A DNA stretch of 64,000 nucleotides. It comes from Adineta ricciae (Eukaryota > Rotifera > Eurotatoria > Adinetida > Adinetidae). Shown one piece after another: positions 1 through 64,000 of the stretch (within the stretch, counting starts at the first letter, position 1; each line of letters starts with the position of its first letter). Location: NCBI GenBank assembly GCA_905250025.1, contig CAJNOJ010000008.1, forward strand, positions 248,001-312,000, written 5' to 3'. The notes under the pieces were generated by a model. It had not been told where the DNA came from and did no database searches. It saw only the letters and a list, made by a program, of their open reading frames with translations. The translations under genes and the position numbers were made by a program.

Positions 1-1930
1 ATAATAGTGAACAGTGCTTGAATACGTTGATCTTGTCGTATGTCTTCGCCTCCTTTGACAAGAAATCGATAATCATTTTCGTCATGTCCACGTATGATTA
101 AACGTTTCGGTAATCTTAACGAATGAAGAACTAAGATTTTCTCATCGAAACCAACAATTTTGATATGATGCTCCAATAGTGGTTTCTTTTTGCTTGTATA
201 TTGTCCGGGTATTTCGATTTCACGCGTCGATGGTGTACCGAGAGCTCGATGTTGTTGTCGAAATGTTAACGAAAACCATGTGGAATAATCGTTTATATTA
301 GATTTGTCTTGGGATATTGATTTTAATTTTGTGCTAATTGACGATAGCACTATTTTCACATCGGTTAAGAGAACAGTAGAAAATAATTCACCTTGTTTAC
401 CAAACAATGTGTCGAGATCTTTTTCTACAGAATTTTTGAACTGACACCGTATGGATGTTAAACGAGTCTTTGACAAACGATGATCTGTTCCGTCATTGAA
501 CACACTGTCTTGCGATGTCATCGTAGTGCTCGCGTGTTCTTCATTCGTTTCATCGATACTGATCGCATCGGAAAAGAGAACATCTTTGAATTTCTTCAGA
601 TGAGTCTTAAGTTTCTCGATATCCCGTGTTTGAAGATCATTGGTCAGCAATTGATATAGTTCTTTGCACCAACTCTCAAGCTGTTGTTGAGGATTTAGTT
701 GATTCAATGCTTGAATAAATTCATTGACAAGTGGAGTTTGCCGATCTACTTTGTGACGAATAATTTCAAGATTACGCTTTAATGTCGGATCAGCAATTGA
801 GTATTGCAAAGTCTCATAACTTAGTTTAAACGGATAAACAATCGATTGCGGATAGGATTTTACTATTTGGTCAATTAATGGATACAGTTTTAAACTAAAA
901 TAAAGGAAAAATGAAAAAAAACACGTATTTTCAGGAGATTTCGATACGTACGCAATGGGTTTATCTAGGTGTGCTGTAATTTGATACAAACAATCGAAGA
1001 ACATCCAGCATGGAATTTCTTGTAAACGGTTGGCGATCGATTCCAAAGTGTTCGGATACAATTCAACTATTTGTAGTATACGGGAGAAACGTTTGACACC
1101 TTCATTCGAGCCATATTTCATTGATGATAAGACTGAATGAATAATCAATTCCGCTATTTGTTTACCATTATGACCAGCAAATAAATGACGCATAGGATGC
1201 TGTGTATCATCTTCATTGTTTTCATATCGACGAAGATAATCATCGCAAAATTTCGCTAATTCATTATAATCACGACTAAGTACAGTTTCTTTTCCTGTAC
1301 GATTCGTTTCTTGTTTTTCAATATTACTCTTCAAGATGTTTACACCTTTGTGAAATAATTCTTTGATCAGCGAGTCGGCTTTCTGCATTGTATTATTTTG
1401 ATCGTCTAAACCATAGACATACATTTCTAATTGCCGATGCTTGGCTTGAGAGATCTTCTCATCATGCTCATAGTCACTATAAGCTTTCGGTTGTTCTAAT
1501 AGATAATCAATTATAGTTCGACAAAATTGAGCATTTAACTGTATATATGTCGAGTTCAAGGTCGCACTCTGTTCGTCAGTAACTGGCATAGAATTGATTT
1601 TTAGTTCCAATTTTGTCAATTCTTTCGCAACGAGCGTTGATAACAAGTTCGCCAAATTCGATTGGGATTGATGGCGCTTTAAATGAGCATCACAATAGAT
1701 TTCGTTCCAGTAGATGGATTTGATCAACGGATTTTGACATAAATCCAAACGATTACGCGTATCATTTAGTTTCGTCAGTGCTAATTTAAAATTTCGTTGA
1801 CGTAACGCACAGTAGGCCATGTCAAGTGAAGATTGAACTTTGTAATCAATTAATAGCGGATCGAAGTCTGTTGCTTTCAATCGACTTGTGAAACTCATTC
1901 GCGGTCCACCAATTAAATCATCAAGAATCT
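1..1930 (-). CDS. PRKDC: DNA-PKcs (DNA-dependent protein kinase catalytic subunit), partial
   Basis: This is one uninterrupted minus-strand frame (codons on + triplets starting at multiples of 3) running off the window at 1 and into the N gap at 1931. It covers much of the FAT domain and enters the kinase N-lobe. Near the low-coordinate end it reads KPLLEHHIKIVGFDEKI, then PKRLIIRGHDEND, then FLVKGGEDIRQDQR. The last is the DNA-PKcs form of the PIKK motif; mTOR, ATM, ATR and SMG1 differ here. Further upstream, YPQSIVYPFKLS matches the FAT region. The protein is the Ku-recruited PIKK kinase of non-homologous end joining in the nucleus. The catalytic and FATC parts lie beyond position 1. The roughly 3000 N-terminal residues should lie above 1930 on this strand, but I see no such exons, so the join at the gap is suspect. 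Family assignment is firm; completeness cannot be judged. Confidence 0.9.
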
Positions 1931-1939
1931 NNNNNNNNN
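1931..1939. other. Assembly gap of 9 Ns
   Basis: Nine consecutive Ns separate the 5' end of the DNA-PKcs exon from the 5'-truncated TPR frame. Both coding frames run open to the edge of the gap, so sequence is missing on both sides and the true gap is probably much larger than nine bases. Confidence 0.95.
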
Positions 1940-3202
1940 ACTCTTGATTCTGACGAAGAGTTACGCACACTGACTGATCATATTCGTCGCGAGAGTCATC
2001 TCGATGGTAAAGGTTGGACGCGATTAGGCCAACTGCTAATTCAGTTGGGTCAACATGACAAGGCTGAGGAGATTTATGATACTTTACTCAATCAAACATT
2101 AGATGACGATGATAAAGGATTGATTTATCATCAACTTGGACATATCCGATACAGACAAGGCTTGTTTCAGGAAGCCATAACGTTCTATGACAAATCACTT
2201 GTGCTTTTCAAAAAAACATTTCCTGCAAACCATCCTAATATAGCCACATCCTACAACAACATCGGCTCGGTGTATAACAGTACAGGTGATTATCGAAAAG
2301 CACTGGAATACTATGAGAAAACTCTTTCGATTCAACAACAATCACTTCCTGCAAACCATCCTGATTTAGCCACATCCTACAACAACATCGGCTTGGTGTA
2401 TGACAATATGGGTGATTATCGAAAAGCACTGGAATACTATGAGAAAGCTCTTTCAATTCGACAACAATCACTTCCTGCAAGCCATCCTGATTTAGCCACA
2501 TCCTACAACAACATCGGCTTGGTGTATGACAACATGGGTGATTATCGAAAAGCACTCGAATACTATGAGAAAAGTCTTTCGATTGAACAACAATCACTTC
2601 CTGCAAACCATCCTGATTTAGCCAAATCCTACAGCAACATCGGCTCGGTGTATGACAATATGGGTGATTATCGAAAAGCACTCGAATACTATGAGAAAGC
2701 TCTTTCAATTCGACAACAATCACTTCCTGCAAACCATCCTGATTTAGCCACATCCTACAACAACATCGGCTCGGTGTATGTCAATATGGGTGATTATCGA
2801 AAAGCACTCGAATACTATGAGAAAGCTCTTTCAATTCGACAACAATCACTTCCTGCAAACCATCCTGTTTTAGCCACATCCTACAACAACATCGGCTTGG
2901 TGTATAAGAGTACAGGTGATTATCGAAAAGCACTGGAATACTATGAGAAAGCTCTTTCAATTCTACAGCAATCACTTCCTGCAAACCATCCTGATTTAGC
3001 CACATCCTACAACAACATCGGCTCGGTGTATGTCAGCATGGGTGATTATCCAAAAGCTCACTTGTATTGTGAACGCGCTGTTCGAATTGCCAAGTGTTCA
3101 ATGTCACCAAATCACCCGCATCTTTCAAGGTTCGAAAGAAACCTGGAATATGTGGGAAAAAAAACTGCAGCACTCTTCTTTTCGCGCTATAAAATAAAAT
3201 GA
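1940..3202 (+). CDS. Kinesin-light-chain-type TPR protein, 5'-truncated
   Basis: The frame is open from the first base after the N gap (TLDSDEELRTLTDHI...) to TAA at 3200-3202. The only in-frame start candidate nearby is a TTG at 2045, so the real start lies in or beyond the gap. After an N-terminal TPR-like helical stretch (KGWTRLGQLLIQLGQ) there are seven near-identical 42-residue repeats centred on YNNIGxVYxxxGDYRKALEY, separated by SLPANHPDLATS. These are TPR units of the kinesin light chain/NPHP3 type and serve as a protein-interaction scaffold. From memory, bdelloid proteins with this KGWxRLGxLLIxLGQ lead-in often carry a mono-ADP-ribosyltransferase domain upstream. That part is not visible here. 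The partner is unknown. Confidence 0.85.
   Translation, partial: TLDSDEELRTLTDHIRRESHLDGKGWTRLGQLLIQLGQHDKAEEIYDTLLNQTLDDDDKGLIYHQLGHIRYRQGLFQEAITFYDKSLVLFKKTFPANHPNIATSYNNIGSVYNSTGDYRKALEYYEKTLSIQQQSLPANHPDLATSYNNIGLVYDNMGDYRKALEYYEKALSIRQQSLPASHPDLATSYNNIGLVYDNMGDYRKALEYYEKSLSIEQQSLPANHPDLAKSYSNIGSVYDNMGDYRKALEYYEKALSIRQQSLPANHPDLATSYNNIGSVYVNMGDYRKALEYYEKALSIRQQSLPANHPVLATSYNNIGLVYKSTGDYRKALEYYEKALSILQQSLPANHPDLATSYNNIGSVYVSMGDYPKAHLYCERAVRIAKCSMSPNHPHLSRFERNLEYVGKKTAALFFSRYKIK
2235..3085 (+). repeat. 126-bp coding tandem repeat (about 7 units)
   Basis: The TPR array is also a DNA-level tandem repeat with a 126-bp period (42 codons). Units keep silent positions, for example the recurring aaccatcctgatttagcc block, which suggests recent unit duplication or gene conversion rather than old divergence. 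Confidence 0.9.
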
Positions 3203-4801
3203 TCTTTTTTTCCAAAATCATATGTCATGATGTAACTTTCTAGAGAAGCATTCTATCGATGTCTTTCCATTAGAATGCACAGAGAGCCATTCAATGAGAG
3301 AAGTAGCGATAAGTTGATACATTGAATGTCTTTAAATGCTAACCGTTGGGATAATATGATTGATGTTAGGAAGGGTTAATCTTACGGTTGGAGTCGGCGA
3401 CGTTTGATAAATCGTATCCGAAGTTAATGTTGAAGCTATAGAGGCCTTTCTATAGACACGAGTTTGTTTAAGTTTCTATAGCAACTCTTGAGAATGAAAG
3501 AAATCAGCTTTTCGAAAGGTGAGGTCAGAATACTTGCCTATCCGAATTCTACTGAAGGGAGGAAAAGCGAGAGTTCATACTTCAAATACTAATTGAAGTA
3601 GATGGAGTCTTGCTTTTCCCCTTAGGATTGTCAGTGGCTCGATCCTGAATGAAAAAGGACTTCTCGTTTCAGATGCGTTTGAATGCATCAGCTATCGAAA
3701 ACACGCATAATCGTGTTAGGACGCGTTTATTTTGTATTTCGGAGTAGCGTGGCTTGTATTGTTCTACTTAAAAAAAAGCTACAATATGATCGAAAACAAC
3801 GATCACATTGCTGAATCGTAAGCAGCTATAAAACATTCCATTGTTCCCTTTTCTGAAAGAAAGGGTTAGAGTCATCTATAGTTATCAAAGATTGACCACT
3901 GATGAAGTAATCGAGGTCGAGCATCTCGAATCCGATGTTAATTTTCGCAAAACTAATTAGTTAATTAGCTAATGATTAGTTCTTGTATAGCCGAATAAGG
4001 GTTGATCGAAGGGTAAGCTGAATCCAAGATCTCGAATCTATTGTTAGTTTTATAATAAAAATATTCTGTGCTGTTTTTTAGACAAAGGAAGTTTTTTTAG
4101 GCGATATTGTTTGAAGCAGCAATATGTAGAACAAAACGAAATAGTTGATTAACGTCGGATTGTTGAATATTCATACACCCTCAGCACATTGGTAGCATCA
4201 CAGTTATACAAATGGTTATATTACACAAACATTGTCTGATGCTAACCACTCAAAATAATACTCCTCTCTGACAAATGTTGTTTTGGACAGTCACAATGGC
4301 ACAAAGTCGGTGATTCTTCAGAAGGGATTCTAAACTAGATGAAAGAATAAAAGTTGGACATGAACGGCTAGTCGCGAGTGGCTGACCGACTAGATGTTGA
4401 TTTAAAGAGTAATATTTTAAAGAACAAATTTCAGCGATGTTCATATAGTTTCTAGAGCGGATTTCTTTTCGGATAACATCTTCATCCGAATGACATGAAA
4501 ACGGCTAGCCGTAAGTGGCCGACGAACAACTAGGCGTTTATTTCAATTGCTTAGAGATAAATTAAGTGAAAGTAAATGGTTTTTTATTTTGAGTAGTTTG
4601 AATAGAGTCGATGAATAAATTTTTATAAACAGTGTTCGCTTTGTTTATGTCTTTGGACAAATAAATTGAAAGTAACCTGACATGAGCGAAGCATGAGAAA
4701 ATGAAAGAATGACATAAAAGTGACTTCAATTCGAAGCTGATTAGATGGAGATCTAAGTGATAGCTTCTATCTACTAGTTTTCTGATATTTTCAGAAAAGG
4801 G
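3203..4801. other. Intergenic, no gene recognised
   Basis: No convincing coding frame is seen on either strand, and no exon of the missing DNA-PKcs N-terminus. The only structure noticed is a degenerate direct repeat (4359-4403 and 4495-4542) sharing the core acggctag..cg..agtggc.gac. Confidence 0.5.
4359..4542. repeat. Degenerate direct repeat pair
   Basis: Two related segments about 136 bp apart share catgaa..cggctag, then cg..agtggc.gac, then ctag. They may be remnants of a short interspersed element. No ends or target-site duplications can be defined. Confidence 0.4.
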
Positions 4802-5077
4802 TCAGTAAATCCAACGGATGAGCGCTACTTCTGTGTACATAAAATTTGATTCCAGCTGATCGAGTTTTTGATTGAAAGCCTCGTATGTTGTTGTGAAAAA
4901 ACTCATAGCAATAGAATCATGATTGTACTGTTTGAAACCAGTGGTCAGTACTTCACAGATTTCTGTGATGTTTGTGTCAACAATCTTGAGTTTTGCCCAT
5001 GTTTCATGTCTGGATCTGTCGCCACAGAAGATGTAAATGGCATTGACTTGTGAAATGCTATGAATATCGGGAACCAA
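4802..5077 (-). pseudogene. Relic of the N-terminal part of a bdelloid ART/TPR-family protein
   Basis: The minus frame reads LVPDIHSISQVNAIYIFCGD, then RHETWAKLKIVDTNITEICE, then KLDQLESNFMYTE. From memory this resembles the conserved region that precedes the ADP-ribosyltransferase/TPR part in a large bdelloid protein superfamily (VPDIH....IYIFC....W..K..G....I..IC..L...LDQL..SFMYTQ). The frame is closed by a stop just upstream of LVPDIH and degenerates after FMYTE into a stop at 4802. No ART motif or TPR follows. It is therefore a fragment, opposite in orientation to the TPR gene at 1940-3202. The family link is inference from motif memory. Confidence 0.55.
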
Positions 5078-5585
5078 GTGCTAATCTAATGATCAAGATG
5101 TGATGATTGTAATGGCAAACTGGTTGAGTAGCTGACTGCTTCTCACGGTATAGATGTTTATTGACTACTCTACATGACCAGAATGTGTCTACTTCACAAT
5201 AAGTCACACGCTTATATAGAGAAGAGAGACAGAGAGATGACCCGGAGATAATATGATATATAGGTGAGAGAATAAAGAATGGAAAGAGATGAACGATATC
5301 ATTATCGTTACATTAATCATATCAACAAATCATCCTATGCATGCATGATCTAAGTTTGTTCCACAACGAGGGTGTTCACTTTGTCTTCTTTCTACACACC
5401 AATCAGTTGTTCGATTATTACTGCAGTCTCTGCACAGATACAATTAGCTCCTACTCAATAATATCGTTGCTGGTGACGTACTCCGACAGAAAAACCAAGA
5501 AAATAAACAATTATACATAAATAATATGAATAGCAATAGCAATATGATTTAAGAGAATTTCATTCCGTGATTTATTTTAAAGTGT

Positions 5586-5691
5586 CGCTCCGGCAGATCA
5601 GTGTTGCCACCGATCCGCTCGTTTTCGTCATCGCAACATGTGTTTGATCTAGTCAGATCATTTACCTCTTGGTAAGTTGTAATAAGCAACC
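5586..5691 (-). ncRNA. Spliced leader (SL) RNA gene, copy 1a
   Basis: On the minus strand the leader exon 5691-5666 ends ...ACAACTTACCAAGAG and is followed directly by a GTAAATG donor. As I recall it, the bdelloid 23-nt SL ends the same way and agrees with this copy over its last 22 bases. The intron-like half forms a small hairpin (GATCT-gact-AGATC) and a second stem (GATCGGTG pairing with CACTGATC). The 3' end is estimated from the roughly 105-nt length I recall for rotifer SL RNA. In trans-splicing the leader is donated to the 5' end of many mRNAs. This copy diverges from copy 1b, with 124 bp between the two transcription starts. The 5' end could be a base or two different: an extra TT sits near the expected GG start. 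Confidence 0.8.
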
Positions 5692-5725
5692 TTCCCCTTC
5701 TTCTGAAAACCACGACATCTACCCA

Positions 5726-5737
5726 GTCCTTACACTT
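5726..5737 (-). promoter_or_regulatory. PSE-like element of SL copy 1a
   Basis: The minus-strand sequence AAGTGTAAGGAC lies about 36-46 bp upstream of the SL 1a start. It is a looser match to the ATGTGTrGAGAC element of SL 1b and U2, at the same distance from the start. Confidence 0.5.
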
Positions 5738-5769
5738 TTCACATTCTCTGTCACTTGTTTCGAAACTCG

Positions 5770-5781
5770 ATGTGTAGAGAC
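5770..5781 (+). promoter_or_regulatory. PSE-like element of SL copy 1b
   Basis: ATGTGTAGAGAC lies about 35-46 bp upstream of SL 1b. It matches the U2 upstream element at 11 of 12 positions. A proximal sequence element recognised by SNAPc in this zone is what snRNA-type promoters use. Confidence 0.65.
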
Positions 5782-5815
5782 GGCGAAGAGATCGAGCTGC
5801 AAGCAACACGAGAAA

Positions 5816-5921
5816 GGTTGCTTATTACAACTTACCAAGAGGTAAATGATCTGACTAGATCAAATACATGTTGCGATGACGAAAACGAGCGGATCGGTGG
5901 TAACACTGATCTGCCAGAGCA
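5816..5921 (+). ncRNA. Spliced leader (SL) RNA gene, copy 1b
   Basis: The leader exon is 5816-5841, ending ACAACTTACCAAGAG, with donor GTAAATG at 5842. Hairpins match copy 1a, of which this is an inverted duplicate. The two arms (about 5579-5692 and 5814-5928) differ by only a few bases. A PSE-like element lies upstream at 5770-5781. The gene sits 190 bp before the U2 snRNA gene in the same orientation. No classical Sm site (A-U-rich run flanked by purines) is obvious to me; the 3' boundary is an estimate. Confidence 0.82.
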
Positions 5922-6060
5922 ACACTTTCTAATTAATCGAAAAAAAAGAAAAATTACATCTTCGATCTTTGTTCGGTTCTTCGCAGTACTTAGTCACACG
6001 AATGACGTCATTCATCTGTGAACTGATGAAACTTCGTTTCGTAAAAATAGAAAATATCAA

Positions 6061-6072
6061 ATGTGTGGAGAC
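6061..6072 (+). promoter_or_regulatory. PSE-like element of U2 snRNA
   Basis: ATGTGTGGAGAC lies 39-50 bp upstream of the U2 start and differs by one base from the SL 1b element. In both, a GA-rich run with a GAAGA core follows. The match is unlikely to come from duplication, because the rest of the two upstream regions is not alike. Confidence 0.65.
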
Positions 6073-6110
6073 ATGAGGAAGAAAAGATGAAGGAATTTGT
6101 GATGTTAGTT

Positions 6111-6300
6111 ATCGCTTCTCGGCCTTTTCGGCTAAGATCAAAGTGTAGTATCTGTTCTCGTCGGTTTGAAAGCCGGCGCTGGTCCCATCGGGGCCAGGCT
6201 CTTTCAAGCGGATTTTTGGACATGGGCCAGGATCACCCGAGTTCACTCGGACCTGTGCCACGGATCGTCTTGACACTGCAGTGCCGTCGAGTTCGGTCCA
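6111..6300 (+). ncRNA. U2 spliceosomal snRNA
   Basis: It starts ATCGCTTCTCGGCCTTTT. CGGCTAAGATCAAAGTG and the branch-site-pairing element GTAGTATCTGTTC follow. A stem-loop IIb equivalent (CTGGTCCCATCGGGGCCAG) and an Sm-type site (GGATTTTTGG, near 6210) come next. The 3' domain has stem-loop III (CCGAG-ttca-CTCGG) and stem-loop IV (GGATCG...CGGTCC closing a loop with ACTGCAGTGCC). The length of about 190 nt is normal. ATCAAAGTG is the form found in other invertebrates. One extra C after CCTTTT, compared with human or fly, sits in stem-loop I. All key elements are intact, so it is likely functional. Confidence 0.93.
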
Positions 6301-8872
6301 CTCCTGTTCTTTCGGGAACGGGAATCATATTATTCAAATGTAAAACATGAAACCAAACTTCGTAGACGTAGATTTTATTGATACGTGTATCTGTAAGATT
6401 GGTTATTGTATTTTCCTTGGCGGTAACTTGAGGACAATATGGTTCCATCGAAATATTATGTGACATCACTGCGAATGCAATGAAGATGTGAATCGGTTCG
6501 TGGCAATTCGACTTCTCTTAGCTGCTACAACAGATTTACTTTTCGTTAATGATTAGGTCTATTTCTATATAATAATATAGTAGTTTCCTCGTTCAAACTT
6601 AAACTAGTTACATCTTATCACAGATGGATAGAAATATATCGCATGAGACGAGAAACATTCACTTGTGTCAAATCCGCAGTGCGAATGTAACTAAGATAAT
6701 CGGCAATTCGACACAAGACAACATATAGTTTTTCTATGAAACATGTATCTGAATTGTTGTCGCGAATTTTATTCCTCTATACTAACACCGTAGAGTCCAG
6801 CTAATCCTTTGGACACATCAAACTAGTTCAAGATTGTTTTCTTTTTTAGCGCTTTTCTTCAACGATATCGACGATGAATACACACTTTAAATGAAAGAAA
6901 TACGGCACCGAATCGATGGAAAAGATTCCACATGCGACAACATTTGAAAAACGACTTTCAAAATTTGAAACGAATCTCTCCTTGAGTATACACTCCGAAG
7001 TAGCATCCATGTGATTTTCTAGGACGAATAACTGTGTTGATAAGAAAGAAGAAGTGTTGTCGTACAATATTGATATTCAATCAAATACAAAAGGAAAAAT
7101 CCGCAGAAAGAGGAACTAACAGATAAAGAAGAAAACTGTATAGGTGAGAAAGGTTTTTCAAAGAAAGAATAGAAATGTTCAACAAAATCAACTCATATAT
7201 AAATGGAGAAGTAACTTTTGACATTCGTCACGTATAATCTATGCATCGCTTTTCACTGTGATTTTCTATCTGACTACCCAAGTGAATATCATTCATGGAA
7301 CAAAATGATTTCAAAATCATGTTTGTCAAGGTGTGTACTCAATCAAATTTCTCCACTTCTTGATCAACTATGTTCAATGTTAGAAAATCTGTCAGTTAGT
7401 TTTCTAATTTCCGATCTCATTAGACAGTATCTCAATGGAATATTTACTGCTCTAATCATGATTGTGACTCAATTAATTCTTTTACTTATATTTACGAAAG
7501 TGTTCATTTTACTCGCTACTGGATTGTTTATATTCTATAGAAATATCTCTTAGTATCGAAAACATTTTCCTATATTTCAACTGTATATGAACAAGATCTT
7601 ATCTCATTATGTGTTTCTTCGAAATACTGATGATGTTTTAACAGTTTATTTATATATCAGTTTGATTTCTTCGATTATTCGTGTTCTAAAAAGTATCATC
7701 AGTGAAATGTTATAGATATGTACCGACTTAACGATTCTTTGTTGGGAAGATTTGAAGCTAGCTTTAGTGCTTTCCATGGATTTATTCACATGTAATGTGT
7801 ACATTGGCATCCATCTCATTTCGTCATTCATTTGCTTTGCAAACGTGTTTATGCAACAACTCTGATAAAATCGTCAAAAGCACGACGAAGTTAAGAAGTT
7901 GAAATGGATGAAATGAAGATAATGTCAACTGAAAAAAAGACTATTGAAACAAACAAATACTGTCAGCAAAACCATTGACTCAACATCAGATCGCTCACAT
8001 CTACGAAGAGTTGTCCGGAAAAAGAAATTCGTAAGAAAACAGTAAACCATCTTTTGATTGTTCACTCGAAAATTTGATTATTCATGTTTTAGGATTTTTG
8101 CATCTTCGAATGAGTTCAGCAACGTTTATAGAATCACAAACATCCTATCCTACCATTCTTCATTCATTTTAGTTTGACCCTAAGTTTTGTGGTCTTGAAT
8201 CACTTTCTTTTCAATGAAAATGGACAACTATAAAAATCTTTATTTGTCATAATTCAACTTTCATCAGTTCTTTTCTTAGTTTCAATCATTGAGTGAGATT
8301 CAGCAAAGTTTATCCCATTGATTAAAACAAAAAAACTCAGAAGATTGTTCCTTTTAACTGTTGAGATGGACTTTGACTGGTGTTCATATGGATCATAATG
8401 AACAAAATAAATGTCAATTCTTTTTTGTTAATTTCTATATGTTGCCTTGAATAGGCTGAGCATGACAAACTTTAGACAAAGAAAAGTAATGTTACTACAA
8501 AGGCTGAATGAAACTAATCCTAGCTTTCATTCGCTGATTCAGTCGATTGAGTTTTGACGGCCGAAGAAGGCATGCGAAAAGAAAACAGAGACAAAAAATG
8601 ATGAATGAAGAAATATCATGAAGTACCATTCGATACAGAACTGGTCCGATGTCATACCTTGGCTATCGATAACGGAACACATCTGTGAAGAAACAACCGA
8701 ATCAGACTTTTCAGAAATGTTTTACGGCACAGCATGAGCAACCAACATGGATCCAAAAGTAGTGGAAGTCGTGCAGAATTCTGTCTGCTACTATAATTGA
8801 TGACCAACGTCATCACACCCTCACGTGAGATCATCATACTGTTTCATATTTGTTTTCTTCTTCGTTAATAAG
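6301..8872. other. Intergenic between U2 and the second SL pair
   Basis: No gene supported. A 111-codon open frame at 7218-7553 (+) has a hydrophobic C-terminal half but no recognisable family, no splice context and low-complexity composition; I do not call it. Confidence 0.5.
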
Positions 8873-8879
8873 AAAGTGT

Positions 8880-8984
8880 TGCTCTGGCAGATCAGTATTA
8901 CCACCGATCCGCTCTTTTTCGTCATCGCAACATGTATTTGACCTAGTCAGATCATTTACCTCTTGGTAAGTTTAATAAGCAACC
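8880..8984 (-). ncRNA. Spliced leader RNA gene, copy 2a (variant leader)
   Basis: Minus-strand leader 8984-8960 with donor GTAAATG. It lacks one base relative to the other three copies: TTATTAAACTTACC instead of TTATTACAACTTACC. The body and hairpins are otherwise kept, with a few substitutions. It may make a variant SL or be a decaying copy. Confidence 0.72.
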
Positions 8985-9108
8985 TTCCCCTTCTTCTGAA
9001 AACCACGACATCTACCCAGTCCTTACACTTTTCGCTTTCTCTGTCGCTTGTTTCGAAAGTCGATGTGTAGAGACTATGAAGAGATCGAGCTGCAAGCAAC
9101 ACGAGAAA

Positions 9109-9214
9109 GGTTGCTTATTACAACTTACCAAGAGGTAAATGATCTGACTAGATCAAATACATGTTGCAATGACGAAAACGAGCGGATCGGTGGTAACACT
9201 GATCTGCCAGAGCA
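9109..9214 (+). ncRNA. Spliced leader RNA gene, copy 2b
   Basis: Leader exon 9109-9134 ends ACAACTTACCAAGAG, donor GTAAATG at 9135, identical leader to copy 1b. Body is nearly identical (one change, GCGATGACG to GCAATGACG). The same ATGTGTAGAGAC element lies upstream at 9063-9074. Confidence 0.82.
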
Positions 9215-9437
9215 ACGCTTTCGAATTAATCAAAAGTCTCAATGTATATCGTTATATCAAGATATGTCTAAGTGACGAAATGTTGTTTAAATCAATCTTT
9301 TTTATTGACAGTTTTTTGTCAATATACATATACAATAATATAAGAAGAAATAAACACACACGCACACAAATTAGACACCGAGACATTTGCAAAAACACAT
9401 CACTGTGGCTTAAGAACAGTTTTCATTCTTGTAAAGA

Positions 9438-10238
9438 TCAATATTGCACATCGATAATCTCATCATCTTCATGTGAGGAAATCTCATCACTACTGATACT
9501 ACTTGTGCCAATAGTATTGTCAAGTAGCTCGAGCGACGACTGATCCCTTCTCGTTGTTAAAGATATTTCATGTGTTTTCGAATGTTTGGATAAATGATCG
9601 GATCGCATGAAGCGTTTGCCACACTTCGGACAAACAAAACGTTTTTCGCCAGTATGTGTACGTAAATGACGCTGCAGTTCGTCAGAACGTGTAAATGCTT
9701 TGCCACAAAAGAGCCAAGTACAACGAAATGGACGTTCACCAGCATGCCAGCGAAGGTGTGCTTTCAAATGTGATGTTTTTCCATAAATTTTTTTACATAT
9801 GTGACAGATATGTTGCCGTTTCGATGTTGACGAATCGGCTAGTAGAGATGAGGGCTGATTTATGCAGTTCGGACAGCGACAACGTTTGCATCGACGAGTT
9901 ACAGAGCCGAACAAACTGGATGCGTGTTCATTAACACTCCACCATTTATCGGATGATTCTTTTGTTGGCACTGATGAGTTTGTAGTTGAACTTGCAGATG
10001 ATAACGCTGCAGCAAATGATGGAGGATGAAAAGATGACGGTGGAATAGGAGGCAAAGGTGCTGGTGGTGATGATAATAGAGAAAACTGTGCCTGTAAGAT
10101 TTGTAAAGCTTTCTGACGGATAATAGTTTCAGTATGCAAACGATCTAATGGTGACCATGTTGCTGATTGTTTTACATCCGTTGTTGATCGAGGATTTACA
10201 GGTATGGGTCGAGCAATAGTTGAATGAGTCATTGAATT
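9438..10238 (-). CDS. Sp-family transcription factor, three C2H2 zinc fingers
   Basis: 264 residues from the ATG at 10232. A buttonhead box (CKRCRCPNC, about 115-123) precedes three C2H2 fingers at about 143-163, 171-193 and 201-221. Recognition helices KTSHLKA, RSDELQR and RSDHLSK are those that read GC/GT boxes. Box plus fingers assign it to Sp rather than KLF factors. The N-terminus is short and Pro/Ser-rich, without a clear SP box. The first finger has C-X2-C (CHIC) where Sp proteins usually have C-X4-C. An acceptor (TTCTTTTAG) ends at 10239, and a minus-strand ATG directly followed by a GTATGT donor lies at 10583-10585. Joining them reads M-N-S-M-T-H in frame, so the start may be upstream. 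The acidic tail ends at TGA 9438-9440. Role: nuclear DNA-binding regulator. Confidence 0.88.
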
Positions 10239-10239
10239 C

Positions 10240-13221
10240 TAAAAGAATGAAAAGGTGATTTCGTATGACTTCTACATATATACGTATATATGGACAGAGT
10301 AGCACGTGTGTATGTTCTTTTATCGGCTCATTATACGACATCGGCAAGTGATCGAAGCTGCCACTGCTGCTGCCTCTTTTTTTTTTGAACATGATGAGTG
10401 GTATGTTCCGGTTAGTAGCAACTTAATGACACACACAAAGAATAATTAGATAGTATGCAAATTGAAGAAAGGCTCTAAGCGATCACTGACCATTCGTTTG
10501 ATCTGTAGTTTACAACTTGATGACCTGAGGAAATGCTCTCGTTTACTGTGCGTTCCTCGTTGAAAGAATTTCGTTTACATACCATGATTAAGTTATGAGT
10601 AGTTGTTGATAGAAAAAATGGATGGGTCGAAAGGACCATACTATTCACTCGATAATTCGATTGAATGTAAATGTATATGGGTATGTGTATACTGTTAAGA
10701 GATATTTTCTCTTTTCTCTCTTCGCCGTATGTATGTATCTGACTTTGACTCCGCCTTTGACACTATGCCATTCACTTTCTTCTTTCTTCTCTATTAAGAT
10801 TGCGATTGGTTGTTTGCGACACTAGGAATCGATATGAGCCAATGAAAACATATCTGTTTGCTTTTGTTTGATTGAGAAAGAAAGAGAAGAGGGGAAAACA
10901 GGAATGGGCGGCGTCGATCAAAGAGAAGAAGGAGAAAACTTAATCTCAAACCGATCCCTTGTCGTCTCTTTAAATCTGTCCGATACGTTGATTCAAATAA
11001 TCAGTCGTCGTGAAGATTATCGTCTTTATGTATACAGAATAATTGAATCGTCAAAGCTCGTTTGTTTCTCTCCCTTTTTATTTATTGCCGACACAGAGAT
11101 GTATGTGAGAAGAAAAGGCACATCCAATTCTCATTTGAACGTCTTCTTAATTTACTACAATCGTGTTTTGCTTTGACTGACATTCAATGCTCGAGGATGC
11201 AATTTGAGGATCTATAATTATCAGTATAAGTGGTGTCACTTGCATGTCAAATCATAGTCGGTATTGGTATGATCTTCAAACGAATCCATTTGACACATGT
11301 GCATTGTGAATATGAGTATAAGCACACACTTTCAAATTAGACCGATCTTCTTCAATGTCATATTTTTATTGACCGCTTACACATTTCTGTCAAGCCTATT
11401 ATCATCATTATTTTACCTTTTCACACGTGCGCACTCAGCCACTACGATTGACCATCATATTTAAGAAAAGTCAAATGATGCACGCATGTAGATGAAAGGT
11501 GTGAACTATAAATTTTCTTTTGATTACTTGAATAAGATGGATAAAGGTGATGTTTCATTATTGATGAAAGAAAAAACAGTTCGCTCAGCCTGCCTGCTGC
11601 CTTGATGATGATCATCAACACAGTTAGTTTACTCGATGTCGGTTAAATCATTATGATCAATGGCTTGATTTGTCCGGTTAGCAGGAGGCCTGATATATAT
11701 CATATGCCTTGTTCTCTTCTACCACTTGTCTGTATAACCAGGCGTTCATTCGTTTTGTCTATATATATATGCCTTCGAACAGGCGGTTCCAATCACGCCT
11801 TTCACTATGATCACAAAGAAAGAAGGCCAATCATGACAGGCGGTAAAAGATAAAACAGAGGCTAACTATGCATATACACGATCGCCCTTTCATTCCATTT
11901 GCTCTGTTGTTTTTTGTATCTTGATCAATAATGCAAAATGCTGCGCCTGAATCAACATTACTTTTAACAAATAAAACCTTGGGAAATTTGCCAGATTCTG
12001 TTTTGTTTTGTTTCACGACTACTTCTCTTGCTCATTCAACTGACAGAATTTCAATCGGATTAGGTGTGCAAGTATTTTCATTATCGTCTCAATTTCAAAA
12101 GTGCATCCTCTTCTTATGTTTCCACTTGATTAACGTCGGCGGGAGCGTTTTACATCCGATTTAAATTTCCTTCTTTTATTCTCTTTAGTTTGTTTGAGTG
12201 CCGACATTCATTCTCAATCATACATACAATCGGATGTACGTTTCAGCAGACATCTAAACACCTTGAATAGAAACACGAGAATGGATGCCCATTACGGCAT
12301 TTTTCAATGTCTATCAACATTCGATACACTTATCGTCTTCGTTCTTACTACGACTGCTACCTTGCTCGATGATTAACGAGCGTTGTCTTCGGCGGAAAGA
12401 CAAGTAAAAAGATCAAGAGAAGAAAGTATTCATCATTGAAATGTTTCCAGAGGATAAGAAGATTATACAAGCAAAATCAAACGATTGATCGTTTATCATT
12501 GATATCCAGCAGATTCCCGAAGCAGAGGAGTTGATCAATTGCGAAGACGCTATTGCATCTACTAATTTCTATCGTATCCTTAGAAGACATGTTTATATCG
12601 ATGGAAAGTATGTTTTATTTATTCAAGACACCGCCCTTCTCATCGACGATGAGCTTGTCAAACGTGTGATATCGCACATAAACACTTTTCATATGAATCT
12701 TTTTCATCTTCAAGTATGGATCGGTGTGAAATATAAATAAATATAATCTTCGCTTGCTGTACAGAGAAAACAGTAGGAATGTAATACATTGCTTCGTTCT
12801 CATGAGGATAAACAAAGATTACTTTTTTTTTCATATGATCGATGTCGAGACAGTGACATTAGGTATGACTCTTTGATCTCGTACGATAGGTAATGATTTT
12901 GATTTTGCGTGTCATGCGGTCGAAATTTTATAAAAAAAAGAGCGTTAAAAGGAGGAATTGAATTGCCAATGTGAATGTAACCATCAGTCTCAATGATTTT
13001 AGTGTCTTGCCTTGTATTCTTAGAAATATATCTTTCATTTACATCATCAATTACAATTTACCATTTGAATATTTTCTTCTCCAACAGTTCAATCCTTCTA
13101 CGTATACAAAAAGAATGCACAAAATGATATTGTGAATACATTTTTATATAGAGAATATTCATGAATAATTTGGTTAGTAGCTCATATGAGAAAGAAAAAC
13201 GTGTGTCAAAGCTATCAGGAT
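10240..13221. other. Intergenic, no gene recognised
   Basis: About 3 kb without a supportable frame; open frames here are short, low-complexity and lack splice context. Part of it is upstream of the Sp gene and could hold 5' exons or regulatory DNA. Confidence 0.5.
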
Positions 13222-16200
13222 CTAATAGACGAGAAAGAATGGTGGAGAGCGATAAAAATCGTAATCGTTTGGATTCGAAGGATTTCCAAAGTTTTTGAGA
13301 GCTGAGAATCGAACTCGATATTGACCTTGAGGAAGATTAGATGTTGTACTGGCTGAGCAACTACCAGTACTGGCTGCTGGACATGCGTAATAATACCCGT
13401 ACCATATGCATATATCCCCATCAGTAACTGACTGAGTTTGGATAGCAGCATTTCTCTGTACATTGGTTTGGTAGAATGGAGCACCGTTTGTTCCGTAGGC
13501 TAATATTCCCAAACTAAAAACGAAAATAAAACATAATTTAACGAGCAAAGCCTAGTAACTGGCATCCTTTGATTTTTCATAGGTACACCTCGTAATCATT
13601 GTTATCATGCAAAACACTAGCGGCTGCATTCACTTTCTACTTTCACTGATAACATTCATTATAGTGGTACTAAAAGCAGCTATTACCTTTGGTTTTGAGT
13701 CGGCAAACTGGTATCATTCACTGAAATAATCTCTGCAAAGTAAAGACGAGTGGACCACGCTAATACTGACAGGATTCTGATCCCTATAGTAGCATTCAAT
13801 GTCTCTTGTTCTATGGTAGAAATATAGCCGCCACTCTGAGACACAATTCCTGTTCTGACATTGTTCAAAGCTGTTTGCACAATTATACGAGCATTTGAAT
13901 AGTCACCAATTGCACCAGCATCTACAGAACAATGGTGATTGATGTTTAGAGCTAGACTATGTATGAGAAGTTTGATAAAAACGATATTTACATGGTAGAT
14001 GAACAACATCGCCACTGTTTTGATTAGTGACATATATGAAACCAGAGTAGAATGGTAACAGACTTGCATTCACTGTCGTGGGTGGCATGAAACGAAGTGT
14101 GATTTGACGTGACTGCCCAGGCTGGAGTTGAAACGCACTGGGATCAATAGTAACATTCTACATCAAACAAATACAATAGTACTTATAGAGTACCTGCAAT
14201 CAGTCTATTTCATCTACGTTGAATAGCATTGTGACTTATAAAAAGGTAAGCAAGAGTGTAGGAACTTACAGCGTAATCTGCTGAATATATTGGAACAGCC
14301 AAGAGTTGGTCAGAGTCTGCATCCTTTGGAGTGGCTAACGCTGCACCACCATGTGTAAGTTTGTATGATGCTGTCGTCGTACCAATGTTGTAAACTGTCA
14401 CTGTGTATGATGACGCTGTGCGGACGGTATCATTCAACGAAAGATCACTTGGTGAAAGCATAGTTGTAGCTTTTATAGCACGACGAATATCAACTAATCC
14501 GGAACCTTGTTGAAGGGCGTTAGAAAGAAGAGTAGATCCGTAGTTGTTTACTGTTTGTGCTGTTGATTGAAAGATATTCATGGCCACGGAGAATGAGGGT
14601 CGACAAACTCCATTGCTAGCAATGCCACTAGCTGTACTGGGAGCCGGATTGCCCAAACTGGCAAGGAACAGAGCCAAAGTCCTTTAAAAAACATTGTTTT
14701 AGAATGAATACTCTAATTTATCGTTCAAATGATTTGCCAGTTAGAGTATTCTGCTCGCTATAGTTTACTCAAAAACAACATACCCAGCAATATAAGGTGT
14801 AGCCATACTTGTGCCCGAGTAAAGGGCATACATTCTCGTTAAACCTTGCATAGCAGCAGCAAAGGGTGAGATTGTTGAATAAACGCTCCCGCCAATACCA
14901 CAAAGTTGAGGCTTCAAGAGAAGATCACCGTTTGGACCAATGGATGAGAAGTCAGAAACAGTTCCCGCCGTGTCCTATACATACAGATAAACTCACTCTA
15001 GCAATACACAATGATGTATCCTTTTTTTAAAGCAGATTTGCATAGATGCATCTAAGTCGTTAGCAAACATAAAATGTTTTACCCGTGTTATAGGTTCAAC
15101 CCAGGTCGTGAACATATACATGGCGGATGAATTGGCAACAACTGTTGAAATAATATTCAATCCATCACTCAGACTAACACTTCCACTAGGAATATTCGAT
15201 GAACCTACATAGAGTGTATTTAACTAGTGAGATTATCCTACTAGCAAGGCAACTCAACCCTCCATATTGCTAGTATTATATATCAAACAACCGATAGCTC
15301 CTTGAACTGCTGCTTTGTTGCAACGAACAGCGGTGCCACATTGGTCGTTATCTTGAAAATGAAATAGAACGACAGCTCCCATAACGACAATTGATGGCCC
15401 ATTACAACCATCATCACTATTCGTTCCATTGGGATCTAAACAATGGGTATAAGTGGAGAATTCGATCGATATGAACTCATCTAACCGTTCACAACAATGG
15501 TCGAATTCACAATCGATCTCCAAGCACCATAATTCGTTCCGGGTTGATATAGAATTTTCGTGCTGTTCGGTCCAATCATGATCGATGCATTCGTCAGCAG
15601 AGTATATTTGTTGTCTATGGAACCAACAGTCATCGAAGCAGCTTCATTTGCTATATCGTCAGTCGTTTGAACACCTGCTTGTCCATCATTACTTGCCGCA
15701 ACAGCAACGTATACTACGGGTGAAAATCGTACTTGGAAGTTACAAAAAGAGAACAAGCCTTGGTACCTCCGGCATTAGTAACTCGCTTGATTGCCACTCC
15801 TTCAGCAGTTCCTGGATAAGGACCCGGGGCGCCAAGTGATAAGTTAACTAAACATATCATTGACTTTTTAAATGATTCAGGAAAGAATTTTTTTAACGAT
15901 CGGAAATTGAAGTGCCTGCGACTTAGAGACAGATGAAAAGAAACTTACTGACATCCGCTCTATCGTTATAGGCACGATAAATAGCTTCAGTGACTGCATC
16001 TATTGAAAAATAGAGAAGCTATCGAGTAACATAGGTAGATATCGTTGTGCACATACCCGATGGCGAGCCACCTTGACAACTGAATACACGATCTGTTATA
16101 AAAGAAGAAGCACAGATAGATAAATGACTTTCACAAAGTCTTACATGCACCGAGAGTGACTTGAGGTGCAACGCCTAGGAAGGGCATATACGAAGTGAAA

Positions 16201-17749
16201 TTTAGACTGGTAATTCCTGTAGAGTTTGCCGCAATAATTCCAGCAACATGGGTGCCTATAGAATTCACACACGAAAGCACAGAACGAATGAGAAAGACAT
16301 AAACTAGAGGATAAATACCGTGAGAGCTTTCCGAGCAATTATCCAAGGGATCAGGATCAGGCATAGCCACTGAAGTACCAGCTGAAAAGTCGTCTCCGAC
16401 CAGGTCTAAAAACGTCATATATCCGCGATTTAGTACACATGGTTGACTTTATCTATTACCATAGCCAAATTCAACTTTACATCCTTGTCCAAAACAACCT
16501 CCAAGTGCAGGATGTAAATAATAAACACCTGAGTCAATGACAGCTACCTACACAGAATTTCATGAACTCGTAAGTAATCATGTTAAGACTAGTTTACATA
16601 CTCTGACACCTGCACCGAAGTTTTTATACACGTCATGTATATAACTGATGCCAGTTGAATTGTATGAATTGATTGTATCACTGCCAGTGCTATACAATTC
16701 ACTGTAGCCAAGAGTTCGTACAGGTTGCGGACGAGGAATAGTGTAGATCGGATAGACAGCAACTATACCTTCGATGTTTTCGATTGCTTCTACGGGATGA
16801 TCTTGATCAACACTAAACGAAGTACCAGAAAATAATGACGACTGGATAGAACGTCGTATTGTAACTGCCGATGGATCAATACTATGGGAGAGTTGTAACG
16901 ATCTTGTGATTGTACGAGCTTGTGTTCTTTCAGTGGCATCAAGTGCAAACTCAACCAGATAAGCACCTTTGACAAGAACATTATTTCCAATTTTTTCTGG
17001 AGCTGGTGCCATTTTCACTTTGGGACGTGCATCGTTTACGGATGGTAATTGATTTGTTTTAGCGAAAGCTGTAAAAATATTAGAGTATACCTTGCCTGCA
17101 TACGAAAACTTAGTATCAACCGAATCCAACTTATGAACATGGAGATCCTCTCTGGTAGCGAAATGATTTCTGATAAAACAAACTCACTCTTTGCCATTGT
17201 TGATTGACATTTTGTGATATATGGCTGTGATGTTGTTGAAGATGTCGAATCTCCTATAAAATACATTCAATACATAACAGTTTATACACTGATGGAAACT
17301 AGAAGTTCAATTCTTAGAAGATTCTCCTTCTTCCGAACACGTGATCACAGATGTTTTCAGATCACGCCTGCGATCCATACCTGTTGCATTTGAGCTTGAT
17401 TTCCTTGTTAAGACCACCGGAAGAACAATAACCAGAACTATTATGATTATTGCTACAACAATTGATGCTCCAACGACAAGGTATTTATTCTTGGGCTTTT
17501 GCATACAGGATGTTTCCTCTTCTTCATTGCTAAGAAACACATGCAAAGCGTAAAAAAAGCTCTAAAGTCTCTTGTGAAGGAGAAATCTAGCCGCTCCCAC
17601 CGCTTAGCTTGTTCGTTAGAGAGAAAAACTCACTTGTTTGCTTGATATCTTGCAGCTTTAGGGCTTACAACAGCAACTGAAGGCTGTTGGACCGTCGGCG
17701 AGGACGGTTGTTGTGAAACATTTGTAAAATCAGCGTTGGTATCTCCCAT
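13222..17749 (-). CDS. Membrane-anchored subtilisin-like serine protease (S8, with PA domain); frameshift
   Basis: Eighteen exons (5' to 3'): 17749-17634, 17529-17381, 17253-17188, 17068-16602, 16547-16460, 16405-16319, 16255-16145, 16092-16057, 15999-15949, 15848-15767, 15713-15486, 15435-15259, 15204-15083, 14974-14784, 14681-14270, 14157-13992, 13921-13687, 13513-13222. About 1025 residues. Order: cytosolic tail, TM segment (about 55-80, YLVVGASIVVAII...), I9-like propeptide, then Asp motif VAVIDSGV (about 267), His motif SSHGTHVAG (about 323), oxyanion region VAVAASND, an inserted PA domain (about 493-580), Ser motif YSGTSMATP (about 646) and a C-terminal Fn3-like part (LQPGQSRQITLRF). 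The catalytic triad is complete. The type II anchor is unusual for a subtilase. Exon 10 carries one extra base near 15840-15843 in the INLSLG motif, breaking the frame: all other junctions close in phase and the summed length is 3n+1. Confidence 0.88.
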
Positions 17750-18827
17750 TGAAGCTGATTCAGTAGGTTATGTTGGAATCTAATAAAACAGAGTAAACTT
17801 TACGAAGAAAAAAACACATAGCTCTCGAAATGAAGAGAGAAAATGTGACACAAAAATATGAATATAAACAACAGAACAAGCGTAAAGATACAACATGAAT
17901 TATTTCTCAACGAAATTCGCTGCTTAACAGTTTTAACCCTGTTTTCTGTCTGCGTCGCCATAATAGAAAAAACTGTTTGAAGTGCACAAACGTTTACCTT
18001 AATGAAGCTCAAGTGTAAACGTTCCTTTCGCATTTAGTCTATTGCTGATCTGCGACTAATGCTACCGGCAAATCTTATCAACAATTTTCGAAAGAGGATA
18101 GTTTTCAAAATATCAATATTCAACACTAACGAAAGTGGGTACAGCGCACAGAGAAAAATGTCAATCATTTGAGTATTCGTGAAAACAACAATCACGTATA
18201 AATACCGTCACCACCCACCTCAATAATATTACCAATACGCATTAGTATAATATCAGTGCGTAGTACGTGCGTTTTTATTTTCTACAGGTCGAAACAATTT
18301 TTTCATCGGCAAGAAAAATCATATTTTTATTGACGAATGATTTAATTCATGCATCAAGAAGAAAACAAAACTGACGAAACTCATTTTATTTACCTTGAAA
18401 TATTATGTTTTGATACATTCTTTACAGCGAGGGGCGAGTTAATGCACAAAAAACACTTATTCAACAGTATTATCTGATTGAATAGAAAGAAAGAGAAATA
18501 AAAATAGTCGTCATTAGCTAATGATTACAGTGACCCAAGTGATCCCATTTTGGAACATGTACTTGATCTTTCGAAAATGGAACAGGTCAAGTTCGATGAT
18601 TGTATAGTTATTTGGCCTTGCTTACCATTGACAGAAAACAGAACCATTACGTTCTTATTTATTTCGATATTTCTGTTTGCAATGTATTCACTCTGCTATC
18701 AATTAAATACCGAATGATGATGAATCAGTGAGAGTAATTTATGTAAGAACATGATAAAATTCTCTTGGTATATAGATGTTATTTATTTAAAAAAAAGGTA
18801 GGTAATTAAATTATATTCATTCTTCGT
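17750..18827. other. Intergenic between protease and Rab7
   Basis: No gene supported. It contains the 5' flank of the protease and the 3' region of Rab7, including A-rich runs and poly(A)-type motifs. Confidence 0.45.
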
Positions 18828-19764
18828 TTAGCATGGACAACCGCTGGATTGAGTTGGCTGCTGATTTGTAGGAATTATGATCGGTTTTGGAAAATCCGGT
18901 GTTGGTTCAATGTCTTTTTCACGTGATAATGCATTGCGTGCGACAATTTCGAACGCTTTTTCAACGTTAATACCATCTTTAGCCGACGTTTCGAAATAGG
19001 GTACATTGGATTTCTCTAAAAGAAACTTCCTTTTTCCGAAGAAAGTTCGCAATTCATATCAGAGTTCCTACCTGCACACCAACTTTGTGCTTTGCGCGCT
19101 TGAATCTAAAATAGAGTTGTTTACAAATGAAAGAGAAACGATCAGTCAATCAATCAAACGAACCACACGGTTATCAAGATCAATTTTATTGCCGATAACC
19201 TAAATCGAAAGGCGATAAGAAATCTTTCGTACGAACAAATCATATACCCACCACAAATGGAAAGTTTTCCGGATCACGAGGACCAGCTTGCTGAAAAACA
19301 TGAGGAATGTATTTCTTCATTAATCCTTAATGTAACTTACGATAAGAAATTCATCGCGCCAACTATCCAGTGATCGAAATGAATTTGCTTGTGTGACGTC
19401 ATAAACAAGTACGCAACAATCAGCTCCACGATAGAAAGCAACGCCTAAACTTTGAAAACGTTCTTGACCTGCAGTATCCCATATCTAACAATAGCGAGAG
19501 CGAGTTTTCACAAGTCATTTTATGTGTCAATCTACCTGCATTGTCACGAGTCGATCATCGATCTGCACTTCTTTTGTCAGAAAATCTGCGCCAATAGTTG
19601 CCTTATATTGGTTAGAAAATCGATGGGAAACGAATTGACCCATTAAACTTGTTTTTCCTACTCCACTGTCACCTATTCAAGTCGAAAATATGTTCACATG
19701 TTTGTACTAGAAAAATCCTACCTAGAATAATGACTTTAAGTAAAACTTTCTTTCGGCTGGCCAT
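18828..19764 (-). CDS. RAB7: Rab7 small GTPase
   Basis: Seven exons: 19764-19722, 19672-19536, 19484-19341, 19290-19252, 19199-19164, 19105-19072, 19015-18828. They give exactly 206 residues in phase (family about 207). G motifs: [10 protein letters not shown] (P-loop), effector region [26 protein letters not shown] (switch II), NKID and ETSAKDG. Effector and switch sequences are those of Rab7 and not other Rabs. The protein directs late endosome/lysosome traffic and cycles between cytosol and late endosomal membrane through C-terminal geranylgeranylation. The tail is SSGCPC, a CxC prenylation signal (CSC in vertebrates). All introns are 49-76 nt with GT/AG ends. Confidence 0.96.
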
Positions 19765-20563
19765 TCCGTGTGCAGATATCAGAAGAAAAGAAATCTAAAT
19801 AGTAGTCAACATAGATTATTTCGTGCGCTATTATCTTCCTTTATTGTTTGCTTTGAAATCTTACTCATCATTTGCATTTCACTAAAATAACACGCTCTAT
19901 CTTTGAGTTGACTAAACGCCACACGAATGAAGAACAATCTTCTGTCGATGTCGCTACGAGTTTTTCATAATTTCATTCGTTATTCAAAAGCATATGATTC
20001 TCCATGATGCTGAAATGTTGACCAAGGGGTCATGACAAAATCTCATGAGTTAGAAAAACAAGTTGTTTTTGTTTTTGTTTTTTGTCAGATCAGATATTTC
20101 TTTCTTTGTTATACACATAGCAAGAGATAAATTACAAACACAGAAAAAGAAGACAAACATCGATATCCGCGTCACAATTTGTTTTTTTTTGTCTTTTTTC
20201 CAATCTTCACACAATACAAGCAGAGGAGGAAGAAGGACATGAGAGAGAGAGAGAAAGAGAAAGAGAAAAACAGAATAAAGAAAAAGTTATACACATGCAC
20301 AATACAAAACATTATTTACAAAATATAGTAAACATTGGCATATATATTTGATAATATATGTAAAGTAGAGAATAGAGTGACAATAACAACATCAACATTT
20401 AACAACAAGAACAACAACATGAAAATATCTGACCCAAGACAAGAGAGAAAACAAACTCACTGTATAGACGCAGAGATATAGGTCAGAGAAAATATATAGA
20501 CAATGTTCTGATTTATATATTGATTTGGCTTGCTTGTTTGTTTGTTTCGAAGTAAATTCATTC
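19765..20563. other. Intergenic, Rab7 5' flank and Groucho 3' flank
   Basis: No gene supported. AT-rich with a (ga)n stretch near 20242-20275; contains the 3' region of the Groucho gene. Confidence 0.45.
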
Positions 20564-23773
<3,210 letters not shown>

Positions 23774-26700
23774 ATTTGCAGAAAGTTTTTCTTGTTCGCC
23801 GGTATTCGGTAAAGCGGAACCGGAGCCGCTAATAAATTTCTTTTTCTTTTTACTACTANCGTCGTCGACGGCGTATATAGCAAATGCGTGTTACTCTCTT
23901 CACCCGACTACAAGTGTCCAATTTACACACACGATCTGGATAGAGAAAAGATACTTAATTAATCGCGATCGATAAAAAAAGACAAAAGGCCAGTATTTCT
24001 ACTACCATCCTTCAACATAGGAAGAGAGAAAGAAAAAAAGATCAAAAGTTGTCGTTCGTGATGCACATAAATATATACCCAGAAGACAACACGCATCAAC
24101 CTAAAGCGCATGCGTATTCGAAATAATTGTGTACATATACACACACATATATAGATATATATATATGACGGGAATGAAGAGCGATTAGCATTTGAGAAAA
24201 AAAGAAGAAGCATTGACAAGAAATTGGAGATTGACACATGGTTATGATTACAGGACAAGCGCAATTTAATTACGTCAAGTATTATCCGATTAGATCTAGG
24301 TGCAGTATTTTCTATTGAGCAGAATGCAGACAGCAAAAAAGAAGAATTTTTAATCTTACCAATAATAATTAAATATGCAATGGAATTAATAAATTTTCAA
24401 CGATCGCAAAAAAGAACTGATTATGTTAAAATATGTCAGCACTTAAACATAAAAGTAGTGCGTTGTGCCGTGTATGGCAGGCAAATATTATTTCTGAGGA
24501 AAATTTTTTACTCTTTTCTGTAATATTTATTGTTATTATTACTTCGTACATCAAAGATATATATATATATATATAAATGAAGTGAAGAGGAAGAATGGAA
24601 ATAGAAACGAGCGAAGATTGATAATAATAGCAGTGGAAAGCGTACGAGCGTGCAATACAATGCTTGAATGAGAACTAACAAAAGACGAAGAAAACAAGTT
24701 TAATAATGCAGTAGTGCAAATCTTCGAATAGACTCTCAATCTCATTTCGAAGTCTATGATTGTTAAAAGCAAATGGAATCATGCATGAATGCAAGGAAGA
24801 AAATGCTCTATATGTATACAAGGATAAAATGTTAAACGGATTGTCTTCTGTTCAACTTCTTTTCTTTCGTTCAGATATTTTTGGTTCTTGTCGATGAGTA
24901 CGAGCAATTGGAGTCGTTTAGAGATGTTTGAATCTATTCATGTCCTTCTTTTTTTCTTCTTCTCTTCTTAGTCTATTATTCTAGATGTCTACATAAATAT
25001 ATGAGTGTATGTGTTGGTTGCTTTATTTTGATTTAATCAAGTCAGTCAGCTCGTCTGCTAGCCGAACTCCTCAAGTGTCACTTTCATCGCATCGCTCGTT
25101 CGTTTCTACTTACATCCACACGCTCGCATGCATACTCATATGCACGTCAAAGCACACAAATCGTTGTTATTATTAAAAAAAAACTGAACACTCCCTTGTT
25201 GACCTAAGCATCTATTTTTTTCTTCCCATCGGCAGACATTTTAAAAGGTACGCATACAGGTCTGAGCGTATGCAATGGTGAAAAGAGGAAAGATAATAAG
25301 ATTAAATGTAAATCGATATCTTCAATAGGAATTTTTGAGTTCAATCACAACTAGACATGTTTCTTTCATATTTGTACATGAATAAGTTTTGATTAGAATT
25401 TCGATCGGCTAATCAATAATGCGAAGACATAGAAATATTTGATGAGAAGAAAGGTTAGATCGATTAGGAAGATTGTAGATGGTATGAAATGTGTAAGTAA
25501 ATAGTTTCTCGAGAAGTCTTGAGAGAAAAGAAAGAGAAGTCGTTGAAAAGCATTTACATACTCATGACAGTAGTAGTCAATTGGAGACGAAAAATGTATC
25601 TTAACACATATCAACGAAAGTAATTAGAATGAAATGGGGAGAATGATAACGAATCATTAACATATGCTAATTAACACTGGTTAGATCAAGTAATTATGAC
25701 GATGAAAAAGCGAAGCTATTATTTATCTTTTCAACCGATCAATAAACTTGACTATTCGAAAAGAAAAGCAAATAAATCATCTTGAGAGAACGACACAAAA
25801 GAATCAGTATAAAGTATGTTTGTCAAACATGAAAATACATCGAAGAAGAATTTCATGTTTTCTCAAAAACAAAAAAAAAGAAACAACAGAAAAGAAAAAA
25901 CATATACAACGTCCTCTTTTGACAAGAAAAGAAAGAATCAGAATAATATGAAAATGAGATAAGTTATCTGATTGGTCGGCTCGAATTATGATCCATTTGC
26001 ATATTCAACACTCTTATGCACTTTGGTTTTTCAGAATTGCTTTACCGATTTTGAGAAATATATTTCTATTTTTAGTGAGAATATTCTGGTAAAAAAATAT
26101 GACGTAGATGTTTAACTTTATTGGTCGCCGAAAAGATAAACAAATTCTACATTGAAACAACATGGCAAACATTAAAGAACACTACCACAACTTGACAAAT
26201 ATATGAAAACAACAAACTTATTTTTTTCGTTTCAGGTATGAAAATATTGCAACGAAATACTCAGAGTGAAACCAAATCGGATTGACAAACGGCTGTTCAT
26301 TTGATTCTAATATCAATTCAAGAAATGAGCACGTTGTTTTAAGATTCTTTTTTTTTGAAGATATTCGATCTGTTAATCTGGCACGTCGAGTTACCATAGA
26401 ACAGTTGCGTTTTCGCTATGAATAACACTTCTCAGTTAGAGAGGATAGATTAATAGAAAACAGGAGTATCTAAGAATTAGTGACAATCGGTTCCCGGTTA
26501 ACCTTGAATTACTTTGTTTTCATCTAAGTTTGTATTTAAAATCCACAAAGAAATGTGTTTTTTTTCTCTTTCTTTTAGATATAAATATGAGTTTTCGAAT
26601 GGAGGACATTCGACACAATGCTCTCATTATGCTCCTATATTAACAATAATTTCACGGCAAACAATCATGAAATTGGATCATAGAAGAATGCGTGATTGAT

Positions 26701-27375
26701 TAGGCTGATATGTGGACGAATATATTTTTGTGAAAAATTTATTTCAATCGAACGAATGTTGGTTTTTAGGCACGGATCATCGTTCTCATGCAAAATAATT
26801 GCTGTTGGTCTGCAGTTCGACGAAAAACTTGTGGATTAATATGATGGATCCCCTCGTAGTCATGTAAAAACACCAATGATTCCGAACCTATTCGCCTCGA
26901 TCATTTGTTGGTTTCTAATTGGTTCTTGTTTACTAATTCGTAGTCGTCATTGTTAACTGAAGTTCGATGACGAAACATGTTTTTTCTAGGACATCTCTGG
27001 CGATCAATGATCAGTTTGTAAAGAAAAGAATACTCTTGACTTTTTTCGATGTATTTGATGTAATTCTCAAAAAAATCGTTGATTTTTTCGATAACAAAGA
27101 ATCATTTGGTACTTCTCCAGATGAATGACGTCGTCACCTAATCGTTCATCAGAATAAAGAGGAGATGAAAGAAAAGTTATTGGCTCTCCTATTCTAATCA
27201 ATGTGAGAGAGAGAGAGTGAGGAATAGAGATGACGTTTATAGTTGAGTCAATGACCATAATCAGCTACCTGTCAAATAAACAGAACAATCTAAGCAAATA
27301 ATAATAGAATCACGAATAGTATCATTAAGGATGTTTCATAAATAGCATATCAGTCTGGTGTTCGAATCATCGATC
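23774..27375. other. Intergenic, upstream of Groucho
   Basis: About 3.6 kb with no supportable coding frame on either strand. It contains a single N (23859), (at)n microsatellites near 24150 and 24560, and A/T-rich tracts. It may hold Groucho 5' UTR exons or regulatory DNA, but nothing specific is recognisable. Confidence 0.5.
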
Positions 27376-28310
27376 ATGGCTTATTCTTCATTACCACCTA
27401 TCGATGATTTAACTGTGCGTGAATCGACTGAACTAACATTTACCATCGGAAAACAATCGATTTTTTGCCGAAGAATTGGGTTTTTACATATAGAATCAAC
27501 TGAACTCTATCCAAAACAGTATAATAACTGGTATTAGGCGCTTATAACAAAACAGCCAACAAATGGAAGTGGCGTTGTCGGACGTGTAAGTCTTCTCGCT
27601 CTCTACACGATGGTATTCTTTTTCGCAGAGTCGTCGTTCATTACAACAAGTACTGGATTTGATGATGAATTAGTCTCAAAGTTTGGATTCTCATAAATTT
27701 ATTAAAAGAAATATTAATATATTAAGCGACACAAACCATCGTCGATTGGAAAAACTTCGCGCGACATTTATGTTTAGAATACTTTATTGGTCATTCCGTA
27801 GTTATAGGTAGTGTCAAACATGTGGTGCAAATCGACGAAAGTGTCTGGACAAAACGAAAATACAATCAAAGTTGTCAAATAAGTATTCAATGGATTTTCG
27901 GTTGTATTGATCGAGATATTCATGAGTATTTTGCTGCATCTGTAGACCAACGCAATACAGCAATATTAATGCCAATTATTGAACAATTTATTCTGCCCGA
28001 CACGACTATTTACAGCGATCAATAGCGTGCTTACCATGCAATTATCAATCATAACAACGGTTCTGTCAGGTATACGCATAAAATAGTTAATCATTCTAAG
28101 AATCTCGTCGATGCAACAACACTAGTACACACGCAAAACGTCAAGAACATGTGGATGATGGCAAAAATTAGAAAGAAAAATCAGATGGGGCAATATCGCT
28201 TATTAATAAATACTCATCTGGCAGAATTTATGTGGCTTTGTCGGTTTGGTAAGCGTTCTTTCGAGAATCTCATCCGTATCGCCCAGGAAAAATATCCTTT
28301 GATTCATTAA
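27376..28310 (+). pseudogene. Degenerate ISXO2-like (IS1595/Merlin-type) transposase
   Basis: The 5' part has a zinc-ribbon remnant (KWKWRCRTCKSSRSLHDG) typical of this family. The catalytic part keeps VQIDESVWTKRKYN (first D), WIFGCIDRD, then ILPDTTIYSD (second D), HSKNLVDATTLVHTQNVKNMW and HLAEFMW (E). It is broken: an in-frame TAG occurs near 27536, the frame shifts between the zinc ribbon and the catalytic region, and TAG at 28023-28025 follows YSDQ, where the family often has Trp. The final TAA is at 28308. No convincing terminal inverted repeats or target duplication are seen. In eukaryotes this domain belongs to Merlin-group cut-and-paste DNA transposons. Inactive relic. Confidence 0.8.
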
Positions 28311-28971
28311 GTATCAGGTCAGTAGATGGTAAGTCTTTTTTGTATTTATTTACTTAATATTTGTTTTTGGTTCTTCGTGCTTTACTTTTTTTCCTAAATA
28401 AAAGTTGTTCTTGAGATACTTATATTACTTCTTTCTCTGCTTACTATCATTGACTCAACTATGGGCCCCCATCTCTCTTTCTCTGTTTCTCATTGACCAG
28501 AATAATCGAGCCAATAACTTTTCTTTCCTTCCCTCTTCTCTTTATTCTTATAACCAATGCAACGATGGTGTTGTTCATCTGTCTAAAGAAGTACCCTTCT
28601 TTTGTATCGAAGAATACAAGAGGATAAAAGCGACAACATTCGGTGTAGTTGCTCTGCAAACGAACATTTACCGCCTGCAGTAAGACAGTGAAGAAGGAAA
28701 GAAAAAACGTCGATTTTTCTTTGTAGTTATTCGTCCGCTCAAGCGAGCGGCTACGATCAAGCCATCCCTTTTTCTTTCGTTCCTTCTCCTTTTTCTTTTC
28801 TCCATCTCCATCATTCATCGTCGACACGACAAGTAAGGCTCGTCATTATTTGTTCGTCGTTTTTTTTCATGTTGGCCAAGTTCTCGCCGACATTTACATA
28901 GTTCTGTTCTATCAAATAAAACATGCTCATATTTTCTAGATTTACACCTTAGTCGATTGGTCAGATATATC
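28311..28971. other. Intergenic between transposase relic and PNUTS
   Basis: No gene supported. Pyrimidine-rich and purine-rich blocks give long but low-complexity frames on both strands. Confidence 0.45.
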
Positions 28972-31900
28972 ATGGTAATGAAAAAAACAAAGCGAGCTTC
29001 TTTTCGTATCCTTCAATCCAATTCATTCTTAGGCTCCTGTGGATCCATGTGTTTTACTCAATACAATTATCTATTTATTAGATAAAAACGGTGGTTTAAA
29101 AAACACCCGGATTGTTCGACAATTTATAACGTATGGAATCATTTTATTCGCTATTTCTTTCGAATAATTCGCTCATGTCAAAATCGTCTTAACTTTAGAT
29201 TGATGAAATTAGCAGAGAAACTAGTCAATAAAGCAATCTATTTACAAATTTTAAGTCACACTCAGTCGGAAGAGATCTTCACCACGTATGTAGGAAACTT
29301 CATTAATTCATTCGATTGAATATGAAATCGTTTTTTTTCCGGTCGAAAGAATATATATAACGTATTCGTTTTTCTAGGTTTCTAAAAAGTGATGGACATC
29401 AAATTTTATTCAAGTGGCTTTCACATTTTAGCAGTGAAAATAATCATGCATTTCTTCTCGATACATTAAATATATTAGGCCATTTACCGTTCAACTTGAA
29501 TACTATTTCACAGAATCATATCGACGAGCTTCAGCTCAAAATAGCCGAACTTGCGTCGGCTGAGTCAGGGAAAGCAAAGGGTCAGTGTTTTTGGCATACA
29601 TATGAAGTGAAAAAGAAAAGAAAACTTCTGAATTCTCAACGTATATTGTTATTTCCAAAAAGGAAAGAGACTTTGGCATCACGATCCGTCTTTTTGTGTG
29701 TTCTACAACAAGTTAATATTTGACAAAACGTTCGGATGAGAACAGGTGTCATGCTTGAATCGATTTTTCTTTGCAAGTGTCTGTGAGACTCGGTAGTGTT
29801 CATTCGATGCGCGAATTTCATATGTACAAAGAATGATTCACTGTTAAATCGTCAAGCGAAGTCAAACATGTAGAATGATAAATCAAGGAGAAAATGAGAT
29901 GTCGATATTAGAAGATCTTGACATAATTCATTAAAGAGATCGCACATCTTTAATGAATTATTTCTTAGCGCTCTTTTCTTTCAACAAAGTTTCTCTCTTG
30001 AATAATTCATTCATATTATTTCATTTCTTGTAGATATTCGTGAAAGTGCTCGTCATTTGTACGACATTTGGTCGTCAAAAGAACTCTTCAAACCCATAGA
30101 TATCCGCTCTTCCCAACTTGATATCAATCAGCCTACGTGTTCCAGTATGTTCTATCCTTTTGCTTCTTTCTCTGATGATCATTCTCGTCTTGAAGATCTT
30201 CCTCTAACTCCTCAATCCATTGATAAACCTTCGCCAACATCTTCAAAATCCAATCAAAACGAACGAACATTACTCTCGTCGAACTTTAATACATCTCGTC
30301 TCCATGATAGGAAAATGGCAACAACCGTTACCTTGACACCCGTAGCTGCATCAGCCACAAACACTAGTAGTAGTGGCAGTAATAGCAATAGTGCAGATAC
30401 TAATAAACGAAAAAGCGAAGAGAATATAGGACCACCAACACATCGGAAGCCGACACATCGTCGTATATCGGCGCCGGTGCAAAGCGATTCAGCGAAAATG
30501 AAAGCAAGCGTTGAACTTGATGATAGTGATGATCTAACTAAAACGAATGCATTGAATAAATCGACACCAACATATCGTATACCTAAAATAGGAAGGTAGG
30601 TAGACGACTTTCGGTTTTTTAGGTTTCAGAAAACCTGCAGCGTATCGATCGATAAAGTCCGTGTGTTGTTTTTCATTGTTATCGATTTTTATTTTTACCT
30701 TTTTTAAAAAATTTTTCTCTTTGTTTTTTTTCTCGACATTGATCTGTAATGGTTTGTTCTATTGATTTTTCTTCTCGTTAATGTGCAGATAAGTTTTGAT
30801 TTGTAGAAAGCAATCACATGGTGATAGGGTCAAGGGTTTCCATTTTTTTCTCGAAAGCAAAGAAAAAAAAACTAGACGGTAGGCATTTTGTCAGATGAAT
30901 CATTCTATTTTTTATGTATGTGTAATTTCAATGCTATGATGAAATGAAAATGTATTTGTATATATTCAAACACGATGATTTACAAAAACTGATGTGCTCA
31001 CTGTTCCATTATGCAATGACGGGCTTTGTCGATCGATTTTCTGCGTGTCGTTTTTCCTCTCGTTGGCCAGCCTGTTCGTATTGACATTGATTCATTTGTT
31101 TTTTTTTTGTGTTTCAGGCCAAATGCCAGTATACCATCACCACCTTCGGAACCAATGGAAAGTCCACCGGTGGCGAATCAAGCAAGCAAGACTGTTGTTT
31201 CATTGAATAGACAAACGAGTGATGAACTCAACGCACAACAGGCCAAACGAAAGTTTTCCTTAAGTCAATATAAAGAACGAAAACGACTGAAATCGAATGA
31301 AATGCCTCAGAATTCTCTCGAAGATACCGACATGCGAATACAAAATACGGGACAGTCAAAGGTGAGAAAAATTAAATAATACTTTTCACAAGACAGCTGT
31401 TAAGGTGATCTTGAGTAATGTCGTCAAGGAGAAGAATACATTCGGCTCTATTCTGTCTTCTTACAGATCATGACGTCTCTTTTTCTGTGAATTTCGCTGT
31501 CGACAAATAGCAACATAGTCCATCACCTCTAGTGTAGCACATCGACATCACATATGTGCGTCGAGAACACATCAGTCGTTAGCTTTTCACGAGTCGGTGA
31601 GTCCTATTGTGAAATGAATACAATAATTCCGATTCTACATATTCATTCAGTAGCTGGGCGTAGCTTTCGAATGGCAAGCAAGATCGTTGATTTTCTGTAC
31701 ATTTCTAATCGTTTCATTCTTGTTTTCATTTTAGCCTTCGCCGCCAATGAACATTGAAGATGAACCAGTAAACACATCCGAAACTCAACTCCTCATGAGT
31801 CCAAAAGTTGATGAAGCACCTAAAGGTATTTTGACACCTAACGCTTTGTTTCTCACGTACATATCATCGCTTTCTTCACTTCTAGATACAGTTATAAAAA

Positions 31901-33552
31901 GTAATTTAAGTGAACCAGGTGTAAAGAAAGTAGTAAAAAAGAAAGTGATTTGGGCTGATGAAAAGAATCAGTCACTCGTTCATACATCATTTTTTGAAGT
32001 GGATGATTCTGAGCTATCCGATATGCACGTCTTTGCGCGAACATGTGCAGCTAATATTTCCATAGCACAACTTGAAAAAGTCATGGAACGTGATTTGCGT
32101 AAACGACGCGGTGTACAAGATATGAATTCGAACGATAACGATGATAGACAATATTCAACGCCGTTACCACCATTAATAAAAATTTCAATACCCGATTCGA
32201 TTCAAACTCCTCAAATCGTTTCTCAGGAGCGATTTGTTCAGGAAGAACGTGAAAAAACTGTTTTACAGGCACTTTTTATCCGTTCATTTCTACCTGATAC
32301 TCCAGGTGAACCAGATGGAGATCCGGTTGGTACTAGCAATACGGAACGAAGTGAACCCAAAGTGATACCACTTGAAGATGTAAGAATAAAAGAAAAAAAT
32401 AGAAATAAAATCTCGCGAATGCCTTCTCGAACGCTCTGGATTTTGTTTGTTTTTTTCACAATAATAAATTCTTCTAAATTTATCTATAAATTTAAATGTA
32501 TATATATATGTATATGTCTATAGGATACATCATCATCTGTATCGAGCAAAGTAACATCAGTAAATAACAATAATACGACAACAGCAACGCCAAGTATACC
32601 TTTAGTTTCAACGAATCCTACAGCTACAACCAGTACTGCTACTCCGAGTCTTTCGACATTTTCCTTTGGAAATGTTTCGCCTGAAGTGGCTCAAATTCTT
32701 GCACAAGCACAAGGAAATTTAACATCGGCAACGACAAATAATTTTCCAACAACGAACACGTCAATTAACTCGCCCGCAACACCAATAATAACGACACCAA
32801 TAGTAGCAACGGCAGCTGCAGTTACCCTACCGAATACGACCGTGTCAGCAACACCGACATTGGCTGCACCACCTAATTTTCTGTCAGCATTTATTAATGC
32901 AACAAGAACGATTGGAAATGAATCAGCGAACGGTAAAAACGTGAAAACTTCTGAGCAATTTTTAATATCAGCTTCTTTAGTTCCGCCACCGAATCCAATA
33001 GCTAATCTTTTACCAAATATTCCGCTAAATTTCAATTTACCACCACCGCCAAGTTGTTCACTTACACAACTAATTGCAAATGCTCTTACGTTGGGCATAC
33101 CACCACCCCCAACGGGCAGTAAGTCACAAATTCACATTATGTTATACTAGTTTCTATTCTCTCTAGATCCTACGCTATTCCAAACACCTTCGCCAGCGGC
33201 GTTCAATGCGCCAACACCGCAACCTACTCTGCCGAATCCAATAATTAACTCAGTTCCACCACCAGCAGTGAGTTCCAAAACACCAACGGTACGTTTTGTA
33301 TCTGCTATGGGCAATCAACAGCTACGAGCGAACCATCCTAACAATAACAATAATAATCATCACGACCGCTCAATGCCATCTTCTCGTGAGAACAGTAGAG
33401 ATCCTCATTTTCGACGCGGTCCACCACCAAACAATCGTCGAGACTACTATCAAAACCGCAACAACAACAACAACAACAACAATAATAACCATAATAATAA
33501 CAATAATAACCATAATAATAACAATAACAACAATCGAAATATCTTCTCCTAG
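28972..33552 (+). CDS. PPP1R10: PNUTS-like PP1 regulatory subunit (PPP1R10)
   Basis: Ten exons: 28972-28974 (ATG only), 29033-29130, 29199-29285, 29378-29580, 30034-30595, 31118-31361, 31735-31825, 31886-32379, 32524-33118, 33167-33552; 920 residues, all phases close. The N-terminus (APVDPCVLLNTIIYLLDKNGG..., about 1-140) is a TFIIS N-terminal/LW-type helical bundle as in PNUTS. KKKVIWAD (about 445) is the RVxF-type PP1-docking motif at the expected place, followed by the PNUTS signature HTSFFEVDDSELSDM and QERFVQEEREKTVLQ. The rest is low-complexity Ser/Thr/Pro sequence ending in an Asn-rich tract. PNUTS is a nuclear scaffold that targets PP1 to chromatin and RNA polymerase II CTD (PTW/PP1 complex). 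The C-terminal CCCH finger of vertebrate PNUTS is not seen. The start codon separated from the rest by an intron is unusual. Confidence 0.9.
33440..33540 (+). repeat. AAC/AAT trinucleotide tract coding poly-Asn
   Basis: An (aac/aat)n run interrupted by cat codes for Asn with scattered His at the C-terminus of the PNUTS-like protein. Confidence 0.9.
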
Positions 33553-34166
33553 GAGAGAAACGAGAATATCAATTTCAAAAGATGGATTAGCACCGTATTC
33601 AAATCAAATCAAAGCATTATATGCTGGTGGTCAATCCTGTGATATATGATTTCAAGACTCATATTCTAACTGCACATATATTGTGTGATAAGTCTTACTT
33701 GTTTTCTTCCTCTTTTTCTGCTTCTTCCTCCTGCTTTCCTTGTCCCTCTTTCGTGTGTAGACTAGCCGGATAAGGTATGTCTATTTATGAAATATATGTT
33801 TGTTTGATTTTATTCATTCCTTATTTCATTATCTTTTTCTTCTTGTTGATTCTACGGTTTCTTTTTGTGCTCATCTTTTCTCACTAAGAAAACAACTCTA
33901 TTTCTCGCTTGCTCTCTCTCTCTCTCTCTATACATATACATATACATATTATCCGTCATTGTCATTCTTGATCTCTGATCATTTCAAATTGTTCGAAGAA
34001 GGAAGAAGTCAGTATTTTGTTTGTTTGTTTTTTTTTGTACATTTTGCAAGAAAAAGAAGAAAATATATATAAAAGATTGACATGCTGGAACACCTCGCTT
34101 AAGGTTTTCTTCTTGATTAATTGTTTGTTTTTACTTCTAGATTTACCAAGTAGTAATAGTCAAGAT

Positions 34167-35237
34167 ATGTCACGGTAAATGAAACGAAGAGATTATTTCG
34201 ACTGAATAAGACTTGTTTTCTTCTAAATAGATACGTTAAACAATTAGCATGCCGATTTCATCCGGAAGCAGTTTTAGTTGAAGATTATCGTGCTGGTGAT
34301 ATGGTTTGTCCTGAATGTGGCTTGGTCGTTGGAGATCGAATGGTTGACGTCGGATCCGAATGGCGAACATTTTCGAATGACAAAGAAACAAAAGATATGA
34401 GCCGTGTCGGTGCTGCAGAGAATCCTTTATTTGGTGGTGACAATCTCGAAACGGTCATGTCACTAGGTACAGGTGCTGGTGCACTCGATGAATTCGGTAA
34501 ACAAAAGTATTCCAATGGACCGCGACAAATGTCTTCGGCCGATAAAGCTTTGCGAAGTGGCTACGATGCTATTCGACAAATGGCTGGGCGTATTAGTTTG
34601 TCGGGTCGGATCGTTAATCGAGCTTTCTCACTCTTTAAACAATGCTATGAGAATAAATGCGTGCGAGGTCGATCACAAGATGCCATTGTGGCAACATGTA
34701 TTTACATCGCTTGTCGACAAGAAGGTGCACAACGAACAATTAAAGGTATACGAGAACAAAAAAGCACTACAGTCGAGCTCAGTTCGTTTTCACGTTTCTT
34801 TTACAGAAATTTGTGCCATTTCCACAACTGCATCAAAGAAAGATATTGGCCGATGTTTCAAACAAATTGTTCAAAACTTACCCAATTCGAATCGTCCAGA
34901 ATCGATCGATATCAAAAACTTGGTACCTCGATTCTGCAATACTCTCGAACTCCGCCAAGCAAATCTTATACCCAAAACTGCCGTACATATTGCTGAACGT
35001 GCCAAAGAGCTATGCGATATTCAAAGTCGTGCACCCGACTCGATTGCTGGAGCATCTATATACATGGCATGTGCTGCTGCTGGTGAACGCAAGCAAATGA
35101 AAGATATTCAAGCTGCTGCTGGTGTTATGGAGAGTACCATTCGACAAATCTACAAGATTATGTTACCAAAGGCATCAGAACTATTTCCATCCGATTTTGT
35201 CTTCAAATGTCCACCAGAAAACTTACCTCAATCATAA
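34167..35237 (+). CDS. GTF2B: General transcription factor TFIIB
   Basis: Exons 34167-34174, 34231-34745 and 34807-35237 give 317 residues in phase (human 316). The zinc ribbon uses C-RF-H and CPEC (CRFHPEAVLVEDYRAGDMVCPECGLVVGD, split here by description only: residues about 9-34), followed by the B-finger/linker VDVGSEWRTF and two cyclin folds (DAIVATCIYIACRQEG and DSIAGASIYMACAAAGERKQ). TFIIB bridges TBP and RNA polymerase II at promoters. The exon start 34141 follows a strong acceptor (TTTTTACTTCTAG) with a 26-nt leader before ATG, a good site for cis- or trans-splicing. Two AATAAA signals at 35405 and 35417 follow the stop. Confidence 0.96.
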
Positions 35238-35404
35238 ACAGACTATGAACGCTCATTTCTTGTTGTGCAATGTATATCTATGAATATTGCGTGATTTAAA
35301 TTATAAAGGAAAAAGCGAAACAACTGAGTAATATATTGCCTCTCCCCTTCTCTCTCGCTCTTTTGTTTACTGATGTCTTGTTTATTCTATACATTTGAAA
35401 GGAA

Positions 35405-35456
35405 AATAAAGAACTCAATAAAAATCTAATTATGTTTGTTTCTTTCTTCGCTTTAG
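35405..35456 (+). promoter_or_regulatory. Poly(A) signals of TFIIB abutting the 3' splice site of TTC1
   Basis: AATAAA occurs at 35405 and 35417; a pyrimidine-rich acceptor ends with AG at 35455-35456, directly before the TTC1 ATG. Only about 35 bp separate the last signal from the acceptor. Such spacing is characteristic of trans-spliced polycistronic units. Confidence 0.65.
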
Positions 35457-36608
35457 ATGGCATCTTCAACCGTTAAAAAGGACGACGCAGACCACGATCA
35501 GTGGCAAGCAGCGCAAACAGGACATGATCAATTCGAATGGCATCAGTCGAGTGATGATGAAGAAAATGATGATGCGAATAATCATGAATTTTTCGATGCT
35601 CACGATACAGATTTTCATCAGAACCCGTCGTCTTCAACTGAACCCAATACTGATGCAGATCTTCTGCACAATCGTCTAAATGCTCAATTGTCTACAGATG
35701 AAACGACGAAGAAAACAAAGCCAGGTAATCAATTGTGCATCAAACATTTTCGATAAAACATACTTCGTTTTCTTACTCCTCAGAGGATCCATATTTCATC
35801 GACGAGGAATTGCTTATCGAACGCGAAGCTCTTCTTTCCGAAGAAGACAAAGAAGTAGGCGATTGACTTTTCTGTCAAATGCTCATATTGATGTTTTATT
35901 CTGATAGAAACGTCACAAAGAATCCCAGGCGTCAAAAGACGAAGGCAATGATTCATTCGGTCGCGGCGAATATCAACAAGCATTGGAGAAATACAGCAAT
36001 GCCATTTCCTTATGTCCCATGAAACACACACGTGACCGAGCGGTTATCTATGCAAACCGTGCTGCTTGTCTAATGAAAATGGTACGTAGAAGCCGCGATT
36101 TGTTGCCTGAAAAGCGGTCGTGGTATTATTTAGGAAAAATACGAAGCTGCTGTTCAATCATGTACAAAATCGATCGAACTGGATCCAACTTACACCAAAC
36201 CGTACATCCGCCGTGCTGATTCATACAAACAGATTGATAAATTGGAAGAAGCACTACAAGACTATCAAAAGATCCTTGAACTCGATCCAAATAACGCCCA
36301 AGCCCGACGAGAAGTTTATGTTAGTTTATTTTGTTGTTCGTTCAATGCACGATGATCTCTTTCGTCTAGGTTTTACCGGATCAAATTAAGGAACGAAATG
36401 AAAAATTGAAGGAAGAAATGTTAGGTAAGCCTTCTTACGGGTTATATTCGAGCTACAAATGAAAATCATTGTACTTTGCTCTTTTCATTCAGGTAAACTG
36501 AAAGACTTGGGAAATATGATTTTGAAACCATTTGGTCTATCGACAAATAACTTCCAACTTCAACAAGACCCGTCGACTGGTTCTTACAGCGTTAATTTTC
36601 AAAGATAA
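35457..36608 (+). CDS. TTC1: TTC1-like TPR co-chaperone adaptor
   Basis: Exons 35457-35724, 35784-35854, 35908-36081, 36134-36313, 36370-36424 and 36493-36608; 287 residues in phase (human TTC1 292). An acidic N-terminus (SSDDEENDD) is followed by three TPR units (about 114-235: [56 protein letters not shown]) and the diagnostic tail [17 protein letters not shown]...TGSYSVNF, which is nearly that of TTC1. The family binds Hsp70/Hsp90 and some G-protein partners in the cytosol. The ATG follows an acceptor AG with no 5' UTR in the genome sequence, so a leader must be added by splicing. An AATAAA lies at 36658. Confidence 0.94.
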
Positions 36609-36904
36609 TTGTGATAAACTCTGTTTGCGTTTATTTTTCTTTCACTATTTTATATCCAATAAACATGATGTCAGAGAACAGCTAATAATATATTCACCGT
36701 CTTCTACCGTTGATGATTAACTGAACAAGACTGCATTTTCGTTTTGTTGAATAGCGACACACAATGTACGATAAACGCGTATTGGTTAAAAAAATTCTTC
36801 AATTCTCTTTGAGAAAAAAAAAGAAATTGAACGAAGCGAAATAGTTGTAGAACAATCAACGCTTTTCACGTTTTCGTGCATTGTTTCTGCTGCTAGGCAA
36901 TACG

Positions 36905-39413
36905 ATGGATATCGATATCGTTAATACGGTCTTACGATTATGTTTCGAACAACAAACATGTTTGTTTGAGGTATCTTTTTTGTATACCTATTGCGCAGAA
37001 AGAGAGTTATGTAAAAATCCGAAACATATACTTGCTAGTATTAGAAATTATATGGAAATATTTAAAATTAGTCAAGATCAAGATCGAATCGAACTATTTA
37101 TGCCTGTAAGTTTCGAGATATGCCGATCAAATTTGTTTAATGCAGTTTATTTTCAGTTTGAGATCTGCCGAAATCTTCTAGTAGATGGTTACTGTCTAAA
37201 TAAAGACCAATCGTGTTCTAATATTCATATGTGTTATGATTATTTCTATGGAAGTTCATGTCAGCAAATGAATAACTGTCCATATCCCCATTTCATCACT
37301 AGAAAACTTCATGCAGATATACTTGGACCATTAATGAGTCTGGATTTAGACGCTTTAACCAAAGCTTTTCGAGTTTATTGTCAATCGAAAGTAAGGCAAA
37401 CATTTTTCTTACGATTGTATCAAATAAAAATCAATCTATCCTAGAAACAGTGGATTAATCATTCGATGTCAAAAGGACAGCAGCAGGTTACATTGAATTC
37501 ATCGATGAATAACAATATAACGCCACCACCTTTAATGGATACCTGGCGAACGATAACAGTACCACAAATCAATGGAAATGTATCATGGAAAGTAAACGGT
37601 CGATTACACGTGACTTCTAGAACTTATCAAAAACAGCAAATAGCACCGGGAAATTGTAAGTTCGTATGTAGTTTCAATATTCGTCTAATTGCAGTTGTTT
37701 GAATAGACGACGGACTTCAAATATGTTGGAAACCAAAGAAAGACATACAAACTCATTTTATCGAAGTTATTTTTAGCAATGAGAATAAATCAGACGGAGG
37801 TCCAATCTTAACGCATCAGATTCATCAACATTTAGGTGTCGCACAGGTATTCTATCGGAATTCAGACGGTCAGTGGATGCTGCTTGAAAAGCAAACGATC
37901 TAGGCGGTTTGTTTTAGTTGCTGATCGTGTTGTTCGTCATGGGCCTGTGACATTTCAATCGTTTACGTTCAATTCTCGACTTCTGCATCAAATCAGCGAT
38001 GTACGACATATTTGTTTTGCTAATATATCTCCTGAGTCCGAGCGTATTGGGTCGTATATCAATGTTGTTTCAAGGCCGTATAAAATAAATCAATTTACAT
38101 ACTATCAAAATGATCCACAGATGATTGTTGTTGAATACAATGAAGATATTGGTAGGAGAAAGCCACTCTGTCTGAAAAGACAATTTGAATTTGCTTGAAG
38201 ATTTTCGCAAAATCTATTCCAATGTCCGAAACTATCCTGAATGTGATGGCTCAATGATCAATTGTATTCAATTATACCTTCCCGAAACATTGCTTATCGA
38301 ATATGACGATCACGATTATTCCGAAGATGATTTTAGACGATTGTTTGATGATCAAGCTGTTTTTCACATCAAAACATATCCACATTGTGCTTTTGTACAT
38401 TTCTATTCCCACGCTGGTAGGTGTTTACTCGATGCTCTTTCAAATACGATCGGCAACGTTCAAATATTTGCTTTTTGCGTTAGATCTTGTACAATCGTTG
38501 GAGAACACTTCTAATAGTTTCATTCGAATGACACCGATCTATACGAATATATTTTCATTGAATCATTTGCATAACTATTTACAACGCAAAGAAATGGAAC
38601 AGCAAACTAAATCGACACTGATCACACCCGACGAGACGAATGAAATCATTGCCGAAGAACCACCGAGGGATGAGTCACCAAGCGAAACTCGACCATCAGC
38701 GCCTATTCTAACACCACTACTTGCTGTTGATGAACAAACAGGTTAGTTCGATTGATTTTTCGAACGCGATGGGACACCGTCGGTCTATCAATCGTAGGAA
38801 CTTCTTCGGAACAAAAAGCATCGAATCAACAAGTGCAACAAGCAACTATTGCTACAAACGTTTTATCTGACAGTGACGATGATTTTCATGATTTACCATC
38901 AGAGTTTGATGACGAAGATCTATTACTTGATGAGTTAGCCGAAAACAATGGCGAAATGGAATTTGTTCGTACTGCTGCGAAAAGTCTTATGTCGTCATTA
39001 GCCGAAATGGAAGCTGCGAATGCAGAAACAACCGCAGAAGACGCACCGCACTCACTCTCATACGCGGATGATTTTCTAATCACAATAAAAAATCGTCGTT
39101 TTGCATTAGCATTTCTCGATTACACCCTATTTCGTATCGAAAAAAATATTAATACTGATAAATTTCGCATGTTATTAACATTGAGAAAGCGATCACGTCA
39201 TAAGAAACGATCTAATCTTAATCAGCAACACGCACAAGCATCATCCGAGACCAAATCAAAGAAAAAACGAAACAAACGCAATAAGAAGAAACTAGATAGC
39301 GATCCGAATCCAACCGAAGGTATCACTTCTCACTATTGTTGATTATTCTCCACAAAGATTACATCTATTTCTTCTGTGTATATTTAGATGACGACAATGA
39401 TTCAACAATCTGA
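36905..39413 (+). CDS. ZAP/PARP12-like CCCH zinc-finger protein with RRM-like region
   Basis: Nine exons: 36905-37105, 37157-37390, 37445-37655, 37707-37868, 37918-38151, 38201-38416, 38484-38741, 38798-39319, 39388-39413; 687 residues in phase. The N-terminal helical part (about 1-67) is followed by two CCCH fingers: CX8CX6CX3H (CRNLLVDGYC...CSNIH) and CX8CX5CX3H (CYDYFYGSSC...CPYPH). The arrangement, including the following HADILGPLMSLDLDAL stretch, resembles the N-terminal RNA-binding module of ZAP/PARP12. A middle region with GNVSWKVNGRL... is unrecognised. An RRM-like segment (about 400-460: LYLPETLLIEY...DDFRRLFDD...CAFVHFYSHAD) and an acidic then Lys-rich tail (KSKKKRNKRNKKK) follow. 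No PARP catalytic domain is seen. RNA binding is a fair inference; antiviral function is not shown. An acceptor AG ends 8 nt before the ATG. Confidence 0.72.
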
Positions 39414-39545
39414 TAGAACAATATGCTTGTACGATGTTTTCATCTAGATTTATCTTATTTTTTGTAATTACGAATTGTATTCTATATGTGTGTGAACAGA
39501 GTCATATTACTAAATAACAATTTAATTGAATTTTGAAGAACATTC

Positions 39546-39915
39546 TCAAACAACTGAACTTGTCTTTCGTCCGCAAACACACCAAATAAGTAAACCTAGA
39601 AAAAAGTCACTTACTAGACTCGTAATAAATCATCATTTTCATACATACCACCAATAGGAAAGAAAATAATCAATAAAATCCAAAGTAACTTTCCGAGAAC
39701 AGTGCGGTTTGTTTGAAGAACATCGAATATCGCAATCACATCCAAAACCAACACGATCTATTTAGAATTGCAAACGATAGACCATCTTTGCTTTCCCATT
39801 TGTGTGTACTCACGAGTCCGCCGATACCACCTCCGATGTAGCCACCTACATACGAACCAGCACTGGCTAGCTTACATAAACACGTGAGAAGCAACGCAAT
39901 CGAAATCGACAGCAT
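39546..39915 (-). CDS. Small PLDc_N-domain membrane protein
   Basis: Exons 39915-39814, 39757-39649 and 39595-39546 give 86 residues in phase. A signal-peptide-like start (MLSISIALLLTCLCKLASA) precedes a Gly-rich stretch (YVGGYIGGGIGGL). Next comes VLDVIAIFDVLQTNRTVLGK, then LLWILLIIFFPIGGLLIWCVCGR. The last two parts match the PLDc_N (cardiolipin synthase N-terminal) pattern: an LDxxAIxDxL helix and a KxLWxLLIxFxPxxGxxxYxxxGR hairpin. The domain is common in bacteria as a free small membrane protein; its function is not established. Splice sites are standard (GTGAGT, GTATGT). The first ORF is too short to stand out without splicing. Confidence 0.72.
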
Positions 39916-40704
39916 GATCTAATTCGAAAAATATGAAAATATTCGATGTAATTTTTGACTTTCCGAAAAAATCGAGCTATTACTCATTTTTTCTAACTTA
40001 TCGATAAGAATCCTTCATCATTCCATACCGATTGGGTGTACAACAAAAAAATATTATTATGTTTTCGTCATAAACAATTCTCCTTGCCATCAAGTGAAAC
40101 GACACATGTGTTCCACTTTACATACTTAATTCGATCAAGTCTTAACTAGTTTTCTCTCTCTCATATCTGTACTCGATTCCTTTTTGTTATCTTGAGTCAA
40201 TAAAAATTTCTTTTTCTTTAATATTTCGAACTTTTTCTCACGAGAATTTTACAATTCATCAATAATACAGGCGAAACAATGTAATCTTCCATAATACGAA
40301 ACCAATTACCGTTGTTGTGACTCTAATGAGAAAAATATGACATGCCCAGGTGATGACACTTCATATGTACAGAACACATGTAACTTCCGTCCAAGCGAGG
40401 AAAAAGAAGCATCTTATTGTATGACAATATTTTCGTAATGTTACGTTCCTTTTTATTGATTCATATTCACAGAACGAATAGAAGTTGTCACTCGTATCGA
40501 AAACGTATGATTGGTGTACATCAAACGTGATAAATAAAAAAACATTCCTATAATATGTCATGGTTCATTAGACATTAACGATGAAGAAAAAAAAAACTGT
40601 GTTAGTATATAAGAGAACATCTTGTCAGTATATCTTACGGCATAAATTGCGAGTAGCGCAAAGTTAACGCTGTTGATCTTCAATCGAATTTTGGTCCGAC
40701 ATTG

Positions 40705-41133
40705 ATGGACGCTGATGGTTTTGGTATGGATCAGAGGAAGAGAGGCGGGCATTTTGGTGAACCCGAGTATCGCGATGGGATGAGTGCGTCAACGAAGAGA
40801 CATTTCGATCATGTGAAACGAAAGATGCTCGCCTTTGTCGATCGACAACATCGAAGAAAGAAATCCGATCGGGCCATGCAAATGCCAGCTTCGGCTCCTT
40901 TTCATCATAAGCCACCTCCTATTTTTGCTGATCAAAATCGACCGCCTAAACCAACTATTCATCATCCTACTCCACTATTATTACATAAACCACAAGGCAT
41001 ATTTCCTGGCCAACATGGACCACAAAAGAATCTTGTACATCGTGGATTCGCGACACCTCAAATTCCACATCGATTTCAAAAAGGAGGAATAAATATGGAC
41101 GGTAAAATGCATCCAAACGTAGCATTCTTCTAA
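40705..41133 (+). CDS. Pro/His/Lys-rich protein of unknown function
   Basis: An open frame of 142 codons from ATG 40705 to TAA. The N-terminal half is basic and possibly helical (TKRHFDHVKRKMLAFVDRQHRRKK); the C-terminal half is rich in Pro, His and Gln (HHKPPPIFADQNRPPKP). No family is recognised. An 83-codon frame overlaps on the minus strand at 40664-40915, so coding is not certain. A secretory signal is absent. Confidence 0.42.
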   Translation: MDADGFGMDQRKRGGHFGEPEYRDGMSASTKRHFDHVKRKMLAFVDRQHRRKKSDRAMQMPASAPFHHKPPPIFADQNRPPKPTIHHPTPLLLHKPQGIFPGQHGPQKNLVHRGFATPQIPHRFQKGGINMDGKMHPNVAFF

Positions 41134-41136
41134 GAA

Positions 41137-41856
41137 AAAAAGTCTTCGCATATCTGCATTTATAATGGTTACTGTCAAGTTTTTTATACGTGTTAAATAT
41201 ATATATATATATATATTCAGAATTGTAGATTGGTCCGAATGTAATTATTGTAGAAGAAAACAAGATAGGGGGAAATTAAATTAAAATCTTGATGACAAAG
41301 CATCGAAGTAGTGGTTTGTTTTCAGAATTTTAAATTAAACATGTCAAAAGTTAGCTTTTTTGTATAGAAAACAAAATAAATGTGAAATTTTTTGGGTGAG
41401 AGATTAATTGTACCGTACTTCCTTCGTTATTTATGATATACACCGTCGATCATGTGTTCTTTTATCATGACTAGGTAGGAAAGTAGACACGCTTATTCTT
41501 TAGATGTGTATATGTCTTCAATATGAGTAAAGAAAAAAAAAGAAAACGAAACACACACGATAGGCGAAATGTGACTTCCTTTAAATGATTAGAAAATATC
41601 GTAATGTTAAAACCGAGTGGACATAAGTTTTGACTAAATCAACCTTGAGTAGGTGTTGTTACGCTTCATTTTCGCTGTGACATACATGTTTAATTTCATG
41701 TACATTAATCGAATCAATTTATGCTCGAAACCATATCTTAGATCGATAGTTTGTTTACAAAAACAGACAATTATCATGTTTCTGTTCAGCAGATATTGTT
41801 GTTTTTGAAGAGACAATTTCTTGCATGAAAAGAATAACAATATGGAAACAATATCG
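41137..41856. other. Intergenic
   Basis: Nothing gene-like beyond an (at)n tract near 41199-41214 and A-rich runs. Confidence 0.5.
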
Positions 41857-44800
41857 TTAATATCGTCCTTCGATTGGTACGACTTCAAAATTGACACGCT
41901 GATTTCGTCGAAGTAGACCATATAATCGATGTACAATAAAAGGTACAACAATTTTCAAAAGAACAGTCAATCCTCCGTAAAGACCGAGGATCGTTGTAAC
42001 GACATACAATACGTTGTATCGATCAATCAGCTTATAAGAGCATGACGTAGGTTGACATTGATGAAAATAGTCCTCGTACGATACATTCACCGACCAGGAT
42101 TCGATGAACATCTCTTTAACTAACGCACTGATGAGTAGAGTTTGATTAAATCGCGTACTACTACGATTCAATGCTCGAGGTATGATCGATGCATTGACAT
42201 ATGAAGATATCATATCAATACATGATTGATTGTAGAAACATTCCAATGTAGATCGTAAGAGAGATTGTAAAGGAAGACAACCAACAACATAACCTGGTAC
42301 ATACGGTATTGACGATTGAGTACAGGTAGCGGAGGTTGCACAATTGCAATCATCGTATACACGAGCTTTCATGTATATCGTCGCATCTTTGGTCAGGTTC
42401 GGTAGAAACATACCCCAATTCATTGAATAAGCTGACACGAGACCATTACCTTGTGCCATTCCTAGCAACATGTTTAAGGTGTGCAAGAAATTACTTGCTA
42501 GGCTTGATTCGAACGTTGTCAGTGCAGCTGAGACTTGCTGATCGAACAGATCGTAATCCGGCATATATGCAGATACAACTTGTTTCGCGAGAAAAAGATC
42601 ACGACCGTCAAGAACGGCTTGTTCAATTAAATTACACATTATTTGCAGAGTTTGAAAGAAGGAGAAAGCGGTTCCCGAAAATCGATATGAATTCATTTCA
42701 GATAGATTTTGCTGCTGATAATTGACGAATAGTTCATCTAACCAATTTTTTCTCATGAAATCGCTGGCGCATACCTGATGAAAACTCGGCTCGAGTTGGC
42801 AAAATGCTTCATTTTGGAACGAAAGCTTGGTACACGGACATTCGACTGTTGTTGATCCATATAGTATCTGTAATTGTCGGAATTTTCCAAAAGATGAGAT
42901 ACTTACAGTTTTGTCATTCTGTTGGTATGTTAACAATGTATACAGGACAAGAATAAATACTGTCAACGAAAGAAATAAGAAATAGAAACGAGTAGATTGT
43001 CGTTGAAGATGAACTTCCGTTTCATTAGCAACTCTTCGATGTTTCTTTTCGAATATATTGAATGTGATTAAAAATAAATAAATTCGTTGACGAGTACTCA
43101 TCGGATTCAGGAAATCATTCGCATCTGAACAAACGTTTTATTCACAAAAATGAAGAATTACTCATCGAGATAAACTTACTTGCTTGTTCAGGACGAAACT
43201 TTCGAAACAAAGTAACTAAACATACGATAATCGAGGGAGCAATAATTCGGAAAGCAATAGATAATCCTCCAACAAGTCCTGTAACTGTCGTGACCACTTG
43301 CAAGGTACTTCTTTGTGCAACTATTGTATACGAACACGATACTGGCTGACATTTACTAAAATAAGCTGGATAGTTAAGAATAGATGACCAGTTTTCAATA
43401 AATAACTGTTCAAGAAGAACATTAATCGTGGTATTTACTGAAAAACGGCTCGGTTGCGACGTATTTAATCGTTCCATGTTAATAAATAACGTTTCATTGG
43501 TGAGATTCGCCATGGATTCAAGACATGAGCTGGTATCAGCGAAGCATTCTAACGTGGACGGAAGTAAAGATTCAACTGGAAAACATCGAGAATAAAATCC
43601 CGGAACAGTAAAAATCACTTGTCTCGCTCCGCTTGGTCCAGTGTAGAGTGCAGCTTGTCTTCCACATCCAATATCATTTGCACAGGAACAAGTTACAGTT
43701 GTTCCATTAGCGAATGTAGTAGTACTTCCATAGTGTGTCAACAGCGCATCAGGTTTGGTATATTCTTCAACTGTGGAATAGTCGACGGCAAAATTCGCGT
43801 ACGAACCAGACAGAAATTGATTCATATAAGTAAAATTACGGATTAATAGTAATGCACGTAGTAAACTACTGGGTAATATGACTTTGAATTGTTCAATATC
43901 GAGATTTAATTGTCTTTCAAATAGCTCTTGTTGGATTAGATTTGCCGTCACTAACTGAGTTTGTCCAAAGACAAACAATTCATTGAAAACCGTTTCATTG
44001 GTCAGATCGCACATAGATTTAAGTAATTGAAAAGTCGGGCTGGCAAAACGAAAATCTGCGAAATAGAGATTTGCGACTAATTTCGAAGCAATTTCATTGA
44101 GACCTTCGATCCATTTCGATGTCACGAATTCACTTGAACATATTTGATGATAGCTTGGTTCAAGTTCAATCAAATCTTCGTATGAAACCGATAATTTCAT
44201 GCAAGGGCATTGTAACGAAGAAGCATATGGTTGTAATTTTTTGATAGAATTTAATGTCGGATTCTTAATTTGAATAATTTTCATTTCGATTCTCAGCCAT
44301 GTATAGAAAGTAAGAAAGAGTACAGTCAGAGCTAAAAGAAGAATATAGAGCCGAGTTGACCACCGTTGTTGGTGTTGATCGTTAACAGTATTCTTCTGTG
44401 AAGATTGGAAAATATTCAAATCGACAACTGACTCCCATATTTGTTTCATCAATCGACCGACTTTGAATGATGTATCTAAAAACAAGCATAATCAACTCAG
44501 TGATTTTATTTGAGTACCTTGCCTTTTACTTACTATCGATCGTTGTTGGATGTTCGATACGCGGAGCAATTGTTTTTGTTCGGAAATATTTCATAATATA
44601 AGTTACTACATAAGGTATAAGGAACTGAAGTACTATAGAGAGGCCTCCGTACAGTCCGAGAAGCGAAGTAAAGATGAATAAACTAGATGCTCGTTCGTTG
44701 TTTTCATATACACAAGAATTCGGCTGGCATTGACGAAAGTACGACGTGTAATTTACTTCGGTTGTCCAATTCTCAACGAATAGATCTTCGACAAATGTTT

Positions 44801-45877
44801 CAATGGCCATCGTCGGATCAAAATGACTGCTCGTCATCAAACTCATTACAATAAATGGATTGTCTACCAGGGAATTATTCACATAGGATAGAATATGATT
44901 CAACGCCGTTTGATTGTATAGATATGTAGGAATTGACAAGAGAAGTGTTTCGACCGGCCAACATCCAGTGTACCAATCTGATAAATATTCTTGAGGAGGT
45001 AACATCTGTTCGTCAAATATACCACGACTGGTATCAAATGTCGTAATGTTGTAGAAACCAGCAGGCATATGACAGGTTGGATAATCAGTGCAACCGCATG
45101 ATGAACCGTTTGGTTCTATAAATTCGTTTGTATTTAATCCTGGTCTACGAGAAAACCATCAACTGTGAGAACTCACTGGAATTTGACTTACGATGATCGA
45201 ATCGTTCCTGGAGAATCAGAGCGAACAATGATCGTAAATGCTGTCGGAATAGCTGGAATCAATTGATTTCCAAATATAAATGACCGAACAAATGTCAGTT
45301 CTCGCCAAAAATTTGACGTTGTTATGCGTTGAAATGCTTCGATATCTGCTCTGATTTCTGCTTCAAATAAATCTTTGCTCAGTAATTGACCTGATATCAA
45401 TTGACTGCTGTACAATGTTTGAAGACCATTATTCACAGCAGTCATTGATAACTGACACAGCTCTCGAAGAACTTGAAACTGATGAGGTGCTGTCGCACGA
45501 AAATCGGCAGCATAACGTGATGTTGTTTGGTTATTATCAAAAAGAAACCGAATCCACTCGTCAGAAACGAATCCACTCGAACAAATTTGATTGTATGTTG
45601 GTGCAAGTTGCAAGAAGTTTTTGTATAACGTCGAAATTTGTGTGCACGGGCACTTAATATTATGGTGCCGATCGTACAGATTTAGATATGCCGTGACAGA
45701 AGGCTTACTCACATCTGTTTGCATCAGAGTCGTATTTATTGTTGTATAAACAATGAGAATGATCATAGCTAAGCCAAGAATGACAACATACAATCGTGTT
45801 GCCCAACGTTGCATAGAAACGACCGATTGATCGTTAGAATGCGTATCGAATATGTTATAAGCGATTAGTTTTTGCAT
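41857..45877 (-). CDS. Three-module, six-TM extracellular-loop membrane protein, family unknown
   Basis: Four exons: 45877-45192, 45144-44534, 44475-43180 and 43124-41857, joined by introns of 47, 58 and 55 nt with GTAAGT donors; 1286 residues, all phases close. The protein is three copies of one about 430-residue module. Each has an N-terminal TM (RLYVVILGLAMIILIVY / RLYILLLALTVLFLTFY / RFYFLFLSLTVFILVLY). Each then has CPCxxxS, a helical Asn-glycosylation-rich ectodomain with paired Cys, the motif YxxCQPxSCxY, and a C-terminal TM (TxLGLYGGLSIVLxxxxP). Module pairs could be mistaken for separate genes, but the phase-matched introns between them favour one transcript. Two TMs around a disulphide-rich ectodomain and a Gly-rich second TM recall DEG/ENaC or P2X topology; I cannot assign it to either. 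Confidence 0.75.
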
Positions 45878-46498
45878 AATTTATCACACAGAATCTATTG
45901 CGTACATAAATAAGACGTTTGTTTTATAGACGTTATAATATATATTCCGCGACTTCGTTGCTATTAGCAGTTTTCCGTTCTAATTAATCTTAGGATTCTT
46001 GATCGAAGGGTAGACAATTTGTCCTCGGTTCGAACATTCACAGAAGTAGATTAAACTAAAACTGTATTTGGATTCTTAGATTACAGTTGAAATCATTTCT
46101 AGGATATTGTATATTCATGTTTCTAAGCACTCTTATGATTAAAAACAACTATCGAGAAGAAACTTTACATTTTCATCATTGCAAAACAACTCGTCTAATC
46201 CTTCACAAAATAGTAATCAGCGTACTTCTGAGTTTTCTTCTTAAACATTATGTCTGAAGTGTCTGTTCTTTACATATAAACCAATTGTTTTGTTATCAAA
46301 TGCAAACACAATGCATGAAGTTTTTTTATCTGACCTTGAACATACAGATATCATTCTTCTTATGTATAGAGCACTGTAAAATTGTCGATTGATCAATGGA
46401 AAAGATTTCTTTTTACGAAAAATAACAGATTAATATTATTATCATTCGGATACGAGAACAGAACAACAATAAGACGCATACAGCGCAAAAAGAAGCGT
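45878..46498. other. Intergenic
   Basis: No gene supported; 5' flank of the three-module gene and 3' flank of the next minus-strand gene. Confidence 0.45.
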
Positions 46499-47490
46499 TT
46501 AACATAAAGTTTCTGTATACGGCTTTCTCGGTAGGATTCGTGGTATATCTTTGTTATAAATATCAAAATAATTTGGATTACTCCACTGTGGAGTCGGACA
46601 CAAATAATGGGCGACTTCGAGATCGCATGGATCATTGGATGGAGGAATTGGTTCGGCGCGATGATAAAAAGATTGTTCTCGAAAAACTTTGATTGGTTTG
46701 AAAGCACTGTCTGTCGTACTTATAAAATCACTTAACGGTGCGTACAGAGATGGATGATAATCATAATTTTTATTAATGTACTTATATGGATAATAGTGTT
46801 GAGAATAAATTGATTTATTTAAATGAAACGTTGGACGACAACAGCCGGCTGTTAATGTTTCTAAATTCGATATCATCGTTGGACGATAATAAGAACAATC
46901 GACAGAATTCTTTGGAAATTTCGAGCATTCTGTTAATCGATGGGATGGCCGTTGAGAATAGCAGTCATAGATACCGTTGTAGTCTCTCGGAGGGCCCTTT
47001 TTTAGAGTATTATCATGCAATGGACGGACATAGACAGAACGTACCTATGTGGAAAAGAAATAGACAAATTAAGAGAGATAGATTTGAGCAGAAAACGAAC
47101 CGGTTCAATGAATGAACTTTGCTTGTACTTCGAAAGCATAGACGGTCGACGAATACTGTTCGTTAGATACGGAACAGGAGTTGTTGATGTTGCTTTTGTC
47201 GAAGTTTTAATCGTACGTGAATGATGCTTTTCGGAGATGAATTTCGACTTCGCTCGTTCGTACTGCTTCCGAAGGAAATTCGATATTTGTGATAAACTTG
47301 TCATTTTGTTCGTTTGAATCTTCGTTCTCACAGGAATCGACGCATAATATTCCACACGTTCATGTCCGTTACGATGAGAAGATCCAGGTGAATCATGCGT
47401 TGATGATAAATCACTATGATAACCACTCGAACTAATTGTCTGTGGAGATAGACGTGTATCAGCAACTCGAAGAACAATATTCGAGTGCAT
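46499..47490 (-). CDS. Unknown 311-residue protein, Ser- then Tyr/Pro-rich
   Basis: Exons 47490-47101 and 47044-46499, joined by a 56-nt intron (GTTCGT donor, CCACATAG acceptor), close in phase. The N-terminal half is Ser/Thr/Arg-rich (SSSGYHSDLSSTHDSPGSSH) with a short predicted helix (SLSQISNFLRKQYERAKSKF). The C-terminal half is Tyr/Pro/Cys-containing and looks disordered. There is no signal peptide, TM segment or known domain that I can recognise. Coding support comes from the phased intron and length of the two frames. Confidence 0.6.
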
Positions 47491-50223
47491 CGTAATTAAT
47501 CGTAAGGAAGCAAATGTCGTGAAACGTCAATCAAAACTTATCGAAACTAAATAGAAAATATACATATATAGTCAGATGTAATCAAAGTCGAATCTCATAT
47601 CAATCTTGTTCTTCTTCTGTCTACTTATCAGTTTCTTGTCTCTCCTACACACATACAGAGAATGTATGCGGACTACATTGTGACGAGAATTCTTCGTTGA
47701 GAACAAGATTACTTGTTGTCACATACATTCATCTCTATGTCGCAACGTACTTGACCAAAGAAAGAGACTAAATGGAACTGAAATTACGAAGAACAATCAA
47801 AATGATAAGTGGTCGCTATCTCTCTCTCTCTCTTTTTCTATGTATGTGATTCGGAAGAATACTTTCTAATTTCTGTGCGATGAGACAAATAGAAGAAAAA
47901 GAAGAAAAGGACCGATTATTATTAATGTAACATACAAGTGTGTTGAATGATGATCAGAAGTAGTTATGGCAGGCGCTCATCGAACATTCTCCTGATGATG
48001 TAATAAACTCGTTCACATATATATTGAAAAGAGAAGAAAGTGTCTTTGACTAAATAATGCGTATGTAAGATTTTTTTCACGCATGAATGTTGAAATGTCT
48101 AGAGCATCACTTGAAATCAACCTATCAATTTAATATAAAATGCAACAAAAAGAAAGCACTCCTTTGATCACAGACATCTGCATACATTTGTCATGAATCA
48201 CCTAAGTGAACATGTAAAGCTTCAATAGGATTTTCCAATCAGGTCAGCGGTAATCTAAAGGGCAAGTATGTGCGAAAGGAGAAAAGAGATGTTCAAATGA
48301 CGAATAACTTAATTTAGTTTCTCCTTCGCTATTCTAGTTGACCACGATTAGTAGGAACAGAATATGTACTTGTTAGAAAAAGAACAATTACCTTTTCGAT
48401 AGTGTTCGATGAGCAAAAAATGGTAATTTGATTAATCTCGATTGTCTGATTATGTCATTCGTATTGCACTTGCAATATTAATTCTCTTTTCTCGAAAGCT
48501 TCCGCTCAAAGTAATATTTGATTTGATGAGAAAGAAGATCTCTTATTGAAAAATCGTACAATTATTTCTTCAGGGAATAACACATGGATATGAATGTCGA
48601 AATGATGATGAACTTTCGACAAGATCACAATTGATTTCTACTTACATGATTGATAATATAATTATGATCTATCTAAATCGAATGTTATACAACTGACGGG
48701 TAACGTATACGACGCTAGTTCCTTAGTTTAGTGACTTCGAGTGTGTGAAGATATAATTTGAATAGCAAAGCAAAAGGTGCCTTCTTCTCTTTTCTGAGTA
48801 ACAATCCATATGATTATTGTGAAGAGAGGATATTATGGCGAAGACCAGATATACATCTTATATCATCTATCATCCTATACATTTACTTAACTGAACAAAC
48901 GCTCTACTTCTCTTTTATCTATCATTGGATGAAAAAAGCTGATAGGCAAGATTGTCACAACTTGTCAAACTATCAAGGATGTTGTTTTGATCGCTGAACG
49001 GTTGAATAAAAAGAACTTCTAATCCTCGTGATTTTATCCAAAATGGGTAATTCATGCAAAAACAACTTACGCATAAGCTTATCTAGTCATTTCAAATTCT
49101 AGTCTCCAGATAGACAAGAAGATTACGAGAAATATAAACTACATAGGTTTCTTAAACAATAATTCAAACACATTTAGCAAAACATGCATCTTGAATATGG
49201 TACGCATGTATGCACATGGGTAGATAAGTGTATTGATCGTATCGTTGCACACAAAAGAAAGGAATGAATACAAGACATCGCACGTAATACGAGAAAAGAA
49301 TAGCCGCAATGAATTAACGTATGTAGTTAATATGACAATGAACTGAACATAAGTTATGTAGAAGGAAAGACAGAAAGAAAGAGCGAGTGAATTAAGAAAT
49401 ACCTTGATTTGTGTGAATATGCATGTCAATGAATAATGTATGCATGACGAATCACACGTACGATCAACAACGATATACTAACGGATCAGATGAACATTTG
49501 ATTATAAAAATTGATAAATATAAGGCATTGAGAGAAAAGGAAAGATTTATCTACTTATGTTTAATACCTTGGTTATTGCACGGTTTATTCATTTCAAGGC
49601 GAGATGACAGTTGTCATTCACTCTATTAATCGTAGGATGGATGATTGAATAGGCCTTGTGAACAAGGTGCAGCACATTTTGTGGTAGTGTTGATGATTGA
49701 AACGCAACAAGAGATTAAGATACAGACTGACTTGCACATATCGAGAAAATAAATGTATATGATCAGTTTCAATGTCATCTATTCTTCGTTTGCTTATTAG
49801 TAGGAGACATAATGTGTACCTGTGCTTCATCTGTTGTTTGAAGTTGAATCATTGCATGGAGAGGAGTCATTAAGTAGTAAGATGTCTATTTATTACAATA
49901 GGAGAAGCGTGCGGTACTCGAGATTTGATTGGAAAACAAAGAATCGATCACAGAGAAGGAAACTTACTTGCATATATTACATTAGACAATCATTATCGAA
50001 TAAATGACACGTACTAAAGTGAAGGCTATATTGAACTATTCAATAAATAACAAATTCTGACAAGAAACGGAAGAAGCATAGGAAATTCCGGTATACGTCA
50101 TTCATTCTACTCTTTCTACACTACAAAATGATTTATATATATCACTAATGAGTCAAAAGAAAAATGATGAATAATATGTGTAGTCTTTAAGTGTATGTTG
50201 AAGATGAATTCGTTGATGCACGA
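47491..50223. other. Intergenic, no gene recognised
   Basis: About 2.7 kb. Open frames are short and low-complexity; a (ct)n tract lies near 47819-47833. No RNA gene recognised. Confidence 0.5.
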
Positions 50224-51423
50224 TTATTGAACTAAATATTTCACACAGGTAGGCTTACTAACTTCGACGCTGGATCCGGTTGAACTTAATTTTCCCGTGC
50301 TTTCATCGATAGTAAAGAGAACTAGATTGTTGGAATCTTGATTGGCTACGATTAAAAATTTTCCATTTGGCGAAATATTGAAATTTCTCGGTGTATGTCC
50401 TTGAACGCTAATATGTTGAATAAGGGTGAGATGACCTGTGCCACTATCAACAGAGAAAACTGCAATCGAATCGTGACCACGATTGGATGCATAGAGATAT
50501 TTCTCCGCTGTCGGATGGAGAAGAATTTCAGCGCCAGTGTTCGTTGCTGTGTAGTTTTCCGGAAGTGTCGAAATGATTTGAATTGGTTGCATAGTTGGAA
50601 AATAGTTGAATACGGTGATCTCTGATTTTAATTCATTCATAAGATAAACATATTTCTGATTAGAATTGAAGATAAGGTGTCGTGGTCCATCACCGAGTCT
50701 TGCTGCCTTCGTAATTGATGTTCGTAGGATTGAACCATTATTTGGAAAGAATCGATAATGATAGATTTGATCCGAACCTAAATCAGCACTGACAGCATAT
50801 TGTTCTCGTTTGTCAAGAAGAATGCAGTGAGCGTGAGCCGACGTTTGTCGAATTGGATCCACTGATGAACCTTTTTGTTGATCAAAACCAGTTGATTGTT
50901 TAATACTACCATCATTTGAATCAATAGGTAGAACAGCAACAGTTCCATTGTTGTAATTAGCTACGAATAGGTATTCACCGACTCGATTGGTTGATAAGTA
51001 ACATGGTCCACTACCACGGGATGATTGTTGATTGATGAAAGTTAAACGTTCTGGTTTAGTTGAATCGATCTGAAATGCACTTACGGTGCCATCATCTTGT
51101 TCATTAACTCCGTAAAGATATTTATGTGACGGATGAACAAGAACGTAAGATGCATTTGTTGTGGCTACCGATAACCCGAGTGGGGTTAGAGTTGATTTAC
51201 TTTCATCTAATGCAAAAGCATAGATGCCTTTACTATCCGTAGGTCCATCTCCACTGTATGTGCCAACATAGACAATTGTTGGCGAAGCCTTCGTTGGCCA
51301 AACTTTCAAATAGACTACAAAAAATAAGAGTATGAAAGATGACCGTCTCTCTCGAAATGAGAGAACTTGCCAGTAAGTTTGATGAACCAATCCCACAAGA
51401 GCATATTCAGTATGATCGAGCAA
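50224..51423 (-). CDS. Lactonase-type seven-bladed beta-propeller protein (6-phosphogluconolactonase-like, PF10282)
   Basis: A 399-codon open frame. From about residue 46 (SPTIVYVGTYSGDG...GIYAF) it follows the PF10282 propeller pattern: repeated blades with HPSHKYLYGVNE, GEYLFVANYNNGTVAVLPID, HAHCILLDKREQYAVSADLGSDQIYHYRF, GPRHLIFNSNQKYVYLMNELKSE, LHPTAEKYLYASNRGHDSIAVFSVD and TPRNFNISPNGKFLIVANQDSNN. The family includes bacterial YbhE/Pgl lactonase and fungal muconate cycloisomerases; substrate cannot be told. No intron is needed in the propeller, unlike the intron-dense neighbours. A hydrophobic stretch (SFILLFFVVYLKVW) before KASPT could be a secretion signal. An acceptor-like TTTTTTGTAG ends at 51315, so the true N-terminus may come from an upstream exon. 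Confidence 0.85.
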   Translation of the reverse strand: MLDHTEYALVGLVHQTYWQVLSFRERRSSFILLFFVVYLKVWPTKASPTIVYVGTYSGDGPTDSKGIYAFALDESKSTLTPLGLSVATTNASYVLVHPSHKYLYGVNEQDDGTVSAFQIDSTKPERLTFINQQSSRGSGPCYLSTNRVGEYLFVANYNNGTVAVLPIDSNDGSIKQSTGFDQQKGSSVDPIRQTSAHAHCILLDKREQYAVSADLGSDQIYHYRFFPNNGSILRTSITKAARLGDGPRHLIFNSNQKYVYLMNELKSEITVFNYFPTMQPIQIISTLPENYTATNTGAEILLHPTAEKYLYASNRGHDSIAVFSVDSGTGHLTLIQHISVQGHTPRNFNISPNGKFLIVANQDSNNLVLFTIDESTGKLSSTGSSVEVSKPTCVKYLVQ

Positions 51424-52411
51424 ATGATAAAACTTTGGCTTTTTGTTTTTTTCGAAATGTCAATACAGCTGACAAATCTTCACACAAACACCTGATAACA
51501 TACGGATCTGTTATATTTACGAAGACATGACAAGTAAGGACACTAATCTGTTTTGTTGGATCGAAAGAAAAATATTTTCGTTATGTACAAGGTCATAATT
51601 GTATCATTGTACAGGTAGAAACCTTGAAATCGCGTGTGTTATACTAAGAAATAAACAACAAGTTACATTCACAGATATTTAACAAGAATCCGATATTCAC
51701 GGCAAGACAAGAGATTTTCATATTCAACATCTAGTGATTTTTTCGAACCGCGTTTACGACAGTCACATTGATGAGCACTCGGAAGCGCAGGCTATCAGTC
51801 ATCAACAATGACAGAAGAAAACAAAACTGTATATTTAAACATGCTCGAGACATTCGGAGACACTCATTGCCATTTAATCATGTTAATTAAAGATATGTTG
51901 AAACTCGGAAGAAGAAACAATTCTAAATATATTTCGAGACGCAGGATTATTTCCATAGAAGAAAAACAGATAGATTTCTCAAAAGAAAGTATTCATGACA
52001 ATGTAGCATAAGCTAATATGATACATTTGTAGTCGAGTGAACTCTCTGAAAGACATTCGTTATCTTCAAACACATCGGCGAGACCTCATTCCCAGGATAA
52101 ACTCAATTGTTATCTACATAATTAGAAAATACTCGTGAAAAGGACTTATCTATGTCTATAATAAAATTTCATTAACAGTAGTCTATAGAACATGGAACAA
52201 AAAAGGAACATTATCTATGAATAGTTGTTAATCCTTTATTGATTACTTTGATTTCTTTCAAATCTCATCATGAAATATTCATTCATGCATTCGTTTTACT
52301 ACGTCATATGTAATTAGAAAGATAATAAGCAATTTGAAATGAATATTTGACGTCAGCAGAAAAGGAAAGTAGATCACAATGATATTTGTTGTCGAGTGAA
52401 CATCTCATTTA
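51424..52411. other. Intergenic
   Basis: No gene supported; may contain a short first exon of the lactonase gene, which I could not place. Confidence 0.45.
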
Positions 52412-52893
52412 TTACCGTTTATGTTTACAAATATAATTCAAGCGATGTAAAAAACGTTGCTTAGCCTGAATTCGACACTCGAACTTGCGAACTGTTTGTC
52501 GAGTTGTTTGAATCGTATCTTTCAATATCTGAATGTCATGTTTAAGTCGATCGCGTTCAGCGCCTAAATATTCGATTCGATTTTTTCCATAGACAACCAT
52601 ACAATTGGAAACATCGATATAAAGCACGTCTTTTAACCAGCAACGCTTTCGACATGTCGGACAAACTAGGAAGAAATGTCAATAGAATAATTTTCGAGAG
52701 ATAGACAAATGGTTAAACCTTTGTTTGTTGTAAACCATTGATGAATACACAATGCACAAAACATATGGCCGCATTTTAAAGCTACAAGTTGTTGTTGTGG
52801 GTCTACACCAAATGTTTCATAACAGATCAAACATGAAAAGAGATCTTTGGGTATGTGTGTGTCGAATTCGACTGAAGAATAAGAGTCAGTCAT
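52412..52893 (-). CDS. Small RING-finger protein, TRAIP-like
   Basis: Exons 52893-52719 and 52665-52412 (53-nt intron) give 142 residues in phase. A C3HC4 RING (about 20-65) reads CLICYETF...LKCGHMFCALCIHQWF...VCPTCRKR. A coiled-coil-prone helix follows (GAERDRLKHDIQILKDTIQTTRQTVRKFECRIQAKQ). RING followed by I/L-rich linker (WLKDVLYIDVSN) and coiled coil resembles the N-terminus of TRAIP E3 ubiquitin ligase, but the protein is far shorter than TRAIP (about 470). E3 activity is plausible: all eight zinc ligands are present. Confidence 0.78.
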
Positions 52894-54003
52894 TACGGTT
52901 GAATTGTCATCGAGTTTTTGTCGTTGATCAGCAAAAGGTCATTTATAGAAAACAATTTTGTTTTGCCGCGTAGAATTTGCTTTTTCTTTTCATTTTATCT
53001 TCTTTCGATCTTGTTACTATATGTTGCCGTGTGAGAAAGAGGAAATCTAATTACACAACTGGTTTGGTTGTGTAATCAGATTGGTTGTAGAAATCTGTTC
53101 CATATTTTTTTTCTTAGTCGAAAACATAAACGATGTTCACTTAAGAATTTTCTCCGTAAATGTCAGATGGTCTGTTTACATAGAACTGATCTATATAGTT
53201 ACAAAGGGATACAAACACTGTAATAGGAAAATGATAAAATGTGTCGATTTTTTTTGAGTAGATCTGTACGACGGGAGAAGAAAGAATATATTAAACAAAT
53301 CGCAGTTCACCTTGTCATCTTCGATTTCCGTCTCGTTTTCATGTTCTTCTCCCTGGTGTTTTTCATTCATCATTTCTTTTTTGTTCTTCATTATGTCTAA
53401 CATGAAGAAGAAAGATTTCATCAGGAGAAGAAAAATCCAACTGGAATGATTAGGATCGAGATGTAAAGAGAGTATCTGTCATGTTTGAGTAAAGGGAATT
53501 CTACAGTTAAGGGAGAGTGAGAGAGAGAGAGAGAAAGAACTCACAATGATTTCAGCTTTCTTTTCTCTATTCATTAAAAAAACATGTTAAAGAGAACCAT
53601 TAATAGTTGGAAAAATCTCGCGTCGTAGAAAAAAAATGATTGTTTTAATTCTCTGTGTATACAACATATCCCTGTTCTCTCTTTAGTGACCGATTTGTTT
53701 ACTTTTTCCTCTGATTGACATGAGTCTGAATATCATTATCATCAACATACATATATATATAGACACATTGATGTACGTAAATTGTTTTGGAATGATGAAT
53801 GATGACTATTGAACTCGCTTTTTTTCTTTGCTTGAGGATATATGAACTCTCTTGTGGTGTACACATTCCATTCGCTCTTTTCCCAAATGTTTCTCATACC
53901 TCTTGTCATGTTTGTTTAAAGCATATTTCATGCTTCTCTTTCTCTCTCTCTCTCTTCTAGAGAACATCAGATTCGTGTTTCCTATCCACTAGGTTAGAAT
54001 GAT
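52894..54003. other. Intergenic
   Basis: No gene supported. A (ct)n acceptor-like tract ends TCTCTTCTAG at 53960 before the GPCR gene; this could be the 3' splice site of its 5' UTR. Confidence 0.5.
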
Positions 54004-55487
54004 ATGACGGGTCAAAATTTAACGTTTGTAAACGGAATCGAGTCTGACTCGATGAATCCGTTCGATGAAACTCTAAGTTCGTTGATATTTTTTACCGTTG
54101 TTTACGTACTCGTTCTTATATCTGGTCTCGTCGGCAATTTTATTGTGCTTTTTGTCACATTGAAAAACAATGACTTAAAGCATTTTACCAATTATTTTTT
54201 CGCTAATCTCAGCGCGGCTGACGTTATCGTTCTGCTATTTTGCATTCCAACTGCTATACACGATATCTGGGCGAAAGATCAATGGTATATGGGTAAATTT
54301 TTCTGCTTAAGCAACCAATATATTGAAAGTTGCGCGACAAGTGTATCATCGTTAACTATCATGGCAATTAGTTTTGAACGTTTCATCGCAATATGTGAAC
54401 CATTCAAAGTAAAGAATGTTTTCTCTCCAAATTCATTCTGTATTCAGCAGCGTGCTTTAGGTACATGATATATTCAATGAAACATTAACATTAATCACAA
54501 TTCTTCTAATTTGGGCAATCGGTCTAATATTTTCTCTGCCATTTGTCATCTTCGTCGAGTACAATCCACATTTCAATCCAGGGGAGTTCGTCAATGACAC
54601 TAGCAGTCTAGTTACAATTTGTCGATTAGATGCGAACTCAAGTTTAGCACGCACTTGTATAACCTGGTTCATCGTCATGCTTATATTTGTACCATTTTTT
54701 GTTTTAACGTATATTTATACACGAATCATCGTGGAATTAGTTCGACATCGTGCTGCACGTTTGCGTACAATGAGAAAAAGTCAGCAACAGCAACTTGATG
54801 AAGAAACCAACAGTGTGAATAATGGTTTAGTCCTAACAAACGATCAGCAAACATCGAATTCATTTCTTTCTTACAAAAGTTTCGAGCAAAAGCGTTTGAA
54901 CACAGTGATTATTTGCGTTGTTACCGTGGCTTTTTTTGCTTGTCAATTTCCAGTGCGTATTATTCAATTAACTGACATGTACATGCGTGTTCAAAATGAG
55001 GAAGTAATGTCTCACTTAGCATGGATCTGGTTATGGAAACTATCTAAATTACTTTTCTTTCTTAATTTTACAGCAAATCCAGTAAGGAGATGATGAGAAA
55101 CATATGTGAATTACTCTTAATGACCTCATTGTTTTCTTTTTTTTTTTCGTCTAGATTATTTATAATATCTTATCGACCAAATTCCGTCGGTCATGTCGTC
55201 GCTATTTACAAATTCATCGCTCGTTGAGTTTTGGAACCAATTCATCACGAAAAACGAGTATTACTTCATTTCTTTATTTGAACATATATAAGAATCGTCG
55301 CCGACAAAGTAGTTTACAGAATAATCAACAGCAGTATCCGTTTAATCACCATCAAAAGTTCAATTTGATACGTGCGCATTACGATAGTGAAAACCGAGAT
55401 TTAGTCACCGTTGGAAATAATGACGAGATCTTTGTTCCGACATTTCAAGTTTTGAATGAAGAAGAAAATGAAAATATCGTTCAATAA
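54004..55487 (+). CDS. Rhodopsin-class GPCR, neuropeptide-receptor type
   Basis: Exons 54004-54408, 54461-55081 and 55155-55487 give 452 residues in phase. Seven TMs with class A marks: GLVGNFIVLF (TM1), NLSAADVIVLL (TM2), the ECL1 Trp and TM3 Cys (WYMGKFFC), ERF in place of DRY after TM3 (SFERFIAICEPF), FFACQFP in TM6 in place of FxxCWxP, and NPIIYNILSTKFR in TM7. The N-terminus has Asn-glycosylation sites (NLT). The third loop is long and Gln-rich. TM2/TM7 patterns fit peptide receptors (GHSR/TRH/orexin-like group); the ligand cannot be inferred. A plasma membrane location is expected. Confidence 0.88.
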
Positions 55488-56411
55488 CAATGGAAATCAA
55501 TGTTCAATGTATATTCATAGATTTACATTGCTTTTGTGTGCGCGTGCGTCCTTAGATATTGTTTCTTTCTTCTTCTTTTGATTAATACAACAGAATAATA
55601 TCTTATCTGTAAGAAGTTCTTTTCCCAAATCTCATTCAATGGATTCTTGAATACGACCGTGTAGTTCGTCTCGACTTTCTATGGCGTCAGGGTGAAACCG
55701 AGATGAATATCTGGTGTTACAAAAGATACTAATCTATAATTAATTTTGGTCTAAGTAGAGCTGGACGAAAGATTCTTAGTCTTAATATTAATTAAGAGAA
55801 AGCACGAGATCAATTAAGTTTCACTGGTGCAATCGATTCACACGAAGGTAAACAGCATATTGAAAGAATTTGATTCTTCCTCTGTTCAGTATATACAGAA
55901 ATTGGTAATATAAGCGTCACTAGTGCTCAACATTTGATTCATTCTAAAATTGAAACATCACGTAACTTGGAAAACGATGAGATATGGTTCGCTATTTGCC
56001 GGTAATTATGTATATACATTGTAAAAAGGACATTTTGACATATAACGATGACGAAGATGATATAATATGAACTGGATTCAATAGAATATTTCATCGATAT
56101 GTATGTGAATAACTAGATGTGTAACCAGCTCCTTCTTTGTAATACGAGCACACGCACAAGTAGAAAACACGTATCAATCAATCGCGTTATACCGGTAACA
56201 TGACTGGTTCATCATCCAGTTCGAAACAGAACATTACGATAAGCAACGCGTTTCGCTCGATTGGGAAAGGTACACGCATATAAAGAAAGAAATGAAGAAA
56301 AACGTCAGGTTATTTTCTTTATACACAGGTAATATTGACCGCTCGATTTTCATTGATATGCTTAATTGCTACATAATTGTATGTTTCTTGTAGCATCCGA
56401 TTAAATCAGCG
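55488..56411. other. Intergenic
   Basis: No gene supported. A 3' splice site (TTTCTTGTAG) ends at 56393, 18 nt before the ABCG start codon. Confidence 0.5.
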
Positions 56412-58630
56412 ATGTCGGCTGAAGTTCCTTTAACAACAATTATCGTTGATGGCATGGCGAATACACGGCACTCAGCTCCATTGACAACTGTTAGTGAAGA
56501 TGGCCAGAGCGTCAATCAAACTGCAATAACGTACAATCCATATAAACCACGGGGAAGTGCGAGTAATCCTAACGAGCGTAGCCTATCTTTACTTGATCCA
56601 TTCTCTGATCGTGTAAGTACGATTCTCGTGTGGCAAAATTTAACAGTATCAACACGTCCTGATAAACGAAAAGAATTTTTCCAACGTTTAAAATCTTCTA
56701 AAAATTTTATTCCAAAAAGAAAAACTCTGTTGAATGACGTTAGTGGAGCAATCACTGGTGGACTATGGGCAGTTATGGGTAAGATATCTTCTTGCTCTGT
56801 ATAAGATCGTATACTCAACCTTATGTTCTCATATTTTGATGCTACAGGCCCATCTGGTTCTGGTAAATCGACTCTTTTGAATACCCTAGCTTGCCGTTTG
56901 GATGTGAATACGGTTGTGAAAGGTGAAATGCGTCTAAATGGATGTGAATATGATAATGCGGAATTGAAACGTATTGCTGGATATGTTATGCAAGATGACT
57001 TATTGAATGGCTCCTTAACTGTTGAAGAAACCTTGATGTACACGGCTGAGCTTCGTTTGCCACGAGAGTTCACTAAGGAACAACGTCGTTCACGTGTTGA
57101 AGATGTGATGGTTGATTTAGGTTTAACTCATGTTCGTGATGTTGTCGTTGGAACACCATTGAGAAAAGGCATTTCTGGCGGCGAACGAAAACGTCTATGT
57201 GTCGGCATGCAACTACTCAATCGTCCACAGTTATTGTTTCTTGATGAACCAACATCCGGATTGGATTCGGTGACAGCATTGGATCTTCTTCGGACATTTC
57301 ATGCACTTGCTCATGGAAAATCTTCTGAAAAAGCGGTAACGATTGTTTGCTCGATTCATCAACCGCAAGCGAAGATTTTTAATTTATTTGATTCGCTCAT
57401 TCTACTAAAAAATGGTAACATCATCTATCAAGGCCCACGAAAACAAGCCATGGTAAAAGAAACTAATGTGCGCGTGCTTCTTTACACTTTCTTTTGCTTT
57501 TAGGAAACGTTTCGGGCGGCAGGCTTTCCATGCCCATTATATACTAATCCAGCTGACCATCTGTTGGATGTAATTACACCATCAAAATACGATCCAGATG
57601 CTGAGTCCAACGAAGGATATATATCTCTCGAACAACAAGCAATTAATGATCAAGCAATCATTGCTGCTCAAGCTCCAGTCACAATTGATTTAAATATGGG
57701 TGCAGATAAACGTGTTGCTCAAATGAGCAATCTTCCAAAGAATCCAACTTGGTATAAGCAAGTTCAAATATTGCTTCGACGAAACTTTCAAGAACACTTA
57801 CGAGCATCAAAAGTAATCATCACTTCTTTGGTCCAAACGGTTGTCATTGCTGTGCTGATTGGTACAGCTTTCCTACAAATAGGCACAACACAGAAAAGTA
57901 CCGTTCGTCGGCAACCAGTTTTATTCTTCTGTGTCGTCAACCAGGGTGTTTTCGGTGCATTGATGGTCATTAATTCATTTCCAATGGAGCGCGCGTTAAC
58001 ACTACGTGAACGAGCATCGGGAACTTATTTTGCTAGTGCATATTTTACAGCTAAAATTGTTGCTGATACACTCATACAAATTCCAGTGCCAATTGTATTC
58101 GTAAGTAGAATTCATTGAAATTATCCGAATAAAAAACGTTCAATGAATATTTCTAGTCATGTGTTGCTTATTTCATCATTGGCTTACAACCAGTGGCTGG
58201 AAAATTCTTTCTATTTATGCTTTTCATGATACTATGTTCACTATCTGCAACATCACTAGCATTGATGATATCTGCTCTCTGCAAAACAACGGATATGAGT
58301 GTTACTGTTCTTCCTATGGCTTTGGAAGTATCTCGTCTTTTTGGTGGGTTCTTTTTGTCTCCAGCTAATTTACCAAAATACTTTTCTTGGCTCGATGCTC
58401 TCTCCTATGCCAAGTATACATATGTTGGCATAAGCTTGAATGAACTAACCGGGTTAGAATTATCATGTGATGGTCTGACAAGTGGTACCTGTATAAAAAC
58501 CGGACAGCAAACAATTACTTCACTTGGTTTAGATTATATCAATATTGGTGGATGTATTGGAGCTTTGCTTGCATTCATTTTGTTTTGTCGGCTTGTTGCC
58601 TTTCTCGGTGTAAGATTTTTGAAAAGCTAA
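56412..58630 (+). CDS. ABCG-family half-transporter
   Basis: Exons 56412-56778, 56848-57452, 57504-58100 and 58157-58630 give 680 residues in phase (family about 650-690). Nucleotide-binding domain first: Walker A GPSGSGKST (about 123), Q-loop VMQDD, signature SGGERKR (about 232), Walker B LLFLDEPTSGLD (about 252), H-loop SIHQPQ. Then six TMs starting near ASKVIITSLVQTVVIAVLIG, with family-typical NQGVFGALMVINSFPMERALTLRERASGTY (split in two: NQGVFGALMVINSFP and MERALTLRERASGTY). NBD-TMD order marks the ABCG subfamily; similarity is to the ABCG2/white type. It would dimerise and export lipids or xenobiotics at the cell surface; the substrate is unknown. An acceptor 18 nt before the ATG suggests a spliced leader or 5' exon. 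Confidence 0.94.
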
Positions 58631-58899
58631 GCTTTCATACCTAATATTCTTTGTATGCACATTTTTGTTGATTGAATTAATAAAAACTAAACGTTATGAG
58701 TATATAATATACTATTGAAGAATGTTTATTGGTCAAACCTGTTTGTGAATTGAACTTCTTATCTGACAAAAGGAAATCCAGCTGATGCTTGGCGCTATCT
58801 ATGATTAAAACCAGTAGATATTTCTTTGATTTGTTCATACGTTCGTTATCGTTGGATTAGAAGATTAATATCATTATAGACGAGATTTAAATCTGAGCG

Positions 58900-60974
58900 A
58901 TGAATGATTTAACATCATCATTGGATAAGGATAGGAAAAGGCCGTTTGTATCTTCTGATGCATTGAACAGTTTAAAATCGCTGCTCCATGATAATCTTGC
59001 GTTAAATGAGAGTTTAATCGATCGTGAAGATGAAATCGAAACGAAGAAACGAAGAGAATCACAACTCCTCATCAAACAACAAGTTTTGATCAAAAATTTA
59101 ACCGAACCTAATGTAAATGAAACTAAACCTCGACGCGTTATTACCTTAAAGTTAGTAGTCTTTCATTCTCCACCACCAATCTCCATGATTCGTTTGATCA
59201 AAAAGAGAATATTCTGAACGACGGCAGATCCAATTATCTGAGATACCTTCTACCACGCCAAAACGTATAGTTTTACGTGATAATGAAGAAAAAGGTAACT
59301 ACTTTGATCTAAAGAATATTCTAAGTCTGCTATCTAAGTTGAAGATAGTCACGAAACAGACTCGATCAAGTCGCCCGAGTCATCGTCAATAATAGCAGCA
59401 GCAGCAGCAGCGCCAACAACAATGCATATAACTGAACAATGGTTGATGCAAATACGTGGAATTCTTGCCTCTTCGCAAACTCAAGATAATAAACTAAGAG
59501 CCATAGGAGCCTTGACTTCATTCACGTACATTCCGCACAATTGATAACTTTTGTCTTTGGTATAAACTATTTTTTGTTTCATAGTAACATAGACCATGAT
59601 TTACGATTGAACTTTTCCCCAAATAACAATCAAGTAACCACAACGCGTCAGTATCCAATCTTCCAATCGATGCGTACACCTACAGAAGAACATCAATCAT
59701 ACATCCCTCCTCAATTACTCGACTGTTGTGAATCGTACGTACTCAAATTGATTTTTCAATTTCAAATCTCATCTTCTATTCACCAGACATCAACAACAAC
59801 AACAATCCGCATCGATTGAAAGGAAATCAGAGTATTTCGATAGTTGTCCAACATCGTTATCCTTGCGTGAAACGATGATTAATATAGCTAACCGTTTGGT
59901 CAAAACTGAGCCGATACCGATGGTCGATACACATTGTCATTTCGATTTAATCTTCGATCGGTATTATTTAAAACTGAGAAAATTGTTCATTTCTATTTTC
60001 CCATCTAGTCTTTATATTCAACATAATGATCCAAAGAAATATTTTGACGAATACAAGGATTTCTATCCACCTGGTTTGTCGTTTGAATTAGCCATACACG
60101 TCTTTTGGCGCCCGAGACATTTAACTCTAAGTATGAACATGATTGCTTCTACTTGAAATCAATTTCTTCTCGTAGATAATTGGTTGAATCGATATTCCAA
60201 ATACTTAGATGACGAACGTGTCTATGGATCGTGTGGCATCCATCCACATTGGAGTTTTACATGGAAAGAATCCTATATTCGTGATATTGAACGATGTCTT
60301 CAACATCCGAGAGTAATAGCAATCGGAGAAATTGGATTAGATTTTGGTCCCAAGTGAGCATCTATTCCATATTTGAATGTGAAGAATCAATTTTCTCGGT
60401 AGAAATACATGTAATATGGATCAACAATCTCGAGTATTCGAGGAACAATTGAAACTAGCTGCAAAATGGTGCAAACCAGTTGTAATCCATTCTAGAAATG
60501 CCTATCAGCAGACATTCAATATTATGAAAGAAGTGAAATCGAAAGAATCACTCCTCTTAGATAGACATTTTTTCCTTTTAGCATCTTAGTCCTAATCATA
60601 AGATTCACTTACATTGTTTTGTTGGTACCATCGCTGATGCTCAACTCTTTACATCATACTTTACCGAGATCAAGTTTGGTTTTACTCCCATTGTTACTCG
60701 TGTAAAGTTTTTACACATTGTCATTGCACAACTTGATCTTCGACAGATCCTGTCTGAAACCGATTCACCTTATTTCGTGCCTGAAGAAGTATTTCATCTT
60801 GATCGATTTAAAGATATACGCTTTGTTGGTTTTTAGCTTTCTAATCTTTCACGTTGTGCACATCCGGGTATGGTTTACAGTGTAATTGAACTTATTGCAC
60901 AAATTCGACAGTTGCCCATTGAAAAAATCGCACGTCAATTGAGGGAAAATGCGCAACGAATCTATGGAGTTTAA
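58900..60974 (+). CDS. TATDN2-like TatD-family metal-dependent nuclease
   Basis: Ten exons: 58900-59150, 59206-59294, 59339-59525, 59585-59734, 59787-59960, 60009-60130, 60176-60353, 60403-60532, 60582-60788, 60837-60974; 541 residues in phase. The first about 250 residues are low-complexity (including an Ala run from GCA repeats near 59396-59415 and a Gln run near 59790-59807). The C-terminal TatD barrel holds the metal ligands: VDTHCHFD, then CGIHPHW, GEIGLDFG, VIHSRNA, LHCFVG and LSETDSPY. Long disordered N-terminus plus TatD matches vertebrate TATDN2. TatD proteins are 3'-5' exonucleases/endonucleases acting on DNA and RNA, some with repair roles. Confidence 0.9.
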
Positions 60975-61369
60975 ATGATCAATTTAAAGTTTTCTCTTTC
61001 TGTTATTTTTTGTCTTTTCGAAATATTTGAAAGTGTGTTTCGCTAGGTCTATCTGTTTTTCCTATAGGAAGTCTGTTTCTAGTACTGAAATATAAGTTTT
61101 GTCAACAGAACGTCCGTGAATCATCTGTACGATACATGGAAAAAAATGATAGCATGGAGAATTGCAAGTTTTCTACCTCCATCTATTCTCTTTAGCGTAT
61201 TGTTCCGCGTAGACGAGAGCACTCCTTTGATAGAAAATCAACATATCTATTTGCTGTCGCCTAGACGATCCGTATAGCACATGTGTTCGTGCAATGCTTT
61301 GTTAATACAGCTTCTTTCTACGACAAGATCTGCCCGTTTATTAAAAAAATCGCTGGAAGGAAAACAATC

Positions 61370-62476
61370 ATGGTACCAACACGACTAATTGCTACTAAAA
61401 AGAGTGCTACAGTTTTTTGTTTTATTCTGTTATCGTTTATGTTTATCAGCAATCGAAAATCAGCGAATAGTTCATATTTATTGAATACAGGCAAAAAAGA
61501 ACAAACGTTTATATATCGTCGACGACCATGTTCATGCTCCCGACCACTTTCTCAACAGGATTCAAACGAACTGATTATTGACGAAACACCATCTTCACTC
61601 TGTAGTCAATATTCAACTTTACGAGGTTTCCATCAACGTATAATTTCTATAAGTATGTTTGGATTCGCATCAAAGTCTGTCTTTGATCGAAATTCATCGA
61701 CAACTTATCTTCATCAGTTAATAGCTGACATGAACAAACTCTATCCAAATTGGATTTTACGAGTCTATCATGATTCGACAATTGAGAGTAAACTGGTCTG
61801 TTCAGTAGAATGTACTTACGACCATGTCGATTTTTGCAATGCAAACTCGTTGGGTCGTTTGGGTAGTGTCAGCAGTTTCGTTCCACCAAAAATCTGACGA
61901 TTTTTACCTGCAGGTGATAACCATGTCGATATAATGGTTAGTCGTGATCTCGATTCGCCGCTGACGCTACGTGAATTAGCTGCTGTTGATGAATGGATAT
62001 CATCGGGAAAAGCATGGCATACGATGCGTGATCATCCAATGCATTTTGTTGTGATGCTCGGTAAGAAAGTTCATATATACCAAAAGAGATCGTTTTTTTC
62101 AATCACAATGTTTAACCTAGGAGGTATGTGGGGCTTTCGACCAGCGTTAAATCGAACATTTTCTAAGTACGTTCTACAAACAATTCTCAATCGTTCGTTG
62201 GTAACTGGCTACAATGGAAGAGGTGATCAAGGATTTTTATCAGATAACATTTGGCCACATATTCAGAACCAAATCATCGCACACGATAGTTATTTGTGTA
62301 GGGAACCCTACTCAAGAAACTCTCGTCCTTGGCCGACACGTCGGTTGCCTCCTTCTAATGATACGAATTGTTTTGTCGGATGTTCACGACCTTGTTGTCA
62401 ACCGTCGAAATATCCATTTGGTGAATGTCCCACAGCTTGTAGGCCGAAAAATCACACTGATTGGGCAATGTGTTGA
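61370..62476 (+). pseudogene. Type II membrane glycosyltransferase-like gene with in-frame TGA
   Basis: The frame runs from ATG 61370 with a 60-nt intron (62061-62120) to TGA 62474-62476; 349 codons. An N-terminal signal-anchor (TVFCFILLSFMFI) precedes a luminal domain: RIISISMFGF, LYPNWILRVYHD, PPKI(stop)RFLPAGDNHVDIMVSRDLDSPL, HTMRDHPMHFVVMLGGMWGFRP, GDQGFLSDNIWP and a Cys-rich tail. SRDLDS with MRDHP and GGMWG mark a family of glycosyltransferase-like proteins; the DLD is probably the nucleotide-sugar/metal site. TGA at 61895-61897 sits where the family has Trp (PPKxWRFLP). Alternatively a 51-nt in-frame intron (61863-61913, GTAGTG donor, TTTTTACCTGCAG acceptor) would remove the stop along with the motif. 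Either a broken gene, a base error, or a rescued allele. Start choice: first in-frame ATG before the anchor. Confidence 0.72.
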
Positions 62477-62567
62477 AATATGCGAAAGCAAATGTTAATT
62501 CGTTTTATTCTATAAGACCAAAAAAATAGATTATACTGTACAAACGGGAGGAAAAGCACAAATTAGT

Positions 62568-63086
62568 TCAAATCCATTGCTGATTTTCTTCAATGGGATG
62601 CAAACGTGGAACGATTGATCGTTTTGGAAAAGGAACAGCTGAATGTCGTCGTCTGTGTTGATTATCTTTTTTATTGTAAAGGAGTCGTTTCAATGGAATG
62701 ATATTATTCGCTGGTAGTGCCGACACAGTTGAATGACGTTTGCTACGACGTGGTGTTGATGTTTGATGAGGTTTAAGCAAAAGACGTGTTTGTTGTGGAG
62801 AACTCTTTGGTGTACTCGTTGCACGAGCTGCAAATGCAAATGCCATTTTGCTTGATTTTTTTCGATATTCACTATTCGCTGTCGAATGTAATATCGCTGG
62901 TTTGGATCCATGAGACAAATACGGACAGCAAATCTCTTCTTGTGATAAAGTTGTTAGTTGTGAACTGATGGAAAAATTCATGAGTGGAATATTGCAATTG
63001 TTGTCGAGTCGATGTATTTCGGATATGATGTCGTTGAGATGATGCACAAGTTTGCGCTTAAGTCGATCTTTGGACATTGTTGACAT
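62568..63086 (-). CDS. Basic, Ser/Arg-rich protein of unknown function
   Basis: A 172-codon single frame from ATG 63086. The N-terminus may form a helix (DRLKRKLVHHLNDIISEIHRLD). The remainder is basic with many S/T-P sites (STPKSSPQQTR, TSTPRRSKRHST, KDNQHRRRHSAVPFPKRS), as in disordered nuclear or cytoskeletal proteins. No domain recognised. It converges on the glycosyltransferase-like gene, whose stop is 91 bp away. Confidence 0.55.
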   Translation of the reverse strand: MSTMSKDRLKRKLVHHLNDIISEIHRLDNNCNIPLMNFSISSQLTTLSQEEICCPYLSHGSKPAILHSTANSEYRKKSSKMAFAFAARATSTPKSSPQQTRLLLKPHQTSTPRRSKRHSTVSALPANNIIPLKRLLYNKKDNQHRRRHSAVPFPKRSIVPRLHPIEENQQWI

Positions 63087-64000
63087 GATTGAGAAGAATG
63101 TATTAAGTTATCTGAAAGGTAAAAAGAAAATTGAGATTCCGTTTTCTTTTATCCGTTAGTTTGATTACATATCGATAGTTTTCAATGACACGATGTCTAT
63201 TATTATGATTACAGAAAAGAGAAAGATGAGACTGGAAGAAAAAGAAAATGAAATCGCACAGTAGGACTTTATCTTCAAACAGTTCGGCGAAGCGCGCATC
63301 ACATGGCGACAGGTGATGATGTACTGTACTTGTCATTGGCAGTTGACGAAACTACATAGGAGGTCTTGTCTATCAACACATCTCATGCCGAGAACAAGCA
63401 TGGTTGATTAAAATGACAGAATTAAAGCCGATCATTTGACTAAAAAATCTTTTTCAAGTTATTTATTTAACTTACATTTGGTAGACTTTTCAAATTGTTT
63501 GCAATACTATGTGTATGCTGTCTGTTGAAATGCTTAATTGATTGCATTTGACGAGTAACGATAATATATATACACTTCCTCTCTCGCTTTTTTTTCTCTC
63601 TCTGTTGATTGGTCCACTGTTTGTTCTCTCTTTTCACACTGACCGGAAAATATCGCTATTGGCTATGGAACGAAATGAAAAACAAATCCCTTTCGTTCTA
63701 TGATCATTGTTGAAGCGTGCAAGAACAGCAGCATCATTTCGCACATTATAGACCCCTTATTAGAAGAGACAGTGTTGCCGAGTTTGTTTGATCGGTATAC
63801 AGTACAGCTCAATCCCCGAGGCTCAGTAAACATCGAACGATCAAACGCATGAAACTATCCTTCAAATTCGATGTATACTGATCATACACGATAAGCATTT
63901 GGACAAATAAAATAAAATAAAATAAATGTAAAATTGATGCTACTCTAATTATAAACATAAGAGCAACGATCGTGGCGATTGAATTCACGCACTATACAGT
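63087..64000. other. Intergenic to window end
   Basis: No gene supported; an (aaata)n-type tract lies at about 63906-63927. Confidence 0.5.

Follow-up and report, generated by a model that had tools for sequence, protein, structure and literature searches.

In Euglena, spliced leader (SL) genes form tandem units with 5S rRNA genes, while those of dinoflagellates are clustered alone or with 5S (PMC2784804, PMC6616646, PMC2606063). Euglena also has linked U3-U5 genes, among which the authors of PMC2784804 found no head-to-head linkages. SL RNAs are described as having evolved repeatedly from snRNAs (PMC3488318). The origin of SL trans-splicing in several animal phyla is an open question. In Brachionus, no leader was found (PMC1925144). 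For bdelloid rotifers, an SL RNA of about 100 nt was reported (Pouchkina-Stantcheva and Tunnacliffe 2005, as quoted in PMC1925144, PMC3795323 and PMC2606063), and the passages concerned in these three papers hold no statement on the arrangement of its genes.

We analysed a 64-kb stretch of DNA (the window), presumably from a bdelloid. It contains two inverted-repeat units of about 350 bp, at about 5579-5930 (pair 1) and 8872-9222 (pair 2), which are 93-96% identical to each other. Each is a head-to-head pair of putative SL RNA genes of about 104 nt, as a preliminary description had proposed. The arms, which that description took for perfect-looking, are similar only: 84% and 94% complementary. 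Predicted start sites were set at the G of GCTTATT, following the published leader, and fall at 5687/5820 and 8980/9113, 133 bp apart; the spacer between starts, previously given as about 124 bp, thereby becomes 132 bp. The features are as follows.

5584-5687, minus strand: candidate SL RNA gene 1 (pair 1), model match 126 bits, fold z-score -5.5; exon 5687-5666, donor GTAAATG from 5665, 3' end at the GCGAC arm
5688-5819: pair 1 spacer between assigned starts, 132 bp, with two outward putative promoter elements
5726-5735, minus strand: putative promoter element GTGTAAGGAC at -48 of SL gene 1
5772-5781, plus strand: putative promoter element GTGTAGAGAC at -48 of SL gene 2
5820-5923, plus strand: candidate SL RNA gene 2 (pair 1), model match 133.5 bits, fold z-score -6.2; exon 5820-5841, donor GTAAATG from 5842
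6063-6072, plus strand: putative promoter element GTGTGGAGAC at -48 of U2
6111-6306, plus strand: U2 snRNA gene, Rfam RF00004, 141.8 bits
8878-8980, minus strand: candidate SL RNA gene 3 (pair 2), a variant, model match 119 bits
8981-9112: pair 2 spacer, 132 bp, with outward putative elements at 9019-9028 (minus) and 9065-9074 (plus)
9113-9216, plus strand: candidate SL RNA gene 4 (pair 2), model match 130.3 bits; exon 9113-9134, followed by donor GTAAATG

The 15-mer ACAACTTACCAAGAG occurs in the window three times exactly and once with two mismatches, where shuffles expect 0.13 occurrences at up to two mismatches. All four arms had been said to carry this leader end followed by GTAAATG. The donor does directly follow the leader in all four, but the leader end is intact in only three, because gene 3 (minus strand, pair 2) is one C short and reads GCTTATTAAACTTACCAAGAG. 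Its leader is thus 21 nt long; its RNA body and promoter element (9019-9028) are retained. A 24-nt leader also occurs among the SL copies. The 22-nt leader is identical to 22 of the 23 nt listed for the Rotifera SL in Table 1 of PMC3795323, which fits the preliminary description, where the bdelloid SL is given the same ending. As far as the published description goes, the two RNAs are alike over 22 nt of leader and in their length of about 100 nt, and they differ at the first G of the 23-nt leader, where this genome has T.

Across the 130-Mb genome, the exact leader with a GTA donor was found in 41 copies, and a reversed-pattern control in none. Exact matches to the 15-mer number 42, against a chance expectation of about 0.2 by simple arithmetic; a GT donor follows directly in 41 of them, and the exception, on C162, was rejected as an SL gene, having neither donor nor SL body. 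Scanning the window and 18 further loci with the SL model gave 64 matches, 59 of them at 45 bits or more, counts of degenerate copies being lower bounds. A core-pattern search returned 33 places, three of them beyond the fetched loci (C64, C62 and C177); C64 carries one further SL-like copy, which stands outside the counts given here. Leader plus donor had no match in viral and genome contig collections, as expected for an animal gene. On sequence grounds, the reading of the window units as SL RNA genes of a bdelloid rotifer is supported.

We propose that each arm would be transcribed into an RNA of about 104 nt, in which the splice donor would base-pair with the 3' part of the 22-nt leader to form stem I. 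Next would come stem II, then a stem III of 11 bp enclosed by a GUUGC/GCAAC closing stem. The leader, presumably capped, would then be moved by trans-splicing onto the 5' ends of mRNAs. Fold z-scores of the predicted structure range from -5.1 to -6.2 across the four window copies. In the covariation set of 33 of 44 SL copies (nine exact duplicates, one truncated copy and one cut by a contig end were dropped), 97.8% of cells are paired, and 28 cells with double changes compare with a shuffled mean of 8.9; stem III covaries. Predicted structure and covariation both point to a structured RNA of about 100 nt.

An AU3-6G Sm motif occurs in none of the 41 intact SL copies. The published rotifer Sm motif, AAYUYUGA, is present in 15 of them and missing from 26, and it appears in none of the window copies. 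An AUGAYGAAA loop is present in all 41. An Sm motif is typical of SL RNAs without strictly defining them: the SL introns of dinoflagellates have none (PMC2606063). Where the motif is missing, the question arises how the bdelloid SL RNP is assembled.

Among the SL copies found, all 23 neighbouring pairs at most 150 bp apart are head-to-head, a layout that the preliminary description had contrasted with tandem or 5S-linked arrays. Eight of the 41 intact copies are without a head-to-head partner of at least 45 bits within 150 bp, and five within 500 bp; some of the partners are themselves degenerate. Neither the window nor the 18 further SL loci gave a 5S match at gathering score, while at least 46 5S loci lie elsewhere in the genome. 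A 5S-linked SL array was rejected, there being no 5S rRNA gene in the unit. Many SL pairs are recent duplicates, and the data come from one genome. Similarity averages 0.967 among copies within a cluster (83 comparisons) and 0.960 between the two arms of a pair (12 pairs); arms being no more alike than other cluster copies, arm-to-arm gene conversion was discarded as a special cause of their similarity.

The window U2 gene starts 291 bp downstream of the start of SL gene 2, on the same strand, and contains ATTTTTGG at 6212-6219. The genome holds at least 15 U2 genes, counting best-scoring candidates only, and for 12 of the 15 listed matches the distance between the U2 start and an SL start is 187-1073 bp. 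For four of these 12, the nearest SL gene is not a codirectional one at most 330 bp upstream, and for one it is a degenerate copy. Seen from the SL side, only 10 of the 23 pairs have a listed U2 start within 1.1 kb.

The two outward promoters proposed for each spacer have a counterpart in a putative element at -48 of each arm, pointing outward. Its consensus and the TATA-like strings were picked after viewing the sequences; in its earlier form, GTGTRNAGAC, it was present in 42 of 44 SL upstreams (first count), against a shuffle maximum of 4. In its later form, GTGTRNRGAC, it lies at about -48 in 50 of 52 SL upstreams and in 13 of the 15 listed U2 upstreams, two having none. Only one of 20 U1/U3/U4/U5/U6 upstreams carries it (19 do not). 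TATA-like strings show the reverse distribution: all 20 of the latter, none of the 52 SL and three of the 15 listed U2 upstreams. The comparison took in all listed U1 (6), U2 (15), U3 (3) and U5 (4) genes, four of five U4 and three of seven U6, together with 52 of the 64 SL model matches; the 12 omitted are degenerate copies below 95 bits, three of which come within two mismatches of the element. When the -50 to -25 segments of SL and U2 are matched, there are five of the 15 listed U2 upstreams for which between 12 and 193 of 200 shuffles do at least as well.

We define here a U2-type promoter class by GTGTRNRGAC at about -48 without a TATA-like string, and judged by these features the SL genes belong to it. 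Two such TATA-less promoters, facing away from each other within the 132-bp spacer, would drive both genes outward. Since U2 genes bearing this element are often found close to the unit, SL and U2 RNAs probably come from the same transcription machinery, perhaps through a shared factor. The preliminary description is partly confirmed as a whole; the U2 gene, the element common to SL and U2 and the scarcity of Sm motifs were absent from it.

We consider it very probable that these are bdelloid SL RNA genes, arranged as divergent pairs and driven by U2-type promoters, with a leader that would be trans-spliced to mRNAs. A MITE or another mobile inverted repeat, bearing SL-like sequence by accident, would likewise have inverted arms, several copies and clusters, and the flanks of one unit (C43) share a direct match of 8 nt. 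Yet target-site duplications leave no signal in the 16 of 17 units measured (mean of the longest flank match 5.6 nt, against 5.0 nt shuffled), and 64 model matches, few and clustered, are not the hundreds of copies expected of a transposon. Moreover, intact pairs on C79 and C146 have starts 351-447 bp apart and are still divergent, and neither compensatory changes nor a promoter element at fixed distance would be expected of such an element, which makes this origin scarcely credible. That most SL copies are pseudogenes, a few intact ones supplying the SL RNA, also seems improbable: one window leader is short a base and several copies are degenerate, but exact leader and GTA persist in 41 copies, 40 of which keep the promoter element within two mismatches.

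Passive duplication of an ancestral SL-SL-U2 block, with layout and neighbourhood irrelevant to function, is quite possible, even if we lean against it. Such blocks do recur (C8, C6, C99), cluster copies are as alike as arms, and 13 of the 23 pairs are without a listed U2 start within 1.1 kb. Against this, the head-to-head layout is kept in subfamilies whose RNA bodies and spacers have diverged (C2, C43/C112, C79/C146), and the same element stands upstream of U2 genes on C76 and C155, two contigs that yielded no SL copy. The element itself might derive from convergence or local gene conversion rather than from a common promoter origin; close neighbourhood would make conversion between SL and U2 easy, and several U2 upstreams resemble SL promoters in the short element alone. 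We find this rather unlikely, as the best match, 24 of 26 nt and equalled by none of 200 shuffles, joins the U2 of C76, where no SL was found, to an SL promoter of C79, from loci without U2.

Returning to the reading of divergent SL genes under U2-type promoters, we tentatively suggest, as a conceivable extension, that bdelloid SL genes arose by taking over a U2 promoter and that the SL-SL-U2 block persists as a co-expressed module, its paired U2-type promoters yielding the substrate of trans-splicing next to the splicing RNA; the SL RNP would then assemble without a classical Sm site, perhaps via the AUGAYGAAA loop. SL pairs near U2 with a common promoter type hint at the source of bdelloid leader splicing. 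A promoter class common to SL and U2 and not shared by the other snRNA genes examined, together with their linkage, offers a concrete lead to one SL origin, testable in other rotifers.

Animal Pol II snRNA genes driven by a PSE are TATA-less and carry a conserved element about 50 bp upstream. The SL and U2 genes described here are like them in having an element at about that distance and no TATA-like box, but the element stands at U2 and SL, whereas the examined U1 and U3-U6 genes have other elements and TATA-like strings. In Euglena, U3 and U5 similarly make up recurring linkage families, each of two small RNA genes; as described in PMC2784804, they differ in being convergent, in the RNAs involved and in having no SL. 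With the SL arrays reported from Euglena and dinoflagellates, the present loci have in common that the SL genes are multicopy and in part linked to a gene for a different small RNA. Unlike those 5S-linked or tandem arrays, the partner here is U2, and the SL genes stand head-to-head.

The window holds two inverted-repeat units, delimited by sequence and repeat comparison, and a gene for U2 snRNA:

about 5579-5930, both arms facing outward, inverted-repeat unit 1
about 8872-9222, both arms facing outward, inverted-repeat unit 2
6111-6306, plus strand, U2 snRNA gene (141.8 bits)

In all four arms the spliced leader (SL) is directly followed by GTAAATG, and GCTTATTACAACTTACCAAGAG is present in three of them. 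The preliminary description of two divergent units with this donor stands; the leader ending that it named is found in three arms only, since the minus-strand arm of unit 2 has lost one C and is left with a 21-nt leader. This ending (the 15-mer) has four matches in the window at up to 2 mismatches, 3 of them exact, against 0.13 expected. If the leader's first G is taken as the start site, the assigned starts of the two pairs are 5687/5820 and 8980/9113, both with a spacing of 133 bp. The fold of each of the four copies beats its own 200 shuffles. Two ORFs were also noted in the window: one of 266 aa with C2H2 zinc fingers (Pfam PF00096) at 9438-10238 (minus strand), just past SL pair 2, and one of 436 aa at 1892-3202 (plus strand), made up of TPR repeats that resemble one another (Pfam TPR_12, 458 bits) and containing three unknown residues.

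Table 1 of PMC3795323 gives the rotifer leader, common to three species, as GGCTTATTACAACTTACCAAGAG; the genome leader is identical to it at 22 of 23 nt, the first position being T in the genome. According to PMC1925144, over half of bdelloid transcripts bear a 23-nt leader derived from RNAs of ~100 nt, and Brachionus yielded none. The leader match and these statements suggest that the window is of bdelloid origin. A 24-nt leader, longer by two bases (GCTTATTACAACTTATACCAAGAG), occurs in four copies at C99:113.66-114.83 kb (C-numbers denote contigs of the same genome). All four keep the donor and, at 0-2 mismatches, the promoter element described below; they may represent a second leader class.

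Genome-wide (130.46 Mb), the 15-mer occurs 42 times and its reversed control never. SL genes account for 41 of these occurrences, each with an unaltered 22-nt leader followed by GTA (the intact copies); the C162 occurrence, which lacks donor and body, was rejected as an SL gene. Counting and orienting the SL loci had been proposed from the start. When the window and 18 fetched loci were searched with a covariance model, 64 matches were obtained, 59 of them at 45 bits or more. Among the latter, all 23 adjacent pairs at most 150 bp apart are head-to-head, 14 with exactly 133-bp spacing. Many of the pairs within C6, C8, C77 and C99 arose by recent duplication and are not independent counts. Of the neighbours up to 600 bp apart, 24 are head-to-head, 3 point in the same direction and 1 is tail-to-tail. 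Seen from the intact copies, a head-to-head partner lies within 150 bp for 33/41 and within 500 bp for 36/41; five have none. A further SL-like copy at C64:342901-343004 (minus strand, 76.5 bits) lies outside these counts.

The divergent layout persists in subfamilies with diverged RNA bodies: on C2 (spacing 128 bp, partner degenerate), on C43 and C112 (spacings of 131-135 bp and of 50 bp, with some degenerate partners), and on C79 and C146, where intact copies 351-447 bp apart enclose a degenerate third SL-like copy, 85-108 bp from the plus copy and in one case without its GT donor:

C79:266510, degenerate third copy
C79:273430, degenerate third copy
C146:53955, degenerate third copy

Of 44 copies that deviate from leader plus donor by no more than 3 mismatches, we aligned the 33 distinct ones; the others were 9 exact duplicates, a truncated copy and a copy interrupted by the end of its contig. 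All but two leader columns are invariant, as are GTA (the first three donor columns) and ATGA.GAAA. The predicted consensus fold pairs the leader with the donor in stem I and also has a closing stem and a stem III of 11 bp; 97.8% of its cells are paired, against 30-54% in slid versions. Cells changed on both sides number 28 (shuffled mean 8.9; reached by 0/500 shuffles). Two measures are weaker, namely 6 pairs with a double change (reached by 35/500) and 20 further pair types (28/500), and stem III holds all double changes.

The rotifer Sm motif is quoted as AAYUYUGA in PMC2606063. It is present in 15/41 intact copies, and in these it is seen on inspection to overlap predicted stem II (GAUCAACUCUGAUC); it is absent from the other 26, all of which keep leader, donor and promoter element. 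All window copies lack it: three intact ones, among the 26, and the fourth, outside the 41. A search of the intact copies for AU3-6G gave 0/41. The SL RNP would either be independent of a classical Sm site or use a site of an unrecognised kind.

The window U2 gene starts 291 bp downstream of the start of SL gene 2, the plus-strand member of pair 1, on the same strand. Among the U2 matches in the genome (at least 15), 12/15 begin at a distance of 187-1073 bp from the start of an SL gene: eight lie 187-321 bp downstream of the nearest such start in the same direction, two are opposed to the nearest SL gene, one is upstream and one 1073 bp downstream. For one of the 12 the nearest SL copy, C43:422050, is degenerate. 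Conversely, a U2 gene starts no more than 1.1 kb away from 10 of the 23 SL pairs. SL pattern searches gave no match on the contigs of the remaining three U2 (C76, C155, C186), and the contigs carrying U1, U5, U4, U6 and U3 matches have no SL matches.

The element GTGTRNRGAC, with its first base at -47 to -49, is common to SL genes and the majority of U2 genes. Scored at up to 2 mismatches of 9 within -51..-46, it stands upstream of 50/52 SL and 13/15 U2 genes; the 52 omit 12 degenerate model matches, 3 of which come within 2 mismatches. The element is scarce at U3 (0/3), U4 (0/4), U5 (0/4), U6 (0/3) and U1 (1/6). CAGTAAAGAC replaces it in three of four lower-scoring U2 matches (99.8-124.7 bits), and the fourth has no such element:

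C8:340118, U2 match
C6:239329, U2 match
C6:251622, U2 match
C8:342887, U2 match

A TATA-like string at -36..-18 is found in 20/20 U1/U3/U4/U5/U6, 0/52 SL and 3/15 U2 upstreams. Over -50..-25, the U2 on C76 agrees with an SL promoter on C79 at 24/26 nt (0/200 shuffles as good). Among the 15 U2, eight are matched by at most 1/200 shuffles, two by four, and five are unremarkable (12-193 of 200). Among 20 other snRNA genes only one U1 (C18b) stands out (2/200), the other 19 being matched by 38-200 of 200. Because of these element counts, TATA-like counts and -50..-25 matches, SL and most U2 genes are, at the level of upstream sequence, one promoter class, not used by the other snRNA genes examined; the same factors would probably bind the element at both. 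Those other snRNA genes seem to fall into classes of their own, both TATA-like at about -30: TWTGCAATTTNTGC is common to most U1/U3/U5 upstreams (11/13 at a loose cut, at which 7/15 U2 also touch it, each at 4 mismatches), and TTCACCGNTTTTG to U4/U6 (7/7; also touched, at that cut, by 2 U1, 1 U5 and 1 SL).

Among the papers listed in the open literature, none addresses how bdelloid SL RNA genes are arranged or what promoters they have; the 2005 paper on the bdelloid SL may partly describe the divergent layout. None of the at least 46 genomic 5S matches falls in an SL locus. As the preliminary description had claimed, the layout of divergent pairs with U2 nearby differs from the tandem and 5S-linked arrays presented in PMC2784804, PMC6616646 and PMC2606063.
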